64,000 bases of DNA from Flavobacterium sp. YO12 (GTDB taxonomy: Bacteria; Bacteroidota; Bacteroidia; Flavobacteriales; Flavobacteriaceae), in the NCBI RefSeq assembly GCF_004119495.1, contig NZ_NRQU01000013.1, positions 1 through 64,000 of the forward strand, read 5' to 3'. This document shows, in pieces, positions 1-64,000 of the stretch. How positions within the stretch are numbered: the first letter of the stretch is position 1; each line of letters starts with the position of its first letter. The translations under genes were made by a program, and so were the position numbers. The notes under the pieces are model-generated. The model saw nothing but the letters and a program-made list of their open reading frames with translations. It ran no database searches and had not been told where the DNA came from.

Positions 1-130
1 AGTGTTATAAGCATTTTTCCATGGATTATTTTTATTATTTTACTCCTGTTATTTTCTTATTTATATCATTATAAGCACTAACTTATATTAACATTATGAT
101 CCAGAATTTTAGTGTCTGGCATAGGTACAC

Positions 131-493
131 TTACTTTTCATATATCCAAAATTCAGTATCGTACATAAAAATTCCATCAAATCCTTTTTTAGGTCCCTTT
201 TCTTCTAAATTTCTAAATAAAAAATGCTGATCAAACTTTTGATATCGCAAGTATAGATGACATATAAATTCAGAAATAAACCCATATTTCTGAAAAGGTT
301 TTTTTTTATCTAACCAATCTTTGAATTCTAATTTTACAGTTTCACAATCATTATCATCCAAATCCCCATCCCATATTTTTGCAATTTCATCATTTATTAA
401 TGAAAATAATTCTGGGGAATAATTCTCAATATTTATAAAATTAAGAGTTATACTTTTTGATAGCACAATCTGTTTTTCTGCAAAAATATTCAT
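131..493 (-). CDS. Hypothetical protein, possibly truncated
   Basis: This 120-aa protein has no signal peptide or membrane segment. Its C-terminal third carries FISEFICHLYLRY and then KGFDGIFMYDTEFWIYEK, where it stops abruptly. An acidic/aromatic N-terminus followed by a helix and a KGFD...WIYEK stretch is vaguely like the start of PD-(D/E)xK-type nuclease domains such as the DUF1837/HamA group, but this is only an impression from sequence outline. The stop falls where such a domain would need to continue, and the next 130 bases contain no continuation in any frame, so the gene may be a fragment. It is AT-rich like its surroundings, and its neighbour on the left is outside the window. Confidence 0.45.
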   Translation of the reverse strand: MNIFAEKQIVLSKSITLNFINIENYSPELFSLINDEIAKIWDGDLDDNDCETVKLEFKDWLDKKKPFQKYGFISEFICHLYLRYQKFDQHFLFRNLEEKGPKKGFDGIFMYDTEFWIYEK

Positions 494-753
494 CTATAAA
501 AAGTTATTAAATCATTAAAAACAAATTCAAATTTTTATTCATTTCTCTATTTGGTACAATTTCAATTTATAAAAATCACCTATTGTCCAAAGATGCATTA
601 GATTTCTCTAGTAATTTTACGGTAAACCGTAATCTTAAGTAAATTGATAATCTTTATTTCAAATATATACAATCAAAAAGCCTTCAAACCAAGTACAAAC
701 ACCTGATTTAAAAGCCAACTTTTTTTGCCACAAAGGCGCTAAGACGCAAAGTT

Positions 754-880
754 TGTCATTTCGAGGAAGGAGACTCGAGCGATAGCGAACTGGCGAAGCA
801 AATCGCACTAGAAACTCCGCACAGAATGTCACCAATCTTTGTTGAATCCCGCGTGTGATTTCTCCTTCGTCGAAATGACA
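754..880. repeat. Dispersed inverted repeat (GTCATTTCGA family), copy 1
   Basis: The element begins GTCATTTCGAGGAAGGAGA and ends TCTCCTTCGTCGAAATGAC, so its ends are inverted copies. The middle contains CTCGAGCGATAGCGAA. At least four other clear copies occur between genes in this window. It fills most of the 434-bp stretch between the two hypothetical genes; the rest is AT-rich and I see no gene in it. A fragment of a second repeat family (TTTGCCACAAAGGCGCTAAG) sits just upstream, around 727-752. Confidence 0.8.
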
Positions 881-927
881 TAAAATGAGGAAAAACCTTT
901 GTACTTTTGTAACACTATTATTTGAAA

Positions 928-1434
928 TTACAAGTTTTCATTTAGCCATTTCTCAGCCTTTTCGATCACTTCTCCCTCGATAGTATCTAAATTAAGATCT
1001 TTGTAATACCAATTGACTTCGCCTGCTGATAAATCATCCCAAACATATTGAAGAACCGAGAAATCAACTATTTCTTTGTCTACAGCAAATTCGAAATAGA
1101 AATGCAGCATATTTTTCAAATTGCCTCTCACATTCTCTTGTTTCGCTATTTTGTTTAGAAAATATCTTATATGACTTTTTTGAGACTCTTCTTCATTTTT
1201 TGCCGTTAAATTTAATTCTGAAAAAACGGCTTCTAGATAAGGTTGAATTTCATCAGAATCAATTGGTTTATAGAAACAAGCAAGCGTATAAATAGCTTCG
1301 CTCTCATAGCCTGAATTGATCAATTCGATTGCCCAGTCTTCAATTAAATCAATATTTAGAAATTTATAAATATGAAAGGTCAGAATGTAATCTGTCAGTA
1401 TTTCAAAATCTCTATTTACTATTTCCATGTTCAT
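928..1434 (-). CDS. Hypothetical protein
   Basis: This 168-aa protein is acidic, soluble and predicted to be all-helical, with no signal peptide. It contains runs such as YESEAIYTLACFYKP and LHFYFEFAVDKEIVDFSVLQYVWDD. I do not recognise the family. Small acidic helical orphans flanked by repeats are often immunity-type proteins in Bacteroidetes, but nothing adjacent looks like a matching toxin, so that is only a guess. The start is ATG at 1434, with a second ATG two codons inside that could serve equally. It is isolated between two copies of the GTCATTTCGA repeat. Confidence 0.55.
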   Translation of the reverse strand: MNMEIVNRDFEILTDYILTFHIYKFLNIDLIEDWAIELINSGYESEAIYTLACFYKPIDSDEIQPYLEAVFSELNLTAKNEEESQKSHIRYFLNKIAKQENVRGNLKNMLHFYFEFAVDKEIVDFSVLQYVWDDLSAGEVNWYYKDLNLDTIEGEVIEKAEKWLNENL

Positions 1435-1497
1435 TTTTTTTATTGCGCAATCCCGATAACCATCTAGATTACAGATTCCAGCACATTTAAAATAATT

Positions 1498-1555
1498 TTT
1501 ATAAATAATCTGCGAGCATCTGCTTAAATCTTTTTAAATCTGCGTAAAAAAATCT
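1498..1555. repeat. Fragment of the 'CTGCGTAAA' dispersed repeat
   Basis: This AT-rich stretch contains ATCTGCGAGCATCTGC and AAATCTGCGTAAAAAAATC. The same words recur at 3296-3390 and 45585-45645. It is part of the 352-bp gene-free gap before rtcB, which otherwise holds the next GTCATTTCGA repeat and a perfect palindrome. Confidence 0.5.
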
Positions 1556-1580
1556 TTACAGTCAAAGTAACCACAAAGTT

Positions 1581-1710
1581 TGTCATTTCGACCGAAGGGA
1601 GACTCGAGCGATAGCGAACAGACGAAGTAAATCGCACTAGAAACTCCGCACAAAATGTCGCCAATCTTTGTGGAATCCCGCGTGTGATTTCTCCTTACAT
1701 CGAAATGACA
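1581..1710. repeat. Dispersed inverted repeat (GTCATTTCGA family), copy 2
   Basis: This is nearly identical to copy 1 over its full length, including the interior AATCGCACTAGAAACTCCGC and the ending CGAAATGACATAAAATGAG. The right arm reads TCTCCTTACATCGAAATGAC and the left arm GTCATTTCGACCGAAGGGA, so the arms have diverged slightly. Confidence 0.8.
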
Positions 1711-1732
1711 TAAAATGAGAAAACGTTATGTT

Positions 1733-1752
1733 AGACGCACTGCAGTGCGTCT
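1733..1752. repeat. Perfect 20-bp palindrome
   Basis: The sequence AGACGCACTGCAGTGCGTCT is its own reverse complement over all 20 bases. It lies downstream of rtcB (which ends at 1787 on the minus strand), so it could act in 3'-end formation, but no T-run follows on that strand. It is more likely another mobile intergenic repeat. Confidence 0.6.
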
Positions 1753-1786
1753 CTACACTGAACACTAAAAAACTGATCACTGACCA

Positions 1787-3208
1787 CTAATCCTCCCTGC
1801 TTCCATCATCTGCCATTCTCACTAATTTAGGTGTAAACTTTGCTACAACATCTACTAAATCCTGTTGTGCTTCCATGACCTGATTGATATCTTTATACGC
1901 CATTGGAGCTTCGTCAAGACCTGCTCCGATAAGCGTAACGCCATGATCTCTCAGGATCGATTTCATTTCGGATTGTGTGATGTTTTTTATGGCTTGGGTT
2001 CTACTCATTTGTCTTCCTGCTCCATGCGAAGCGGAATTAATGGCGTTCTCCTCGCCTTTTCCTCTCACCAAAAATCCTGGTGCGGTCATACTTCCCGGAA
2101 TGATTCCCATAACGCCTTTTCCTGCTGGGGTTGCTCCTTTTCTATGTACGATCACTTCTTCGCCGTTCCAGATTTCTTTCCAGGCAAAATTATGGTGGTT
2201 TTCGACTTTGGCTAAAATCGTTGCACCCAAAGCGCGTTCCATTTTGTTATGGATAATCTCGTGACAAGCCGAAGCGTAATCTCCCGCCAAATTCATCGCC
2301 AGCCAATATTCCTGACCTAATTGTGAGTTCATATCTAAATACGCCAAGTTTTTTGCCACTTCTGGAAGTTTACATTCGTCTTTGGCGATTTTAGTATAAT
2401 GTCCGGCAATTGTGGCACCCATTCCTCGTGAACCAGAATGCGTTAACAAAGCGACGTATTTTCCTTTTGGGATATTCAAAACCGCATCGTCTTTTGCAAA
2501 TTCCATGATTCCGAATTCCACAAAGTGATTTCCACCACCCGAAGATCCTAATTGCGACCAAGCTTTATCTTTCAAATTCTTCACAAACGGATTCATATTG
2601 AACGTTTCGTTCTCCAAAACCGCATGATCTGATTTATACTGACCGTGAAATCCGTGACCTGCTCCAAACTTAGAATGCGCAATTAATTCTTTTTTGAATT
2701 TAGCTTCATTTTCAAAGTAAAAAGCTTCTGGAATATCATAAACCGACAACGCCATTCTACATCCAATATCAACGCCAACACCATACGGAATAATGGCATT
2801 TTTTGTGGCTAAAACTCCGCCAATCGGTAATCCGTAACCTTGATGCGCGTCTGGCATTAAAGCTCCTGCAACCGTCACAGGCAATTTCATGGCAATTTCC
2901 ATTTGTTTTCTGGCTCCGTCTTCGATATGATCTAATCCGTAAGCCGAATACGCATTCGGATTTTCATTTAAAGCGATGAAATCTTCTGGTTTTTCATTCG
3001 ATTTTTCGATTAAAGCAACAGCCAGTTTGCTGAAGATTTTATCGTCTATATAATGCTCAGGAGTTTCTAAGACGTTTTTGAAATTTGTGATCATTTCGTC
3101 TCTTGTGAATCCGTTTCTTTTGCTGTTTATTTTTAAGGCAATCCCGATTATTTTTCCTTCTGGAAATCCTAATTCTAATATATCTGTACCGTTTATTTGT
3201 GTTTTCAT
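1787..3208 (-). CDS. rtcB: RtcB family RNA-splicing ligase
   Basis: RtcB joins RNA 2',3'-cyclic phosphate or 3'-phosphate ends to 5'-OH ends, using GTP and Mn2+. The family signatures are all present: GVGVDIGC (metal-binding Cys), GSSGGGNHFVE, THSGSRGMG, the His pair in VENHHNFAW, HRKGATPAGKG, and SASHGAGRQMSR, which contains the guanylylated His. It is 473 aa, full length for the family. I place the start at ATG 3208, because the longer frame opens with a TTG seven codons upstream and RtcB proteins normally begin near this point. It lies downstream of, and on the same strand as, the RING/TerD-like gene and the tRNA-like array, which suggests RNA repair or RNA processing rather than housekeeping. 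Confidence 0.96.
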   Translation of the reverse strand: MKTQINGTDILELGFPEGKIIGIALKINSKRNGFTRDEMITNFKNVLETPEHYIDDKIFSKLAVALIEKSNEKPEDFIALNENPNAYSAYGLDHIEDGARKQMEIAMKLPVTVAGALMPDAHQGYGLPIGGVLATKNAIIPYGVGVDIGCRMALSVYDIPEAFYFENEAKFKKELIAHSKFGAGHGFHGQYKSDHAVLENETFNMNPFVKNLKDKAWSQLGSSGGGNHFVEFGIMEFAKDDAVLNIPKGKYVALLTHSGSRGMGATIAGHYTKIAKDECKLPEVAKNLAYLDMNSQLGQEYWLAMNLAGDYASACHEIIHNKMERALGATILAKVENHHNFAWKEIWNGEEVIVHRKGATPAGKGVMGIIPGSMTAPGFLVRGKGEENAINSASHGAGRQMSRTQAIKNITQSEMKSILRDHGVTLIGAGLDEAPMAYKDINQVMEAQQDLVDVVAKFTPKLVRMADDGSRED

Positions 3209-3220
3209 TTTTTCTTTTTT

Positions 3221-3413
3221 AAGGGACAAAGGTCCAGAGGTTCATAGGTGCAAAGGTTTTACACTGCTGCGCAGTTATTTTGCGTAGGTTTTTTATTTCA
3301 CGCAGATCTAAAAAGATTTTAGCAGATAAGCGCAGATTATTAATAAAAAATCCTTTTAGATCTGCTTAAATCTGCAAAATCTGCGTGAAACCTTTGCACC
3401 TTTGTCCCTTTGT
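3221..3413. repeat. Nested inverted repeat between rtcB and the RING/TerD gene
   Basis: The outer arms are AAGGGACAAAGG at the left and CCTTTGTCCCTT-like sequence at the right. The inner arms are TTTCACGCAGATCT at 3296 and GATCTGC...ATCTGCGTGAAA ending at 3390. These words are shared with other intergenic regions of the window. It occupies almost the entire 215-bp gap, so if the two flanking genes form one transcript this would be a long hairpin in it. Confidence 0.65.
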
Positions 3414-3423
3414 TACTTTGCTA

Positions 3424-5664
3424 CTAATCAACCAATAATTGCGTCACAACCGCTGGATTCATTGCCCATTGCGCTGTATAAACCTCATCGGCATTTTGAT
3501 CTTCGGTGATGGTTAAACCTTGGGCTTCCGCTTTAAGCTGTAACAAACTACCAATATTCAATTTGCTGTTTAGTTTTGACAACAACGCCTGAACGCCTTT
3601 GAAATCCAAACCACCTACAACCTGACCTCCGAAAGTCATCTCTAACCAAACGATTTCTCTTTTGGCTACATCCAACACTCCAAAAACCAAACCTTTGGCA
3701 AGATTCTGCGTCACACGAACCTGATGATCTACACACGACGGATCGTATGCTACACCTGTTTTCTCCGAAATTTTCATCGGGTGTTTGCTGTTCATCCAAC
3801 CTACAACCAAATTTGGCGTAATACTTCCCTTGATGTATGCATTACAAGTAAAAGTTACAAATTTAGCTTTGGCTTTCGCCAATTCGTCGATATTGATGTT
3901 GATATATTCAGCAGTTCCAATTTTATTCGGAATGCTTCGGATATCACCGCTATGCTGACAACCTGTTGTAGTCAATCGGCTGAAAGAACAAATATCAGAA
4001 CGATCTTCGTAAGCAATATGACAGCTCAAATCCATATCTAAATGTTGCGCTGGCAAATCTTTTCCCCATTGCATAAACAATCGCACTTCGTTACCTTCAA
4101 CTGAGAAACGTGTTCCCATTAAAGCAACTGGCAAATCCTGAACGGTTTCGCTTCGATCTCCTATAGAAACCGGAATGTTAAACAATTGCGGATCGATGTA
4201 GATTGTTTTGTTTGTGTTCGCAATTTTAGAAAATCGTTTTTTCATAGCCAAAAGACACAATTCTTCGATTTGATTTTTCATTGCTTCCAACTGAAAATCT
4301 TCATATAATCCTAATAACTGATTTGCACCAATTCGTTTGTTTATTCCTCCTAAAGGTTTCACACTTCTTTGCATGTTTTTATCAAAATAATTTTGAGCAT
4401 ACATGTTTAAAGTAAACACCAATCGAGCCGGAACTTTATCGATGATTTCTTCAAAATGGGCAATAGTTTCTTCAGCTCCAAACCATAACATATTCGAGAA
4501 TAACGAACGGGCAAATAATCCTGGACGCTGTTTTAATAACGCAAATGTTTTATCGGCATCAAATTTCAATCTTGAAGCATTCACTTCACTTTGCCAAACA
4601 TCATAAACCTTATTGTAAAATACATCCATTAAAGCAATTAATTTCTCAAACCCTTTTCTTTTGCTGTATTCTGCCAAACGCAACGCTCGGATAAAACGAA
4701 CCCACATTCCTCTTTTTGGATGCATCGTTTCGCACATCGCTTCAACTTCCATATTCATATTATTCAGCCAATTCGCCACCATTAAACATTCTTTTCGGGA
4801 ATATTTTAGTTTCAAATCTGTTTGAGACGCAATTCTCGCCTGAACGCTTGTATCTAAAACATTATGGAAATGCTGTGCATTTTTTGATGTTCTTTTGATA
4901 ATCGTTTTTGGCTCGATAATCTGAAGCATTGCTGTGTTTTTATACCACAAGTATCGTAAGATATCAGTTGGTGTTTTCAAAAACTGAGACGCTTGGTCTT
5001 CTTTACCGTTTTCGATCAAAAGATCGATTACCAGCATTAAAGTTTCCTTCATTGCTACTTCTGTTTTTGGTAAAGGCAAGTATTGCATTGCCATTTTTAA
5101 ACTATCTACCTGAGTAGCGTCTAAAGCGGTTTTAGATTGCAATAATGATATATAGAAATCATTTAAATCTTTTTCTGACCATAATTCCAGCATTTTTAAT
5201 TTGCTTCCTTGTCCGATATTTTCCAGTTTTCCGAATTCAAACGGAGTTCCGCAGAACGGACAACCGTTGTATCTTTCTAATGGAAAAGTATTATCTGGAA
5301 TAGTATGGCCGCATTGTAAAGTTGTTCCGTTTTTAGTTTTAAAAACATTTCCGAAATATGTGATAATATGATCCAAAACAGACTCACCTGTCGGGATATT
5401 CCATTCTTTTACCAATGGTGTCCAATTTTTATCAGTTCCTAAAACTTCTCTTAAAACTTCTAAAACCTCGATTTTGTATTTTGGGTTTACATTGTTTAAA
5501 GCATGAAGCAAAGATTCAGAAAATGTGAATCCAAGTTTAGAAACATTGGCTAACAAAACTGAAGTTGTTCCTGATAATTTTTTAACATCATTTGCAATCA
5601 TTTCTGATGGAATGAAAATAGCATTTTGACGTAAACTGATTTTTAATAATTCTCTTGTTTTCAT
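3424..5664 (-). CDS. Large protein with RING-like zinc knuckle and TerD-like C-terminus (MXAN_6230/SCO0854-type)
   Basis: This is a 746-aa soluble protein with no signal peptide. Near residues 118-138, C-x-H followed by C-x2-C (QCGHTIP...GCPFCGTPFEF) makes a half-RING zinc knuckle typical of the bacterial MXAN_6230/SCO0854 RING-domain family. The middle, about residues 150-480, is long and helical. Around residues 540-640, DMDLSCHIAY, a TGCQHSGDI segment and a repeat of hydrophobic strands match the TerD fold (DLDLS, HSGD). TerD-type proteins bind Ca2+ in stress-response systems; I infer a similar module here, and the family's biochemical role is not known to me. The gene sits directly 3' of the tRNA-like array and 5' of rtcB, all on one strand, so an RNA-repair or RNA-sensing role is plausible. 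Confidence 0.8.
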   Translation of the reverse strand: MKTRELLKISLRQNAIFIPSEMIANDVKKLSGTTSVLLANVSKLGFTFSESLLHALNNVNPKYKIEVLEVLREVLGTDKNWTPLVKEWNIPTGESVLDHIITYFGNVFKTKNGTTLQCGHTIPDNTFPLERYNGCPFCGTPFEFGKLENIGQGSKLKMLELWSEKDLNDFYISLLQSKTALDATQVDSLKMAMQYLPLPKTEVAMKETLMLVIDLLIENGKEDQASQFLKTPTDILRYLWYKNTAMLQIIEPKTIIKRTSKNAQHFHNVLDTSVQARIASQTDLKLKYSRKECLMVANWLNNMNMEVEAMCETMHPKRGMWVRFIRALRLAEYSKRKGFEKLIALMDVFYNKVYDVWQSEVNASRLKFDADKTFALLKQRPGLFARSLFSNMLWFGAEETIAHFEEIIDKVPARLVFTLNMYAQNYFDKNMQRSVKPLGGINKRIGANQLLGLYEDFQLEAMKNQIEELCLLAMKKRFSKIANTNKTIYIDPQLFNIPVSIGDRSETVQDLPVALMGTRFSVEGNEVRLFMQWGKDLPAQHLDMDLSCHIAYEDRSDICSFSRLTTTGCQHSGDIRSIPNKIGTAEYININIDELAKAKAKFVTFTCNAYIKGSITPNLVVGWMNSKHPMKISEKTGVAYDPSCVDHQVRVTQNLAKGLVFGVLDVAKREIVWLEMTFGGQVVGGLDFKGVQALLSKLNSKLNIGSLLQLKAEAQGLTITEDQNADEVYTAQWAMNPAVVTQLLVD

Positions 5665-5851
5665 TTTTTTTAATTTTTAAAATTTAGATAATTGCGTTTC
5701 TGAGTTCTACCTAAAAGAGTTTTGAAGTAAGAAACACTTGACCTGAAATTTGACGATAATGGATTAACTAAGCTAAAATGGAGCGGGCTACCGCGAAAGA
5801 AGTAAGTTAATCTTGACCCTCGTTTTTATTAATGATGATTTTAAAACTATG

Positions 5852-5868
5852 TTCGGATTCGAACCGAA
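5852..5868 (-). other. Isolated tRNA T-arm
   Basis: On the minus strand TTCGG-TTCGAAT-CCGAA is a perfect 5-bp stem with a canonical seven-base T-loop. It sits in the 33-nt body enclosed by the paired strands of repeat copy 3. I cannot find a matching acceptor stem, D-arm or anticodon arm around it, so it is a tRNA fragment or mimic and not a second complete tRNA. Confidence 0.7.
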
Positions 5869-5910
5869 ATTAGCCGTTGTCTGAAGTAAGTTTTAATTGA
5901 CCATTAATTG

Positions 5911-6027
5911 TGAAGCAGATGGGATTCGAACCCACGACCCGGACATTAGAAGTGTACGAAGTAAGTTTTGATTGACCTTTGAGGGATAATTTCAAAACTA
6001 CCTGCTCTACCGCTGAGCTACTGCTTC
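5911..6027 (-). tRNA. tRNA-Arg(UCU) cloverleaf interrupted by a 45-nt insert in the anticodon stem
   Basis: Read on the minus strand: acceptor GAAGCAG/CTGCTTC (7 bp, no mismatch), D-stem GCTC/GAGC with loop AGCGGTA, A26, then GG of the anticodon stem. A 45-nt insert (6000-5956) follows. After it come ACA, the loop CTTCTAA (anticodon TCT at 5950-5948), TGTCC, the variable loop GGGTC, the T-arm GTGGG-TTCGAAT-CCCAT, and discriminator A. Removing exactly 45 nt gives a 5-bp anticodon stem GGACA/TGTCC and a standard 72-nt tRNA; no other join gives a perfect stem. CCA is not encoded. The insert starts TAG, ends CTTCGT and contains copy 2 of the repeat motif, whose two strands pair. D-loop position 20 is U, not the A that is an Arg identity element in E. 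coli. It could be a spliced tRNA, a decoy or a tRNA mimic. Confidence 0.82.
5956..6000 (-). other. Intron-like 45-nt insert in tRNA-Arg
   Basis: The insert lies between tRNA positions 28 and 29. Its first nine bases TAGTTTTGA pair with TCAAAAC(T)TA near its 3' end, with one bulged T, and the loop between contains the conserved GGTCAA. The 5' boundary falls immediately before the stem and the 3' boundary six bases after it. It is far too short for a group I intron and does not show the two 3-nt bulges and 4-bp helix of an archaeal bulge-helix-bulge site. Confidence 0.75.
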
Positions 6028-6240
6028 ATAATAATTGAATAAAAAGGTAATGGCGTAAGTGTGTACGTGGAAAGTTTTCGAAGTAACTCAAACTTGACCT
6101 GTTTTATTCTTTATTTTATTTCTATGAACGTTTGTTTTTTATTTCTTGAACAAAGATTTCTAAACTAGTGCGCAATTATTTTGCGCAGTTAAAAAAGAAT
6201 TTTAAATTTGAATAAAACATTTATTTACAAAAATCAAATA

Positions 6241-6404
6241 AGTCCCAGCGGGACGGAATATTTATAGCTTTTTGATCATGCCTAAAAAGAGCCCCAGCGG
6301 GGCGACATGTTTTTTGATAAAGCCAAACTTAAGTATCGCTCCGCTGGAGCTTTATGATTGGGTCTTATAAATTAGCTATAAATATTTAGCTCCACTGGAG
6401 CTTA
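6241..6404. repeat. Palindromic intergenic repeat (CCAGCGGGGC type)
   Basis: The element has GTCCCAGCGGGAC at the left, AGCCCCAGCGGGGC in the middle and GCTCCGCTGGAGC and GCTCCACTGGAGC at the right, each nearly self-complementary. The sequence ATATTTATAGCT near 6256 is answered by AGCTATAAATATT near 6374, so the whole unit is an inverted repeat. This type of element is common between genes in flavobacteria. It fills the rest of the gap between the tRNA-like array and the HD gene. Confidence 0.75.
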
Positions 6405-6417
6405 ATTAAATCTTCTT

Positions 6418-7047
6418 ATGATTATGAATTTAGAAGAAATCTATTCTGAATTACTTTCGAACATTGGCTTTTCAGCAAATGAAATTCAGCAAAAATGGTT
6501 GGATTTAGAAAAGGCATATTCCAAAAAATCAAGGCATTATCATAATCTTACCCATTTAAAAGAAATGATTGCCAATTTTGAAATCTATCGAGATAAACTT
6601 CAAAGCCCGAACGAAATATTATTTTCAATCTTTTATCATGATTTTGTGTATTCGGCTTCCAAAAAAGATAATGAACTCAAAAGTGCCGAATTTGCTTTGG
6701 CAATCCTATCTAAAAATATCAATCTGAATAAACAATTAATTTTTGATGCCATTTGTGCTACACAACAACATCAGCAAAATGAAATTGAAGACATTAATTG
6801 GCTAATCGATTTTGATTTGAAAATACTCGCTAAAGATTGGGAAGATTATAAAATCTATTTTGAACAAATTAGAAAAGAATATCGCATTTATCCTGATTTT
6901 CTATACAAACCTGGGCGCGCAAAAGCGTTGAAGCATTTTCTGGAGAATGAATTTATTTTTCAGACTGATGAGTTTAGGAGTTTGCATGAAGAGAAAGCGA
7001 GAGCGAATATTGAAAAAGAAATAAGCATTTTAGAAAGCAAAAAATAA
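6418..7047 (+). CDS. HD-superfamily phosphohydrolase (predicted)
   Basis: This 209-aa soluble protein has the HD-type metal ligands in order: YHNLTHLKEM (His and following His), FYHDFVYSASKKDNE (HD pair), then ATQQHQQ and WLIDFDLKILAKDW with a late Asp. The arrangement matches the COG4339-type predicted metal-dependent HD hydrolases of about 200 aa. The substrate is unknown for this group. A second ATG two codons inside could be the start. It is transcribed away from the RING/TerD-rtcB operon and towards the WYL regulator; a functional link to RNA repair is possible but not shown. Confidence 0.78.
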   Translation: MIMNLEEIYSELLSNIGFSANEIQQKWLDLEKAYSKKSRHYHNLTHLKEMIANFEIYRDKLQSPNEILFSIFYHDFVYSASKKDNELKSAEFALAILSKNINLNKQLIFDAICATQQHQQNEIEDINWLIDFDLKILAKDWEDYKIYFEQIRKEYRIYPDFLYKPGRAKALKHFLENEFIFQTDEFRSLHEEKARANIEKEISILESKK

Positions 7048-7106
7048 TCTCGCAAAGACGCAGAGTCGCAAAGTTTTTATTTAAAATATTAATTAAATGC
7101 ACAGTT

Positions 7107-7233
7107 TGTCATTTCGACGAAGGAGACTCGAGCGATAGCGAACTGGCGAAGCAAATCTCCACAAGTAACTCCGCAACGAAAGTCCAATCTTTGTCGAGCT
7201 TCTCGCGAAGATTTCTCCTTCGTCGAAATGACA
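7107..7233. repeat. Dispersed inverted repeat (GTCATTTCGA family), copy 3
   Basis: Left arm GTCATTTCGACGAAGGAGA and right arm TCTCCTTCGTCGAAATGAC are exact inverted copies, which gives this copy perfect 19-bp ends. The interior contains TCGCGAAGATT. It fills most of the 278-bp gap before the WYL gene. A CTTTGCGCC...GCCTTTGTGGC word just after it (7288-7314) is the inverse of one near 730. Confidence 0.85.
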
Positions 7234-7325
7234 AAAAATGAGGAAAATCATTTTAATCCTTTAATCTGCGGCATAAAAAAATAAAAACTTTGCGCCCTCG
7301 TGCCTTTGTGGCAAAACACAAAAAA

Positions 7326-8363
7326 ATGTCACAAAACAAAAACGCCTTAATCCGATACAAAACCATCGACAAATGCCTTCAGAATAAATACAGGCAATGG
7401 ACATTAGAAGATTTAATCGAATGTTGCTCTGAAGCATTATTTGAATATGAAGGACGACAAAACCCAATCAGCAAGCGAACCATTCAAATGGATATTCAAT
7501 TGATGCGAAGTGAAAAGCTCGGTTATAATGCACCAATCGTGGTTTACGATAAAAAGTATTATAAATATGAAGACGAAGATTTTTCGATAACCGATATTCC
7601 GCTGACGGAAACCGATATGAATGTTTTAACAGAAACCGTTTCGATGTTGAAGCAGTTTAAAGATTTCTCTCTATTTAATGATGTATCGGATATCTTACAA
7701 CGTTTAGAAGATAAAATCTATGCCGAAAAATCGCACACCAAACCTGTTATTTATTTGGATAAAAATGAGAGTCTAAAAGGTTTGCACTATTTAGACGAAG
7801 TTTATCAGGCAATCATTAAAAAAGTTGTACTTGTGATTACTTACAAATCGTTCAAATCAAAAGAAGAGAGTAAATTTCATTTTCATCCCTTTATATTAAA
7901 GGAATTCAACAATCGCTGGTTTTTGATTGGTAAAACAAAAGCTTCACAACCAATTACCAATTTAGCATTAGACAGAATTATTGCAATTGATTACGATTTT
8001 AACATTCCTTATTTAGAAGAACATTTTGATGCTGATACTTATTATAAGGATATAATCGGTGTAACTGTAAATTCTGGTTTACAGCCCAGACGCATTGAGC
8101 TTTGGATTGACGCAATAAATGCACCTTATGTGTTAACAAAACCGCTGCATTCGTCGCAGCGATTGATTAAGGAAAATGAAGATAAAAGTATTATTGTGCA
8201 TTTGTTTATTTCACCTAATTATGAAATGGAACGGCTTCTATTAGGTTTTGGAGATTCTATAGAAATTTTAAGGCCTGAAAATCTAAGAAATCGCATGAAA
8301 ACGATTCTAAAAAAGGCAATCTCAAGATATGAAACCGAAAACGGCACTGAATTAAATGCATAG
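7326..8363 (+). CDS. WYL-domain transcriptional regulator
   Basis: This 345-aa regulator has an N-terminal winged-helix region (about residues 1-75, including YKTIDKCLQNKYRQWTLEDLIECCSEAL and SKRTIQMDIQLMR), a linker, and a WYL-type ligand-binding domain from about residue 140 (VVLVITYKSFKSKEESKFHFHPFILKEFNNRWFLIG), followed by the C-terminal extension. WYL regulators sense nucleic-acid or nucleotide ligands and often control defence or stress genes. The longer frame starts at a TTG 12 codons upstream, and ATG 7326 is the better start. Its location near rtcB makes it a candidate controller of that locus. Confidence 0.88.
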   Translation: MSQNKNALIRYKTIDKCLQNKYRQWTLEDLIECCSEALFEYEGRQNPISKRTIQMDIQLMRSEKLGYNAPIVVYDKKYYKYEDEDFSITDIPLTETDMNVLTETVSMLKQFKDFSLFNDVSDILQRLEDKIYAEKSHTKPVIYLDKNESLKGLHYLDEVYQAIIKKVVLVITYKSFKSKEESKFHFHPFILKEFNNRWFLIGKTKASQPITNLALDRIIAIDYDFNIPYLEEHFDADTYYKDIIGVTVNSGLQPRRIELWIDAINAPYVLTKPLHSSQRLIKENEDKSIIVHLFISPNYEMERLLLGFGDSIEILRPENLRNRMKTILKKAISRYETENGTELNA

Positions 8364-8534
8364 TTTTTTACAGAATACAGAATAAAAAACGTTTTAAAAA
8401 CTAAAAAAAGCTTTTTACAACACAAAAAGTGTTAAAATCTAAAAAAAGAATAGTATATTTCACTATAAATAAACCAGCAAAACCCTCTAAATCAGGGATG
8501 TTTTTTAATTAACCAAAAATTTATTAAAAAATTA

Positions 8535-8566
8535 TATGCGTGCATAGTATTTTTTAATTATATTTG
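8535..8566 (+). promoter_or_regulatory. Putative marR promoter and operator
   Basis: TATGCGTGCATA at 8535-8546 is a perfect inverted repeat of the size MarR dimers bind. TATATTTG at 8559-8566 fits the Bacteroidetes -7 consensus TAnnTTTG, 19 bp before the ATG. No clear TTTG -33 box is visible. Autoregulation by the MarR protein is the natural inference. Confidence 0.45.
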
Positions 8567-8584
8567 AAATCGATATAGTTACCT

Positions 8585-9043
8585 ATGAAAGACAAAACAA
8601 TAGATTATATTTTAAGAGCTACATGGCAAGCTGTTTCAAGAATGTATAATGAAGAGGCTGCAAAATACGATGCTACAATGGCAACGGGATTTGCTCTTTT
8701 AAGTATGGATAAAGAAGAAGGAACTCCATCAACGGCTCTTGGTCCAAGAATGGGCATGGAAGCAACCAGTTTAACAAGAACACTTAAATCTATGGAAGAA
8801 AAGGGTTTAATTGTTCGCAAGAAAAACCCAAGCGACGGCCGAGGTGTTCTAATCTACCTAACTGAATTTGGAAAAGAAAAAAGAGATTTATCTAAAAATA
8901 CAGTTCTGAAGTTTAATGAAAGCGTTAGAAAACATGTTTCAGAAGAAAAACTGAATCATTTTATCGAAGTTTCTGAAATCATCAACGAACTGATTCACGA
9001 TAAAAACATATTTAATCAAACAGAAAACACAGAAAAGGAATAG
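8585..9043 (+). CDS. MarR family transcriptional regulator
   Basis: This 152-aa protein has the MarR winged helix: DATMATGFALLSMDKEEGTPSTALGPRMG, the recognition helix region MEATSLTRTLKSMEEKGLIVRKKNPSDGR, and the wing RGVLIYLTEFGK. The motif KNPSDGRGVLIYLT is the classic wing. It is the first gene of a run into fadB, fadA and an acyl-CoA dehydrogenase on the same strand, so it probably controls beta-oxidation, perhaps with an acyl-CoA as effector as in other fad-linked regulators. The gap of 135 bp to fadB could hold a second promoter. Confidence 0.93.
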   Translation: MKDKTIDYILRATWQAVSRMYNEEAAKYDATMATGFALLSMDKEEGTPSTALGPRMGMEATSLTRTLKSMEEKGLIVRKKNPSDGRGVLIYLTEFGKEKRDLSKNTVLKFNESVRKHVSEEKLNHFIEVSEIINELIHDKNIFNQTENTEKE

Positions 9044-9178
9044 TCTTTTTTAGAAAGAAAATTCATTTTCTCCTACAAACAAATAGTAACAAATTATGAA
9101 ATCGCCAACAATAAAGTTTTTTCCAATTAATAAAAAGGCGATAACATATTTGACCAATAGAAAATAAAATTAACAAAT

Positions 9179-11569
9179 ATGAAACGCACAATTAAAAAAG
9201 TTGCTGTAATTGGATCCGGAATTATGGGTTCAGGTATAGCTTGTCATTTTGCTAACATTGGTGTCGAAGTTTTACTTCTTGACATTGTACCGCGTGAACT
9301 GACCGAAGCTGAAGCTAAAAAAGGATTAACACTTGAAAGTAAAGCCGTTCGCAACCGTGTGGTAAACGAACATTTGGCGAATTCATTAAAATCGAAGCCC
9401 TCTCCTATTTACAGCCAAAAATTCGCAAACAGAATTACGACTGGAAATACGACTGATGATATGGCAAAAATTGCCAATGTTGATTGGATTATCGAGGTTG
9501 TTGTAGAGCGTTTAGACATTAAGAAATTAGTTTTTGAACAAATCGAGAAATTCCGTAAACCGGGAACTTTAGTTACTTCTAACACTTCTGGTATTCCAAT
9601 TCACTTTATGAGCGAAGGAAGAAGCGAAGATTTTCAACAACACTTCTGCGGAACACACTTTTTTAACCCTGCGCGTTACTTAAAATTATTTGAAATTATT
9701 CCTGGTCCAAAAACTTCTACTGAAGTATTAGATTTCTTAAACGAATACGGATCTAAATTCTTAGGAAAAACTTCGGTTGTTGCTAAAGATACTCCGGCAT
9801 TTATTGGAAACAGAATTGGTATTTACGGAATCCAGAGTTTATTCCATTTAGTTAAAGAAATGGGATTAACGATTGAAGAAGTTGATAAATTGACTGGTCC
9901 GGTAATTGGTCGTCCAAAATCAGCTACTTTCCGTACGGTTGACGTTGTTGGTTTGGATACTTTGGTACACGTTGCCAATGGTATTTATGAAAACTGCCCA
10001 ACTGACGAACAACACGAATTGTTCAAACTTCCTGATTTCATTACAAAAATGATGGAAAATAATTGGTTGGGAAGCAAAACTGGACAAGGTTTTTATAAAA
10101 AAGTAGATAAAGATATTCTTTCTTTAGACTTAAATACATTAGAATACCGTGCTGCGAAAAAAGCAAATTTTGCTACGCTTGAACTAACAAAAACTATTGA
10201 TAAACCAATCAACCGTTTTAAAGTTTTAGTTAAAGGAACAGACAAAGCGGGAGAATTCTACCGTAAGAGTTTCGCTGGAATGTTTGCTTATGTGTCAAAC
10301 AGAATTCCTGAAATTTCAGACGAATTATACAAAATTGACGATGCCATGAAAGCTGGTTTTGGATGGGAAAATGGTCCATTCGAAATCTGGGATGCAATTG
10401 GTGTTGCCAAAGGAATTGAAATCATGAAAGCTGAAGGTCTTGAGCCTGCTGCGTGGGTTACTGAAATGCTGGCTTCTGGAAGCGATAGTTTCTATACTGT
10501 AAAAGAAGGAGCAACTTATTTCTATAACATTCCAACAAAATCACAAGTAAAAGTTCCTGGACAAGATTCATTTATTATTCTGAACAACATTCGCGAAAGC
10601 AAAAAAGTTTGGAGCAACAGTGGAGCCATTATTCAGGATTTAGGAGACGGAATCTTGAACTTAGAATTCCAATCTAAAATGAATACAATTGGTGGCGATG
10701 TTTTACAAGCTATCAACAAAGCAATCGACTTATCTGAAAAAGAATACCAAGGTTTAGTTATTGGAAACCAGGCAGCGAATTTCTCTGTTGGAGCTAATAT
10801 CGGAATGATTTTCATGATGGCGGTTGAGCAGGAATATGACGAATTGAACATGGCAATTAAATTGTTCCAAGACACTATGATGCGTGTTCGTTATTCTTCT
10901 ATTCCAGTTGTCGTAGCGCCTCACGGAATGACTTTTGGTGGTGGATGCGAGATGAGCTTGCACGCTGACAAAGTAGTTGCCGCTGCAGAAACTTATATGG
11001 GATTAGTTGAATTTGGAGTTGGTGTACTTCCTGGTGGTGGTGGATCTAAAGAAATGGCTTTAAGAGCTTCCGATTTATTCCGCAAAAATGATGTGGAATT
11101 GAACGTTCTTCAAGAGTATTTCTTGACTATCGCTATGGCAAAAGTTTCGACTTCTGGTTATGAAGCTTTTGATACTGGACTTCTTCAACATGGAAAAGAC
11201 GTTATCGTAGTAAACAAAGATCGTCAGATTGCTGAAGCTAAAAAACATGCTTTATTAATGGCAGAAGCTGGTTACACACAACCAATCAGAAGAACGGATG
11301 TTAAAGTATTAGGAAAACAAGCTTTAGGTATGTTCTTAGTTGGAACAGATCAAATGGAAGCTGGAAAATACATTTCTGAGCACGACAAAAAAATCGCCAA
11401 CAAACTGGCTTACGTAATGGCCGGTGGTGATTTATCTGAAGCGACTTTAGTATCTGAACAATATTTATTAGATATCGAACGTGAAGCTTTCTTATCTCTT
11501 TGTACTGAGAGAAAAACTTTAGAAAGAATTCAATACATGTTAACCAAAGGGAAACCTCTTAGAAACTAA
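9179..11569 (+). CDS. fadB: 3-hydroxyacyl-CoA dehydrogenase / enoyl-CoA hydratase
   Basis: This 796-aa bifunctional beta-oxidation enzyme carries out hydration of trans-2-enoyl-CoA and NAD-dependent oxidation of the 3-hydroxyacyl-CoA. The NAD-binding Rossmann motif VIGSGIMGSGIACHFANIG is at residues 9-27, the HAD C-terminal parts follow (FFNPARYLKLFEIIPG, DTPAFIGNRIG), and the crotonase-type domain is C-terminal (about 470-700, with VGANIGMIFMMA and APHGMTFGGGCEMSLHAD). This dehydrogenase-first order is the Bacteroidetes/Bacillus type, inverted relative to E. coli FadB. It is followed after 4 bp by the thiolase, so the two form a translationally tight pair. Confidence 0.94.
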   Translation: MKRTIKKVAVIGSGIMGSGIACHFANIGVEVLLLDIVPRELTEAEAKKGLTLESKAVRNRVVNEHLANSLKSKPSPIYSQKFANRITTGNTTDDMAKIANVDWIIEVVVERLDIKKLVFEQIEKFRKPGTLVTSNTSGIPIHFMSEGRSEDFQQHFCGTHFFNPARYLKLFEIIPGPKTSTEVLDFLNEYGSKFLGKTSVVAKDTPAFIGNRIGIYGIQSLFHLVKEMGLTIEEVDKLTGPVIGRPKSATFRTVDVVGLDTLVHVANGIYENCPTDEQHELFKLPDFITKMMENNWLGSKTGQGFYKKVDKDILSLDLNTLEYRAAKKANFATLELTKTIDKPINRFKVLVKGTDKAGEFYRKSFAGMFAYVSNRIPEISDELYKIDDAMKAGFGWENGPFEIWDAIGVAKGIEIMKAEGLEPAAWVTEMLASGSDSFYTVKEGATYFYNIPTKSQVKVPGQDSFIILNNIRESKKVWSNSGAIIQDLGDGILNLEFQSKMNTIGGDVLQAINKAIDLSEKEYQGLVIGNQAANFSVGANIGMIFMMAVEQEYDELNMAIKLFQDTMMRVRYSSIPVVVAPHGMTFGGGCEMSLHADKVVAAAETYMGLVEFGVGVLPGGGGSKEMALRASDLFRKNDVELNVLQEYFLTIAMAKVSTSGYEAFDTGLLQHGKDVIVVNKDRQIAEAKKHALLMAEAGYTQPIRRTDVKVLGKQALGMFLVGTDQMEAGKYISEHDKKIANKLAYVMAGGDLSEATLVSEQYLLDIEREAFLSLCTERKTLERIQYMLTKGKPLRN

Positions 11570-11573
11570 GAAA

Positions 11574-12755
11574 ATGAAAACAGCATATATAGTAAAAGCA
11601 TATAGAACAGCAGTTGGAAAAGCTCCAAAAGGTGTTTTTAGATTTAAAAGACCTGACGAATTAGCAGCAGAAACCATTCAGTTTATGATGGACGAACTGC
11701 CTGATTTCGATAAAAAACGTATCGATGACGTTATGGTAGGAAATGCCATGCCGGAAGCGGAACAAGGTCTTAACGTTGGTCGTTTAATCTCTTTGATGGG
11801 ATTAAAAGTTGAAGACGTTCCTGGAGTTACAGTAAACCGTTACTGTGCATCTGGATTAGAAACTATCGGAATGGCAACTGCTAAAATCCAATCAGGAATG
11901 GCAGATTGTATCATCGCTGGTGGTGCAGAAAGTATGAGTTTTATTCCGATGGGAGGTTACAAACCAACTCCGGATTATAAAGTTGCTGCTGCAGGTCACG
12001 AAGATTACTACTGGGGAATGGGTTTAACTGCTGAAGCGGTTGCCAATCAATACAAAATCTCAAGAGAAGATCAGGATGAGTTTGCTTACAACTCTCACAT
12101 GAAAGCTTTAAAAGCGCAAGCAGAAGGAAAATTTGACAAACAAATTGTTCCAATTACTGTTGAGCAGACTTTCATCAATGAAAATGGCAAAAAAGAAACA
12201 AAATCATACGTTGTAAATAAAGACGAAGGACCAAGAGCCGGAACTACTAAAGAAGCTTTAGCAGGTTTAAGACCAGTTTTTGCTGCTAACGGAAGTGTAA
12301 CAGCTGGTAACTCTTCTCAAATGAGCGACGGTGCTGCATTCGTTTTAATCATGAGCGAAGAAATGGTAAAAGAATTAAATCTTGAGCCAATCGCACGTTT
12401 GGTAAACTTTGCTTCTTCTGGTGTTGAACCAAGAATCATGGGTATCGGTCCTGTAAAAGCAATTCCGAAAGCCTTGAAACAAGCGGGATTAACATTGAAC
12501 GATATTGAGTTAATTGAATTAAACGAGGCTTTTGCCTCACAAGCTTTAGCTGTAACTCGCGAGTTAAACATCAACCCAGAAATCGTAAACGTAAACGGTG
12601 GAGCGATCTCTTTAGGTCACCCTCTAGGTTGTACAGGAGCTAAACTTTCTGTTCAATTATTTGATGAAATGAAACGCAGAGGTAACAAATACGGAATTGT
12701 TTCAATGTGTGTGGGAACTGGACAAGGGAGCGCTGGGATCTACGAAGTATTATAA
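11574..12755 (+). CDS. fadA: Acetyl-CoA acyltransferase (3-ketoacyl-CoA thiolase)
   Basis: This 393-aa thiolase cleaves 3-ketoacyl-CoA with CoA to acetyl-CoA and a shortened acyl-CoA. The acyl-enzyme Cys is in VNRYCASGLETIG, the NEAFA motif is in ELNEAFASQALAV, the catalytic His in GGAISLGHPLGCTGA, and the second Cys in SMCVGTGQGSAG. It is full length. Being four bases after fadB, it is almost certainly co-translated, and the two proteins likely form a trifunctional-type complex. Confidence 0.95.
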   Translation: MKTAYIVKAYRTAVGKAPKGVFRFKRPDELAAETIQFMMDELPDFDKKRIDDVMVGNAMPEAEQGLNVGRLISLMGLKVEDVPGVTVNRYCASGLETIGMATAKIQSGMADCIIAGGAESMSFIPMGGYKPTPDYKVAAAGHEDYYWGMGLTAEAVANQYKISREDQDEFAYNSHMKALKAQAEGKFDKQIVPITVEQTFINENGKKETKSYVVNKDEGPRAGTTKEALAGLRPVFAANGSVTAGNSSQMSDGAAFVLIMSEEMVKELNLEPIARLVNFASSGVEPRIMGIGPVKAIPKALKQAGLTLNDIELIELNEAFASQALAVTRELNINPEIVNVNGGAISLGHPLGCTGAKLSVQLFDEMKRRGNKYGIVSMCVGTGQGSAGIYEVL

Positions 12756-12788
12756 GAAAGTATTATTAAGTAAAGTATACATTCAGTT

Positions 12789-12888
12789 TGTCATTTCGAC
12801 GAAGGAGAAATCTTCACGAGAAACTCGACAAAGATTGGAATCTCGTTTTAGAGCTACTTGCGAAGATTTCTCCTTCGTCGAAATGACA
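12789..12888. repeat. Dispersed inverted repeat (GTCATTTCGA family), copy 4, inside the fad operon
   Basis: Left arm TGTCATTTCGACGAAGGAGA and right arm TCTCCTTCGTCGAAATGACA are perfect inverted copies. The middle is shorter than in copies 1-3 and has its own inner inverted words (AATCTTCACGAGAAAC and GCGAAGATT). It lies between fadA and the acyl-CoA dehydrogenase, so any operon transcript would fold into a long hairpin here that could stabilise or attenuate it. Confidence 0.85.
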
Positions 12889-12938
12889 AGATTGTGTACA
12901 AAAACCATAAATAAAAAACATACAAAAAAACATTAGCA

Positions 12939-14744
12939 ATGGCAGATACAATCGAAAAAAACGTGACTCGTGGTGGTCAGTTTTTAGTTAAAGAAACAAA
13001 ATGCGAGGATATCTTCACACCAGAAGATTTCTCGGAAGAGCAGTTAATGATGCGTGACTCTGTAAAAGAGTTCGTTGACAAAGAATTATGGGCGCATAAA
13101 GATCGTTTTGAGAAAAAAGATTACGCTTATACAGAATCATCTATGCGTAAAGCTGGTGAACTAGGACTTCTTGGAGTTGCAGTTCCGGAAGAATACGGTG
13201 GATTAGGAATGGGATTTGTTTCTACAATGTTAGTTTGTGACTACATTTCTGGAGCAACTGGTTCTTTCTCAACTGCTTTTGGTGCACACACAGGAATTGG
13301 AACTATGCCAATTACTCTTTATGGATCTGAAGAACAAAAGAAAAAATACGTTCCGAAATTGGCTTCTGGAGAATGGTTTGGCGCTTATTGCTTAACTGAG
13401 CCAGGCGCAGGATCTGATGCTAACTCAGGAAAAACAAAAGCAGTTTTATCTGAAGATGGAAAATATTACTCTATTACTGGACAAAAAATGTGGATTTCGA
13501 ATGCAGGTTTCTGTTCGGTTTTCATCGTTTTTGCTCGTATTGGTGATGATAAAAATATTACAGGTTTCATCGTAGAAAACGATCCAGCAAACGGAATTTC
13601 TATGAATGAAGAAGAGCATAAATTAGGAATCCGTGCTTCTTCTACTCGTCAGGTTTTCTTCAATGAAACAAAAGTTCCAGTTGAGAACATGTTGTCTGAA
13701 AGAGGAAACGGTTTCAAAATTGCAATGAATGCTTTGAATGTTGGTCGTATTAAATTGGCTGCAGCTTGTTTAGATGCTCAAAGAAGAGTTACTTCTGGAG
13801 CTGTAAAATATGCTAACGAAAGAATTCAGTTCAATACATCTATTTCATCTTTTGGAGCTATCCGTTCTAAATTAGCTGAAATGGCGACTAATGCTTACGC
13901 TGGAGAAAGTGCTTCTTACCGTGCTGCAAAAGATATCGAAGATAGAATCGCTGCTCGTGAAGCTGAAGGAACTTCTCACCAAGAAGCTGAATTGAAAGGT
14001 GTTGAAGAATATGCTATCGAGTGTTCTATCTTGAAAGTAGCGGTTTCTGAAGACGTTCAATCTTGTTCTGACGAAGGAATTCAGATTTTTGGTGGAATGG
14101 GATTCTCTGAAGATACTCCAATGGAAAGTGCTTGGAGAGATGCTCGTATCGCTCGTATCTACGAAGGTACAAACGAAATCAACAGAATGCTTTCTGTAGG
14201 TATGTTGATCAAAAAAGCAATGAAAGGTCACGTTGATTTACTTGGACCAGCAATGAAAGTTCAAGAAGAATTAATGGGAATTCCATCTTTTGATACTCCA
14301 GATTTCTCTGAGTTATTTGCTGAGGAAAAAGGAATCGTTGCTAACTTGAAAAAAGTTTTCTTAATGGTTGCTGGTAGCGCTGTTCAAAAATATGGTCCGG
14401 ATTTAGATTCTCACCAACAATTATTGATGGCTGCTTCTGATATCTTAATCGAAATCTACATGGCTGAAAGTACAATTTTGAGAACTGAAAAATTAGCAAA
14501 AGCTCAAGGCGAAGACAAAGTTCAGGAGCAAATCGCTATGGCAAAATTATACTTATACAAAGCTGTAGATATCGTAAACTTAAGAGGAAAAGAAGGAATT
14601 GCTTCTTTTGCTGAAGGCGACGAACAACGTATGATGTTAATGGGACTTAAACGTTTCACTAAATACACCAACTTGCCAAACGTAGTGGCGTTGAGAGAAA
14701 AAATTGCCACAAAATTAGTTGCAGAAGATACTTACTGCTTCTAA
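12939..14744 (+). CDS. Acyl-CoA dehydrogenase
   Basis: This 601-aa FAD enzyme makes the first oxidation of beta-oxidation. Family signatures: WFGAYCLTEPGAGSDAN, the middle-domain MWISNAGFCSVFIVFA, and IARIYEGTNEINRM, which contains the catalytic Glu in the YEGT context. The core takes up about 400 residues and is followed by a C-terminal extension of about 170 helical residues, as in the long bacterial ACADs (VLCAD-like). It follows fadBA on the same strand after a 183-bp gap that carries a repeat, and completes the beta-oxidation set. Confidence 0.94.
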   Translation: MADTIEKNVTRGGQFLVKETKCEDIFTPEDFSEEQLMMRDSVKEFVDKELWAHKDRFEKKDYAYTESSMRKAGELGLLGVAVPEEYGGLGMGFVSTMLVCDYISGATGSFSTAFGAHTGIGTMPITLYGSEEQKKKYVPKLASGEWFGAYCLTEPGAGSDANSGKTKAVLSEDGKYYSITGQKMWISNAGFCSVFIVFARIGDDKNITGFIVENDPANGISMNEEEHKLGIRASSTRQVFFNETKVPVENMLSERGNGFKIAMNALNVGRIKLAAACLDAQRRVTSGAVKYANERIQFNTSISSFGAIRSKLAEMATNAYAGESASYRAAKDIEDRIAAREAEGTSHQEAELKGVEEYAIECSILKVAVSEDVQSCSDEGIQIFGGMGFSEDTPMESAWRDARIARIYEGTNEINRMLSVGMLIKKAMKGHVDLLGPAMKVQEELMGIPSFDTPDFSELFAEEKGIVANLKKVFLMVAGSAVQKYGPDLDSHQQLLMAASDILIEIYMAESTILRTEKLAKAQGEDKVQEQIAMAKLYLYKAVDIVNLRGKEGIASFAEGDEQRMMLMGLKRFTKYTNLPNVVALREKIATKLVAEDTYCF

Positions 14745-14778
14745 TATAAAAATAGTTTTTAGCTTTTAATTTGTTTAG

Positions 14779-14815
14779 ACCCGCACAACTCCGAAACTGT
14801 GCGGGTTTATTTTTT
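14779..14815 (+). terminator. Rho-independent terminator of the fad operon
   Basis: ACCCGCACA and TGTGCGGGT form a 9-bp GC-rich stem around a ten-base loop, followed by a T-rich tract. It lies 35 bp after the acyl-CoA dehydrogenase stop. Confidence 0.85.
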
Positions 14816-14973
14816 TTGTTCTTTACGTAAACATGCTCAATGATTAAGCGCAATATTTTTGCAACGATTTGCAAAATATTCGTTAAAATTAACTTTTTAA
14901 GGTCAATGAAATAGTTAAATATCGATTGTATTCCTTTATATTTAGCATTCTAAAAACGCTAAAAAAACATAAA

Positions 14974-16065
14974 ATGAAACAAATTAACCTGATTGCCATG
15001 CTTTTGCTGTGCTGTTTATCAACAAATCTTTTTGCACAGAAAAACAAAAAAATGGATATCATAGCTTATTATACAGGCGATGATAAACTAATAAACGAAT
15101 ACGAAGTAAATAAGCTGGATCAAATTATCTTTAGTTTTTGCCATTTAAGAGATGGAAAATTAGGTGTTGACTCTCCTAAAGACTCAATTACTATTAAACA
15201 TTTAGTTTCTTTAAAAGCTAAAAATCCGCAATTAAAAATCATACTTTCACTTGGCGGCTGGGGTGGCTGCGAACCTTGCTCTGCTGCATTTTCTACTGCT
15301 GAGGGAAGATTAACATTTGCTAAATCTGTAAAAGAAGTCAGCAACTATTTTAAAGTTGATGGTTTAGATTTAGATTGGGAATATCCATCTATAGAAGGTC
15401 TTCCTGGTCATTTATATCAGGCAGCTGACAAGCCAAATTTTACAGAACTTCTTAAAATTTTACGCTCAACAATGGGTAAAAAATATGAACTAAGTTTTGC
15501 TGCAGGTGGTTTTCAAAAATGTCTGGATGAATCTATAGACTGGAAAGCAGTTGCGCCATACGTAAATCGTATTAATATTATGAGTTATGATTTAGTAAAC
15601 GGTTATTCTAAGGTAACTGGACATCATACTCCATTGTACAGTACAAATCCAAAAGAAGAATCAACAGACAGAGCTGTTAGTTACTTGCTAAAACTTGGAA
15701 TTCCTGCTGAAAAATTAGTTATTGGAGGTGCTTTTTACACTAGAACATGGAAAAATGTTGCTAATGTAAACAATGGTCTTTATCAAGCTGGAGAACATAT
15801 TCAAGGGGTTGATTTTAAAAACTTCGCTACTTATTACACGGAAGCTAACGGATGGAAATATTTTTGGGATGATAAAGCTAAAGCGCCTTACTGGTATAAT
15901 GAAAAAGAAAAAACATTTGCTACTGGAGACGATTTAACTTCAATAAAAGCAAAAACAGAATATGCAAAAGCTAAGAAACTTGGCGGTATCATGTTCTGGG
16001 AACTTCCACTAGATGCTCCTCGTAACGGAATGGTAAATACCATATACGAAACTAGAAACAAATAA
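14974..16065 (+). CDS. Glycoside hydrolase family 18 chitinase-like, secreted
   Basis: This 363-aa protein has a signal peptide (MKQINLIAMLLLCCLSTNLFA) and one GH18 TIM barrel. The catalytic DxxDxDxE motif is intact in VDGLDLDWEYP, preceded by the SxGG motif in LSLGGWGG and followed by INIMSYDL and the terminal tryptophan strand GGIMFWELPLD. The likely substrate is chitin or chito-oligosaccharide. Chitin use is common in flavobacteria, though no chitin-utilisation cluster surrounds this gene. The start is the ATG just before the signal peptide; a longer frame adds 16 residues without support. It is flanked by terminators and looks monocistronic. Confidence 0.92.
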   Translation: MKQINLIAMLLLCCLSTNLFAQKNKKMDIIAYYTGDDKLINEYEVNKLDQIIFSFCHLRDGKLGVDSPKDSITIKHLVSLKAKNPQLKIILSLGGWGGCEPCSAAFSTAEGRLTFAKSVKEVSNYFKVDGLDLDWEYPSIEGLPGHLYQAADKPNFTELLKILRSTMGKKYELSFAAGGFQKCLDESIDWKAVAPYVNRINIMSYDLVNGYSKVTGHHTPLYSTNPKEESTDRAVSYLLKLGIPAEKLVIGGAFYTRTWKNVANVNNGLYQAGEHIQGVDFKNFATYYTEANGWKYFWDDKAKAPYWYNEKEKTFATGDDLTSIKAKTEYAKAKKLGGIMFWELPLDAPRNGMVNTIYETRNK

Positions 16066-16079
16066 AATCAGAATACTAA

Positions 16080-16118
16080 GCAACCTAAAAAAACTTTTTT
16101 TAGGTTGTTTTTTTTTAT
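16080..16118 (+). terminator. Terminator after the GH18 gene
   Basis: CAACCTAAAAAAA and TTTTTTTAGGTTG pair around a two-base turn, followed by nine T. Confidence 0.8.
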
Positions 16119-16153
16119 AGTATTTTTGGGGTAACTCCCAAAAGCAAAGTATT

Positions 16154-18667
16154 ATGATATTTTCGACTATAATTCGCAATACTATTTTTTATAAAAACAT
16201 CATAATTAACTTTACTGTTTTAAAAGTACTTGCAATTATACTTTTAACTGCAAGTCCAGTTTATACATCTTATGCTCAAAATTCAATTTTAGAAGATAGT
16301 CTAAAACTAAAAAATGAGATTCCTAAAAATACTAAAATTGAAAGTTTACTCAAATTAGATGAAGAGAAAAGCAGACAGCTTTACATCGAAAATAAAATAA
16401 CCAAAAATCATAATTTATTATTTGATGCCATTTCTAAAAATATTCAGGATGCCAATGTCATTTTAAAAACGGGTATTGATTACAAAGCTTTCACCACAGA
16501 ACTAGATTATGCCATCAAACTAAAAAAAACAGCCATAGATGGTATAATCAAAAATCAAAATGATTTTCAAACGCTTAGAAACATAACCGTTACATCGATT
16601 ATGCTTAATGAATTACAGACGCGTCTTGAAATTCAACTTTCTAAGATCAAAAACAACAGCATCGAGTTAAGCAAAATACAAGGAAAAATTGATTCTTTAA
16701 CGATTCAAAAATCGCTGTTTGTACTTCCAAAAGATTCATTGCGAAAGATTCTATATTATGATCGTTATTCTCAAATGTACTCTAATGTCAACTCGCTTAA
16801 TAAACGATTTAAGGATGCACTTGACAGTATCAGTAAACTGCAAATTACCGCGAGACATTTTAAGTATGATCTGCAAAACGACATCATTGAGACGGATAAT
16901 ATACGAAAGAACGAATTTCAAAATCTATTAGATTCTGATGGAACAATTTTTAGTACCAACTCAAGTGAAATGTCTTTTTATGAATCGTTTTTTTACTCGC
17001 TTACCAAAGAATCGATCATATTAATATTCTTCATTTCAAATCATTTTAAAACAATTGTTTTAATGCTTCTGCTTGCGGTCGTTCTAGTCATTTATCTATT
17101 GTTTCTTAAAAATAAGTATAAAAAAGAAGGCGTTTACAATACTACTAAGCTCTCCAAACAAATATTCAGACATCCCATTTCGTGTGCGGTATTAGTTTCA
17201 TTTACTTTGTTCAATTTTTTCTTCACCTACCCTCCTTTTGCTTTTACAGCGCTCATTTGGCTGGTATCGATAATTGCTTTAACCATAGTAAATAAAGAAT
17301 ATTTTACGCCAAAAGAAAAGTTTGTCTGGAAAGCTTATGTCATTATTATTCTTCTAGGATTGTATGACAATAATATTCTAACACACTCTGTAAAAGAGGT
17401 CATTTTAATTTTAATAATAGCTTTTTCATCAATTGCATTTACAGTTTATAATCTAAAAAATAATAAAGAGATTTTAAATCCCTTTTTCAAATACAGCTTA
17501 TATGTTTTAATAACTTTTGAGATCGCTTCTATATTATTCATCCTAATTGGTAAAAACTATAATTTAGGAAAGCTTCTAGCTATAAACGGTATTATAACAG
17601 TTTTGATGTATTATTTATTCACCACAACGTACCGTTTGCTTGCTGACATTATAAACTATTCTAATTATTTAAGAGAATCAAACGAAGAGAAATTATTAAA
17701 CAGCAACGAATTAGAAAAAATAAGTACTAATCCTAAAATTAACACTCTATTTGTTCTTGGATGGCTGGTGTCTATAGGCAAGAATTCATATCTATTTCAA
17801 GCCATTCTTGATCCAATTATTGGCTTTTTTACAGAACCACGAAACATTGGTGATTTCAATTATTCTTATCAAAGTATTGTGGTTTTCTTTTTTATCATTA
17901 TTGCTTCTGTAGTCATTGCTAAAATTGTTGCGTTTTTAACCAGCACTTCTATCAATTCATCTTCTGGCGTTAAAAAAAACAAATTTGGCAGCTGGATGCT
18001 TTTCATACAAATTGCCATATTTAGTATCGGAATAAGTCTTGCTTTTATATCATCTGGTATTCCTGTTGACCGTTTAACTATTATTATTAGTGCTTTAGGT
18101 GTTGGTATCGGATTTGGACTTCAAACTTTAGTAAATAATATTGTCAGCGGTTTAATAATTGCTTTTGAAAAACCTGTTAATATAAATGATACAATTGAAA
18201 TAGGCGGTCAAATGGTAAAAATGAAATCTATTGGTATCCGAAGCAGTGTTGTGGGAACTTTTGACGGCGCCGATGTTATAATACCTAATGGAGATTTGTT
18301 AAGCCAGCATTTAACGAATTGGACGCTTTCAAACAATAAAAAACGAACAGACATTTCTATTGGAGTGGCGTACGGAACTAATTTAGAAAATGTAAAATCC
18401 TTGTTGAATGAAATATTAAGAAACCACTCTTTGGTACTTCAATATCCAGAACCAATTATTTGGATAACCACTTTCAACAGCAGTTCTATTGATATTGTTA
18501 TTAAATATTGGGTTGGAAATATAAATTTTGCAAGTGATGTAAAGAGTGACTTAATTATTGAAATTGATAAAGTTTTTAGAGCAAATAATATCGAAATTCC
18601 TTTTCCGCAACAAGATATTTATATCAAACAGGATCAAAATAAAAGGAAAGACGAAAATGAAAATTGA
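16154..18667 (+). CDS. Mechanosensitive ion channel, MscS family, long form
   Basis: This 837-aa inner-membrane protein starts with a signal-like segment, then about 250 residues of charged, coiled-coil-prone periplasmic sequence, then about eleven hydrophobic segments. The MscS core is near residues 640-720: a glycine/alanine-rich pore helix (IIISALGVGIGFGLQTLVNNIVSGLIIAFEKPVN) followed by the beta-domain start DTIEIGGQMVKMKSIGIRSS and DVIIPNGDLLSQHLTNWT. The long N-terminus resembles the MscK/YbiO type. It releases osmolytes under hypo-osmotic shock. It stands alone between two terminators. Confidence 0.92.
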   Translation: MIFSTIIRNTIFYKNIIINFTVLKVLAIILLTASPVYTSYAQNSILEDSLKLKNEIPKNTKIESLLKLDEEKSRQLYIENKITKNHNLLFDAISKNIQDANVILKTGIDYKAFTTELDYAIKLKKTAIDGIIKNQNDFQTLRNITVTSIMLNELQTRLEIQLSKIKNNSIELSKIQGKIDSLTIQKSLFVLPKDSLRKILYYDRYSQMYSNVNSLNKRFKDALDSISKLQITARHFKYDLQNDIIETDNIRKNEFQNLLDSDGTIFSTNSSEMSFYESFFYSLTKESIILIFFISNHFKTIVLMLLLAVVLVIYLLFLKNKYKKEGVYNTTKLSKQIFRHPISCAVLVSFTLFNFFFTYPPFAFTALIWLVSIIALTIVNKEYFTPKEKFVWKAYVIIILLGLYDNNILTHSVKEVILILIIAFSSIAFTVYNLKNNKEILNPFFKYSLYVLITFEIASILFILIGKNYNLGKLLAINGIITVLMYYLFTTTYRLLADIINYSNYLRESNEEKLLNSNELEKISTNPKINTLFVLGWLVSIGKNSYLFQAILDPIIGFFTEPRNIGDFNYSYQSIVVFFFIIIASVVIAKIVAFLTSTSINSSSGVKKNKFGSWMLFIQIAIFSIGISLAFISSGIPVDRLTIIISALGVGIGFGLQTLVNNIVSGLIIAFEKPVNINDTIEIGGQMVKMKSIGIRSSVVGTFDGADVIIPNGDLLSQHLTNWTLSNNKKRTDISIGVAYGTNLENVKSLLNEILRNHSLVLQYPEPIIWITTFNSSSIDIVIKYWVGNINFASDVKSDLIIEIDKVFRANNIEIPFPQQDIYIKQDQNKRKDENEN

Positions 18668-18669
18668 GT

Positions 18670-18708
18670 ATAAAAAAAAGGCAGTTAGTACAATAACTGC
18701 CTTTTTTA
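18670..18708. terminator. Bidirectional terminator
   Basis: AAAGGCAGTTA and TAACTGCCTTTTTT form an 11-bp stem with A-tract and T-tract flanks, so it can serve the MscS gene on the plus strand and the convergent small secreted protein gene on the minus strand. Confidence 0.85.
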
Positions 18709-18724
18709 TGCCAATATAAATCTC

Positions 18725-19210
18725 TTAATTCAATTTTGCTTTGTCTAATTCTCCAATAAACGGAATTGAATTTTGTATTTCGTTACGAATTGTTGTTTGA
18801 AGATAAACTTCTAACTGAATAAATTTTGCCGCATTTATAGATCCAACAGCTTTTTTTGCCTGACCATACGTTTTTGAAAATAACTTTTCGAAATCAATTT
18901 CATTTTTCAAAGCCGCCTTTGCCAATTGATCTGCTTTTTCATCTGTTAATGTTGCGTAATTGGCCGCATAATCATTAAGCAGTTGAAATTTTGTTTGACC
19001 AAGAGCTTTACGCTGCGCTTCATAGCTGTCATAAACTTTTGTAAATGCTGCAGATTGGGTATCAGATAAATTCATGTATTCTTTTACAAGATCACTTTTC
19101 GATTTTCCATAAACACTTTGTACAACATCTAAATCTTCTTTGAAAGAAGATTGAGCATAAGAAGAAAACGTGGCCGCAGCCAAAATAAAAATAAGACTTA
19201 ATTTTTTCAT
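18725..19210 (-). CDS. Secreted helical protein, function unknown
   Basis: A clear signal peptide (MKKLSLIFILAAATFSSYAQ) precedes about 140 residues of predicted alpha-helix, rich in Lys, Ala and Gln, with the segment YMNLSDTQSAAFTKVYDSYEAQRKALGQ. The LSDTQ...Y pattern recalls Spy/LTxxQ periplasmic helical chaperone-like proteins and is also seen in the ECF-linked protein at 33675, but I would not assign a function. It is monocistronic, with a 3' terminator shared with MscS. Confidence 0.7.
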   Translation of the reverse strand: MKKLSLIFILAAATFSSYAQSSFKEDLDVVQSVYGKSKSDLVKEYMNLSDTQSAAFTKVYDSYEAQRKALGQTKFQLLNDYAANYATLTDEKADQLAKAALKNEIDFEKLFSKTYGQAKKAVGSINAAKFIQLEVYLQTTIRNEIQNSIPFIGELDKAKLN

Positions 19211-19297
19211 AATTTTGATTTTAAATTTGTTCTTAGTGGATTATGCATACTCAAATATACTGATTTTTAACACATTAATCGTACATTTTTTTTCTGT

Positions 19298-20218
19298 CTA
19301 AAAAAATGAATATTGATAAGCAGCTGATAAAGCATAATAATTAAATCCGTTATTAGTATATGCTCCAACATGATACTGAAATTTTATAGACTGCCCTTTT
19401 GCTATAGGAGTTGAAAATGTTGCTCCTACCCGCCAATTATCAATTTGGCTGTCATCAGAAACACCATCTGTAATTGTTTTTCCGCCAAAAAACCAGTTTG
19501 TATTAAATCCTACCCACATTTTATTTTGAAAATAATAACTGGCATGCGCTTGTAAACTATAAGTTGGCTTTTGCTCTAATTTTTTTCCAAGAAAATCATT
19601 ATTATTAGTATAAAACCAAATACCGCCATAGGCTTCAGCATATACATGTGCAAAACGTTTTGAAACTCCAATTTCGGGTTTAAATCCCCAGCGGTTCGTT
19701 CCTATATTAACTTGTTTATCATCATAATATCTGCCCGTTGGTATTGAAGTTACTAAACTTATCCCTAAAATCGTTTTTTGCTCAAAATTTCTAAATTCTG
19801 TCTTATCGAGTGCAGGCGAACCCAATAAATTAATTCCTAACCGAACTTTCATATCTGCAAATCCAGTTCTTGATCCTGTTAAAACATCACCATTTGTGCG
19901 TGTTTGCGAACCATCCATGAATGTATAAGGCAACACAACTTGTACACGAGCCAATTTATCAGAAACTGCAAAAGTCCGAATATAATTTACTGCTAAATTG
20001 TGGCTGTGAAGCGTAAAATCTGTAATTGGCAGCGAAGGATCTGTAAGCACATTACCATTCATAAAAACATAACCAATTGCTACAACATTCAAATCTTTAG
20101 CAACATTAGCGTAAACTCTTGGTTCTAAATCTTGACTATAGGAATATAATACCCCAAAGAAAAATAATAATACAAACAACCACTTTACAGACAAAAAACA
20201 AGACGACTTTTTTAGCAT
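19298..20218 (-). CDS. Outer-membrane beta-barrel protein (phenol MetA-deg/transporter family)
   Basis: A hydrophobic signal (CFLSVKWLFVLLFFFGVLYSYSQ) is followed by 280 residues of alternating amphipathic strands with aromatic girdle residues and a final Phe (AAYQYSFF). This fits the family annotated as transporter/MetA-pathway of phenol degradation: GRYYDDKQVNIGTNRWGFKPEIGVS is the characteristic glycine/asparagine-rich turn. The substrate is unknown. It is followed at 37 bp by a DUF4251 gene on the same strand upstream, and the two might be co-transcribed. Confidence 0.75.
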   Translation of the reverse strand: MLKKSSCFLSVKWLFVLLFFFGVLYSYSQDLEPRVYANVAKDLNVVAIGYVFMNGNVLTDPSLPITDFTLHSHNLAVNYIRTFAVSDKLARVQVVLPYTFMDGSQTRTNGDVLTGSRTGFADMKVRLGINLLGSPALDKTEFRNFEQKTILGISLVTSIPTGRYYDDKQVNIGTNRWGFKPEIGVSKRFAHVYAEAYGGIWFYTNNNDFLGKKLEQKPTYSLQAHASYYFQNKMWVGFNTNWFFGGKTITDGVSDDSQIDNWRVGATFSTPIAKGQSIKFQYHVGAYTNNGFNYYALSAAYQYSFF

Positions 20219-20255
20219 AAAAATAATTCAGGGCATCATTAATACTAACTCTTTA

Positions 20256-20774
20256 CTACTTATTCACAGCCTTCTTCGGCGCGCTTACTATACCATCATA
20301 AAAAATAGAAGATCTATTGTTACTGTTGACAGAAAGAGAACTGTTTCCATTAAAAAAGATGGTAAATACCAAATCAAAAACATCATTTTTCCCTTTAACT
20401 GTTGCTTTCACAACATAGTTTTTTTTATTCTTTTCAATCTTTAAATTATCAGGTACTCCTTCAAATTTAATTCCTCCGTCTGTTCCATATCCTACATTAA
20501 ATCCACGTCCAAAAAAGGGTAAATCACAAGTTGTTTTTACAGTATTAAAATTTAAAAAATAAGTTTTATAATCTAAATCAATAATCCTGCCTCCTGTAGG
20601 AGTAGCTTTTTGCGCTTCAAAAACAAAATCTTTAGCATCGATCAAAGCTTCAATTTCTTTCTGTTTTTGCAGTTCTCTCTCGGCCTTTAGTTCTTTTTTA
20701 GATTTTTGCTGCGCTGAGACAGAAAAATTCAGAAAGACCAGTAATACTAATAAAATAGATAATTTAGTTTTCAT
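20256..20774 (-). CDS. DUF4251 domain protein, secreted
   Basis: This 172-aa protein has a signal peptide (MKTKLSILLVLLVFLNFSVSA), a Lys/Glu-rich helix with QKSKKELKAERELQKQKEIEAL, and then the DUF4251 domain with GGRIIDLDYKTYFLNFN, LPFFGRGFNVGYGTDGGIKFEG and a beta-rich tail. DUF4251 is a Bacteroidetes periplasmic domain of unknown function. The upstream frame adds 14 residues from a TTG/ATG-poor start; ATG 20774 places the signal peptide correctly. Confidence 0.82.
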   Translation of the reverse strand: MKTKLSILLVLLVFLNFSVSAQQKSKKELKAERELQKQKEIEALIDAKDFVFEAQKATPTGGRIIDLDYKTYFLNFNTVKTTCDLPFFGRGFNVGYGTDGGIKFEGVPDNLKIEKNKKNYVVKATVKGKNDVFDLVFTIFFNGNSSLSVNSNNRSSIFYDGIVSAPKKAVNK

Positions 20775-20812
20775 TTTTAAATAGCATTTATATTGTTTAA
20801 CAATAAACCAAA

Positions 20813-21270
20813 TCAAAAAAAACAGTAAGCAACCTTACTGTTTTTCGTAAATCTCATCATGACAATATCTCCAGAAATAAATAGAAGTGTTTTTCCATCA
20901 TCTGTAATATCATACGAAGTTATTTTTGAAGCGTATTCATATACACACTTTCTCCCTGTCCGTCAAGGCACATCATTTTGGTAACTGCCATAGGTTGTGT
21001 AAAATCGGTTTTATTACCGTCCAAAACAAGTTTTCCTGTATACGAATTACAACTATTATTACCCGAAACCTGACTATCCTTTGTATTAAAATTTATCGTT
21101 GGTTTTTTGTTTGGATATAATCCTTCAAAGGCAATTCTTGGACCTGTAATAAAATTAAGTTCCCAACTTCCATCAAGTTTAGCTGTTGTATCACTTTTTT
21201 TGCCTTTAGAAGCACTACAAGAAATCAGCAATACACTTAGAAAGGCTATGGTAAAAATTCTTTTCATCAT
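20813..21270 (-). pseudogene. META-domain lipoprotein, frameshifted
   Basis: The open frame encodes a lipoprotein signal (IAFLSVLLISC, Cys at residue 18) and a META/HslJ-like domain with WELNFITGPR, NNSCNSYTGKL and the conserved MAVTKMMC, but it ends at LQK-stop (20920). In another frame directly afterwards, the continuation ITSYDITDDGKTLLFISG and VMMRFTKN restores the missing C-terminal strands. One extra A in the A-run near 20923 would join them. So either a one-base deletion in a homopolymer or a sequencing error has cut the gene. META domains in HslJ are linked to novobiocin and heat stress; the role here is unknown. Confidence 0.72.
20815..20845 (-). terminator. Hairpin overlapping the restored 3' end of the META gene
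   Basis: AACAGTAAG and CTTACTGTT pair around a four-base loop (CAAC), with A-rich and T-rich flanks on the two sides, so it could terminate transcription in either direction. Confidence 0.6.
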
Positions 21271-21482
21271 AAAATAAAGTATTAAATTTAAACATACTGA
21301 GTCTTTTTTTGAACAAAATCAGGACTCAAAATCACTACTAATTTACGCAATATAATCCGTTTCGTATTGGTGCATTCAATAAATTACAAGGAATAGTTTG
21401 ACTTTTATTTAACTTTTACAACCTCGCTTTGTCGTTATTTTATGTTAAATTTACTTAATATTTAATTTAAATGCCCATAAAT

Positions 21483-22010
21483 ATGAAAAAAATAATCGCG
21501 TCTTTCGCTATAATTACAGCTTTAGTCATTGGTTGTAAAACAAATACAAAATCAAGTGATGCCAAAACTCTGACTGTAGCTTTAGAACCTAAAAGCAACA
21601 GCAAGGTAGCAGGAACGGCAACTTTTACAGAGAAAAACGGTAAGGTGACTTTTACAGCAAAAATATCAGGATTAACACCAGGTGTTCACGCTATACACAT
21701 TCACGAAAAAGCAGATTGTACTTCGGCTGATGGAAGTTCCGCAGGAGGACACTGGAATCCAACCTTTAAAAAGCATGGAAAATGGGGCGTTGGAGAGTAT
21801 CACAAAGGTGATATTGGAAATTTTACTGCTGATGAAAAAGGAAATGGAACTATTACAATGACAACTGACGAATGGTGCATTGGCTGCGAAGATGAAACAA
21901 AAAATATTCTAGGAAAAGGTTTAATTGTTCATCAAGGTACTGATGACTTTACGACTCAACCAACTGGAAATGCCGGCGGAAGAGTTGCTTGCGCAGGAAT
22001 TATCAAATAA
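21483..22010 (+). CDS. sodC: Cu/Zn superoxide dismutase, lipoprotein
   Basis: It disproportionates superoxide in the periplasm or at the envelope. Lipobox ALVIGC follows MKKIIASFAIIT. Copper and zinc ligands are visible: HAIHIHEKADC (two Cu His plus the disulfide Cys), GGHWNP (bridging His), KHGKWGVGEYHKGDIGN (Zn His and Asp), IVHQGTDDF (Cu His), and GNAGGRVACAGII (active-site Arg and second Cys). I use the inner ATG because it begins the signal peptide; an ATG four codons upstream is also possible. The 184-aa class is full length. It stands alone, divergent from the META gene. Confidence 0.95.
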   Translation: MKKIIASFAIITALVIGCKTNTKSSDAKTLTVALEPKSNSKVAGTATFTEKNGKVTFTAKISGLTPGVHAIHIHEKADCTSADGSSAGGHWNPTFKKHGKWGVGEYHKGDIGNFTADEKGNGTITMTTDEWCIGCEDETKNILGKGLIVHQGTDDFTTQPTGNAGGRVACAGIIK

Positions 22011-22118
22011 ATAAAACCGATAACCACTATTTTTTCACAAAAATCTAGTGGTTATTTTATTTTATATTCACACTAAAACAAGAAAAAGATATAGCTTTGC
22101 AGCTATAAATTGAAGTCA

Positions 22119-23321
22119 ATGATTAACCCATCTGCACCAGGCTGGATAGACAAGTATTTTAGCGAACAAAAGTTTTCAGAAGCAATCCCTTTTGAAACTA
22201 CTGATTCGTTTTATTATAAAGTTAGAGAAACTGGTTTTATTTATGGACATATTATTGCTATTGATTCGCGAATTCCAATTCCGATAAAAGGCTGGTTTAA
22301 AACCGAAATTTCTAAAGTCGCTTTACTAAATACACTTTACAATGTTTTTTGTCTAGAAAAAAGAGATTTTGAACCTCTTCATTTTATTACCGAAGTTTTA
22401 AAATTTTACAAACAAATGAATCCTGAAGGTTTCAATTTGTTTAAAATTTTACTGCCAAAAGATACTCCTTCTTTATCTTTAGAAAATATAATAGATCAAA
22501 GAGTACAAACAAACGATAGTATTATCAGTAAGAACTTTTCGCATCTGGTAACTAATGCTCTTTTGTTTATTGATGTTTTGGCATTTAGACAATATTTAGC
22601 GCATGGCCACATACCTGAAAAATATTTAAAACGAATTGAAGAAACTGTTCTTGGAATTGTTGCGCTGGCATTAAAAACCAAAACTATCAAATCTCAGCAC
22701 GATGATTTATTAATTAAACTTTTTGAAGCATCTATTCGTTATTCGAAATTCTCGAAAGTTACTGTTGAAACTTTAGAGACCTTACAACTGGATTATTTCA
22801 GCAACAAATTAGAACAATATTACTTAATTGATATGGCCGGAATGGCTTTATGGAGTGATGGTGTTGTAGAAAACGAAGAAGCTTACTTTTTGTATTCATT
22901 AGGATCAATGATGGGCGTTTCTGATGATTTTGTTTCAAATAGTATTGCAACAACAAACGCTTTTATTACCACTCATAAAAAGAAAATTCCCTATTTTAAC
23001 TACTCCAATCCTGTCAAACATTTTTATGATCAAATGACGCACAGCGTTGTAAAATTGATTGTAAGAAACAAAAACAGATTGGTTAAAGAAATTATCCAGA
23101 GTAAGGAATTAATGGTTTTATTGGCTTATTCTACTACGAGAGATTTGGATGCCAAGGAAAAGAAGAAAGTAAAAAAACAGCTTTTAGATATTTGTAAAAC
23201 CATTCCGTCGCTTACCATCTTTTTACTTCCCGGCGGAAGTTTATTACTGCCTATTCTAATCAAGTTTATACCAACATTATTGCCGTCTGCTTTTAATGAA
23301 AATCTAGACGAAAACGAATAA
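22119..23321 (+). CDS. LETM1-related protein
   Basis: This 400-aa protein shows the LETM1-like ribosome-binding-domain signature at its end: KKKVKKQLLDICKTIP followed by a Pro/Gly-punctuated hydrophobic segment LLPGGSLLLPILIKF. The centre has a TerB-like acidic helical stretch (AGMALWSDGVVENEEAYFL). Proteins of this type are called LETM1-related biofilm-associated proteins in Flavobacterium. The molecular role is not established. The longer frame begins with TTG; ATG 22119 is the better start. Confidence 0.78.
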   Translation: MINPSAPGWIDKYFSEQKFSEAIPFETTDSFYYKVRETGFIYGHIIAIDSRIPIPIKGWFKTEISKVALLNTLYNVFCLEKRDFEPLHFITEVLKFYKQMNPEGFNLFKILLPKDTPSLSLENIIDQRVQTNDSIISKNFSHLVTNALLFIDVLAFRQYLAHGHIPEKYLKRIEETVLGIVALALKTKTIKSQHDDLLIKLFEASIRYSKFSKVTVETLETLQLDYFSNKLEQYYLIDMAGMALWSDGVVENEEAYFLYSLGSMMGVSDDFVSNSIATTNAFITTHKKKIPYFNYSNPVKHFYDQMTHSVVKLIVRNKNRLVKEIIQSKELMVLLAYSTTRDLDAKEKKKVKKQLLDICKTIPSLTIFLLPGGSLLLPILIKFIPTLLPSAFNENLDENE

Positions 23322-23350
23322 AAAAAATCGCCCTTTTGAGGCGATTTTTT
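23322..23350. terminator. Bidirectional terminator
   Basis: AAAAATCGCC and GGCGATTTTT pair around CTTTTGA between two convergent genes. Confidence 0.85.
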
Positions 23351-23371
23351 ATAACAATTTTTATTTAACTA

Positions 23372-24007
23372 TTAAAGATCAAGCTGATAAACTTCATCAA
23401 GCTCTTCGTTTGAACTAATATTTACATTTAAATCAGTAACAAAACCTGAATTTAATCCGTAAACCCATCCGTGAAGCATTAAATCTTGACCGCTTTTCCA
23501 TGCACCTTGTACAATCGAAGTTTTTGCCAAGTTATAAACCTGCTCTTTAGCATTGATTTCAACAAAAGCATTAAAGCGCTCTGTTTCATCTTGAATTGAG
23601 TTTAAATATTTATCGTGTAAACGATACTCATCTTTAATATGACGAATCCAGTTATCGATAATTCCAACAGATTGCTGACCCATAGCCGCTTTTACGCCGC
23701 CACAACCGTAATGTCCACAAACAATAACGTGTTTTACTTTTAAAACATTAACTGCATAATCCAGAACACTCAACATATTCATATCTGAGTGAACAACCAT
23801 ATTTGCAATATTTCTGTGCACAAAAACTTCACCCGCTTTTGCTCCAATAATTTCGTTTGCAGGAACACGACTGTCAGAACACCCAATCCATAATAAAGGC
23901 GGAGTCTGCCCTTTTGCTAAATCAGCAAAAAAATTAGGATCTAATGCTAATGATTTCTCAACCCATTGCTTATTGTTCTCTAGTAACTGCTTATAAAACT
24001 CTTTCAT
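23372..24007 (-). CDS. can: Beta-class carbonic anhydrase
   Basis: This zinc enzyme interconverts CO2 and bicarbonate. Zn ligands lie in LWIGCSDSRVPANE (Cys, with the Asp-Arg dyad) and VIVCGHYGCGGVKAAM (His and Cys). It is 211 aa, full length. It is followed upstream on the same strand by a SulP anion transporter, a frequent pairing in which carbonic anhydrase supplies or consumes the bicarbonate being transported. Confidence 0.96.
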   Translation of the reverse strand: MKEFYKQLLENNKQWVEKSLALDPNFFADLAKGQTPPLLWIGCSDSRVPANEIIGAKAGEVFVHRNIANMVVHSDMNMLSVLDYAVNVLKVKHVIVCGHYGCGGVKAAMGQQSVGIIDNWIRHIKDEYRLHDKYLNSIQDETERFNAFVEINAKEQVYNLAKTSIVQGAWKSGQDLMLHGWVYGLNSGFVTDLNVNISSNEELDEVYQLDL

Positions 24008-24130
24008 TTTTTTGATTTTTTGATTGGTACTTCAACATGTTTAAACATATTAAAAATAACTTACGGTAAAGTTATCTAATTTTCTAATACTTCTCACCAT
24101 GAAGAAATACCTTTAATTAATATAATTTAT

Positions 24131-25768
24131 TTAAACTTTTTCTTTTAGTACTATTTCTCTTTTAGCAACATCGTAATAATGTTCTATAGAGACATGATTA
24201 TTATTTTCTGGAGTGTTTTCAAGTTCGTAAGCTTCTTTAAATCCTTTCAGCTTCACTTCGATGTTTTCGTCAATCGCGCGTGTTTCTTTAAACTCACGAA
24301 TTAAATCTAAAACATCATGCGCAATATACTCAGTATCTTCTGCGCTAATAACCACTTTAGAGTTTTCAGGAATCTCACTCAATGTCAATTTAATTGCAGC
24401 TTTGTTCAAGAAAGAAACTTCTTGTGCTAAATCGATATGAATAATATCTCCGTCTTCGTATTCTTCTTTTTTAAAGCTGTATGCTCTTTTTAAGTTTCCT
24501 CTTAATACAAAAATAACACTAATAATAATTCCTAACGCCACACCTTTAAGTAAATCTGTAGCCACAACAAATACTAAGGTTGCAACAAAAGGTATGAACT
24601 GATATTTTCCTTTTTCCCAGAAATGTTTAAATGTAGCTGGTTTAGCTAATTTGTATCCCACTAAAATTAAAACTGTTGCTAATGTTGCTAATGGAATTTT
24701 ATTCAAAATAGTAGGAATCGATAAAACACTTATCAATAACAATACACCGTGAATAATAGCCGACATTTTTGATTTTGCTCCTGCGTTATTATTTGCAGAA
24801 GATCTCACTACTACAGAAGTCATTGGTAAACCTCCTAAAAGTGAACTCACAATATTACCAATACCTTGCGCTCTAAGCTCAACATTTGTATTAGTATAAC
24901 GTTTTTGAACATCCATTCTGTCTGCAGCCTCAATACATAAAAGTGTCTCAATAGAAGCTACAATGGCAATTGTAATAGCAACTACCCAAACTTGAGGATT
25001 TGTAACCGCAGCAAAATTTGGTGTAATTAAAATAGATTTAAATTCGTCAAAAGATTTTGGAACTGGCAATGAAACCAAATGTTCTTTTGCAATCGCCAAT
25101 GAGCTTCCTGAAGAAACAAAAAATTCATTTAAAACTACTCCTAAGACAACAGCAACAAGCGCACCTGGAACTAACTTTAATTTCTTTAAAAAAGGAACTT
25201 TATCCCAAGAAATTAAAATTGCAAGAGAGACAAGCGAAATTACCACTGCCCCTAAGTGAATGTGATTAACTACATCAAACAGAAATGAAAATGAATTACT
25301 TCCGTCATTTTGAACAAAAGCCTGATCACCTTCAAAATCTGCATCGTAACCAAATGCGTGAGGTAATTGTTTTAAAATAATGATAATTCCAATACCTGCC
25401 AACATTCCTTCAATAACATTTGTTGGAAAATAATTGGAGATACTTCCGGCTTTTAAAAACCCTAATGCTAATTGAATTAGTCCTGCAATAAAAACAGACA
25501 TCAAAAACACATCAAAAGCACCTAAATCAGTAATCGCGGTTAAAATAATAGCTGTTAGTCCGGCTGCTGGTCCTGAAACGCTGATATGCGACTGGCTCAA
25601 ATAACCAACCACTATACCACCAATAACACCTGCAATAATTCCAGAAAATAAAGGCGCTCCAGAAGCCATTGCAATACCTAAACACAACGGAAGAGCGACC
25701 AAGAAAACCACTAAACCTGAAGCAAAGTCAGACTTAAGGTTGGCAAAAAGATTAATTTTTTTTGTCAT
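24131..25768 (-). CDS. SulP family inorganic anion transporter
   Basis: This 545-aa inner-membrane protein has about ten to twelve hydrophobic segments. The SulP hallmarks are ASGAPLFSGIIAGVIGGIVVG, GPAAGLTAI, and the internal GNIVSSLLGGLPMTSVVVRSSANNNAGAKSK. The C-terminal STAS domain occupies about residues 430-520 (EVSFLNKAAIKLTL...VVISAEDTEYIAHDVLDLIREF). With carbonic anhydrase next door, bicarbonate is the likely substrate, by analogy with SulP-CA pairs; sulfate cannot be excluded. Confidence 0.92.
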   Translation of the reverse strand: MTKKINLFANLKSDFASGLVVFLVALPLCLGIAMASGAPLFSGIIAGVIGGIVVGYLSQSHISVSGPAAGLTAIILTAITDLGAFDVFLMSVFIAGLIQLALGFLKAGSISNYFPTNVIEGMLAGIGIIIILKQLPHAFGYDADFEGDQAFVQNDGSNSFSFLFDVVNHIHLGAVVISLVSLAILISWDKVPFLKKLKLVPGALVAVVLGVVLNEFFVSSGSSLAIAKEHLVSLPVPKSFDEFKSILITPNFAAVTNPQVWVVAITIAIVASIETLLCIEAADRMDVQKRYTNTNVELRAQGIGNIVSSLLGGLPMTSVVVRSSANNNAGAKSKMSAIIHGVLLLISVLSIPTILNKIPLATLATVLILVGYKLAKPATFKHFWEKGKYQFIPFVATLVFVVATDLLKGVALGIIISVIFVLRGNLKRAYSFKKEEYEDGDIIHIDLAQEVSFLNKAAIKLTLSEIPENSKVVISAEDTEYIAHDVLDLIREFKETRAIDENIEVKLKGFKEAYELENTPENNNHVSIEHYYDVAKREIVLKEKV

Positions 25769-25850
25769 AATACAATACTAAATAAATTATTCATCAAAGT
25801 TTTACCGCATTTAATCAAAAATGCAGTTAGTTCAAAATAAATCGGAAGTA

Positions 25851-26135
25851 TTATGCCAAGTTGGGAGGTGGAGCAAAAATGCTCGGAGAAATATTGTCTA
25901 GTTTTACAATATTTTCAGACGCAATCGTCTTTTTTTCAATATAAACAGGCATAACAACTTCGTGTTGAAGTATTGCTGGATATACAGCAGCCTTAAGTTC
26001 TTTATGAGAATGCTCTTCTTCAGAAAAACTGAAAAATATAGACGTATCCGTGCTTTTCTTCATCACCGTAATAATTGTAGGGGTAGATAAGAAAGCAATG
26101 AATATGAATAATAATATGCGAGCAACTAATTTCAT
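25851..26135 (-). CDS. Small single-pass membrane protein
   Basis: This 94-aa protein has one hydrophobic segment at the N-terminus (MKLVARILLFIFIAFLSTPTIITV) and a soluble tail containing EEEHSHKELKAAV and a Pro-rich end (FAPPPNL). I do not recognise the family. The long frame begins with a TTG; ATG 26135 is more likely. It lies 82 bp upstream of the SulP gene on the same strand and may be co-transcribed with it and carbonic anhydrase. Confidence 0.6.
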   Translation of the reverse strand: MKLVARILLFIFIAFLSTPTIITVMKKSTDTSIFFSFSEEEHSHKELKAAVYPAILQHEVVMPVYIEKKTIASENIVKLDNISPSIFAPPPNLA

Positions 26136-26210
26136 TCCAGCAAAAATAACGTTATACAAACAAAATCAAAGCATCCAATCAAAATTTTCATAGAAATTTA
26201 ACATTCATAA

Positions 26211-26243
26211 AAAAGGCAGAATGGGTAACCTACTCATTCTGCC
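26211..26243 (-). terminator. dps terminator
   Basis: AGGCAGAATG and CATTCTGCCT form a 10-bp stem, followed on the minus strand by T-rich sequence. Confidence 0.85.
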
Positions 26244-26268
26244 TCTTAATTTACTAACAAACAAGTTA

Positions 26269-26757
26269 TTATAACTCTTCATCAAGCCAAGCATTCATCA
26301 TCCAGATCGTTTTTTCCTGCTCTGCAATAAAATCACTCATCATCGAATTCGTACCTTCATCGTTAATTTCTGCAGATTTATTCAAGATTTCACGTTCAAT
26401 TTTTAGCAAATCCGATAAAGAACTCACAATTAAATGAACTGCTTTCTCATCATTTGATATATTTTTCCCAACAGTTAATTTGTTATTTTTAATATAATCC
26501 TCAAATGTATGTAAAGGTGTTCCTCCAATTGTCAAAACTCTTTCGGCGATCATATCAATTTTTAATTGTGAATCTGTATACAATTCTTCGAACTTAACAT
26601 GCAGATCAAAAAAACGCTTTCCTCTAATATTCCAATGAATTCCTCTTAGATTTTGATAATAAACTTGAAAATTTGACAATAGAACATTTAGTTCTTTTAC
26701 TAATAACTCTGATTCTTTTACTGGAAGTCCTAAAATATTTGTTTTCATAATTTTCAT
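26269..26757 (-). CDS. dps: Dps family ferritin-like DNA-protection protein
   Basis: This 162-aa protein is of the four-helix Dps type. The inter-subunit ferroxidase signature is HWNIRGKRFFDLHVKFEELYTD with His and Asp/Glu ligands, and IAERVLTIGG follows. Dps oxidises Fe2+ with H2O2 and protects DNA. Start is either of two ATGs three codons apart. The gene is divergent from oxyR with only 100 bp between, a typical oxidative-stress arrangement. Confidence 0.95.
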   Translation of the reverse strand: MKIMKTNILGLPVKESELLVKELNVLLSNFQVYYQNLRGIHWNIRGKRFFDLHVKFEELYTDSQLKIDMIAERVLTIGGTPLHTFEDYIKNNKLTVGKNISNDEKAVHLIVSSLSDLLKIEREILNKSAEINDEGTNSMMSDFIAEQEKTIWMMNAWLDEEL

Positions 26758-26777
26758 TTTTTATAATGAGTTTACTA

Positions 26778-26837
26778 CAAATTTAAGCTAACTTCTTCAA
26801 AAAAAACATAAAAAAAAATTATATTTAGTTATTTTTG
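26778..26837. promoter_or_regulatory. Divergent dps/oxyR promoter region
   Basis: On the minus strand TAAATTTG (26785-26778) is a -7-type box for dps. On the plus strand TATTTTTG (26830-26837) is one for oxyR. The two face away from each other within 60 bp, so OxyR bound between them could control both. No clear OxyR half-sites are recognisable to me. Confidence 0.5.
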
Positions 26838-26857
26838 CATCAAAAAATTCTATTAAA

Positions 26858-27799
26858 ATGACGATAACTCAATTACAATATGTATTAGCCGTTGCAGAGC
26901 ATAAAAATTTTACGCTTGCTGCTGAAAAATGCTTTGTGACTCAGCCTACTTTAAGTATGCAGATCCAAAAAATTGAAGAAGAACTAAATATTTTAATATT
27001 CGACCGAAGTAAAAAACCTATTCAGCTTACAGATATTGGACAAAAGATCGTAAACCAAGCAAAGAATATTGTAAACGAAGCTGACCGAATTAAAGATATT
27101 GTTGAGCAGCAAAAAGGTTTTATTGGCGGAGAATTTCGACTAGGAATTATCCCAACCATTATGCCGACTCTTTTACCTATGTTTTTAAATAACTTCATTA
27201 AGAAATATCCAAAAGTTAAACTTTTAATTGAAGAGCTTAATACGGATGAAATTATTGTAAAATTAAAAAACGGTCATTTGGATGCTGCTATTGCAGCAAC
27301 TCCGCTTGAAGATGAAAAAATAAAAGAGATCGTCTTATACTTTGAGCCATTTGTAGCCTATATTCCAGAACATCACAGCAGTTTTCAAAAAGAAGAAATC
27401 GAAGTTGCTGATTTAAACATCAATGAAATTTTACTTTTACAAGACGGACATTGTTTTAGAGATGGAATTTTGAATTTATGCAAACACAGTGCTGATGCTG
27501 ATCAAAATAATTTTCAAATTCAAAGCGGAAGTTTTGAAACTTTGATAAAACTAGCCGACGAAGGTTTGGGTACAACACTACTTCCGTATTTGCACACTTT
27601 AGATTTAAAAGAATCCGACAAACTGAAACTACGAAATTTTAAGGAACCAAAACCTGCTCGCGAAGTAAGTTTAATTTACCCGAAGAGCGAATTAAAAATG
27701 CAAATTATTGATGCACTTAGATCAACAATTGCCGGCGTCGTAAAAGGAGCCATTGTTTTTCAAAACGTGCAAATCATCAGTCCGCTGCAAAAGAAATAA
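26858..27799 (+). CDS. oxyR: LysR-type hydrogen-peroxide regulator OxyR
   Basis: This 313-aa LysR regulator has an N-terminal HTH (LAVAEHKNFTLAAEKCFVTQPTLSMQIQKIE) and a C-terminal sensor domain. The OxyR redox Cys pair is present in GHCFRDGILNLCKHS with the expected eight residues between them, which distinguishes it from general LysR proteins. It activates peroxide-defence genes; the adjacent dps is the natural target. Confidence 0.94.
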   Translation: MTITQLQYVLAVAEHKNFTLAAEKCFVTQPTLSMQIQKIEEELNILIFDRSKKPIQLTDIGQKIVNQAKNIVNEADRIKDIVEQQKGFIGGEFRLGIIPTIMPTLLPMFLNNFIKKYPKVKLLIEELNTDEIIVKLKNGHLDAAIAATPLEDEKIKEIVLYFEPFVAYIPEHHSSFQKEEIEVADLNINEILLLQDGHCFRDGILNLCKHSADADQNNFQIQSGSFETLIKLADEGLGTTLLPYLHTLDLKESDKLKLRNFKEPKPAREVSLIYPKSELKMQIIDALRSTIAGVVKGAIVFQNVQIISPLQKK

Positions 27800-27806
27800 A
27801 AATAAA

Positions 27807-27832
27807 AAAGGAGCCAATTTCGGCTCCTTTTC
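27807..27832. terminator. Bidirectional terminator
   Basis: AAAAGGAGCC and GGCTCCTTTT pair around AATTTC, between convergent oxyR and the small gene at 27835. Confidence 0.85.
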
Positions 27833-27834
27833 TT

Positions 27835-28032
27835 TTATACTTTAATTAGTAGTAGACTTTGTTTTAGTTCTGGTTTTTCAATTATAAAATTTAATAACCA
27901 TTCTTGCAATTGTTCCATTTCGTATGGCAACAGTGTTTTGATAGCTTTTTCTAGTTCTTTACAGAAAAGTATCGGATCGAAACTTACTCTTTCAAGTATT
28001 GATTTCGTGTAATCAAACATTATTTTTGACAT
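27835..28032 (-). CDS. Small conserved-looking hypothetical protein
   Basis: This 65-aa acidic helical protein has repeated Leu/Glu segments (ILFCKELEKAIKTLLPYEMEQLQEWLLNF) and no signal or membrane segment. It has an ATG start, a good terminator and its own intergenic spaces, so it is probably real. Function unknown. Confidence 0.6.
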   Translation of the reverse strand: MSKIMFDYTKSILERVSFDPILFCKELEKAIKTLLPYEMEQLQEWLLNFIIEKPELKQSLLLIKV

Positions 28033-28198
28033 AATAAAATAAGATTTTCGGGGGTTATCTATTATTTTAAACTCGAGCCAAATTTAAGCAAATATCATTC
28101 ATAAAGACAATTTTTAACTTATTTTTTTAAAAACTTTAGCAGCGAATACGTTTTCTTACTACACATAAATCAATATAGAATCGTTCTAAACAACTCAT

Positions 28199-28864
28199 TT
28201 AAACCTTTTTAAAAGCTCGAAACATTTCTCTTTTACCAGGAGGTCCTGTTAATTTTTCAACAGTAAAACCAACCTCAATCATGCTCCTTTTAACAACTCC
28301 TCGAGCGGCGTATGTAACAAGAACGCCATTTGGCTTTAAACTATTGTACATTTTCTGAAAAATGGCTGTACTCCAAAGCTCTGGCTGCACTCTATATCCG
28401 AAGGCATCAAAATAAATCAAATCAAAAATTTCTAAATCGTCGATTTCATCAAAAAATTGTTTTCTTTTAGTTAACGAAAATCTTGAGTTAATTTTCACTT
28501 CTTCATTCCACTCGCTTTCATGCATTTTTTTAAATACTTCCGAAAAACCTTCTGCCTCTAATTCTTCAACATAATTCATTGCCAAAACTTCACTTGCAGC
28601 AATCGGATATGCTTCTACTCCAACATAATTAATATGCTGCTGTTTCTGTTCTGATTCTAAAAAAGTAATAAAAGTATTTAAACCAGTTCCAAAACCAATT
28701 TCAAGAATAGAAACCGGATTACTTTCAAATAACGACAACCCATTTTTTATAAACACGTGTTTTGCTTCTTGAATAGCACCATGTTTAGAATGGTAACTTT
28801 CGTTCCATTCTTCCAAATGAATTGTTGTTGAACCATCTAGCGTTTTAATTATTTCTCTTTTCAC
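28199..28864 (-). CDS. mnmD: tRNA (mnm5s2U34)-methyltransferase MnmD
   Basis: This 221-aa protein is the methyltransferase half of E. coli MnmC (DUF752 type), which makes the last methyl transfer of mnm5s2U at the wobble base. SAM motif I is ILEIGFGTGLNTF. The opening segment GSTTIHLEEWNESYHSKHGAIQEAKHVF and IYFDAFGYRVQPELWS are diagnostic. The reading frame has a TTG upstream, but family members begin MKREIIKT, so I choose the GTG at 28864. It lacks the FAD oxidase domain of MnmC, as is usual in Bacteroidetes. Confidence 0.9.
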   Translation of the reverse strand: MKREIIKTLDGSTTIHLEEWNESYHSKHGAIQEAKHVFIKNGLSLFESNPVSILEIGFGTGLNTFITFLESEQKQQHINYVGVEAYPIAASEVLAMNYVEELEAEGFSEVFKKMHESEWNEEVKINSRFSLTKRKQFFDEIDDLEIFDLIYFDAFGYRVQPELWSTAIFQKMYNSLKPNGVLVTYAARGVVKRSMIEVGFTVEKLTGPPGKREMFRAFKKV

Positions 28865-28873
28865 TATTTTCAA

Positions 28874-29174
28874 ATTTTACAATGCCTTTACATTGATTTA
28901 TAGTTCATTTTCTCAGTCAAAATTAGTCAAAACAAATGCGTAAAGCCTTAAAAAAAGACACTTTTTTCATAAAATCTTTATAAAACTTCGCTAAAATTTT
29001 AGGTTTATTATAAGATAAACAAATCTCAGTCAAATACAGGAATTAATGCAGTTTTACTAAACAAATTATATATTTTTCCGTAATTTTGCATTCAACAAAA
29101 CCTATTCTTCATCAGATCATTACGTTAGATTTTCATTTGAAAGAATACAAATTAGATAAAAACTTTACATAATT
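28874..29174. promoter_or_regulatory. Intergenic region upstream of ilvE
   Basis: This 301-bp AT-rich stretch separates divergent mnmD and ilvE. TAATTTTG at 29081-29088 is a fair -7 box for ilvE, 87 bp before its ATG, with no recognisable TTTG at -33. I see no leader peptide of consecutive branched-chain codons and no riboswitch fold. Confidence 0.4.
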
Positions 29175-30245
29175 ATGAGTACAACTCAAACAAGCAAAAT
29201 TGAAATCAGAAAAGCTGAATCGTCTAAGATAAGCTCTGTAGACTTTGAAAACTTAAGCTTTGGTGCTGTATTTACAGACCATTTATTAGAATGTGATTAT
29301 AAAGACGGGAAATGGCAGACTCCGGTCATTAAGCCTTATGCTCCTATTTTAATGGATCCATCTTCTAAAGTCTTTCATTATGGACAAGCAATTTTTGAAG
29401 GAATGAAAGCTTACAAAGATGAAAATAATGATGTTTGGTTGTTTAGACCTGATGAAAACTACAAGCGTTTCAACAGTTCTGCTGTACGTATGGCAATGCC
29501 AGAAGTTCCGGAAGATGTATTTATGGAAGGTTTGAACGAATTATTAAAAATCGACCAAGAATGGATTCAAAGAGGAAATGGTGCAAGTATGTACATTCGT
29601 CCTTTTATGATCGCTACAGGACCTGGAGTAATTGCAAATCCATCTGACGAATATAAATTTATGATCTTACTTTCTCCTGCAAAATCTTACTATGGAGGTG
29701 AAGTAAAAGTAATTATTGCTGAACATTACAGTAGAGCTGCAAATGGTGGAATTGGTGCTGCAAAAGCAGCTGGAAACTACGCCGCTCAGTTTTACCCAAC
29801 TAACTTAGCAAACAAAGACGGTTTTCAACAAGTTATTTGGACTGACGATGCCACGCATACAAAATTAGAAGAAGCTGGAACAATGAACGTTTTCTTCAGA
29901 ATTAATGATACTTTATTGACAGCTCCAACAAGCGAAAGAATTTTAGATGGTATTACTAGAAAAAGTTTAATTGCAATGGCTGAAAAAGAAGGTTTAAATG
30001 TTGAAGTTCGTCCAGTAATTGTTTCTGAACTAGTTGAAGCTGCTAAAAACGGATCTTTAAAAGAAATTTTTGGAGCTGGTACTGCTGCAGTTATCAGTGT
30101 AATTAAAGGATTCTCATATAAAGGTGAATATTATGAAATGACTCCAGTAGAGAATTCATATGCTTCTTTCTTGAAAGAAAAACTAACAAGTCTTCAAAAC
30201 AAACTTTCTGAAGATACTTACGGATGGACTGTTAAGGTTCAATAA
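29175..30245 (+). CDS. ilvE: Branched-chain amino acid aminotransferase
   Basis: This 356-aa PLP enzyme transfers the amino group between glutamate and the keto acids of Leu, Ile and Val. Fold-type IV signatures: HYGQAIFEGMKAYK near residue 75, the PLP-binding lysine in GGIGAAKAAGNYAAQF, EEAGTMNVFF and GTAAVISVIKGF. Length fits the class II BCAT typical of Bacteroidetes and Gram-positives. Confidence 0.96.
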   Translation: MSTTQTSKIEIRKAESSKISSVDFENLSFGAVFTDHLLECDYKDGKWQTPVIKPYAPILMDPSSKVFHYGQAIFEGMKAYKDENNDVWLFRPDENYKRFNSSAVRMAMPEVPEDVFMEGLNELLKIDQEWIQRGNGASMYIRPFMIATGPGVIANPSDEYKFMILLSPAKSYYGGEVKVIIAEHYSRAANGGIGAAKAAGNYAAQFYPTNLANKDGFQQVIWTDDATHTKLEEAGTMNVFFRINDTLLTAPTSERILDGITRKSLIAMAEKEGLNVEVRPVIVSELVEAAKNGSLKEIFGAGTAAVISVIKGFSYKGEYYEMTPVENSYASFLKEKLTSLQNKLSEDTYGWTVKVQ

Positions 30246-30265
30246 TCTAAAGAGATTTAAATATA

Positions 30266-30300
30266 AAAACCCGACAGATTTTAAAACTTGTCGGGTTTTC
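30266..30300 (+). terminator. ilvE terminator
   Basis: AAAACCCGACA and TGTCGGGTTTT form an 11-bp stem, followed by T-rich sequence. Confidence 0.88.
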
Positions 30301-30367
30301 TGTTATATATGATTTCTAAAATGTCTGGTAATTTTACCACAAAGCCCCTAAAGTTTAATCACAATCT

Positions 30368-30469
30368 TGTCATTTCGACGAAGGAGAAATCTTAGCAAGA
30401 AACTCCACATAGCAACTCGACAATTTTTGTCGAGCTACTCGCGAAGATTTCTCCTTCGTCGAAATGACA
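30368..30469. repeat. Dispersed inverted repeat (GTCATTTCGA family), copy 5
   Basis: Left TGTCATTTCGACGAAGGAGA and right TCTCCTTCGTCGAAATGACA are exact inverted copies, and the middle is of the short form seen in copy 4. It accounts for much of the 317-bp gap between ilvE and the pyrophosphohydrolase gene. The remainder holds the ilvE terminator and a TCGATAGCTATCGGG palindrome at 30530-30545. Confidence 0.85.
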
Positions 30470-30529
30470 AAAATAACGCAAAACTTTGCGAATTTTGCGT
30501 TTTTATAAGAACAGCAAAAAAACTTAACT

Positions 30530-30545
30530 CTCGATAGCTATCGGG
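30530..30545. repeat. CCCGATAGCTATCGGG palindrome, copy 1 (one arm diverged)
   Basis: The 16-base word matches the perfect palindrome at 40348 except near its left end. Further copies are at 45530 and 45805. All are between genes. Confidence 0.7.
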
Positions 30546-30562
30546 ATTTCGTTTAATCTTCT

Positions 30563-30943
30563 TTACAGCAACTTCGAAAAATCAGGTTTAAAATAATTTG
30601 GCCCCTTCATTACTTTTCCGTCTTCACGATAAATCGGCTTCCCATCTTCTCCAAGTTTACTCATATTACTACGCTGAATTTCATCAAAAACAGCTTCAAT
30701 TTTATCCTGCAAACCATGTTCAATAATTGTTCCGCACAAAATATACATCATATCACCAAGAGCATCAGCAATTTCAACTAAATCATTATTTTGAACCGCT
30801 TCAAGATATTCTTCATTTTCTTCTTTCATTAAATTATAACGAAGCAGTTTTTTAGTTTCTCCTAAATCAGCAATTGGAGTATGACTGTGACCTATTTTAA
30901 AAGCAGTATGAAATTCTGTAACTGCATCCAGTTGTTTCTTCAT
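30563..30943 (-). CDS. MazG-like nucleoside triphosphate pyrophosphohydrolase
   Basis: This 126-aa all-alpha NTP pyrophosphohydrolase-fold protein has the motif KEENEEYLEA followed by EIADALGDMMYILCG, which supplies the four acidic Mg2+ ligands (ExxE ... ExxD). Length and motif order fit the phosphoribosyl-ATP-pyrophosphohydrolase/MazG-like family that hydrolyses NTPs, possibly damaged ones. It is monocistronic; the exact substrate is unknown. Confidence 0.85.
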   Translation of the reverse strand: MKKQLDAVTEFHTAFKIGHSHTPIADLGETKKLLRYNLMKEENEEYLEAVQNNDLVEIADALGDMMYILCGTIIEHGLQDKIEAVFDEIQRSNMSKLGEDGKPIYREDGKVMKGPNYFKPDFSKLL

Positions 30944-31026
30944 GTTTTTATTTGATTAAATGAAATGGCAAATTAGCAACAAATCGTATACAATTCTCTA
31001 AATTTGTCAAAAATAATTTTTAAAGT

Positions 31027-31215
31027 ATGTTTAGTCAAGGACAATTAATTTTCGGACTCTGTTTTTTTATCGCTTTTGTAATCATAATGATTTTTGCTTA
31101 TCGTAAAGATTTAGCACTGCATAAAGTTTTTTACAAAGGAAATTACAAAGTCCTTATTGCATTTCTTCTTTTTATTGCGATTTTATTCGTGATTAAAGTC
31201 TTTCTAAAAAGATAA
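31027..31215 (+). CDS. Small two-helix membrane protein
   Basis: This 62-aa protein has two hydrophobic helices (LIFGLCFFIAFVIIMIFAY and VLIAFLLFIAILFVIKVFL) separated by a short basic loop. It has an ATG start. Function unknown. Such small proteins are common in Flavobacterium. Confidence 0.65.
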   Translation: MFSQGQLIFGLCFFIAFVIIMIFAYRKDLALHKVFYKGNYKVLIAFLLFIAILFVIKVFLKR

Positions 31216-31374
31216 GCCCAAAACTTAAACTTTCAAGAAAAGCACAATTTAACCTTTCCCAAATCGTTATTTTATAAAATCCTGAAATTGGAAACAAAAT
31301 TGAATCCAACTTTTATTTTTGTTATTAGTTTGGACTCGCAATAAAATTTATAACTTTACGCAAAACCTGCATCA

Positions 31375-32592
31375 ATGAAGATTCTAAAATATTTATTTCT
31401 TTTACTATTATTAAGTTTAGTCGCTCTAACCGTTTTTGTTGCTACCCAAAAAGGGATTTTTTCTGTTGAAAGAAGCAAAGTCATCAATTCGCCAAAAGCT
31501 ACAGTCTATAATTATGTAAATGATTTTAGAAACTATGAAGATTTTGAATCTTGGTCTACAGAAGATCCATCAATAAAAATGACTTTTCCGAACAAAACCA
31601 GCGGAAATGGAGCATCATTTTACTGGTCAGGTGATGAAGGCAATGGAAATGCAATTACCTTAAAAACAAAAGAAGGTGAAAGTATTGAACAAAAGATGAA
31701 ATACGACGGCACGGAAGCTGATGTAACTTGGACTTTTAAAGATACTTTGGCAGGTAAAACAAAAGTTACTTGGAAAGCAAAAGGAACTATGAGCTTTTTG
31801 TTTAAAATATACACGGCGCTAAATGGCGGTTCTGACAAAGTTATTGGAACTATTTACGAAAAAAGCCTCGCGAATATTGACAAGAATTTAGATTACGAAA
31901 CAAAAACTTATGCTGTAGAAGTAAATGGAGTTGTAAAGAAAACTGAAACTCCTTATATCAAACAGACTTTTACAAGTGAAATTCAGAAAGTAAATAAAAA
32001 TGCCAGAATTGTTATTCCGAAACTTATTCAGTTTAGCGAGACCAATGGTTTAACTGCAACTGGAAAACCGTTTATTATTTATCATACTTACGACACTGCA
32101 TCAGGATTGGCAAAAATTTCGATATGTCTTCCTATAAACAAAGAAATCTCAATTAGTTCTGGAAGTGATATTTTATCAGGAAAACTAAATGGTTTTGATG
32201 CTGTAAAAACCACTTTAAAAGGTGATTATTCGCATACTAACGAAGCTATTTCAAAAACAACAGCATATATCAACAATCAAAAGATAAAACCAGAATTAAG
32301 CTGGTCGCATCTTGAAGTTTTATCGATCAGTAAATTAGATATAAAAAGTCCATCTAAATTACTAACAGAGATTTATTTCCCTATTATTCCTAAAATCGTT
32401 CCAGCGGCGCCTGTTAGTTCACCCGTTTATTCGTCTGAACCAGAAGAAGGTGTTGACACTGTTCGACCTGAAGCCGCAAAACCTGCAGTAACGAAACCTG
32501 CTACACCAAAGCCGGCAACTCCAAAACCTGCAACTCCAAAACCTGCAACACCACCAACACAAACTCAAGAAGAAGAGCAATCAGAATTTTAA
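31375..32592 (+). CDS. SRPBCC-domain protein with GyrI-like half and PATPKPA tail
   Basis: This 405-aa protein has one N-terminal membrane segment (LKYLFLLLLLSLVALTVFVA), an SRPBCC/polyketide-cyclase-like domain (about residues 25-170, with ATVYNYVNDFRNYEDFESW), a GyrI-like effector-binding domain (about 180-330, with IIYHTYDTASGLAKISICLPI), and a low-complexity tail with four PATPKPA-type repeats ending QEEEQSEF. It is probably anchored in the inner membrane and binds a small hydrophobic ligand. The tail repeat can vary in copy number by slippage. Confidence 0.78.
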   Translation: MKILKYLFLLLLLSLVALTVFVATQKGIFSVERSKVINSPKATVYNYVNDFRNYEDFESWSTEDPSIKMTFPNKTSGNGASFYWSGDEGNGNAITLKTKEGESIEQKMKYDGTEADVTWTFKDTLAGKTKVTWKAKGTMSFLFKIYTALNGGSDKVIGTIYEKSLANIDKNLDYETKTYAVEVNGVVKKTETPYIKQTFTSEIQKVNKNARIVIPKLIQFSETNGLTATGKPFIIYHTYDTASGLAKISICLPINKEISISSGSDILSGKLNGFDAVKTTLKGDYSHTNEAISKTTAYINNQKIKPELSWSHLEVLSISKLDIKSPSKLLTEIYFPIIPKIVPAAPVSSPVYSSEPEEGVDTVRPEAAKPAVTKPATPKPATPKPATPKPATPPTQTQEEEQSEF

Positions 32593-32666
32593 ACTTTCGA
32601 AGGTCATTAAACCTTTTGTTTAAAATTCATTCTAACACTATATAAAGGTTTGATAAATCAAAAAGT

Positions 32667-33209
32667 TTGACAGACGAGAAGGAATTTATACAACAATTAT
32701 TAAATCCTAAAACGCAAAATACAGCGTTTCAAAAGCTCCTATCTGATTATCAAAAACCATTGTATTCTCATATTCGAAATATTGTTTTGAATCATGATGA
32801 TGCTGACGATGTTTTACAAAACACTTTCGTTAAAGTATTTCAATACTTAAAAAACTTCAAGGAAGAAAGCAGACTTTTTTCCTGGATGTATCGCATTGCA
32901 ACAAATGAAGCTTTGACTTTTTTAAATCAGAAGGCAAAACTAAATGGTATTACTTCTGAAAGCCTGCAAAACAGAACAATTGATAATTTAAAATCAGATG
33001 TTTATTTTGATGGTGATGAAATTCAGATCAAACTTCAAAAGGCAATAATTACATTACCAGAGAAACAGCAGTTAGTTTTTAAAATGAAGTATTTTGAAGA
33101 ATTAAAATACGAAGAAATTTCAGAAATTCTTGGAACATCCGTTGGTGCATTAAAAGCATCTTATCATCATGCCGTAAAAAAAATAGAAATATATGTTACA
33201 TCAAATTAA
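32667..33209 (+). CDS. ECF-type RNA polymerase sigma factor
   Basis: This 180-aa sigma-70 family protein contains region 2 (LYSHIRNIVLNHDDADDVLQNTFVKVFQYL...FSWMYRIATNEALTFL) and region 4 (LQKAIITLPEKQQLVFKMKYFEELKYEEISEILGTSVGALKASYHHAVKKIE). The frame opens with TTG at 32667, with no ATG early enough, so TTG initiation is likely. It is followed by a gene for a membrane protein of anti-sigma type and a secreted sensor-like protein, forming a three-gene operon. Confidence 0.93.
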   Translation: MTDEKEFIQQLLNPKTQNTAFQKLLSDYQKPLYSHIRNIVLNHDDADDVLQNTFVKVFQYLKNFKEESRLFSWMYRIATNEALTFLNQKAKLNGITSESLQNRTIDNLKSDVYFDGDEIQIKLQKAIITLPEKQQLVFKMKYFEELKYEEISEILGTSVGALKASYHHAVKKIEIYVTSN

Positions 33210-33242
33210 ACCTTTTGTAGCAAAACTTATCTTATTGTTATT

Positions 33243-33656
33243 ATGAAAGCATTTAAATTAGAAAACGAACCGAAAATATCATCAGGATTTAAAACTCCTG
33301 AAAATTATTTTGATACACTTTCGGCAAAAGTTTTACAGCAGATAAACGAAGAAGAAGTTAAAGTAATTCCGATTTACAAACGCAAAAAAACGATCACACT
33401 TATTGCTGCTGCTGTAGTTGGTATTGCATTAATGATTCCTGTTATCAACAATTACAATGCAACATCAAAAGAACTTGATGAAGCGACTTTAGAAACTTAT
33501 TTATCTTATCAATCAAATTTAAATCAATACGATTTAATTCGAGAATTAGACACTAAAGACATTGAAAAGCTGAATAAAAATGTTGCGTTGGAGCAAGAAA
33601 CTCTAGAAGACATTTTATCTTCTAATCCAAATATTGAAAATTTAATTTCTGAATAA
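33243..33656 (+). CDS. Putative anti-sigma factor, membrane protein
   Basis: This 137-aa protein has a cytoplasmic N-terminal helix (MKAFKLENEPKISSGFKTPENYFDTLSAKVL), a transmembrane segment near residues 50-66 (ITLIAAAVVGIALMIPVI), and an acidic external domain. Position, size and topology fit the anti-sigma partner of the preceding ECF sigma factor. No recognised ASD zinc motif is visible, so this rests on context. Confidence 0.68.
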   Translation: MKAFKLENEPKISSGFKTPENYFDTLSAKVLQQINEEEVKVIPIYKRKKTITLIAAAVVGIALMIPVINNYNATSKELDEATLETYLSYQSNLNQYDLIRELDTKDIEKLNKNVALEQETLEDILSSNPNIENLISE

Positions 33657-33674
33657 AAACATAAAAATTAAAAT

Positions 33675-34133
33675 ATGAAAACTAAAAATATACTAACATT
33701 CCTTCTGTTTTTAGTAAGCTTTTCATTTTATGCTCAAAATGACAAAGCAGATGATAAACGTGAAAAAATCAAAGCATATAAGGTTTCTTTTTTAACAACT
33801 GAATTAGAACTTACTTCAACTGAAGCTGAAAAATTTTGGCCTATTTATAATACTTATGACGACAAACAATACGAACTGCGTCATAACAAAATGAAAACTT
33901 ACCTGCGTAAACTAGATGACGATAATCTAAGTTCTCTTTCAGAAAAAGAAGCAGCTGCATTATTATCTCAAATTGAATCTACAGATAAAGAACTTTATCT
34001 TTTACGCGAAAAATACACCGCAAACCTTAAAAAAATACTTTCGGCAAAGAAAATATTAAAGCTTAAAAAATCAGAAGATGATTTTAATCGAAAATTGTTA
34101 AAACAATATCGAGACAAAGCAGGAAAAAATTAA
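33675..34133 (+). CDS. Secreted helical protein, sensor of ECF sigma system (predicted)
   Basis: This 152-aa protein has a signal peptide (MKTKNILTFLLFLVSFSFYAQ) and a helical domain with KVSFLTTELELTSTEAEKFWPIYNTYDDKQYELRHNKMKTYL. In Flavobacterium such proteins beside an ECF sigma/anti-sigma pair are annotated as sensor of ECF-type sigma factor. The motif LTSTEAEKFWPIY resembles the Spy/CpxP LTxxQ pattern. It is the last gene of the operon and is followed by a terminator. Confidence 0.75.
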   Translation: MKTKNILTFLLFLVSFSFYAQNDKADDKREKIKAYKVSFLTTELELTSTEAEKFWPIYNTYDDKQYELRHNKMKTYLRKLDDDNLSSLSEKEAAALLSQIESTDKELYLLREKYTANLKKILSAKKILKLKKSEDDFNRKLLKQYRDKAGKN

Positions 34134-34157
34134 GCTTCTTAAAAATACAACAGCGAT

Positions 34158-34203
34158 AAGAACCCTATATAATAATACTTACTTTATTATTTAGGGTTCT
34201 TAT
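34158..34203. terminator. Bidirectional terminator
   Basis: AAGAACCCTA and TAGGGTTCTT form a 10-bp stem around an AT-rich loop, between convergent genes, with a T-tract on the plus side. Confidence 0.78.
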
Positions 34204-34207
34204 TTTT

Positions 34208-35269
34208 TTACTTAAAATTAAGTCGAACTACTTTATTATGACCTGCAGCTATTGCAGTATTTCTGTTAATAAAACGAACAGTAAAAAATTTAGTATCTGT
34301 AGATAATTGCGTCCAGTTTTCACCTCCATTTTGAGAATACTGAATTCCCTCAGAACCTACGCAAATAATTTCTTTTCCATTTCCTCCAGGAACATATTGC
34401 ACACATGACGCATAACCAAACCCCATATTCTGCCCTATCAATTCCCAAGTTTTTCCGCCATCTTTTGTAAAAGCCTTGTTATCTACTTTTCTGCTCGGAA
34501 TCTCATAATCACCGCCTGCAATAAAACCGTGTTTAGAATCATAAAAGTCTGCAGTAAAAATACCTGTCATCGCTTTTCCTTGCACAATAGGAGTCTCAAC
34601 AACTTTCCATGTTTTTGCTTTATCTGCTGAATAAAAAACACGTGCTCTTTTTCCACCCGAAACCAGCCAAGTATCATTTCCTTTTATAACAATATTTGTA
34701 TTACTTGCTGCAAAAGCGGCCTCTCCCACTGCATTTGTTGGCAATTTATCAGATAATATTTTAGTCCAAGTTTCTCCGCCATCACGAGTAACAATTATAG
34801 AAAAAGTATCTTCTGTTGGATCTCCTATAGCGATACCTTCTTTATCATTCCAAAATTGCATGCTGTCGTAAAAAACTTTCGGATTAATCTCTTTGTAAAC
34901 CAGTTTTACTTTTTTGTCTTTTTTATCAACGGAATAAAGCAAAGCAGGATTTGCCACACTTAATAGAAACACATTTTTTGAAGTTTGCGCAATGCTTCTA
35001 AATTCTAATTTAAGTGTATCACGATAAATATGTTCTTCAAACTTCTCTTTTTTATCTAAATCATAGTATCCAAAACGAGAATTATCAGCTCCATACCAAA
35101 CTTTATTTTTATCAATTAAGATCGCTCTTATACTTATTTTATCTTTAAACAAAGTATCTATTGTCATTGATGTAAAACCACTGCTGAAAGTAACTTCGGT
35201 TTTATAATTAAATGTTCGAAATGACATCAATAAAATAAAAATACCACAAAATAAAACTAGTTTTTTCAT
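34208..35269 (-). CDS. Ycf48/BNR-like beta-propeller protein, secreted
   Basis: This 353-aa protein has a signal peptide (MKKLVLFCGIFILLMSF) and then repeated blades with the SxDxGxTW Asp-box motif: VTRDGGETWTKI, YSADKAKTWKVV, FTKDGGKTWELI, YSQNGGENWTQL. The Ycf48/YCF48-like family assists photosystem II in phototrophs; the non-phototroph members have unknown substrates, often called oxidoreductase in error. The longer frame adds 27 residues from a TTG-rich leader; ATG 35269 begins the signal peptide. Confidence 0.85.
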   Translation of the reverse strand: MKKLVLFCGIFILLMSFRTFNYKTEVTFSSGFTSMTIDTLFKDKISIRAILIDKNKVWYGADNSRFGYYDLDKKEKFEEHIYRDTLKLEFRSIAQTSKNVFLLSVANPALLYSVDKKDKKVKLVYKEINPKVFYDSMQFWNDKEGIAIGDPTEDTFSIIVTRDGGETWTKILSDKLPTNAVGEAAFAASNTNIVIKGNDTWLVSGGKRARVFYSADKAKTWKVVETPIVQGKAMTGIFTADFYDSKHGFIAGGDYEIPSRKVDNKAFTKDGGKTWELIGQNMGFGYASCVQYVPGGNGKEIICVGSEGIQYSQNGGENWTQLSTDTKFFTVRFINRNTAIAAGHNKVVRLNFK

Positions 35270-35507
35270 ATAAAATAAGATTTGGCTGTTGCTAAAATAC
35301 AATTTATTATAACATTTCAAATAAGTTTTCGCTTTTTTATAAAACAACATTTTTATAACCTATTATCTAACAAATAAAAACTCATTTCCTAAACAACAAA
35401 ACATAAACCACTGAAATACTAATACTTAACAACACAAAATCCAACAAACAAATTTGTGGCATAGTAATTGGATATCTCAAAACATTAATACTTAATATGA
35501 TTTTATC

Positions 35508-36800
35508 ATGAAAACTAAACTACTTTTTATAGCGCTCTCAGCATTAGTTTTAGGTTCTTGTTCTGCACAAAGCCAAACTACTGTTTACGCAAAAAACTCA
35601 GACATAAGTGATAACTTAGATCTTAGAGCGGTTGCTTCGATGTTTGGAGAATCAGCAAATCTTCAAGACTTTGAAAGACGTTTAAATGATCCTAAATATC
35701 AAATTTCAAATCTAGATTTAAACGGCGATGATCAGGTTGATTATTTACGTGTAATTGAATCTGTAGAAAATAGAACGCACGTTGTAATTATTCAAGCTGT
35801 ATTAGATCGTGACGTTTATCAAGATGTAGCTACTATTGATGTAGAAAGAGACAATTACAACAAAGTAAGCGTTCAGATTGTAGGAAACTCTTATTTATAC
35901 GGTACAAACTATATTTATGAGCCTGTTTACAATGTCGTTCCAGTAATTTATTCTTCATTCTGGGTTACCAATTACAGACCTTATTATTCATCATGGTATT
36001 GGAATTATTATCCAACATATTATGCTGCTTGGAGTCCATATCCAGTTTACAGATATAGAAATAACATCAACGTTTGCATCAACGTAAACAACCGTTACAA
36101 CTATGTAAACTACAGAAGAAGCTATAGAGCTCCCGTACTTTATGAATCAAGACGTACTTATGGTTACGAAAAAATTAGACCAAATTATAGTTTTGAGCAA
36201 AGACACGCTAATACTGGAAACAGATATGATTTAGATCAAAGACGAATTGCAAGCAGAGAATCAAACAGATCTCAAAACACTTATAATTCAAACAGATCAA
36301 ACACAAACAGAGTATCTTCTAACAGTGATTTTGGAAACAGCAGAAGTTATAACGATAACAGATCAACATCTAGCAGAAATTATAACAACACAAATCGTTC
36401 AACAAATTCTAGCAGAGAAAATTCAACAGTTGTATCAAATCCGGTAAGAACAGACAACAATAGAAACAATTCGAATGTATCTTCTCCAAGAACTTCTTAT
36501 GAAACTAGAACAAACAGAGTGTCTGAGCAAACAAATCAGTCGTCTAGAGATTATTCTGAAAGCAGATCAAATTCAAACAATAGAATGAGCACTGAAAGAA
36601 GTGTTCCTGTACAAAGAACAGAATCATCAAGAAGCTATTCTGACAGAAGTTCAACAAACAGAACTGTCAATCAATCAGCTGCACCTGTACAAAGAACAGA
36701 ATCACCAAGAAGCTATTCTCAAAACAGAGGTAGTTCTGACAACTCCTCTTACTCAAGACCTCAAAGCGCACAGCGTTCTGAATCATCAAGAGGAAGTTAG
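35508..36800 (+). CDS. Secreted protein with Tyr-rich centre and Ser/Asn/Arg-rich tail; in-frame TAG before a matching extension
   Basis: A lipoprotein-like signal (IALSALVLGSC) precedes a domain of about 130 residues (DLNGDDQVDYLRVIESVENRTHVVIIQ), then a tyrosine/tryptophan-rich segment, then about 220 residues of Ser/Asn/Arg-rich, disordered sequence with internal repeats (VPVQRTESSRSYSDRSS and APVQRTESPRSYSQNRGSS). The frame ends at TAG 36798-36800, but the same frame continues for 22 more codons (beginning ESRSNQPQRESGSGSREGG) to TAA at 36867, with identical composition. So the TAG is probably a recent nonsense mutation or a sequencing error. Function unknown; probably surface or envelope associated. 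Confidence 0.75.
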   Translation: MKTKLLFIALSALVLGSCSAQSQTTVYAKNSDISDNLDLRAVASMFGESANLQDFERRLNDPKYQISNLDLNGDDQVDYLRVIESVENRTHVVIIQAVLDRDVYQDVATIDVERDNYNKVSVQIVGNSYLYGTNYIYEPVYNVVPVIYSSFWVTNYRPYYSSWYWNYYPTYYAAWSPYPVYRYRNNINVCINVNNRYNYVNYRRSYRAPVLYESRRTYGYEKIRPNYSFEQRHANTGNRYDLDQRRIASRESNRSQNTYNSNRSNTNRVSSNSDFGNSRSYNDNRSTSSRNYNNTNRSTNSSRENSTVVSNPVRTDNNRNNSNVSSPRTSYETRTNRVSEQTNQSSRDYSESRSNSNNRMSTERSVPVQRTESSRSYSDRSSTNRTVNQSAAPVQRTESPRSYSQNRGSSDNSSYSRPQSAQRSESSRGS

Positions 36801-36898
36801 GAATCAAGAAGCAACCAGCCACAGAGAGAAAGCGGTTCTGGCTCAAGAGAAGGCGGACGAAGAGGATAACTTAAATATTTCAATTTTTTATTTAAAAC

Positions 36899-36931
36899 TA
36901 AAAGCACAATTTGGGGATTGTGCTTTTTTTT
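36899..36931 (+). terminator. Terminator after the Ser/Asn-rich gene
   Basis: AAAGCACAAT and ATTGTGCTTT pair around TTGGGG, followed by a T-run. Confidence 0.85.
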
Positions 36932-36972
36932 ATCTTTTTAATTATAATTGCTGCTAATTTGTTTTAAAACAG

Positions 36973-36980
36973 TAAATTTG
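36973..36980 (+). promoter_or_regulatory. Putative -7 box for the KUP gene
   Basis: TAAATTTG fits TAnnTTTG and lies 24 bp before the chosen ATG. No convincing -33 element. Confidence 0.4.
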
Positions 36981-37004
36981 CAACCGTCTTTTATAAAAAT
37001 ATAC

Positions 37005-38984
37005 ATGAGCGCATCGCATAAAAACTTACATAGTAAGTTGTCTATAGGGGGTTTATTGATAACATTAGGGATTATTTATGGAGATATTGGTACATCTCCA
37101 TTGTACGTAATGAAAGCTATTCTTGGCGACCATACCATTAATGCCGACATTGTATTAGGCGGTATTTCATGTGTGTTTTGGACTTTGACTTTACAAACCA
37201 CTATAAAATATGTGCTTATAACTTTAAGTGCGGACAATCACGGCGAAGGCGGTATTTTTGCTTTATACGCTTTAGTGAAAAAAACCAAAATACAATGGCT
37301 CATTGTGCCCGCGATTATTGGAGGAAGCGCACTGCTTGCAGATGGTATTATTACGCCGCCAATCTCAATTTCATCAGCGGTTGAAGGAATTAGAGCATTC
37401 TACCCAACAATGGAAACTCAAACCATTGTTTATATTGTAATTGCCATTCTTTTTGTCCTATTCACGATACAACAATTTGGAACCAAACTAGTTGGGAAGT
37501 TTTTCGCTCCAATGATGCTGATTTGGTTTGCCATGTTAGGAACATTAGGATTTATTCAGATTATGAACTTCCCTGAAGTTATTAAAGCTATAAATCCTTA
37601 CTACGCTTATCACTTATTGTCTGTTCATCCTGATGGTTTCTTTGTTCTTGGTTTTGTATTTTTATGTACTACTGGAGCTGAAGCTTTGTATTCAGATATG
37701 GGACATTGCGGTCGAAAAAATATTAGAATAAGCTGGATGTTTGTAAAAACGACTTTGGTATTAAATTACTTTGGTCAAGCTGCATATCTTATTCACCATG
37801 AAGGAAGTACTCTACAGCAATTAGGCGGAGAAAACGGAAATCCGTTTTACCTTATTATGCCGCATTGGTTTTTACCATTTGGTATTGTTGTAGCAACTTT
37901 GGCTGCAGTTATTGCTTCTCAAGCACTTATAAGCGGATCATTTACTTTGATCAATGAAGCAATGCGTTTGAATTTCTGGCCAAAAGTAAAAATCAAATAT
38001 CCTACTGAAGTTAAAGGTCAATTATATATTCCGTCAATAAACTGGTTATTGTTTTTTGGTTGTGTTGGTATTGTATTGCACTTTGAAAAATCAGGAAACA
38101 TGGAGCATGCCTATGGTCTTGCGATTATTTTATGTATGATCATGACTACCATTTTGCTGAATTATTACCTAATCATGAAACGTGTAAAACTGTATTTCAT
38201 GGTGCCTCTTATTACGATTTATTTATTAATCGAATTCAGTTTCCTTATCGCAAACATTACAAAATTTGCCGAAGGAGGTTATGTAACTTTAATCATTGCG
38301 AGTATACTTATTTCTATAATGACGATTTGGTATCTTGCTAAGAAAATCAACAAAAACTATACTAAAGTTGTCAAAATTGACGATTACAAAAAGGTATTAA
38401 TGGAGTTGAGCGAAGACCTTTCTATTCCTAAATATGCTACGCACTTAGTCTACATGACTAATGCAAATCGCGTTGACGAATTAGAGGAAAAAGTAATTTA
38501 TTCGATCTTACAAAAACGTCCAAAAAGAGCCGATATCTATTGGTTTGTACACGTAAACATTCTTACTGAACCTTATAAAACACAATATAAAGTTACCGAA
38601 ATTGCTAAAGACGACATTTACAGAATTGATTTTAATTTAGGTTTTAGAGAACCTACAAAAATCAATTTAATGTTTAGAGAAGTAATTCGAGATATGGTGA
38701 AACGCGGTGAAGTTGATATTACAAGTCGTTACGAATCATTGAATAAAAACAATATTATTGGAGACTTTAAATTTGTATTGTCTGAGAAATTTTTATCAAA
38801 TGACAACGATTTAAGATGGCACGAAAACATCATCATGAACTCGTATTTCTTTATCAAAAAACTGAGTTTGTCTGAAGAAAGAGCTTTTGGCTTAGACAGC
38901 AGTTCTGTTAAAGTAGAGAAATTCCCAATGGTGCTTCATGCTCCAGAAAACATTGGATTAACACGTATTGTTCCTAAAGAATAA
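37005..38984 (+). CDS. kup: KUP family potassium uptake protein
   Basis: This 659-aa K+/H+ symporter has twelve hydrophobic segments. Family signatures: GGLLITLGIIYGDIGTSPLYVMKAI, SADNHGEGGIFALYALV, ADGIITPPISISSAVEG, FLCTTGAEALYSDMGHCG and a hydrophilic C-terminal domain. The frame begins earlier with MLLICFKTV, but MSASHKNLH at ATG 37005 precedes the conserved first helix by a normal distance. Confidence 0.96.
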   Translation: MSASHKNLHSKLSIGGLLITLGIIYGDIGTSPLYVMKAILGDHTINADIVLGGISCVFWTLTLQTTIKYVLITLSADNHGEGGIFALYALVKKTKIQWLIVPAIIGGSALLADGIITPPISISSAVEGIRAFYPTMETQTIVYIVIAILFVLFTIQQFGTKLVGKFFAPMMLIWFAMLGTLGFIQIMNFPEVIKAINPYYAYHLLSVHPDGFFVLGFVFLCTTGAEALYSDMGHCGRKNIRISWMFVKTTLVLNYFGQAAYLIHHEGSTLQQLGGENGNPFYLIMPHWFLPFGIVVATLAAVIASQALISGSFTLINEAMRLNFWPKVKIKYPTEVKGQLYIPSINWLLFFGCVGIVLHFEKSGNMEHAYGLAIILCMIMTTILLNYYLIMKRVKLYFMVPLITIYLLIEFSFLIANITKFAEGGYVTLIIASILISIMTIWYLAKKINKNYTKVVKIDDYKKVLMELSEDLSIPKYATHLVYMTNANRVDELEEKVIYSILQKRPKRADIYWFVHVNILTEPYKTQYKVTEIAKDDIYRIDFNLGFREPTKINLMFREVIRDMVKRGEVDITSRYESLNKNNIIGDFKFVLSEKFLSNDNDLRWHENIIMNSYFFIKKLSLSEERAFGLDSSSVKVEKFPMVLHAPENIGLTRIVPKE

Positions 38985-39003
38985 AAAGCGTCCAAAATAT
39001 TTC

Positions 39004-39036
39004 AAAAAAAACACTCTAATTAAGAGTGTTTTTTCT
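39004..39036 (+). terminator. KUP gene terminator
   Basis: AACACTCT and AGAGTGTT pair around AATTA, with A-tract before and T-tract after. Confidence 0.85.
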
Positions 39037-39096
39037 TTTAATGAGAATCAGAAATAAGATTCAGTATTAAAAATTTAACTTTCAATCAATTAATAG

Positions 39097-39104
39097 TACC
39101 TTTG
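39097..39104 (+). promoter_or_regulatory. Putative -7 box for the RsmB-like gene
   Basis: TACCTTTG is a perfect TAnnTTTG match, 17 bp before the ATG. Confidence 0.5.
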
Positions 39105-39121
39105 CAACTCAAATATTAGAA

Positions 39122-40339
39122 ATGAGATTACACAGAAATTTAGTTTATACTACCATCGATTCTTTGAACGCAATTTTCAATGAAGGAGAATACGCAGACA
39201 AAGTGGTAGCCAGAGCATTAAAAAAAGACAAACGTTGGGGAAGTTCTGACAGGAAGTTTGTTGCTGAAACGATATACGAAATTGTTCGTTGGAAAAGATT
39301 ATACGGAGAAATCGCAGAAGTTAAAGAACCTTATGACAGAGACAATCTATGGAGAATGTTTGCTGTTTGGGCTGTTTTAAGAGGATACCCAATCCCAGAT
39401 TGGAGACAATTAGAAGGAACTCCTGAAAGAAAAATCAAAGGACGTTTTGACGAACTTTCGAAAGTGAGAGCTTTAAAAGAATCTATTCCAGACTGGATGG
39501 ATGAATTGGGTGTAAAAGAACTTGGCGAAAAGATTTGGTCGAAAGAAATTACAGCTCAAAACCAGCCTGCTAAAGTTATTCTAAGAACTAACACATTAAA
39601 AGGTACCAAAGAAAACTTAAGAAACACCTTGATGGATTTAAATATTGAAACAGAATATTTAAAAGATCAGCCAGAAGCTTTAGTTTTAAAAGAGAGAGCA
39701 AACGTATTTTTGACAGATGCTTTTAAACAAGGACTTTTTGAAGTTCAGGATGCTAACTCACAATTGGTTGCCGGTTTTCTAGATGTTAAGCCTGGAATGC
39801 GAGTGGTAGATACTTGCGCTGGAGCAGGTGGAAAAACTTTGCATATTGCTTCTTTAATGGAAAATAAAGGACAATTGATCGCAATGGATTTGTATGAAAG
39901 CAAACTAAAGCAATTAAAATTAAGAGCAAAAAGAAATGGTGCTTTTAATATTGAATACCGCATAATTGACTCTACAAAAGTGATCAAGAAACTGCATGAA
40001 AAAGCAGATCGCGTATTAATTGATGCGCCTTGCAGCGGATTAGGAGTTTTAAAAAGAAACCCTGATTCTAAATGGAAATTACAACCTGAGTTTATCGACA
40101 ATATCCGTAAAGTTCAGAGTGAAGTTTTAGAAAGCTATTCTAAAATTGTAAAACCAGGCGGAAAATTAGTTTACGCAACTTGCTCTGTTTTACCATCTGA
40201 GAATCAAGAGCAAGTACAAAAGTTCTTAAAAACCGAAATCGGGCAACAATTTACTTTTGTAGAAGATCGTAAATTATTGGCTTCAGAATCTGGTTTTGAC
40301 GGATTTTACATGGCCCTTTTGGAAAGAAAAGCTAAATAA
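39122..40339 (+). CDS. RsmB/NOP family RNA m5C methyltransferase
   Basis: This 405-aa protein has an N-terminal NusB-like helical region, then the NOL1/NOP2 methyltransferase domain: motif I VVDTCAGAGGKTLHIASL, motif IV IDAPCSGLGVLKRNPDSKW with the catalytic Cys of the PC motif, and motif VI KLVYATCSVLPSENQ with the second Cys. Such enzymes methylate C5 of cytosine in rRNA, such as 16S C967 for RsmB. The exact target in this organism is inferred. Confidence 0.92.
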   Translation: MRLHRNLVYTTIDSLNAIFNEGEYADKVVARALKKDKRWGSSDRKFVAETIYEIVRWKRLYGEIAEVKEPYDRDNLWRMFAVWAVLRGYPIPDWRQLEGTPERKIKGRFDELSKVRALKESIPDWMDELGVKELGEKIWSKEITAQNQPAKVILRTNTLKGTKENLRNTLMDLNIETEYLKDQPEALVLKERANVFLTDAFKQGLFEVQDANSQLVAGFLDVKPGMRVVDTCAGAGGKTLHIASLMENKGQLIAMDLYESKLKQLKLRAKRNGAFNIEYRIIDSTKVIKKLHEKADRVLIDAPCSGLGVLKRNPDSKWKLQPEFIDNIRKVQSEVLESYSKIVKPGGKLVYATCSVLPSENQEQVQKFLKTEIGQQFTFVEDRKLLASESGFDGFYMALLERKAK

Positions 40340-40347
40340 ATTCCATT

Positions 40348-40363
40348 CCCGATAGCTATCGGG
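40348..40363. repeat. CCCGATAGCTATCGGG palindrome, copy 2 (perfect)
   Basis: A perfect 16-base palindrome just after the RsmB-like gene. It is followed by the next hairpin and is the cleanest of four copies. Confidence 0.8.
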
Positions 40364-40366
40364 ATA

Positions 40367-40412
40367 AATCCCAAATTCCAATTTTCAAACTTGGAATTTG
40401 GGATTTTTTATT
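40367..40412. terminator. Long-stem hairpin, bidirectional terminator
   Basis: AAATCCCAAATTCCAA and TTGGAATTTGGGATTT give a 16-bp stem around a nine-base loop, with a T-tract after. AATTCCAAATTCCAA words recur at 45440-45525, so this terminator is also part of a dispersed repeat. Confidence 0.8.
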
Positions 40413-40420
40413 TAACTTTT

Positions 40421-41463
40421 TTAAGATTGTAAACTCGGTTTACGCAGCAGTTTTCCGTTTTCATTTTCTTTAAATTTCGGAACAAAAACAATTTCTTTTG
40501 GCTTTTCAAATTTTCCTAAAACATCAAAAAAATCTGGTGCAAAATCTTGTTTTTCGCCTTCAATCACTAAAATTAGTTTTTCGCCTAAAGTTGTATCCGG
40601 TACACCAGTCACAAAAAAACGATTATTAATTTTGCCTGTTAACTTCGCTTCTATCTGCTCAGGAATAAGCTTTACGCCGCCGCTGTTAATTACATTATCA
40701 AATCTTCCTAAAAAACTAAACTTATTCTCATTTACTAAATCTACTAAATCATTAGTAATTATAGGTTCATCAGAAATTGAAGACACATAAATAACCAAAC
40801 AACCGCGATCATCTTTTTCAATCTTTACATTTGGTAAAATTGAAAAAACACTTTCCCCTACTCTTTTAGCTGCAATATGCGTTATGGTTTCCGTCATCCC
40901 ATAAGTCTCATAAATCTCCGTTTTTAAAGGCAGTAATTTCTCTTCAAGTGAGCTGTCAATTTTTGCTCCTCCAATAATTAACTTTTTAATATTTTTAATT
41001 TTTCAATTGAATTTTGAACCTGCAAAGGCACCATTGCCACAAAATCATACTGCTTGTTATTATAAGCCAAAGGCTCCGTACTTGGCACTACCACATCAAG
41101 CTCTAAACCTAATATTAAACTTCGAACCAGCATCATTTTTCCAGCAATAAACTGAGTTGGCAAACAAAGCAGTGCTTTATCTCCCGGTTTTAAACCAAAG
41201 AAATCTCCTGTTGCCAAAGCCGATTGAATCATGGCTTGTTTCTCAAGTCTAACTAACTTAGGAAGACCAGTTGTTCCAGAAGTCGTCATTTCGATATAAT
41301 CCTTATGATCAAACCAATCCAGAAAAAATTCACCAATAGATCGCTCATATGCATCGCCTTCTTTGATAAAACTATATCCAATTTGACACAAATCGGCTGC
41401 ATTCAAATGATAACCATCTAATTTAAAATAATTGTGTACATTTTTATGTGTTAAGTTTTGCAT
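40421..41463 (-). pseudogene. menE: O-succinylbenzoate-CoA ligase (AMP-forming), frameshifted
   Basis: The N-terminal frame (41463-40978) carries the AMP-binding P-loop MTTSGTTGLPKLVRLEKQA. The C-terminal frame (through 40421) carries GMTETITHIAAKRVG, the GRFDNVINSGGVKLIPEQIE hinge and the end KNENGK-like LLRKPSL. Between them, IGGAKIDSSLEEKLLPLKTE reads cleanly only after adding one A in the A-run near 40990. MenE activates OSB in menaquinone synthesis, which flavobacteria need for respiration, so a real loss is unlikely and a homopolymer sequencing error is the likelier explanation. The CPBP protease gene ends 9 bp upstream of its start. Confidence 0.88.
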
Positions 41464-41471
41464 GATTGTAT

Positions 41472-42404
41472 TTAATTTGATAATTCTGTTAGATTAATTT
41501 TACCCGTTAATTTTTCTTTCCAATTAGTCCAATTGTATTTTTTACTATAAACAAAAAGCAATATCGGATACACCACTACAACTGGAAAAATAACATCAAA
41601 ACCAGCAGAAGGTTCTGATAGATCAATAAAAATAGAATGTGTCTGAAAAACCGTCCAATCTGAAGTAACCAATAAAGCTCCTACCAGATTATTAGCAGCA
41701 TGAAAACCCAAAGCCAGTTCCATCCCATCATCCATTAATGTAATAATTCCTAGAAACAAACCTGTTCCTATATAATACACCATTATTATATATCCCATTT
41801 TTGTAACCTCGGGATTTAAGATATGCATAAATCCAAATATCAATGAAGTCATCATAAGCGGAAACCACTTATTCTGCGCTAAATTTGCGAAGCCCTGCAT
41901 TAAATAGCCTCTAAAAACATATTCCTCTGTACTTGTTTGAATAGGAATTAAAATACCGCCAATAACTACTAAAATCAAAAATGGAATCAGCTTAAAATTC
42001 CACACAAACTTTTCGGGAGCTTGAAAATACAAGACAGAAAAACTTGCAATAGAAAAAACCGACCATAAAATAAAAGAGAACAAAATACGACTCCAATCGA
42101 CTTTTTTTCTCCCTGTTGTAACTGACAACACGGTTTGATGATGTATGTATTTTACAACAAAATAAACACCTGCTAGAGCAAAAACAAATGAAATCATTAT
42201 TAAGAACAAAGTAAGATTTGGTTCAAATATTTTTAATGCCGCATCATTATCGGTTGGAAAACCAGTTTTATCGGAGAAACTTTTCCAAAAAACTGCAATC
42301 GTAAAAGGCACCTGCCCTACAAATGAAGCTGTAATAATAAAAACAGATCCTAAAAGATACTTCCAAAATTTATTTTCAGGTTTAACACCTTGCTCTAAAA
42401 ACAT
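41472..42404 (-). CDS. CPBP family intramembrane glutamic endopeptidase
   Basis: This 310-aa protein has about eight hydrophobic segments. The CPBP (Abi/Rce1-like) motifs are intact: EEYVFRGYLMQGF with the Glu-Glu and Arg, then FGFMHIL with His, then HAANNLVGAL with His and Asn. Members cleave prenylated or membrane substrates or act in bacteriocin immunity; the target here is unknown. It is probably co-transcribed with menE, 8 bp downstream. Confidence 0.88.
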   Translation of the reverse strand: MFLEQGVKPENKFWKYLLGSVFIITASFVGQVPFTIAVFWKSFSDKTGFPTDNDAALKIFEPNLTLFLIMISFVFALAGVYFVVKYIHHQTVLSVTTGRKKVDWSRILFSFILWSVFSIASFSVLYFQAPEKFVWNFKLIPFLILVVIGGILIPIQTSTEEYVFRGYLMQGFANLAQNKWFPLMMTSLIFGFMHILNPEVTKMGYIIMVYYIGTGLFLGIITLMDDGMELALGFHAANNLVGALLVTSDWTVFQTHSIFIDLSEPSAGFDVIFPVVVVYPILLFVYSKKYNWTNWKEKLTGKINLTELSN

Positions 42405-42518
42405 ATATTTAAAATTTTTAAAATGAGAATTCTATTTAAATAGTAAATCCTATTTTTGTTATTGCTAAAATACCGCTTTTTTACAGAACCTATTTCAGCA
42501 CACTTTAAATATAACAAA

Positions 42519-42863
42519 ATGATACAAATTTATCACAATCCACGCTGCGGAAAATCAAGAAACTGCCTCGCTTTTATTGACCAGACAAATCAAGAATATG
42601 AAATAATTCCATATTTAACTGAAACACCAAGCTTTAGTGAATTAAAAGAACTTCTTAAAAAATTAAACCTGCAACCTATAGAATTAGTTAGAACCAAAGA
42701 AAAAATTTGGATAGAAAACTACAAAGAAAAAACATTGACTAATGATGAAATTATTCAAGCAATGACAGATAACCCAATCCTAATTGAACGTCCAATTGTT
42801 ATAAAAGATGGAAAAGCAATTATTGGGAGAGATTTAGATAAAGTGGCTTCTTTTTTAGATTAA
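42519..42863 (+). CDS. ArsC/Spx family arsenate reductase-like protein
   Basis: This 114-aa thioredoxin-fold protein has the ArsC active-site Cys in NPRCGKSRNCL, and the late arginine-containing segment LIERPIVIKDGKAIIGR is typical of glutaredoxin-dependent arsenate reductases. No arsenic operon is around it, so it may be an ArsC-like housekeeping reductase. ATG 42519 precedes IQIYHNPRCG as in the family; 21 residues upstream are not supported. Confidence 0.9.
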   Translation: MIQIYHNPRCGKSRNCLAFIDQTNQEYEIIPYLTETPSFSELKELLKKLNLQPIELVRTKEKIWIENYKEKTLTNDEIIQAMTDNPILIERPIVIKDGKAIIGRDLDKVASFLD

Positions 42864-42916
42864 TACTAAATACCAAATTAACATTTTTTTATGATCTTAC
42901 ACTTTAAACCAAAAGC

Positions 42917-42924
42917 TACATTTG
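42917..42924 (+). promoter_or_regulatory. Putative -7 box for the TonB receptor gene
   Basis: TACATTTG fits TAnnTTTG, 31 bp before the ATG. Confidence 0.5.
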
Positions 42925-42955
42925 CGGTCTAAAGAATCAAAGAAACCAAAAAAAA

Positions 42956-45418
42956 ATGAAGAAAATCAAATTCGCTGTAATACTTGTATTGCTTTTTACA
43001 AGTTTTTACAACTATGCACAGCAGGGACCGCCCGCAAAAAACAAGGTAAAAGTTACTGGAAAAGTTTTAGAAAAAGTAAGCAAACAACCGTTGGAATATG
43101 CAACAATTTCAATAACTGCTCCAAACGATACTAAAGTTATTGCTGGTGGAATCACCAATCCAAAAGGTGAATTTGATGTAGCTGTTGCACCGGGAACTTA
43201 TGATATTAAGATTGAATTTATTTCGTTTAAATCAACCGAATTAAAGCAAAAAAGCATTAAAGATGACACTAATTTAGGTGTTATAAATTTATCTGAAGAT
43301 GCTGCTCAATTAAATGAAGTTGTGGTTCGTGCAGAAAAATCAACAGTAGAAATTAAACTAGACAAAAAGGTTTATAATGTTGGTCAAGATATGATTGTAA
43401 AAGGCGGAACTGTTAGTGACGTCCTAGACAATGTACCATCAGTTTCTGTTGATACCGAAGGAAATGTAAGTTTAAGAGGAAGCGACAATATTCGAATTTT
43501 AATTGACGGAAGACCTTCTAACGCTATAAATGTTGCCGAAGCTTTACGCCAGCTTCCTGCAGATGCAATTGATAAAGTTGAAGTTATTACAAATCCATCA
43601 GCGCGATACGATGCCGAAGGAGGATCTGGAATCATCAACATAGTTCTAAAAAAGGGTAAAAACCAAGGTTTCAACGGAACATTTATTGCTTCTACAGGTA
43701 TCCCAGAAGCTTATGGGTTAACAGGAAATCTAAATTATAAAACAGAAAAATTAAACTATTTTACTACTCTAGGTTATAACCACAGAACTAATGAAGGAGG
43801 AGGTTTAACTAATACATCTTACTATAATGCTGATGGTACGCCAAAAGGTTTCTTAGATGAAGATCGTGACACTAAAAGAGAATCTGATGGATTTAATGGA
43901 AGAGCAGGAATCGAATGGACTGTTGCGCCAAATACTTTCTGGACAAACGCCATTAATTACCAAAAAAATTCTGGTGACACTAGAGACTTAATTAATTACA
44001 GTAATTTTGACTCAAATAGTAATCCTACAGGTAATTCGTTTCGTTTAAATAACGGAGAAACCAATAGTCAAAATGTAGAATATACTTCGAATTTGATTAA
44101 AAATTTCAACGATAAAGGACACAAACTTACAGCTGATTTATCTATTTCAAGAAACACAGATAACAACAGCAGTATTATTACCGCTTCGCCAAACTACAAT
44201 ACAACACTAAACGATCAAGTACAAAAACAAGTACAATTGCAAGCAGATTATGTATTGCCTTTAGGAAAAGGCGGTCAGTTTGAAGCAGGATATAAAGGTA
44301 GTTTTGGTGATTTAAATAATGAATACTTCGTTACAGATGATTCAGGAGCAAAAGATCCAAACTTATCAAACACTTTAGAATACAAAGAGAATATTAATGC
44401 TCTTTACACTCAATATGGCTTTAAAGTAAATAAATTCTCGTATTTATTTGGCTTACGTTGGGAAGACACGAATATTCAAGTAAACTTATTAGACAACAAC
44501 GATTTCAATACTAAAAAGTACAACAACTTGTTTCCAAGTGCTTTTATCAGTTATGAAATTTCAGATCAAAGCAACTTTACAGCAAGTTACAGCAAGCGTT
44601 TAACAAGACCAAGAGGTCGTTTTATGAATCCAGCTGTTAACTACTCAAGTAATGTTAACATTTTTCAAGGAAATCCTGATTTAGATCCATCATTAACAGA
44701 CAAATATGACATTGGTTATATCAAACGTTGGGACAAAGTAACTTTCAATACTTCAGCTTATTTTGAAGACACAAAAGATGTATTCAGCTTTGTTAGAACT
44801 CCAAATGGAGAAGAAGTAAACGGAATTCCAGTTATTTTAAGCAGACCTATTAACTTAGGTAAAGAACAAAAATTTGGTTTTGAGTTTACCTTAAATTATA
44901 CTCCGTTTAAATGGTGGAGAGTAAACAGTAACTTCAATCTTTACAACGTAAAAACAACAGGAGAAAATACTTATGTTGATACTAAAGGCAATACTGTAGT
45001 ACAAAATCTTGACAATCAAGCTAATTCTTGGTTTGCAAGAATCAACTCTAAACTGACTTTACCATACAAAATTGACTGGCAATTGAATGCTACTTACAAT
45101 GGCGAACAAAAAACAGCTCAAGGTAAAAACTTAGGTCAGTTTGGAATGAACACTGCATTAAGCAAAGATGTTATGAAAGACAAAGCTACAATTGCTTTCA
45201 ACATCAGTGATATTTTCAACTCAAGAATTATGAGATCGTACACTTACCTTCAAAATGATACCACTCTTGAAAGTCAGAGATCATATGGTGAAATGCAATT
45301 TCGTAAGCGCCAATTCAATTTATCATTTACTTATCGTTTTAACAAACCTAAAAATGATAGAGAAAAGGCACCAAGAAATGACGGCGGCGGTGACGGCGGC
45401 GGCGATTTCCCTGGATAA
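42956..45418 (+). CDS. TonB-dependent receptor-like outer-membrane protein
   Basis: This 820-aa protein has a signal peptide, an N-terminal CarboxypepD-reg-like domain (VTGKVLEKVSKQPLEYATISI), a plug domain (LRGSDNIRILIDGRPSNA and SARYDAEGGSGIINIVLKKG), and a 22-strand beta-barrel of the outer-membrane beta-barrel family 3 type. It ends in a Gly/Asp-rich tail (NDGGGDGGGDFPG). The substrate is unknown. It has no SusD partner. Confidence 0.9.
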   Translation: MKKIKFAVILVLLFTSFYNYAQQGPPAKNKVKVTGKVLEKVSKQPLEYATISITAPNDTKVIAGGITNPKGEFDVAVAPGTYDIKIEFISFKSTELKQKSIKDDTNLGVINLSEDAAQLNEVVVRAEKSTVEIKLDKKVYNVGQDMIVKGGTVSDVLDNVPSVSVDTEGNVSLRGSDNIRILIDGRPSNAINVAEALRQLPADAIDKVEVITNPSARYDAEGGSGIINIVLKKGKNQGFNGTFIASTGIPEAYGLTGNLNYKTEKLNYFTTLGYNHRTNEGGGLTNTSYYNADGTPKGFLDEDRDTKRESDGFNGRAGIEWTVAPNTFWTNAINYQKNSGDTRDLINYSNFDSNSNPTGNSFRLNNGETNSQNVEYTSNLIKNFNDKGHKLTADLSISRNTDNNSSIITASPNYNTTLNDQVQKQVQLQADYVLPLGKGGQFEAGYKGSFGDLNNEYFVTDDSGAKDPNLSNTLEYKENINALYTQYGFKVNKFSYLFGLRWEDTNIQVNLLDNNDFNTKKYNNLFPSAFISYEISDQSNFTASYSKRLTRPRGRFMNPAVNYSSNVNIFQGNPDLDPSLTDKYDIGYIKRWDKVTFNTSAYFEDTKDVFSFVRTPNGEEVNGIPVILSRPINLGKEQKFGFEFTLNYTPFKWWRVNSNFNLYNVKTTGENTYVDTKGNTVVQNLDNQANSWFARINSKLTLPYKIDWQLNATYNGEQKTAQGKNLGQFGMNTALSKDVMKDKATIAFNISDIFNSRIMRSYTYLQNDTTLESQRSYGEMQFRKRQFNLSFTYRFNKPKNDREKAPRNDGGGDGGGDFPG

Positions 45419-45445
45419 GCTATATTAAACTCCAATACTAAAAAT

Positions 45446-45529
45446 TCCAAATTCCAATCTTTCACAGTTGGAATTTGGAATTTCTTTTTTTGAATCTGTA
45501 CCAATTAAGATTGGAATTTGGAATTTCAT
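45446..45529. repeat. AATTCCAAATTCCAA repeat cluster
   Basis: The first hairpin pairs AAATTCCAAATTCCAA with TTGGAATTTGGAATTT and may terminate the TonB receptor gene. A third TTGGAATTTGGAATTT copy follows near 45512. It lies in a 527-bp gene-free stretch that is composed almost entirely of dispersed repeats. Confidence 0.7.
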
Positions 45530-45545
45530 TCCGATAGCTATCGGG
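45530..45545. repeat. CCCGATAGCTATCGGG palindrome, copy 3
   Basis: TCCGATAGCTATCGGG, one base from the perfect palindrome. Confidence 0.7.
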
Positions 45546-45584
45546 CAATGTCATTAAGTTAAGGACTTGGTATTTTTACTTTCT

Positions 45585-45645
45585 CGCAGATTTACGCAGA
45601 AAAAAAAAAAATCTGCTGGATCTGCCAAATCTGCGTGCTATTTTT
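45585..45645. repeat. GCAGATTTACGCAGA inverted repeat
   Basis: CGCAGATTTACGCAG at the left and CAAATCTGCGTG at the right are inverted, around a 12-A run. It is related to the words at 1498 and 3296. Confidence 0.6.
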
Positions 45646-45660
45646 TTATTTTTCCTTAAT

Positions 45661-45774
45661 GACATTGCATGAGCGTTAGCGAATTGACGAAGCAATCTCC
45701 ACAAGCAGCTCCGTAATCTGTATTGCCAATCTTTGTCGAGTTTCTCGCGAAGATTCCTCGTACCTCGGAATGAC
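45661..45774. repeat. Dispersed inverted repeat (GTCATTTCGA family), degenerate copy 6
   Basis: It carries GAGCGTTAGCGAATTGACGAAGCAATC and TCTTTGTCGAGTTTCTCGCGAAGATTC in the order seen in copies 1-3, but the ends have decayed. It lies in the same repeat-rich gap. Confidence 0.65.
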
Positions 45775-45804
45775 AATATTATGTTTAAATTTTGCGTCTA
45801 AGCT

Positions 45805-45820
45805 CCCGATAGCTATCGAA
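45805..45820. repeat. CCCGATAGCTATCGGG palindrome, copy 4 (right arm diverged)
   Basis: CCCGATAGCTATCGAA matches the palindrome except in its last bases. Confidence 0.6.
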
Positions 45821-45900
45821 ATTGCGAGATTAATTTTGTCTCCTAAAAGCTTAACTTAATTATATCAAGCCATCTGAATGCAATTTCTTTTTTTGGCACA

Positions 45901-45929
45901 AAAAAAAGAACCCAAAGGGTTCTTTTTTA
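45901..45929 (-). terminator. Terminator of the small membrane protein gene
   Basis: AAAAAAGAACCC and GGGTTCTTTTTT pair around AAA, a strong hairpin with A/T tracts on both sides. Confidence 0.88.
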
Positions 45930-45945
45930 TGAAATCAATCTAAAA

Positions 45946-46119
45946 TTAAATTGATTGTTCTTCTTGTCTTTTTTTGGCTCTTTTTTCTTTGAACATTTCC
46001 CAGCTTGCTCCCGTAACCCAATAAGATACGAAACCAACTAAGAAAAACATTAACCAAAACCCTATAGTTAGTACGGTTAAGAAAAGTAAAAAGCCTAAGT
46101 ACTGTGAAAATTCAAACAT
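45946..46119 (-). CDS. Small membrane protein, 57 aa
   Basis: The frame translates as MFEFSQYLGFLLFLTVLTIG... with one long hydrophobic segment (about residues 8-40, containing two Gly-rich breaks) and a strongly basic tail ending RAKKRQEEQSI. ATG start, no overlap with any other frame, and a strong terminator directly after the stop all support it as a real gene. Function unknown. Confidence 0.72.
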   Translation of the reverse strand: MFEFSQYLGFLLFLTVLTIGFWLMFFLVGFVSYWVTGASWEMFKEKRAKKRQEEQSI

Positions 46120-46297
46120 GTTTTCCGGAATTTTTGAATGTTACGACAAATGTAGGTTATAAATTCTTCCTTGGCAATAAAATCTAAATCAATTTTCATG
46201 AAATAACATTTATACGTATATTTATATTCATTTTAAATAAGCTTTTTTTAAAGAATATTATTCAACTCTCTAAATTAGAACAACATGAGTATTTCTA

Positions 46298-46381
46298 GGA
46301 GCTGAAACCTGCTGTACGCTATATCTTTTGTGTCGAACACCGCCACAAAAGGATGCCGCTTCCATCAGGGCTAGGGCAATC
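46298..46381. repeat. Conserved intergenic repeat upstream of fumC
   Basis: The sequence contains ATCTTTTGTG and CACAAAAGGAT as inverted arms (46321-46356) and then GCCGCTTCCATCAGGGCTAG, which is far richer in G and C than its surroundings. I recall this type of element between genes in other Flavobacterium genomes, though I cannot verify it here. The longer frame that enters fumC through it is an artefact. The rest of the 307-bp gap is AT-rich with nothing recognisable. Confidence 0.55.
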
Positions 46382-46426
46382 ATTTTCAAAAGAAACACAT
46401 TTTACAAACAACATATTTACAACAAA

Positions 46427-47812
46427 ATGAAATACAGAATAGAAAAAGACACTATGGGCGAAGTTCAAGTCCCAGCCGATAAATATTGGGGTGCACAAAC
46501 AGAACGTTCTCGAAATAATTTTAAAATTGGAAATTCTGGATCGATGCCCAAAGAAATCATCGAAGGATTTGCCTATCTAAAAAAAGCAGCCGCTTATGCG
46601 AATTACGATTTAGGTGTTTTGCCAATCGAAAAAAGAGACGCAATTGCCGAAGTCTGCGATGAAATTCTAGAAGGAAAATTAGACGATCAATTTCCATTAG
46701 TAATTTGGCAGACAGGTTCAGGCACGCAAAGCAATATGAATGTAAACGAAGTAATTGCAAACCGCGCACAAGTTCTTAAAGGCTTTGAAATTGGCGAAGG
46801 CGAGCAATTTATTAAAGCAAATGATGATGTTAATAAATCACAATCATCAAATGATACTTTCCCAACCGGAATGCATATCGCTGCTTACAAAATGGTGGTA
46901 GAAACCACAATTCCTGGAGTTGAAAAACTGCATGCTACACTGAACAAAAAAGCCATTGAATTCAAAAATGTTGTAAAAATTGGTCGTACGCATTTAATGG
47001 ACGCCACTCCTCTTACACTGGGTCAGGAAATTTCAGGCTATGCAGCCCAATTGGCTTTTGGACTAAAAGCATTAAAAAATACTTTAGCCCATTTATCAGA
47101 AATCGCTTTGGGCGGAACCGCCGTTGGAACAGGATTAAACACTCCAAAAGGCTATGATGTAAAAGTTGCTGCATATATTGCAAAGTTCACAAACCACCCT
47201 TTTATAACTGCCGAAAACAAATTTGAGGCTTTGGCAGCACACGATGCGATTGTTGAAACACATGGAGCATTAAAACAACTAGCCGTTTCTTTAAACAAAA
47301 TCGCAAATGATGTTAGAATGTTGGCTTCTGGACCACGTTCTGGAATTGGCGAAATTCATATTCCAGAAAACGAACCCGGATCGTCTATCATGCCCGGAAA
47401 AGTAAACCCAACACAATGTGAAGCTTTAACAATGGTATGCGCTCAAGTAATTGGAAACGATATGGCAATTGCCGTTGGCGGAATGCAGGGACATTATGAG
47501 TTAAATGTTTTTAAACCAGTTATGGCTGCCAACTTCCTGCAATCTGCACGTTTACTTGGAGATGCCTGCGTTTCATTTGATGAACATTGCGCACAGGGAA
47601 TCGAACCAAATTACAAACGAATTAAAGAGTTAGTAGACAATTCTCTCATGCTTGTAACAGCGCTAAATACAAAAATTGGTTATTATAAAGCCGCAGAAAT
47701 TGCTCAAACCGCTCACAAAAATGGAACAACTCTAAAAGAAGAAGCAATTCATCTAGGCTATGTAACCCCTGAAGATTTTGACGCTTGGGTTAAACCTGAA
47801 GATATGGTCTAA
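46427..47812 (+). CDS. fumC: Fumarate hydratase, class II
   Basis: It hydrates fumarate to malate in the TCA cycle. 461 aa, homotetramer family. Signatures: [19 protein letters not shown] near residue 100, [16 protein letters not shown] (catalytic His region), and the superfamily signature [15 protein letters not shown] with the catalytic Ser. ATG 46427 begins [16 protein letters not shown], the normal family start; the 33 residues before it come from the repeat. Confidence 0.96.
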
Positions 47813-47834
47813 ATTTAATGGTTAATGGTTAATC

Positions 47835-47869
47835 AAAAAAAGCCTGAAATAAAATTTCAGGCTTTTTTC
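47835..47869 (+). terminator. fumC terminator
   Basis: AAAAAAGCCTGAAA and TTTCAGGCTTTTTT form a 14-bp stem around TAAAA. Confidence 0.9.
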
Positions 47870-47873
47870 TTCT

Positions 47874-47940
47874 TGTCACCCTGAGCGAAGTCGAAGGGCT
47901 TTTGATATTGTAAAATCCTTCGACTTCGCTAAGGATGACA
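47874..47940. repeat. Inverted repeat TGTCACCCTGAGCGAAGTCGA
   Basis: GAGCGAAGTCGAAGG at the left and CCTTCGACTTCGCT at the right are inverted, around 25 bases. It belongs to a widespread bacterial intergenic palindrome type, different from the GTCATTTCGA family. Confidence 0.75.
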
Positions 47941-47994
47941 ATGTATAATTACGATCGGAATTTCAATTAATAATTGATAATTAACAATTCACCA

Positions 47995-49197
47995 TTATTT
48001 ACCATCTACATAATCTTGTAAATAGCTGAATCTTTCAGTTAATTTACCTTTTTCAGTAATTTTTGCACGTTTTAAAATCCCGTCTTTATCTCCGTTGAAA
48101 AAAGCGGGAATTACATGTTCCATAAATTGCTCTCCGAAACCTTCACTAGCGTCTTTTGGAATTTCGCAAGGTAAATTATCAACTGCCATCACCGCAACAG
48201 CAGCAGGATGAAAAAAATCTACTTCTCGATCTTCCAAAGGAAAATAACCGTACAAAGGTTCTGCAATGGTCGACGAACGAATGGTACAAGCAATTGGTCC
48301 ATTAACATCACATGAAATATCAGCTACAACTTTCAATTTACAATCACTCGCATTCAGCATTTCTTTTGTCAAAATCATTGGAGCATTGTTAGCATAAAAA
48401 TGACCTGCAAAATAAATATCTGAAACTTTAGTAAATCTTTCAAAATCTGAAGTATATTCTTCTGGATGATTTACAAAATCTTTAAAATCTAAAATTTGAC
48501 CATCAAGTCTTTTATTATATTCTAAAACATCCAACTGAACATAAACAGCCTGCGCGTATTTTTTAGTCAGATAATTATCAATCGTAATTTCTTTTACTTT
48601 AATAGCGTCTAAAATTTCTTTAGCTCCGCTGCCTACTTTCCCCGTTCCAGTAACGACAAATTTCAAAGCCGGCATCGTTATACGCTTTAAATGCATAATC
48701 AAAGCATCTTTTCCCGAAAGAGTTTCTGCTTTAGGAAGCTTAAACAATTCAAACTTTAATCCAAAAGCACGAATTCCGTTATAAACTCCAACCATTCCAG
48801 CATACTTTCCGAAACCAATTAATCGATGATCGTTTGCATCAACAATCGTTTCGTGATCGTACAAATCAATATTTTTTTCTAAAATTGCCTGTAATAGCTT
48901 TCTATTATAAGGTTGTTTTTTGATGGTATGAGAAAAAAAGAAATAAGACTTATTTGGAATTAAATTTTCAACAGGAACTTCTTTCACCCCAAATAAAACA
49001 TCACAATTTGAAACATCATCAGAAACCGTAATTCCCATACTTTTATATTGCGTATCCGAAAAAATCCTAATATCAGAACTTTCTACCTCTACAACCGCTT
49101 CATGATACTGCTGTTTCAATTTTGCCAATTCATCAGGAGCAAAGACAACGCGGCGATCTGGTGGGTTTTTTCTTTCTTTTATAATTCCAAATTTCAT
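47995..49197 (-). CDS. AlaDH/PNT-fold dehydrogenase, saccharopine/alanine dehydrogenase-like
   Basis: This 400-aa NAD-binding enzyme starts MKFGIIKERKNPPDRRVVFAP, typical of the alanine dehydrogenase/pyridine nucleotide transhydrogenase N-terminal domain with the substrate-binding Arg and Lys. The nucleotide-binding motif FVVTGTGKVGSGAKEIL is central. The rest (FPLEDREVDFFHPAAVAVMAVDNLPCEIP) resembles saccharopine dehydrogenase (NAD, L-lysine forming). The exact substrate is not resolvable by eye. Confidence 0.8.
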   Translation of the reverse strand: MKFGIIKERKNPPDRRVVFAPDELAKLKQQYHEAVVEVESSDIRIFSDTQYKSMGITVSDDVSNCDVLFGVKEVPVENLIPNKSYFFFSHTIKKQPYNRKLLQAILEKNIDLYDHETIVDANDHRLIGFGKYAGMVGVYNGIRAFGLKFELFKLPKAETLSGKDALIMHLKRITMPALKFVVTGTGKVGSGAKEILDAIKVKEITIDNYLTKKYAQAVYVQLDVLEYNKRLDGQILDFKDFVNHPEEYTSDFERFTKVSDIYFAGHFYANNAPMILTKEMLNASDCKLKVVADISCDVNGPIACTIRSSTIAEPLYGYFPLEDREVDFFHPAAVAVMAVDNLPCEIPKDASEGFGEQFMEHVIPAFFNGDKDGILKRAKITEKGKLTERFSYLQDYVDGK

Positions 49198-49437
49198 TCA
49201 AACAAGTTTAAAACATTAATTAATATAACTTTTTACATCGTTTTTGTTTCAAATATAACAAATTTCGTTAAAGTTTTGTTGTAAAAATACAATTTAGAAT
49301 GTTTAAAAACCGTTTAAAGCTGACTAACAATCGACTACTCAAAACATTTGTTAATTTTAAGTTAAAGAAAGCTGATTTGCATTCTAAAAATCACGAAACA
49401 TAAATATTGAATTCTATATATTTGTTTTTAAAGAACG

Positions 49438-50640
49438 ATGCAAATGATTTTCCTTAAAAAGACAAAGATACCACAAATACTTTTTTCAATACTAGTTTTA
49501 AGTTCGTGTGGTAAAGACAAAAAAACAGATACCGCTACTACCTCAACAGTCGAAGATACATTACCTAAAATGAAGCCTTTAGGACCTGAAAAGAAAATAT
49601 CACAGGCCTATAAAAACTCGGTAACAGGCAGAATAAATCACTTTTACAATAAAAACTGGCCAAACAACAGCATGAACGGCAGTTTTTTGGTTGCCAGAAA
49701 TGGTCAAATTATATTTGAAAGATACAACGGTTTTGCTAATAAAAATGAAGGAACCAAAATTACAGCCAATACTCCTGTACAAATTGCTTCGGTAAGTAAG
49801 GTTTTGACGGCTACCGCGGTTTTAAAATTGGTAAATGCTGGCAAAATAGACTTAGATCAAAAAGTAAATACGATTTTAAAAACGTTTCCTTACGAAGACT
49901 GCACTATAAGAATGCTTTTAGATCATCGTTCTGGAATGCGCAACTATGCTTATTTTACAGACAGAGATAAATCAGTTTGGGACAGACATAACCAGTTAAC
50001 CAATAAAGACATTCTAGATATTCTGGCTACAAAAGATATTGGATTAGAATCAAGAACGGGAACTCGTTTCAGCTACTGCAATACTAATTATGCTATGCTG
50101 GCGCTGATTATAGAAAAAATCACAGGGCTTAAATACAAAGAAGCGATGTCTGAAATGATTTTTAAACCTTTAGGCATGACAAATACATATGTTTTTGATG
50201 ATGATAAAGACAGAAAAAAAATTGTTCCATCATACAAAGGAAATGGTGTAGAAATTGGTTTTGATTATCTAGATAATGTTTACGGTGATAAAAACGTTTT
50301 CTCGACTGTACGCGATCTTTTGAAATTTGACCGAGCTAGAAACTCACCTGATTTTTTAAAACCTGAACTATTAAAACAAGTTTACACGGGATACAGCAAC
50401 GAACGTAAAGGAACTAAAAATTACGGTTTAGGAATTAGAATGATTAATTGGGAAACGGGACAAAACTTCTATTTTCATAATGGCTGGTGGCATGGTAATA
50501 CTTCATCGTACATTACTTTAATGAAAGAGAATGTAACGATTATTGCTTTATCTAATAAAATGAACAGAAACACTTATGCTGTTCGTAAATTAGCACCAAT
50601 CTTTGGAGATTATCCTTTTAATTTCAAAGACGAAGAATAA
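49438..50640 (+). CDS. Class C beta-lactamase-like serine hydrolase, lipoprotein
   Basis: This 400-aa protein has a lipobox (ILVLSSC). The SxxK motif is in IASVSKVLTATAVLKL, the Tyr motif in FSYCNTNYAML (YxN), and FHNGWWHG supplies the third motif (HxG). This arrangement is that of the beta-lactamase/D-Ala-D-Ala peptidase/esterase family (PF00144). It is likely a periplasmic or surface peptidase or esterase rather than a resistance enzyme. Confidence 0.88.
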   Translation: MQMIFLKKTKIPQILFSILVLSSCGKDKKTDTATTSTVEDTLPKMKPLGPEKKISQAYKNSVTGRINHFYNKNWPNNSMNGSFLVARNGQIIFERYNGFANKNEGTKITANTPVQIASVSKVLTATAVLKLVNAGKIDLDQKVNTILKTFPYEDCTIRMLLDHRSGMRNYAYFTDRDKSVWDRHNQLTNKDILDILATKDIGLESRTGTRFSYCNTNYAMLALIIEKITGLKYKEAMSEMIFKPLGMTNTYVFDDDKDRKKIVPSYKGNGVEIGFDYLDNVYGDKNVFSTVRDLLKFDRARNSPDFLKPELLKQVYTGYSNERKGTKNYGLGIRMINWETGQNFYFHNGWWHGNTSSYITLMKENVTIIALSNKMNRNTYAVRKLAPIFGDYPFNFKDEE

Positions 50641-50642
50641 AA

Positions 50643-50748
50643 TAGTCTTAAAGTCGAAAGTTGTAAAGTCGAAAGTTGAAAGACGAAAGTCTTAAAAACA
50701 GCTGACAATACTGACTTTGGACTTTCGACTTTGGGCTTTATGACTTTT
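50643..50748. repeat. AAAGTCGAAAGTTG repeat cluster
   Basis: AAAGTCGAAAGTTG is followed by a near-copy, then by the inverse ACTTTCGACTTTGG. It folds into one hairpin between the serine hydrolase gene and the tmRNA promoter. Confidence 0.65.
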
Positions 50749-50785
50749 TTTAAAAAATTTTAGTAGAAAGTAAATTCAAATAGCA

Positions 50786-50793
50786 TAAATTTG
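50786..50793 (+). promoter_or_regulatory. ssrA -7 box
   Basis: TAAATTTG fits the Bacteroidetes TAnnTTTG box. It is 13 bp before the mature tmRNA 5' end, allowing a short leader removed by RNase P. Confidence 0.55.
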
Positions 50794-50806
50794 CAAACTC
50801 ATTTTT

Positions 50807-51201
50807 GGGGTCGACTGGTTTTGACAGCAAGTCGAATTGAACAGTAAGCACGTCGAGCATTGAGACCTTGCTCGTAAATATAAGATCTCACACTTTTACA
50901 CGGCGAAAATAATTACGCTTTAGCTGCATAATCCGAATCATAGTAAGATTGCGCCACGTCTCTACAAGGTAGAGAAGCTGGATTCTCCTAGAAAGCCTTG
51001 GTTTGTGGCGTTCTGTCAAGGGGAACCGTAAAAATAAACCTAGATTTCCATGAGCTTCGGGTGGATTTCGAAAATTAAGAAGATAAGTGTTGGGTGGTTG
51101 TTTCTGGCCTAGCTCAACAACGAAAATCTAATCAGGAAATAAGCGTGTAGAAAGCTCTTTAGTTGCTTGTTTGGACCCGGGTTCGATTCCCGGCGACTCC
51201 A
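50807..51201 (+). ncRNA. ssrA: Transfer-messenger RNA (tmRNA)
   Basis: The 5' end GGGGTCGACTGG pairs with the 3' end CGACTCC (+A), and the T-arm GGTTCGATTCC is directly before it, so the tRNA-like domain is complete. The tag frame reads GGC-GAA-AAT-AAT-TAC-GCT-TTA-GCT-GCA-TAA, giving (A)GENNYALAA with the usual YALAA degron. About 395 nt. CCA is not encoded (ACA follows). It rescues stalled ribosomes and tags the products for proteolysis. Confidence 0.97.
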
Positions 51202-51204
51202 CAA

Positions 51205-51240
51205 AAAAGCCTGTAAACTCTTTGTTTACAGGCTTTTTTT
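51205..51240 (+). terminator. ssrA terminator
   Basis: AAAAAAGCCTGTAAAC and GTTTACAGGCTTTTTT pair around TCTTT, followed by T. Confidence 0.92.
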
Positions 51241-51704
51241 ATTGTTAACCACTAACAAAATAACGCTCTCACAAGTGTTCAATTTCACAAATTCGTAATT
51301 TTTAAAAACTAAAAATCTCTTTATTTACGGCACTTCACGTTTTTCACTTCATTAAATTTTTACAAATTTATCGAACACTTCAAAAAAAAGTTAAAAACTC
51401 TAAAAAAAACTTAATTTAAACTAAAAAGAATATAAAAAGGTGTTCGATAAGTAAAAAAAGTCACTTTAATCCCGTAGACTATTCTAAAAAAATTACTAGA
51501 AAAACCATTGCGATTTTGGATTCAAATATATTAGAGATTAATTCACTTTAGTTAATCAATAATTGAGTCTTTTTTTTAAGTATTGGTGATGATAATCTCT
51601 CACTATTGGTGCGAAATCCGAAACATTTGTTCGAGATGATACTGTACTGATCAATTTAAAAATCGTGTTGACCAAAATCAATAAATTTTTCGCGAAAAAA
51701 TACA
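51241..51704. other. Gene-free AT-rich region with a long-range inverted repeat
   Basis: No frame of more than about 40 codons is convincing. TTTATCGAACACTT (51367-51380) is answered by AGGTGTTCGATAA (51438-51450), an inverted pair separated by about 60 bases that may be an operator or a stem. A T-rich/A-rich alternation follows. I see no tRNA or known ncRNA fold. Confidence 0.5.
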
Positions 51705-51739
51705 AAAAAAAGAGATGAGTATAACCTCATCTCTTTTTT
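51705..51739 (-). terminator. TlpA gene terminator
   Basis: AAAAAGAGATGAG and CTCATCTCTTTTT form a 13-bp stem around TATAAC. Confidence 0.88.
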
Positions 51740-51768
51740 TAACTAATATAGAATTTTAAAACCGAAAA

Positions 51769-52770
51769 TTAAATTCCTAATGATTTAAATAATTCTAAAA
51801 GCGATTTCTCTGAAGGTCTCGGCGCATCAGCTGAAACAATATATCCTTTTGGATCGATTAGAATAAATCTTGGAATACCATCAACCATATACTCTTTCAT
51901 AAAATTCTGATCTCCTTTGGCATACAATTGCATACCCGAAAGTTTCTGGTCAATTACCATTTTTTTCCACTTATCATGATCTTTTATCCTATCAACAGAT
52001 ATACTTACAAATACAATATTTTTATCATGGTATTTACTTTCTACTTCTTTTAAAAATGGAATTTCGGCTTTGCATGGTCCGCACCAAGTTGCCCATAAAT
52101 CAATATAAACATATTTACCTTTTAAATCGTCCAGCGATACGTTTCCACCCGAAAAATTCTCGTAATCTTTGAATTTTGGTGTTTCTTTTCCTTTAAAGGC
52201 AAGCAGTTTTTGTTTGCTTTCAAATGTTTCACTCAAATATTTAACTAAACTTTCAATTTCTTTTTTCTGAGCTTCTACAAAAACCGGTTCCATATTTTTT
52301 GAATTACTAAGAAGAGAACTCAATTCTGTTTTTATACTTTTAATACTGTTTTGAAATTCAAGACTGCTTAGAGCCATTAAATTCTCAAAATTGACTTTTT
52401 TTTCTTCAAGACGAGCACGGTCAGCTAAATAATTATTTTCCAACTCACCTTTACCTGTATATTTAATTGTCTCATCAAACTGCTTTGCATCAAGAGTTAC
52501 TTGTAAATCATAACCATTCTTTAGGTATACGTTTGTCTTTTCTTTTCCGTCAAAAAGAACATAATTTCCTTCTTTTATTTTTAAGGTGTCTGAAAAAGTT
52601 CCGTCGCTGTTAACTTTTATTTTTTTTATAATTTTTCTCTGTCCAATCACCAAAGAGTCTGAGTTCTTATTCGTGATTTTTCCAGACAAAGTCACATACT
52701 CAATAGCAGTGTCTTTTTTTCCGGCTGCAACAACAATGGCTATTGCAAGTATTAAAAGTATTTTCTTCAT
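51769..52770 (-). CDS. TlpA-like thioredoxin-fold protein; lipobox Cys replaced by Gly
   Basis: This 333-aa protein has an N-terminal beta-rich region (DUF4369-like, about residues 25-120), a helical linker, and a TlpA/ResA thioredoxin domain with the active motif WATWCGPCKAEIPFL. The expected lipoprotein signal VAAC is VVAAG-KKD here, that is GGA where Cys would be TGT or TGC, so it may be secreted rather than lipidated, or the base may be wrong. It is the last gene of the SusCD cluster, 250 bp after the M16 gene. Confidence 0.85.
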   Translation of the reverse strand: MKKILLILAIAIVVAAGKKDTAIEYVTLSGKITNKNSDSLVIGQRKIIKKIKVNSDGTFSDTLKIKEGNYVLFDGKEKTNVYLKNGYDLQVTLDAKQFDETIKYTGKGELENNYLADRARLEEKKVNFENLMALSSLEFQNSIKSIKTELSSLLSNSKNMEPVFVEAQKKEIESLVKYLSETFESKQKLLAFKGKETPKFKDYENFSGGNVSLDDLKGKYVYIDLWATWCGPCKAEIPFLKEVESKYHDKNIVFVSISVDRIKDHDKWKKMVIDQKLSGMQLYAKGDQNFMKEYMVDGIPRFILIDPKGYIVSADAPRPSEKSLLELFKSLGI

Positions 52771-53019
52771 TTTTATTTCAATTTATTAATTCCTTCTGTA
52801 AGTCATTTTAAATACTCCTTCCAAAAACTATCTTTTTCATTTTAGATTAAATTAAAGGGCTGCTTATTACATCAGCCCTATCGCCTTGTATTTTTACTTA
52901 CTAATTCAAAATCCAAAAGCCCAATACCATTAAATTTTTCCAATCACTGCTCATTGATTTGAGTCTTCTTAAATCTATCCAATTTAATCTCGACTCTAGA
53001 AAAACTACATGGCATTTAA

Positions 53020-55791
53020 TTATTTTTCTTCCAAAGTACCTGCTTTGATGATCACCAGTTTATCTAAATCAACATATTTTTTAATCGACTGGTTAACCTG
53101 ATCCAATGTTACTGCTTCAATATCTTTTACGTATTGCTCAAGATATTCTGGATTATTTCCGCGCTCTAAGTTTTTAAGAATAGTGCCTGACAACCCTGAT
53201 GTTGTAGCTAAGCCTACTTTAAAACTTCCTATAAGGTTGGCTTTTTTAGCAGTAAGTTCTTCTGCTGTTACACCATCTTTTGCCCACTTGTTTATTTGAA
53301 CCATCGTTGCATCAAGTCCTTTTTGAAACAATTGAGGATTAAATGATGCATTTACATACCAGTATCCTCCTGCATAATCATGACCGCTATGTGCAGAGCT
53401 GATGTTATACGTTAGTCCATCATTATCACGAACCGTCATCATTAATCGTCCAGAGAAATCACCTCCTAAAATACCCGTTGCAATATAAAAAGGCAAAAAG
53501 TCTTTATCCTTACGTTTTATCCCAGTATACTGGCCAATAAACATTTCGGCAGAAGATTTTTGCGGGATGAAGACAACTTTAGTCTGCCCATTCACTTTTG
53601 TTGGTTCAACTGATTTAATTCCTGCTACTTCACCAGACATGAATCCTTTGAAATTATTATTTAAAGAAGTGTACAACGTTTTAGTATCTACATCACCTGC
53701 TGCTACTAAATGCATTCCCTTGGTTCCAAAATAAGTATTGTGAAAAGCTTTCAAATCATTTAAAGTTATAGCCTCTAATTCTTTTAATGATGCGTCAGTA
53801 TCTAAACTATAGTTCGGATTGCCCTTAGTGTACAAAGCCTGCATTAAAGTCTGTCCTCCTTGTGTTTTAGGATTATCTAAACGTTGTTTTAAACTGCTTG
53901 CAAATTGTTTTTTAACAAGCTGGAATTCTTTTTCATCAAACAACGGATAACGCAATTCTTCAGACAGTAAAGCAATCGCTTGGTTAAGGTCTTTTTTAAG
54001 ACATTTGAAATTGATATTAATGTTGTATTTATCAGCTCCTACATTTATTGAAAGTCCTATTTTTTCTAATTTTTCAGCAAATTGGAATTTATTATTTTTA
54101 GTAGTACCCGCTTCTAATAATTGAGTCACAAAACCTGGTACTAAACTATTACCGCCTTTATTGAAATAATCAGCAATAGGAAAACTAGCCGATACCGTTA
54201 CAAGGTCTTTTGCTCCCGTTTTTACTGATACAACATCAATACCTGCAACAGATTTTCGGACATAATTTTCACCTTTTACCGAAGATACAATAGTCTCATA
54301 ATTCGATTGGATTTGCTCCATAGCCTGAACTGTTGAAGGGATTGCTGTTTCTGTTTCAGCCAGTTCTGGATTTCTAAAGAATACTTTAGAGTCATTCTCA
54401 TTTACTTTATTGGCTTGAGCCATTGTCTTGGTCTGCTCACCTTTTTGAACTGGAATAAAATACCCTGTAGTGCTTTGATCCTCTACCAAATATTGTTTGG
54501 CAACACGATTGACATCAGCAACGGTCACTTTGCTCAAACGCTCAGAACCTGTTATGTAATCTTTCCAGTCACCGCCGGCAATAGCTTCATTAAGTTCGTC
54601 AGCAATAGCCGCTGAACCGTCACGCGAAAGAATGGTTGTAGCATTTAGTTTTGCTATTACACGATCAACTTCTGCTTGAGTGACACCATCTTTTTTGATT
54701 CTTTCAATCATGGCTGCCAATTGAGAGCTGATCTCTTCTTGTTTTTTATCAGGAGTTAATCCCAATCCGATTGTTAACAAATTAACTTCTTTAAAATTGG
54801 AAGCTTGAGCATAACCATACATAGCAATTCCCGTATCTACAAATGTTTTATTGATATGCGAAGAAGTGCCTGAACCAATAATTTCGGACAAAACGGCTAA
54901 AGCAGGACTATCGGCGTGCATACGACCTGGTGTTTTATAGGCTACCAGCACTACAGACTGCTGTCCTGGTTTTTTCATAACAACACGACGAGGACCGTAC
55001 TGGACTGGTTCTGTAGTATAAGGCTCCGGCATACTGTGTGGTGCTTTAGTAATTTTACCAAAGTACTTATCTACTAATTTAAAAACGTTTTCCTTTTGAA
55101 AATCACCAATAATGGTTAGGGTTGCATTGTCAGGCCAATAATAGGTATCATAGAATTTTTTCAAGGCTTCCATAGGCATATTTTCAATATCCGCACGCCA
55201 TCCAATAGTAGCATGATGGTACGGATATGCCATATAAGCGGCAGCCATAATTTCGGTAGCAAGCGCTGTATTGGGATTATTTTCAGCACGCTCAAACTCA
55301 TTTCGCACTACAGTCATTTCCGAATCTTTGTCTTCTTTTAAAAGTAAAGAATTACGCATACGGTCGGCTTCGATATGCATGGCTACTTCAATCTGATCTG
55401 AAGGAATAGTTTCGTAATAGTTGGTACGGTCATACCAAGTAGTAGCATTCATATTAGCACCAATGTTTTGCAAGACGCTAAATATTGCTGTTCCTTTACG
55501 CTTGTTAAATGTAGGGGTTCCTTTAAAATTCAGGTGTTCTAAAAGGTGGGTAGAACCTGTATTACCGGTAACTTCATGTTTGGATCCCACACGATACACA
55601 ATTTGCACGGTAACTACGGGAGCAGAATTGTCCTGTATCAGCAAGATGTTCATTCCGTTGGGTTGGTATTGGTATTCTTCAATTCCGCCTAACTCCTGAA
55701 CTTTTTTAAAGTCAGCTGGATTAGATTGTGCATTTAACGCTGCTGCTGCCAGCAATATAAAAGCGCTATGGTATAAAAAGTTCTTTTTCAT
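53020..55791 (-). CDS. M16 family zinc metallopeptidase, secreted
   Basis: This 923-aa, two-halves insulinase-type peptidase has a signal peptide. The inverted zinc motif HxxEH is in STHLLEHLNFKGT, and the distal Glu follows in VRNEFERAENN about 75 residues on. The second half (from about residue 490) lacks an HxxEH, as is usual for the inactive half. It degrades peptides of limited size. Its 5' neighbour is a DsbD-N-like protein with 1-bp spacing, so the two are co-translated. Confidence 0.93.
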   Translation of the reverse strand: MKKNFLYHSAFILLAAAALNAQSNPADFKKVQELGGIEEYQYQPNGMNILLIQDNSAPVVTVQIVYRVGSKHEVTGNTGSTHLLEHLNFKGTPTFNKRKGTAIFSVLQNIGANMNATTWYDRTNYYETIPSDQIEVAMHIEADRMRNSLLLKEDKDSEMTVVRNEFERAENNPNTALATEIMAAAYMAYPYHHATIGWRADIENMPMEALKKFYDTYYWPDNATLTIIGDFQKENVFKLVDKYFGKITKAPHSMPEPYTTEPVQYGPRRVVMKKPGQQSVVLVAYKTPGRMHADSPALAVLSEIIGSGTSSHINKTFVDTGIAMYGYAQASNFKEVNLLTIGLGLTPDKKQEEISSQLAAMIERIKKDGVTQAEVDRVIAKLNATTILSRDGSAAIADELNEAIAGGDWKDYITGSERLSKVTVADVNRVAKQYLVEDQSTTGYFIPVQKGEQTKTMAQANKVNENDSKVFFRNPELAETETAIPSTVQAMEQIQSNYETIVSSVKGENYVRKSVAGIDVVSVKTGAKDLVTVSASFPIADYFNKGGNSLVPGFVTQLLEAGTTKNNKFQFAEKLEKIGLSINVGADKYNININFKCLKKDLNQAIALLSEELRYPLFDEKEFQLVKKQFASSLKQRLDNPKTQGGQTLMQALYTKGNPNYSLDTDASLKELEAITLNDLKAFHNTYFGTKGMHLVAAGDVDTKTLYTSLNNNFKGFMSGEVAGIKSVEPTKVNGQTKVVFIPQKSSAEMFIGQYTGIKRKDKDFLPFYIATGILGGDFSGRLMMTVRDNDGLTYNISSAHSGHDYAGGYWYVNASFNPQLFQKGLDATMVQINKWAKDGVTAEELTAKKANLIGSFKVGLATTSGLSGTILKNLERGNNPEYLEQYVKDIEAVTLDQVNQSIKKYVDLDKLVIIKAGTLEEK

Positions 55792-55792
55792 T

Positions 55793-56305
55793 TTAATTTA
55801 TAATAATTTCTTTTGATAATAATACTGGTGGAAAACATTTACGGGCATCACAAACTTGAAAATAAAGACCCGCACTTACAACACCTTTAGCAGGTTGTTC
55901 AACTTTACAATATTGTATAAAATAAGACTGATCTTCATAGATATAAACGCCATTTTCATAGGGTTTGCTTGGAGAAGCTTCTACTTTATCATGTTTTAAA
56001 TAACCGTTTGGCACTGTAAATTGAGCCTCAGCAGCAACATAAGGCTCCGTATCTGGCACGAAAGCATAGGTATGCCATCCTGGGTTAATTGAAGCTTTAA
56101 GGATAATTGCCAACTGTGATTTATCTTCTGACCAAACTATATCTGCATTTACTGTAACTGGATTTAAATCGTTTGTCTTATCAGTTTGCAATACTTTTAC
56201 TTTTTGTAATGCATCTTGTTTTAACTTTGGCTGGATCATAAAATTTTGACTCCAGCACATTTTTACAGCAAACAAGCAGGCAATTAAATAATATTTTAGG
56301 CTCAT
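55793..56305 (-). CDS. DsbD N-terminal-domain-like periplasmic protein
   Basis: This 170-aa protein has a signal peptide. The segment AIILKASINPGWHTYAF, the FTVPNGYLKHDKVEASPSKPYENG strand pair, and the near-C-terminal VCDARKCFPPVLLSKEI, with its C-x4-C pair, resemble the immunoglobulin-like alpha domain of protein-disulfide reductase DsbD. The membrane and gamma domains are absent, so it is a stand-alone form. It may pass electrons to TlpA in the same cluster. Confidence 0.72.
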   Translation of the reverse strand: MSLKYYLIACLFAVKMCWSQNFMIQPKLKQDALQKVKVLQTDKTNDLNPVTVNADIVWSEDKSQLAIILKASINPGWHTYAFVPDTEPYVAAEAQFTVPNGYLKHDKVEASPSKPYENGVYIYEDQSYFIQYCKVEQPAKGVVSAGLYFQVCDARKCFPPVLLSKEIIIN

Positions 56306-56316
56306 ATTTTTTTTAT

Positions 56317-57882
56317 TTAAAGAGACTTTGTTAATTCTTCAATTTGAGCTTTATTTCTTGGTCTGGTTTTAGGATTTTTATTTTCATCTTTATTAATCCA
56401 AACATAACCTCCTACCTCAGTAAAGAGCAGGTCTTTTTTGTTTTTTGTATACCAGCTGCGCCATTCTTTTGCTGAATTAAAATTTTCTAAGGTATAGCGT
56501 AATAAAATTCGTTTTGCTTTTTGAACGTCTGTTCCTTGTTCTAAAAGCGTAATGGCTTTATCTAAAACTTTACTATCTGTATTAGCTGTTTTTAAGCTTT
56601 TAATATCCTGATCTACTATTAAATCATAAGAAGCATTAGGCTGAGAATAAAAATAAGGTCTATTCTCTTTTATAAAATTTCTTATTTTCAACGTATCTAT
56701 ACCTACACTTTTACCCCATGAAGTTCTTTCAAAGGTCTTTTTAAGATATTCTTCTCTGGTTAGTAACGGACTTGCCGTGCTTTCACTAATAATTTTGTCT
56801 TCTTCATTTAATTCCTCCCCGCGATCTTTTTTGGCTTGCACTCTTGCTTTAGCCTTTTTATCTGATTCGTTGCCTCTATTAATTGCATTACAAAAGAATT
56901 CGTACGACTTTGCAGTGGTATAAAAATATAATTCGTCAGCAAAATCTTTTGTGGCGATACGCTCATTGTACTTTCTTACTATTAACTGATCGTTTTTATG
57001 CTTGTACATATACGCTACCGTATTTACAAAAACAACTTTAGCTTCTTCGGTCATGTAATCTGGTGATCCTGCAAAACCCCATAAAAAGAAATTGCCGTGT
57101 CTGCCTAAAGCAACTGCCGTTTTTTGTTTAGAAGAAACTCCGCCAGAAATTATTTCTGAGTTTGGAGCATCTTCAAAACCCCATCCGCGTGCTACTAACC
57201 CAATGCGATATCCTTTTCCGTTTTGGTAACCTTCTTTGTCTACTTCCCACATTGGTATTTTTGCAGGTTCATTAAGACCATCATAAGCTTCAAGTACACC
57301 ATAAGGTGTATCCATATCTTTCATGGTTACAGTAGTTTTATAAGGTCCTTTAAAAATTTCGTGGCTGGTATTGGTATGATGTGCATGCCTGTCAAGACAT
57401 AGGCAGTACCAATCTAGTTTAGAACCTAAACTAGCACCTAATACTGAAGCAGTGTGCCCTATAAAAATAGATGCGCTGTTAAAATCGTCGCTTAAAAACT
57501 TAGTAGGTTCAAAACTTATTAATTCACCGGTTACTGGATCATTTTTTATAACTCTGTCTTTTATTTTTGTAGTCATTTCATCAAAAATGGTAACATCATA
57601 ATTTTTTGACATTGCCTCCTTATATTCGCGAGCATCAACTGTTGTTACAGATGTGAAGTATTTTTCTAGTAAATTTTTAAAGGAAAACATTCTTGTACCA
57701 TATTCTGCTTTAAATCTTTCTTTGTCCATACCTCCAATTGCACTAATTGATTCTAAATTGGGCATTGGTTTATCTTTACTGTAACCTACATACAGAACTT
57801 TTATATTTTCTTTTTTCTGGCTGAATGAATGAACTGATGACAGACATAGCATTACAATCAGTACTTTAAAAATTGTTTTCAT
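56317..57882 (-). CDS. Secreted protein of unknown function in the SusCD cluster
   Basis: A signal peptide is followed by 500 residues. The N-terminal part (IKVLYVGYSKDKPMPNLESISA, EYKEAMSKNYDVTIFDEMTTK, SIFIGHTASVLGASLGSKLDWYCLCLDRHAHHTN, LGRHGNFFLWGFAGSP) has the alternating strands of a class I glutamine-amidotransferase/ThuA-like alpha/beta fold. A His-rich motif DRHAHHTNTSHE could bind metal. The C-terminal third is charged and helical. I do not recognise a family with confidence. Position between SusD and the DsbD-N-like gene suggests substrate processing. Confidence 0.6.
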   Translation of the reverse strand: MKTIFKVLIVMLCLSSVHSFSQKKENIKVLYVGYSKDKPMPNLESISAIGGMDKERFKAEYGTRMFSFKNLLEKYFTSVTTVDAREYKEAMSKNYDVTIFDEMTTKIKDRVIKNDPVTGELISFEPTKFLSDDFNSASIFIGHTASVLGASLGSKLDWYCLCLDRHAHHTNTSHEIFKGPYKTTVTMKDMDTPYGVLEAYDGLNEPAKIPMWEVDKEGYQNGKGYRIGLVARGWGFEDAPNSEIISGGVSSKQKTAVALGRHGNFFLWGFAGSPDYMTEEAKVVFVNTVAYMYKHKNDQLIVRKYNERIATKDFADELYFYTTAKSYEFFCNAINRGNESDKKAKARVQAKKDRGEELNEEDKIISESTASPLLTREEYLKKTFERTSWGKSVGIDTLKIRNFIKENRPYFYSQPNASYDLIVDQDIKSLKTANTDSKVLDKAITLLEQGTDVQKAKRILLRYTLENFNSAKEWRSWYTKNKKDLLFTEVGGYVWINKDENKNPKTRPRNKAQIEELTKSL

Positions 57883-57943
57883 AATTATTGCTTTTTTTTA
57901 TACAGCAGCCCAACAAAGCAGGCTGCTGTTAGTATTAACCCGA

Positions 57944-59470
57944 TTAGTATTTATTCTGAACAATTTGATTTTGAGAAGAAACTATTTCAGTATAAGGAAT
58001 AGGTCTTGCAAATTTTCTTGATTTTAGTTCCAGCGTATAATTAATAGGGGTTCCACTTTTATTAATTCCTGCCGCAGAATATGGCAAAAAGGTTCTTGTA
58101 ATTAATACATCATCTGCAGGATTATCATTGTTATTAAAACGTCTGATGTCTGCCCAACGGGTTGTAAAAGGCATCTCTCTTCTTCTTTCTAATAAAATTT
58201 TTGCAAGTGCATCCCCTTGAGAAGAAGCGCTTAAATCACGCACATTTGCAGGTGCCGCAACGTCGAATCTTGCTATTCTTAATTGATTTACGGTTTGAAT
58301 ACCTTGAGCCCATTGTCCTTTGCGAGCCTCACATTCTGCTTTTATCAATAGCATTTCTGGAGTAGAAGGTCCATTTAAAATATCTGATTTAAAGAAAAAG
58401 ATATAAGCCGGATAGTCGTATGCTGGTCTTACTGCACCACGGCTATACGAATAACCTTCAACGATATGATATTTATATCTTAAATCATAGGTTTTGTCAT
58501 AACAATTTAACAAATTTTGAGAAGGAAAATAATTCCAATAACCATTAGATAAAGTCCTAAAGAAATAAGATTCTCCCCATTTCAATCTATCAGATACATC
58601 GCCCTGTAAATCGTGCGTATAGGGATACTGAATGTTATAGGTTTGCTGGGTTGGATTAAAAATAGTTACTGGCGCTGGAACGGTTGACATACGCATTTCG
58701 GTATTGTAATTACGTAAAGTGCTTTGTTCTGCTAAAGCCTTTTCAGCATAAGACTGCGCATTTGTATAGTCATTTTTAGCTAAATAAAAACGAGCAGCAA
58801 AACCTTTTACTGCAACGGTACTGGCTCTCCATGTTCTTTTCAGTCCATTTACAGTTTGTAAGGTTCTGGTTATTTTTAATGCGGCAGCTAAATCGGCTTC
58901 CATAAAGTCCCACGTTTCCTTTAAAGAAGCTCTCACTAAAGATTGTTCGAAACTTCCAGATGTTTTGATCGGTAATCCCATCTCTTCCATGTTTTCAGTA
59001 CTATAAGGCAGACAATACACGTTTGCTAGCTGAAAATAACTGTAAGCTCTAATAAAGTGTGCTTCTGCTTCTAATTGCGCTTTATTTTCGGCTGTACCGC
59101 TTACTTTTGGAAGTGTTTCTAAAATCATGTTAGCATAAAACACTTTCTTCCATTCACCATTCCAAAAAGGAGAATTTATAGCAGGTTGATTTTCAGTATC
59201 CCAAACTGCCGAATAAAGATTTGGCAGCTGCATATAATTATTTAAATTTTGATACAAAGTAACATCAACAGCAAAATCATCAGTTCCATAAGCTACTTCT
59301 TGCGAATACTCATTATACAATTGATTATAATTATTTAAAAGAGTCTCTAAATCATCTATACTAGTTGGCACCACAGCAGATGTTTTTGATGGACTTTCAT
59401 CTAAATAGTCACTACAGCTTATTATAGTACTGCATAAAGCAAATACTAATAAATATTTTGAAATTTTCAT
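57944..59470 (-). CDS. SusD/RagB family outer-membrane lipoprotein
   Basis: This 508-aa protein has a lipobox in LVFALCSTIISC, with Cys at about residue 19. SusD features: TPR-like helical N-terminal region with AQLEAEAHFIRAYSYFQLANVYCLPY, and the C-terminal MLLIKAECEARKGQWAQGIQTVNQLRIARF and LLERRREMPFTTRWADIRRFN. It caps the SusC transporter and binds the nutrient. SusC lies 11 bp upstream. Confidence 0.93.
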   Translation of the reverse strand: MKISKYLLVFALCSTIISCSDYLDESPSKTSAVVPTSIDDLETLLNNYNQLYNEYSQEVAYGTDDFAVDVTLYQNLNNYMQLPNLYSAVWDTENQPAINSPFWNGEWKKVFYANMILETLPKVSGTAENKAQLEAEAHFIRAYSYFQLANVYCLPYSTENMEEMGLPIKTSGSFEQSLVRASLKETWDFMEADLAAALKITRTLQTVNGLKRTWRASTVAVKGFAARFYLAKNDYTNAQSYAEKALAEQSTLRNYNTEMRMSTVPAPVTIFNPTQQTYNIQYPYTHDLQGDVSDRLKWGESYFFRTLSNGYWNYFPSQNLLNCYDKTYDLRYKYHIVEGYSYSRGAVRPAYDYPAYIFFFKSDILNGPSTPEMLLIKAECEARKGQWAQGIQTVNQLRIARFDVAAPANVRDLSASSQGDALAKILLERRREMPFTTRWADIRRFNNNDNPADDVLITRTFLPYSAAGINKSGTPINYTLELKSRKFARPIPYTEIVSSQNQIVQNKY

Positions 59471-59481
59471 ATCTGTCTTTA

Positions 59482-62400
59482 TTAAAAGTTAAAGTTGAAA
59501 CCTAAAGTAAAAGCACTTTGTAATTTTAAACCGCCTCTTGGATATTCTGGATCCTCTCCAAAATCATTGAACAAAATAGTTCCGACATTATTAGCCTGTA
59601 CAAAAAGATTGAATGAATCTAAACCAATTTGAGATATTATTTTTCTATCTAATGAATAGGTTAAATTAATTTCCTGAAAACGAATATGAGAAGCATCAGC
59701 TGTTAGATAATCCATATTATTCGTAAATTGTGGATAGAAATAATATCTAGGCTCATCCGTTACAATAGGAATTATTTGGTTTGGATCACCGTTTACCACT
59801 TCACTGTATTTCGAATTAATCCCTTGATTTCCGGTAACAGATGATGGATAATTGAACCCTTGACGTCTAAATACGTGCCCGAATTTTGCAGTAATAATAA
59901 ATGAAAAATCAAAATCGTATATTTTAAAAGAGTTTCGCATACCAATATTGGTTGGTGCCACTGCGGTACCCTGAGGCATTAAAAAGGTTTTTGCATCTCC
60001 TGTAACATATGTGGTAATGTTAACCGGTTGATTATTTGGACCTATAACTGATGGTTTTATAACAGGACTAGTCTCGGTTCCAAAATTGTGCATACCAGCA
60101 TATTGATAAGACCAGATCGTATTTGCATTATATCCTTGAATGTAACTATAAGTAGGATCTCCGGTACTGCCGTTTAAATTGGAATCAAAGTAACTATTCA
60201 CAAAAAAACTGGTAATTTCATTTTTGTTATAAGCAAAATTAAAAGAGCCATTCCATTGAATGTTTTTGGTAATAGGCAATGAAGTTCCTAAAACAACCTC
60301 TATCCCTTTGTTTACCATCTCTCCATTATTAAACTTTTGAGCAGTAGTTCCATTAACTGCTGCTATAGATTGATTTACAATAAGATCGTAACTTCTTTTA
60401 TGATAAAGATCTACACTTCCAAAAAGTTTATTATCGAATAAACCAAAATCAAGTCCAAGATTTTTCGTTTCTGTTTTTTCCCAACGCAAATTAGGGTTAC
60501 CGAAACTTGAAATAGTAGATTTTGGCTCTAAAGTAACATTGTCTAAAGCTGAAATTCTATTTAAAAGCGGCAAAACAGAAGTTGAATTATCGACATTTCC
60601 ATTAAATCCGTATGTTGCTCTAAGGCTTAATTTACTAATTGTATTATTGTTACTTAAGAATTTTTCATTTGACACATTCCAGCTCGCTCCAACTGACCAA
60701 AATGGATCGTATCTCATTTTAGGATCATCAGTAATTAAATTAGAAGCATCTGTACGGTAACTTGCCGTAATATTATATCTCCTGTCATAAGTATAGCCTA
60801 GATTAGAAAAAACAGAAACAAAACGATTGGTTAGTTCTGTTTGTTTTGTAACAGGAATAACATTAAAAGGAAAAGAAAATACAGCATTTGACAATGGTTC
60901 ACCTCCCCACATAGTTGATGTATTATAAGGATTCAAAAGCTGTGAACTGGTCAATCTGTCTGGACTATATCCAAACTGGTCAGGATTCTGGATAGTTCTA
61001 ACAGTTGTATTTTGGATTTCAGAACCTGCAATGAAATTTATACCGTGAACATCATTAAAAGTTCGGTTAAAATTTAGTTGATTTCTAAAATTGTACGAAT
61101 TATTATTTAGTCTATTCGATTGTAAAACACCTCCTGTAGGAACGTTTTGTACCGGCTTCGTAGAATTAAAATTCCAGCTTGAAGATCTGTTTATAAAATC
61201 CTTAACCGCAAAAGTTTTATCACTCGAATAATTATTAGTATCATTTCTTAATAATTGATACTGAATTTTAGAATTGAATGTTAATCCATCAATAATTTTA
61301 AACGTTAATCCTGCCTGAATACGTGTATTCAAATATTCTGTATTATAATCTCTATTCTGTACATCAGTTATTGGATTGTATGACCAATCAGAATAAGCGA
61401 ATTTTTGTAATGGAAAATAAGCATTCACATTAGGCATGTAGTATTTTAAATACGACATGTCTGTATAGTTCCCATTTCCGTCCACAAGCATATCCCATGG
61501 AGCCAAAGATCTAATAACATCTAACATACTTTGACCACCGCTTGGGTACTGAGAAAAGCTATTGCCCGAATTTGAATCTACATTTCTATACTGCAGCATT
61601 CCTGCAAAATTGAAATCTAGAAATTTATTCAGGTTAGTAACATTTGAAAAATCGATCTGATATTTACTTGATTTATCTCCAACGAAAAAAGTCTGGTTGT
61701 TTTCATACATCAATGAAAGATTATTTTTCATTTTATCAGTACCGCCGGCAATATTAAAATTATACTGTCTGGTAATAGGAGATTGTAATAAATACTTTTC
61801 AATCTGACCTTTATTGTTTAGTGTGCTAAGCCTAGCCAATTCAGCATCTCTTTGTGCAGGAGTGATTCTTCCTAAAGATGCCTCAGTCATGGCTGTCATG
61901 GCTAATGATCGAGAATTGTAGGACGTAATAGCCGCACTCATAGGAGTACCTAAACCAAAAATGTTCGTATCAAAAGCAATTTGTTCATATTCGATTGTCT
62001 CTTTAGCCGAAGCTAAACCCACCGTATAATCGAGGTCTAATTTAGGTGACATTCTCACAAAAGAGGAGAAAGACACATTGGTTTTGCCTTTTTTAGCCTT
62101 TTTAGTAGTCAGTACAATAACCCCATTTGCGGATCTTGCTCCCCAAATAGAAGCTGCCGCAGCATCTTTTAAAACGGTTACAGATTCTACATCATTCGGG
62201 TTTATACTGCTGAATCCTCCTTCTATAGGAAAACCATCTAAGACTATCAGCGGTTGAGAATTTGCAAACAAACTAGACTGTCCTCTAATTTGAAATTCGA
62301 TAGAACCATCTGCATTTATAGTACTCTGCATACCGGCTACACTACCTACTAAACGTTCTGCGATACTAGAAGATGGTTTTGAAAGCTGCTCTTTATCTAC

Positions 62401-63105
62401 ATTTTGGTAAGATCCTGTACTTCTTTCTTTCGAAATTTCCTGGAAACCAGTAGAAACTATTTTAATTTCATTTAAAGTGTTTGATTCCTCAATAAGAATT
62501 ATATTAAATTCTGACTTGCTGTCAATTTTAATTTCCTGAGTTGTAAATCCAATATAGGAAATCACTAAGATATCATCTGTTTTGACCTCAATACTATAAA
62601 ACCCATTAAAATCAGTAACAACAGCGGTTTGTGTTCCTTTTATTTTTACTGTGGCGCCTGCAAGCGGCATACCTTTGTTGTCAATTACTTTCCCCTTAAT
62701 CGTTCTTTGCTGTGCAGCAGCTTTTTTTACAGAAGCGATATCTTTGGGTTTTATAATAATGGTACGATCTTTTGTGATTATTAGATCAAATTTATCATCA
62801 GGTAAACTTTTCTCTAATAGTTTATTGGCAGTTATAGTACCTTTTTTCAGTTTTACTTTAGGGGCATTTTTGAAATAATTTGCTTCAAAAATAAAATTAT
62901 AGTCTGTCTGACTAGAAAGAATTTCTAAAACTTCATTTACGGTTACAGTTTTATCGGCAGTAATTGTCACATTATATTTCTGCGAAAAGACTTCTATAGG
63001 AGTAAAGCCGAAAATGGTCGAGCAAAACAATAGCAAAAATGTTCTCATAAAATAAATAACTATTTTTTTCCCTTGCGGGAAAGAAACATTGGTTGATTTT
63101 TTCAT
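59482..63105 (-). CDS. SusC/RagA family TonB-linked outer-membrane transporter with STN domain
   Basis: This 1207-aa protein starts with a signal region, then an N-terminal secretin/TonB short domain (about residues 45-125: [51 protein letters not shown]), then a CarboxypepD-reg-like domain ([21 protein letters not shown]), a plug with the family motif [32 protein letters not shown], and a barrel ending [13 protein letters not shown]. The STN domain marks it as a transducer that signals through FecR to an ECF sigma factor. The FecR gene is directly upstream. Confidence 0.95.
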   Translation of the reverse strand: [1207 protein letters not shown]

Positions 63106-63198
63106 AAATTTGGTTATTGATTAATTTTTAGTTGAAATTAATTGATGTTCTAAGGGAATATGAGGTTGGTTTGGTCAGAGATTCGAACCTCAGTTCTC

Positions 63199-64000
63199 TT
63201 ATTTTCTTTTGGTTAGGGTGATTTTTCTTTGTTCTATTTCATATTCTATATTGTTTAAGGTTTTTATTGTAAATAAGATATCATTAATGTTTTGACTCTT
63301 CCTCAAGACACCATTAAATTTCATGTTTTTGATGCTTGAATCAGAAAATACTACCTCAACATCGTACCACCTGCCCAGCACTTTCATTATTTCTTCAAGA
63401 GAAAGATTTTCAAAATTAAACACTCCTTCTTTCCATGACACTACTTTCTGAGCATTGACTGCTTTGGTTTCAATACTATTATCATTCAATTTTACTATAG
63501 ACTGCTGATCTGGTCTTAGAATTTCACGGCTCTCTTTATTACGAAGAGCGATGCTGCCTTCAACTAGAGTCGCATATAAAAAAGGTTCATCATTGTACGC
63601 TTTAATATTGAAGTGGGTTCCAAGAACCTCTACTTGCTGCCCTTTGGTTTTAACCATAAAATGAGATCCATTATGCTGAGTGCTTGGTGATACTTCAAAA
63701 TAAGCTTCACCATAAACTAGTTCTACACTACGAGCTTTACCATTAATAAAATAATTTGGGAATTTTAACTGGGATTGTGAGTTTAACCATACTTTAGTAC
63801 CATCTGAAAGAACTAATGAAAACTGTCCTCCGCGCGGTATTGTTAAGAAATTGAATTCTACTTTTGATTTACCTTGATCTTTATACGTCAAAGTAGAATT
63901 ATTTACAGTAAAACTTTTGGCTATATAACTACTTCCTTTACCTAAAACTACTGTACTTCCATTACCTAATACTAAAGTCGCTTTATTACTTCCAGGCGGG
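63199..64000 (-). CDS. FecR family anti-sigma/regulator, 5' end outside the window
   Basis: The gene is cut by the right edge; its frame continues to 63999 upstream of the only in-window start-like codon (a TTG), and PPGSNKATLVLGNGSTVVLG there matches the usual FecR region. The FecR core is LTIPRGGQFSLVLSDGTKVWLNSQSQLKFPNYF and AYFEVSP. The C-terminal STN-like domain is IMKVLGRWYDVEVVFSDSSIKNMKFNGVLRKSQNINDILFTIK. It should sense the SusC STN domain and control an ECF sigma factor, whose gene is expected outside the window. Confidence 0.93.
   Translation of the reverse strand, partial: PPGSNKATLVLGNGSTVVLGKGSSYIAKSFTVNNSTLTYKDQGKSKVEFNFLTIPRGGQFSLVLSDGTKVWLNSQSQLKFPNYFINGKARSVELVYGEAYFEVSPSTQHNGSHFMVKTKGQQVEVLGTHFNIKAYNDEPFLYATLVEGSIALRNKESREILRPDQQSIVKLNDNSIETKAVNAQKVVSWKEGVFNFENLSLEEIMKVLGRWYDVEVVFSDSSIKNMKFNGVLRKSQNINDILFTIKTLNNIEYEIEQRKITLTKRK

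Follow-up and report, generated by a model that had tools for sequence, protein, structure and literature searches.

The window (the whole 64,000-nt stretch of Flavobacterium sp. YO12 DNA analysed here) carries, on the minus strand, a gene for a 746-aa protein (3424..5664) followed by a gene for the RNA ligase RtcB (1787..3229; PF01139, 5e-83). The 753-base gap upstream of the 746-aa ORF (5665-6417) holds a tRNA-like RNA, here called U2 (5911..6027, minus strand), which is interrupted by a 45-nt insert. Five copies of one motif fill this intergenic region, one of them inside the U2 insert, and an operator-like palindrome found by sequence search, TGCGCAAAATAATTGCGCA, is located upstream of the array (6169..6187, minus strand). 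A 209-aa ORF of no recognised family, divergent from the array, occupies 6418-7047, and a domain match identified a WYL/WCX-domain regulator at 7290..8363 (plus strand). Elsewhere in the window, Flavo-1 RNA (46301-46376) and tmRNA (50807-51204) gave ordinary matches. An earlier note on this DNA had drawn attention to U2; the array, the Ro60-like neighbour and the likeness to Y RNAs are all additional to it.

Sequence and fold of U2 and its sister units

The earlier note had described a minus-strand tRNA with the anticodon UCU and an insert between tRNA positions 28 and 29, and the sequence is as described. U2 is a complete cloverleaf tRNA with a Y-type stem placed between these positions, as judged from RF00005, the covariance model R1 and covariation. 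It scored 48.2 bits end to end against the Rfam tRNA family RF00005 (gathering threshold 29), with the anticodon region disrupted, and 136.3 bits with R1. The acceptor (7/7), D (4/4) and T (5/5) stems are fully paired, giving a tRNA-like domain with D, T and acceptor arms. The insertion site reads GG/ACA-CUUCUAA-UGU-CC, the slash marking the point of insertion. The residual anticodon arm, ACA-CUUCUAA-UGU followed by CC (5941..5955, minus strand; covariation helices 3 and 6), retains UCU in its loop (5950-5948), and the CC pairs with GG at 6002-6001.

The insert itself (5956..6000, minus strand) was delimited by sequence, motif, partner pairing and covariation and contains GGUCAAUCAAAACUUACUUC. 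It runs from GUUUUGA-A-AUUAUC (3' strand) through a terminal loop to GGUCAA-UCAAAAC-UUACUUC (5' strand), and is thus a Y-type stem whose strands are permuted and closed by their own loop. The minimum-energy fold of U2 kept the acceptor, D and T arms and formed a hairpin within the insert (z -2.9; 1 of 200 shuffles was equally good). ARAGORN called no tRNA at U2 (5911-6027, minus strand), whose D-loop carries U20. Because the genome has an ordinary tRNA-Arg(UCU) elsewhere, U2 is dispensable for reading AGA codons. Only the tRNA family exceeded threshold in an Rfam search of 5640-6160; the remaining matches listed, snoRNA models and one plastid model, were far under threshold and on the opposite strand. 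The statement that the insert is no group I or II intron holds, as it is 45 nt long and no Rfam intron model with a group I/II catalytic core matched 5640-6160 up to E 10.

The four sister units lie outside the tRNA, on the same minus strand: U1 (6046..6099; motif and covarying partner strand), U3 (5834..5902; motif and partner strand), U4 (5755..5818) and U5 (5687..5743), the last two recognised by motif, partner strand and fold. U5 belongs to the leader, immediately ahead of the start codon (5664), a position from which it may let the protein restrain its own synthesis. A unit consists of GGUCAA, 7 nt, UUACUUC, a loop, 7 complementary nt, one base and AUUAUC or AUUACC, a layout read from 17 upstream regions of the 44 loci (some sharing a genome) that entered the motif comparison. 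In U1 and U3-U5 the strands are in normal order and both ends of the RNA lie in the stem. The loop of U3 bears a T-arm-like hairpin (UUCGG-UUCGAAU-CCGAA). Single-sequence folding gave z values of -2.2 for U4 and -1.5 for U5, and weak values of -0.9 for both U1 and U3.

The pattern GGTCAAN{5,9}CTTACTTC occurs four times in the whole 4.9-Mb draft genome, each time within 5665-6417, and its backward control gave 0 matches in the same genome; the fifth motif copy is U1, which ends in GTTACTTC. A looser motif without the C matched in 165 of 249 genus genomes, as did its backward control, so that single matches prove nothing and the cluster is what counts. Among 361 motif copies from 80 named loci, 291 had a partner strand pairing at 6-7 of 7 positions, compared to 22 of 361 when the helix letters were shuffled once. 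The best partner strand lay upstream in 68 of these 291 copies, including the permuted stems inside the tRNA; not all 68 are permuted stems because some partners belong to a neighbouring unit (e.g. L110).

Distribution, covariation and variant forms

The earlier note had proposed a search of other genomes for the same tRNA plus insert, which located it in 32 of the 249 genus genomes and, with the motif or a close variant of it, in 78 of 80 named loci. In the genus sample, relatives of the 746-aa protein were present in 35 genomes, one of which (G192) had a weak, phage-like protein match only. A covariance model of the interrupted RNA, scored on 14 candidates per genome with strict filters, gave 34 matches of 90-138 bits in 32 genomes, and the next best among the matches listed reached at most 59 bits. 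All 249 genomes gave some match because ordinary tRNAs match too; since the 34 strong matches stand apart from those of at most 59 bits elsewhere, U2 is not a chance match. All 32 strong-match genomes fall within the 35 protein-gene carriers, and the RNA is thus restricted to carriers in this sample. The three carriers with no strong RNA match are G192, G255, which has the interrupted RNA in a nested form (see below), and G099, in which two units and no tRNA-like one were seen and whose protein shares 99% identity with one named Myroides. The two-unit array of G099 is immediately preceded, on its upstream side, by a Band-7 (SPFH) protein (L077, 515-1609); Band-7 (SPFH)-like proteins also occur in the flanks of L122, L148, L167 and L180.

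Scanning named genomes yielded 422 relatives of the 746-aa protein, of which the best 80 were taken as the locus set. They come from Flavobacterium, Chryseobacterium, Myroides, Aquimarina, Tenacibaculum, Dysgonomonas, Emticicia, Taibaiella, Saprospiraceae and others; the locus also occurs in Flavobacterium johnsoniae CI04 (L109). All 80 loci have 2-8 motif copies upstream of the protein gene. A tRNA-like RNA in which 11-12 of the 12 acceptor and T-stem pairs form is present in 75 of them, that of L171 having no motif inside it. The L171 RNA (5739-5841) sits at the usual place and has an insert. Further tRNA-like RNAs were spotted by eye in L148, L176, L182 and L186 and scored 60-77 bits with the RNA model. 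The count of 78 includes close variants of the GGUCAA half (e.g. L143, L162, L169, L179); in the upstream region of L181, no motif-bearing tRNA-like RNA was seen. The D-arms of L182 and L186 belong to another type, suggesting the use of different tRNA bodies; in both, the body looks as though another tRNA was taken up independently.

The tRNA arms and the inserted stem are conserved by compensatory change. Alignment A5 comprised 42 of 75 pattern-found RNAs plus the window and L076; it leaves aside the ten nested RNAs, L171, three duplicate rows and a further 19, most of which come from close relatives in Flavobacterium. Across its 44 distinct sequences, the structure composed of the acceptor, D, GG/CC, inserted stem, three-pair anticodon arm and T helices was paired in 96.5% of cells, with two-sided changes in 19 of 34 pairs (91 such cells). 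None of 500 shuffles reached any of the three structure values and slid versions were 33-45% paired, controls that flatter the structure, since it was itself derived from one member of this set of related sequences. Taken alone, the inserted stem (12 pairs, 6 of them with two-sided changes) was paired in 93.9% of cells. Its weakest pair is broken in 13 of 44 sequences, and the paired fraction is depressed by L162 and L169, which were kept despite their misaligned stems. What is conserved in the anticodon arm is the shape (three pairs, 91.9% paired in A5), while the triplet varies among orthologues: 56 of 76 RNAs examined (window included) had a 3+7+3 hairpin with U33, of which 33 carry UUU, 14 UCU and 9 others.

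Two variant architectures were found. In L114, L124, L141 and L143, the five-pair anticodon stem is intact and the insert lies in the anticodon loop. At ten loci counted by eye (L130, L154, L157, L160, L161, L165, L168, L174, L179 and L184), a second unit occupies the loop of the inserted stem, for a total length of 194-236 nt; counting two or more TACTYC gives 11 loci, L170 being a false one. The nested second unit is Y-like and, where inspected, bears a T-arm-like hairpin.

The neighbouring protein, rtcB and the shared palindrome

Profile and fold prediction divide the 746-aa protein into a RING-like zinc site, a helical domain and a C-terminal TerD domain. The zinc site is that of the SCO0854 / Prok-RING_4 group: the protein matches NF041916 (MXAN_6230/SCO0854 family RING protein) at 1.2e-32, with the best stretch at residues 355-681 and a second match covering profile positions 6-341, at a score of 113 bits compared to a cut-off of 600. 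The protein itself matched no Pfam model at 1e-3; some of its relatives bear PF14447. With the full predicted model, Foldseek alone returned only TerD at E ≤ 0.001, and the Ro60 structures 1yvp and 1yvr surfaced as matches on re-alignment. With the helical domain alone, Ro60 was outside the Foldseek top 50 and ranked 3-5 after re-alignment. The helical domain is predicted to adopt a Ro60-like fold. That the neighbour is a plain TROVE protein found no support from Pfam or from a search of its own genome; neither a TROVE sequence signature nor a vWA domain was detected in the 746-aa protein, and profile comparison with 15 TROVE proteins gave no match.

A RING-less relative with a TerD domain was observed on a phage-like contig beside a thyX-like gene (L081, 1718-3799). 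A protein search found 61 further close relatives, the RNA model finds no unit near L081, and viral contigs scanned with the RING-less relative yielded none. Contig C54 of genome G550 carries both systems: its RING-TerD gene is located at 323707, its TROVE gene at 397911.

A link between U2 and RtcB, proposed in the earlier note from gene proximity, gained support from an operator-like palindrome common to the array and rtcB. Two exact copies of the palindrome TRCGYARAATAAYTGCGYA are present in the genome, one upstream of the array (6187-6169) and one upstream of rtcB (3268..3286, minus strand, i.e. 3286-3268); a third match with one mismatch lies beside ORFs of no evident link, and the palindrome control gave 0 matches in the genome. 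In 64 of 80 loci a looser version lies no more than 200 nt ahead of the first unit, on its upstream side; shuffled sequence gave 0. Of the 80 loci, 32 have rtcB close by (30 of the 71 with at least 4.5 kb downstream), and in 26 of these 32 the palindrome is within 250 nt of it; five loci have a distant RtcB. The WYL/WCX regulator is a candidate reader of the palindrome; 52 of 80 loci have a relative of it in their fetched flanks. Relatives of the 209-aa ORF are in the flanks of 48 of 80 loci.

Other flank genes encode Rnl2-type ligase (L130, L161), RlaP (L107) and a macro domain (L168), and L130 also has an exonuclease and a bpX4 ternary-system protein. In 10 of 80 loci the fetched flanks include at least three tRNA genes. 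These RNA-repair and tRNA genes would fit a tRNA-damage response. Arrays of 6-11 tRNA genes stand beside the Y-like array and the Ro60-like gene in L132, L154, L157, L165 and L174 (at most 2 kb upstream) and further off in L160 and L179; they hold some odd entries, one called SeC.

Relation to Ro/Y-RNA systems and interpretation of the locus

For comparison, TROVE genes were found in 23 of 296 Bacteroidota genomes sampled, and 15 of these 23 loci (L234-L248) served as the comparison set; 11 of the 15 have arrays of TG[CT][CT]GT...UACUUCG units. YrlA-type Y RNAs (Salmonella YrlA, PDB 6CU1; Bacteroidota L234-L248; for a general description see the available part of PMC8394870) resemble the RNAs here in their tandem arrays, in having UUACUUC (UACUUCG in the YrlA type) after a variable helix of about 7 bp, in the D, T and acceptor arms of a tRNA, in the linkage to RtcB and in the upstream palindrome. 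The palindrome is present in its looser version in 13 of 15 TROVE loci and, judging by position, precedes the rsr start there, except in L243, where it precedes the Y units. The outer stem differs, being GGUCAA here and UGYYGUAGA in YrlA-type units. A partner-strand box common with canonical Y RNAs is not established: YYRYC follows the partner strand in 14 of 36 canonical units, a count that stands without a shuffled control.

The topology is opposite to that of canonical Y RNAs. Canonical YrlA is a circularly permuted tRNA whose acceptor is closed by a loop and which ends in the Ro stem, whereas U2 keeps the linear tRNA order with an open acceptor, a stem closed by a loop and an anticodon arm. 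Each five-pair T-arm was tested for its acceptor with one script throughout, the linear search spanning more positions. At 7/7 pairs, the 26 T-arms of the TROVE loci gave 11 permuted and 0 linear acceptors; the 121 T-arms within 700 nt at the loci here gave 2 permuted acceptors and 83 linear ones, which are spread over 75 of the 80 loci. At 6/7 or better, the counts were 13 permuted and 7 linear in TROVE loci, compared to 4 and 91 here. The permuted order in the TROVE loci is that described for YrlA relative to tRNA in the available text of PMC11472068.

Ro60/Rsr (TROVE plus vWA) likewise places a helical domain, here a predicted one, beside Y-like RNAs and RtcB, but the 746-aa protein has no TROVE signature, carries its RING-like site on the N-side and has TerD in place of vWA. 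In tmRNA, a tRNA-like part is fused, on the side of the anticodon, with a second functional RNA element; U2 differs in having no message part and in that its inserted stem is short and closed. A Ro-like protein, Y RNAs and RtcB also occur together in the Salmonella rsr-yrlBA-rtcBA operon, for which a link to tRNA has been proposed (PMC7790460, in the part available); rtcA and rtcR were not recognised beside the array here, where a WYL regulator and the palindrome replace the activator RtcR. According to the same partial source, a Y RNA tethers Rsr to PNPase in Deinococcus. Bacterial Ro/Y-RNA particles are described with TROVE proteins and permuted tRNA mimics in the portions available of PMC8394870, PMC7790460 and PMC11472068. 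An unpermuted Y-RNA form had no mention in the literature searched, Chen 2014, Wang 2018, Sim 2018/2020 and Burroughs and Aravind 2016 lying outside its reach.

Overall, we consider it probable that U2 is one of five tandem Y-RNA-like units and that it acts uncut, as the tRNA-shaped arm of a ribonucleoprotein formed with the neighbouring Ro60-like RING-TerD protein. This agrees with the suggestion in the earlier note that U2 is a tRNA mimic. By analogy, the inserted stem would bind the 746-aa protein as a Y RNA binds Ro60. The open tRNA end could be trimmed and given CCA like a tRNA, and might tether the particle to a tRNA-handling partner such as a nuclease, ligase or modification enzyme, so that the particle would survey damaged or misfolded tRNA-like RNAs. 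The array and RtcB would be switched on jointly via the palindrome.

The other suggestion of the earlier note, a new kind of small intron finished by RtcB, fared less well. Here U2 would be a real tRNA whose stem is excised, whose exons are joined by RtcB and which is then used, the freed stem perhaps being a Y RNA. According to the earlier note, removal of the 45 nt gives a textbook tRNA; moreover, the residual anticodon arm is kept alongside compensatory stem changes, and rtcB has the same palindrome as the array. However, the stem recurs in four sister units outside the tRNA, and within the interrupted RNA it covaries as a part of the whole. The drifting triplet, the insertion into the anticodon loop in some relatives, the nesting of a second unit in ten others and the presence of a normal tRNA-Arg(UCU) all speak against U2 being a conserved tRNA for decoding that carries a passive intron, and we regard excision as improbable. 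The units could also be cis elements of the mRNA leader, either an attenuator or a protein operator, instead of free RNAs, in line with the position of U5 immediately ahead of the start codon and with the placement of every unit upstream of the gene and on its coding strand. A leader element has no need of an entire tRNA with ends of its own and covarying arms, and the number of units varies from 2 to 8, which makes this explanation equally hard to favour. A decaying tRNA pseudogene (one of the outcomes that the earlier note had named as refuting it), here invaded by a repeat, might account for U20 in the D-loop and for the failure of ARAGORN to call U2, but the stems are kept by compensatory change across genera and the RNA co-occurs with the protein gene; we give this explanation hardly any weight.

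What the tRNA arm is for is a separate matter. It is possible, at well below even chances, that U2 is a tethered bait or sensor that offers its anticodon loop (UUU or UCU in most cases) to anticodon nucleases, with RtcB sensing or repairing the break. This idea is compatible with the uncut Y-RNA-like unit that we prefer and would state the purpose of its tRNA arm. It draws on the conservation of the anticodon arm as a shape and on the neighbouring RtcB, Rnl2-type ligase, RlaP and tRNA genes, which would suit a response to tRNA damage. Against it, the four loci with the stem inserted in the anticodon loop are without the usual loop, and the tRNA-like part of Salmonella YrlA is reportedly uncut by a RecA-dependent nuclease (PMC7790460, available part). 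Just as tentatively, the locus may represent a second branch of Ro/Y-RNA systems, in which Ro60-fold RING/TerD proteins devoid of the TROVE signature are paired with a Y RNA that is a true tRNA with the Ro stem as a fifth arm. Such an RNA would be CCA-tailed, survey tRNA-handling enzymes and serve as a tethered sentinel for anticodon cleavage resealed by RtcB, with nested Y RNAs in some relatives.

The preferred reading, that of an uncut Y-RNA-like unit, accounts for a gene that one tRNA finder passes over, and it gives RtcB a candidate RNA partner and a candidate operator. Because its open acceptor end could be processed, CCA-tailed and recognised like that of a tRNA, U2 would offer an independent test of the tRNA part of Y RNAs. 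A widespread Bacteroidota lineage, with 422 protein relatives in one scan, appears to retain the logic of Ro and Y RNA with a protein invisible to the TROVE model and a tRNA mimic in its natural order.
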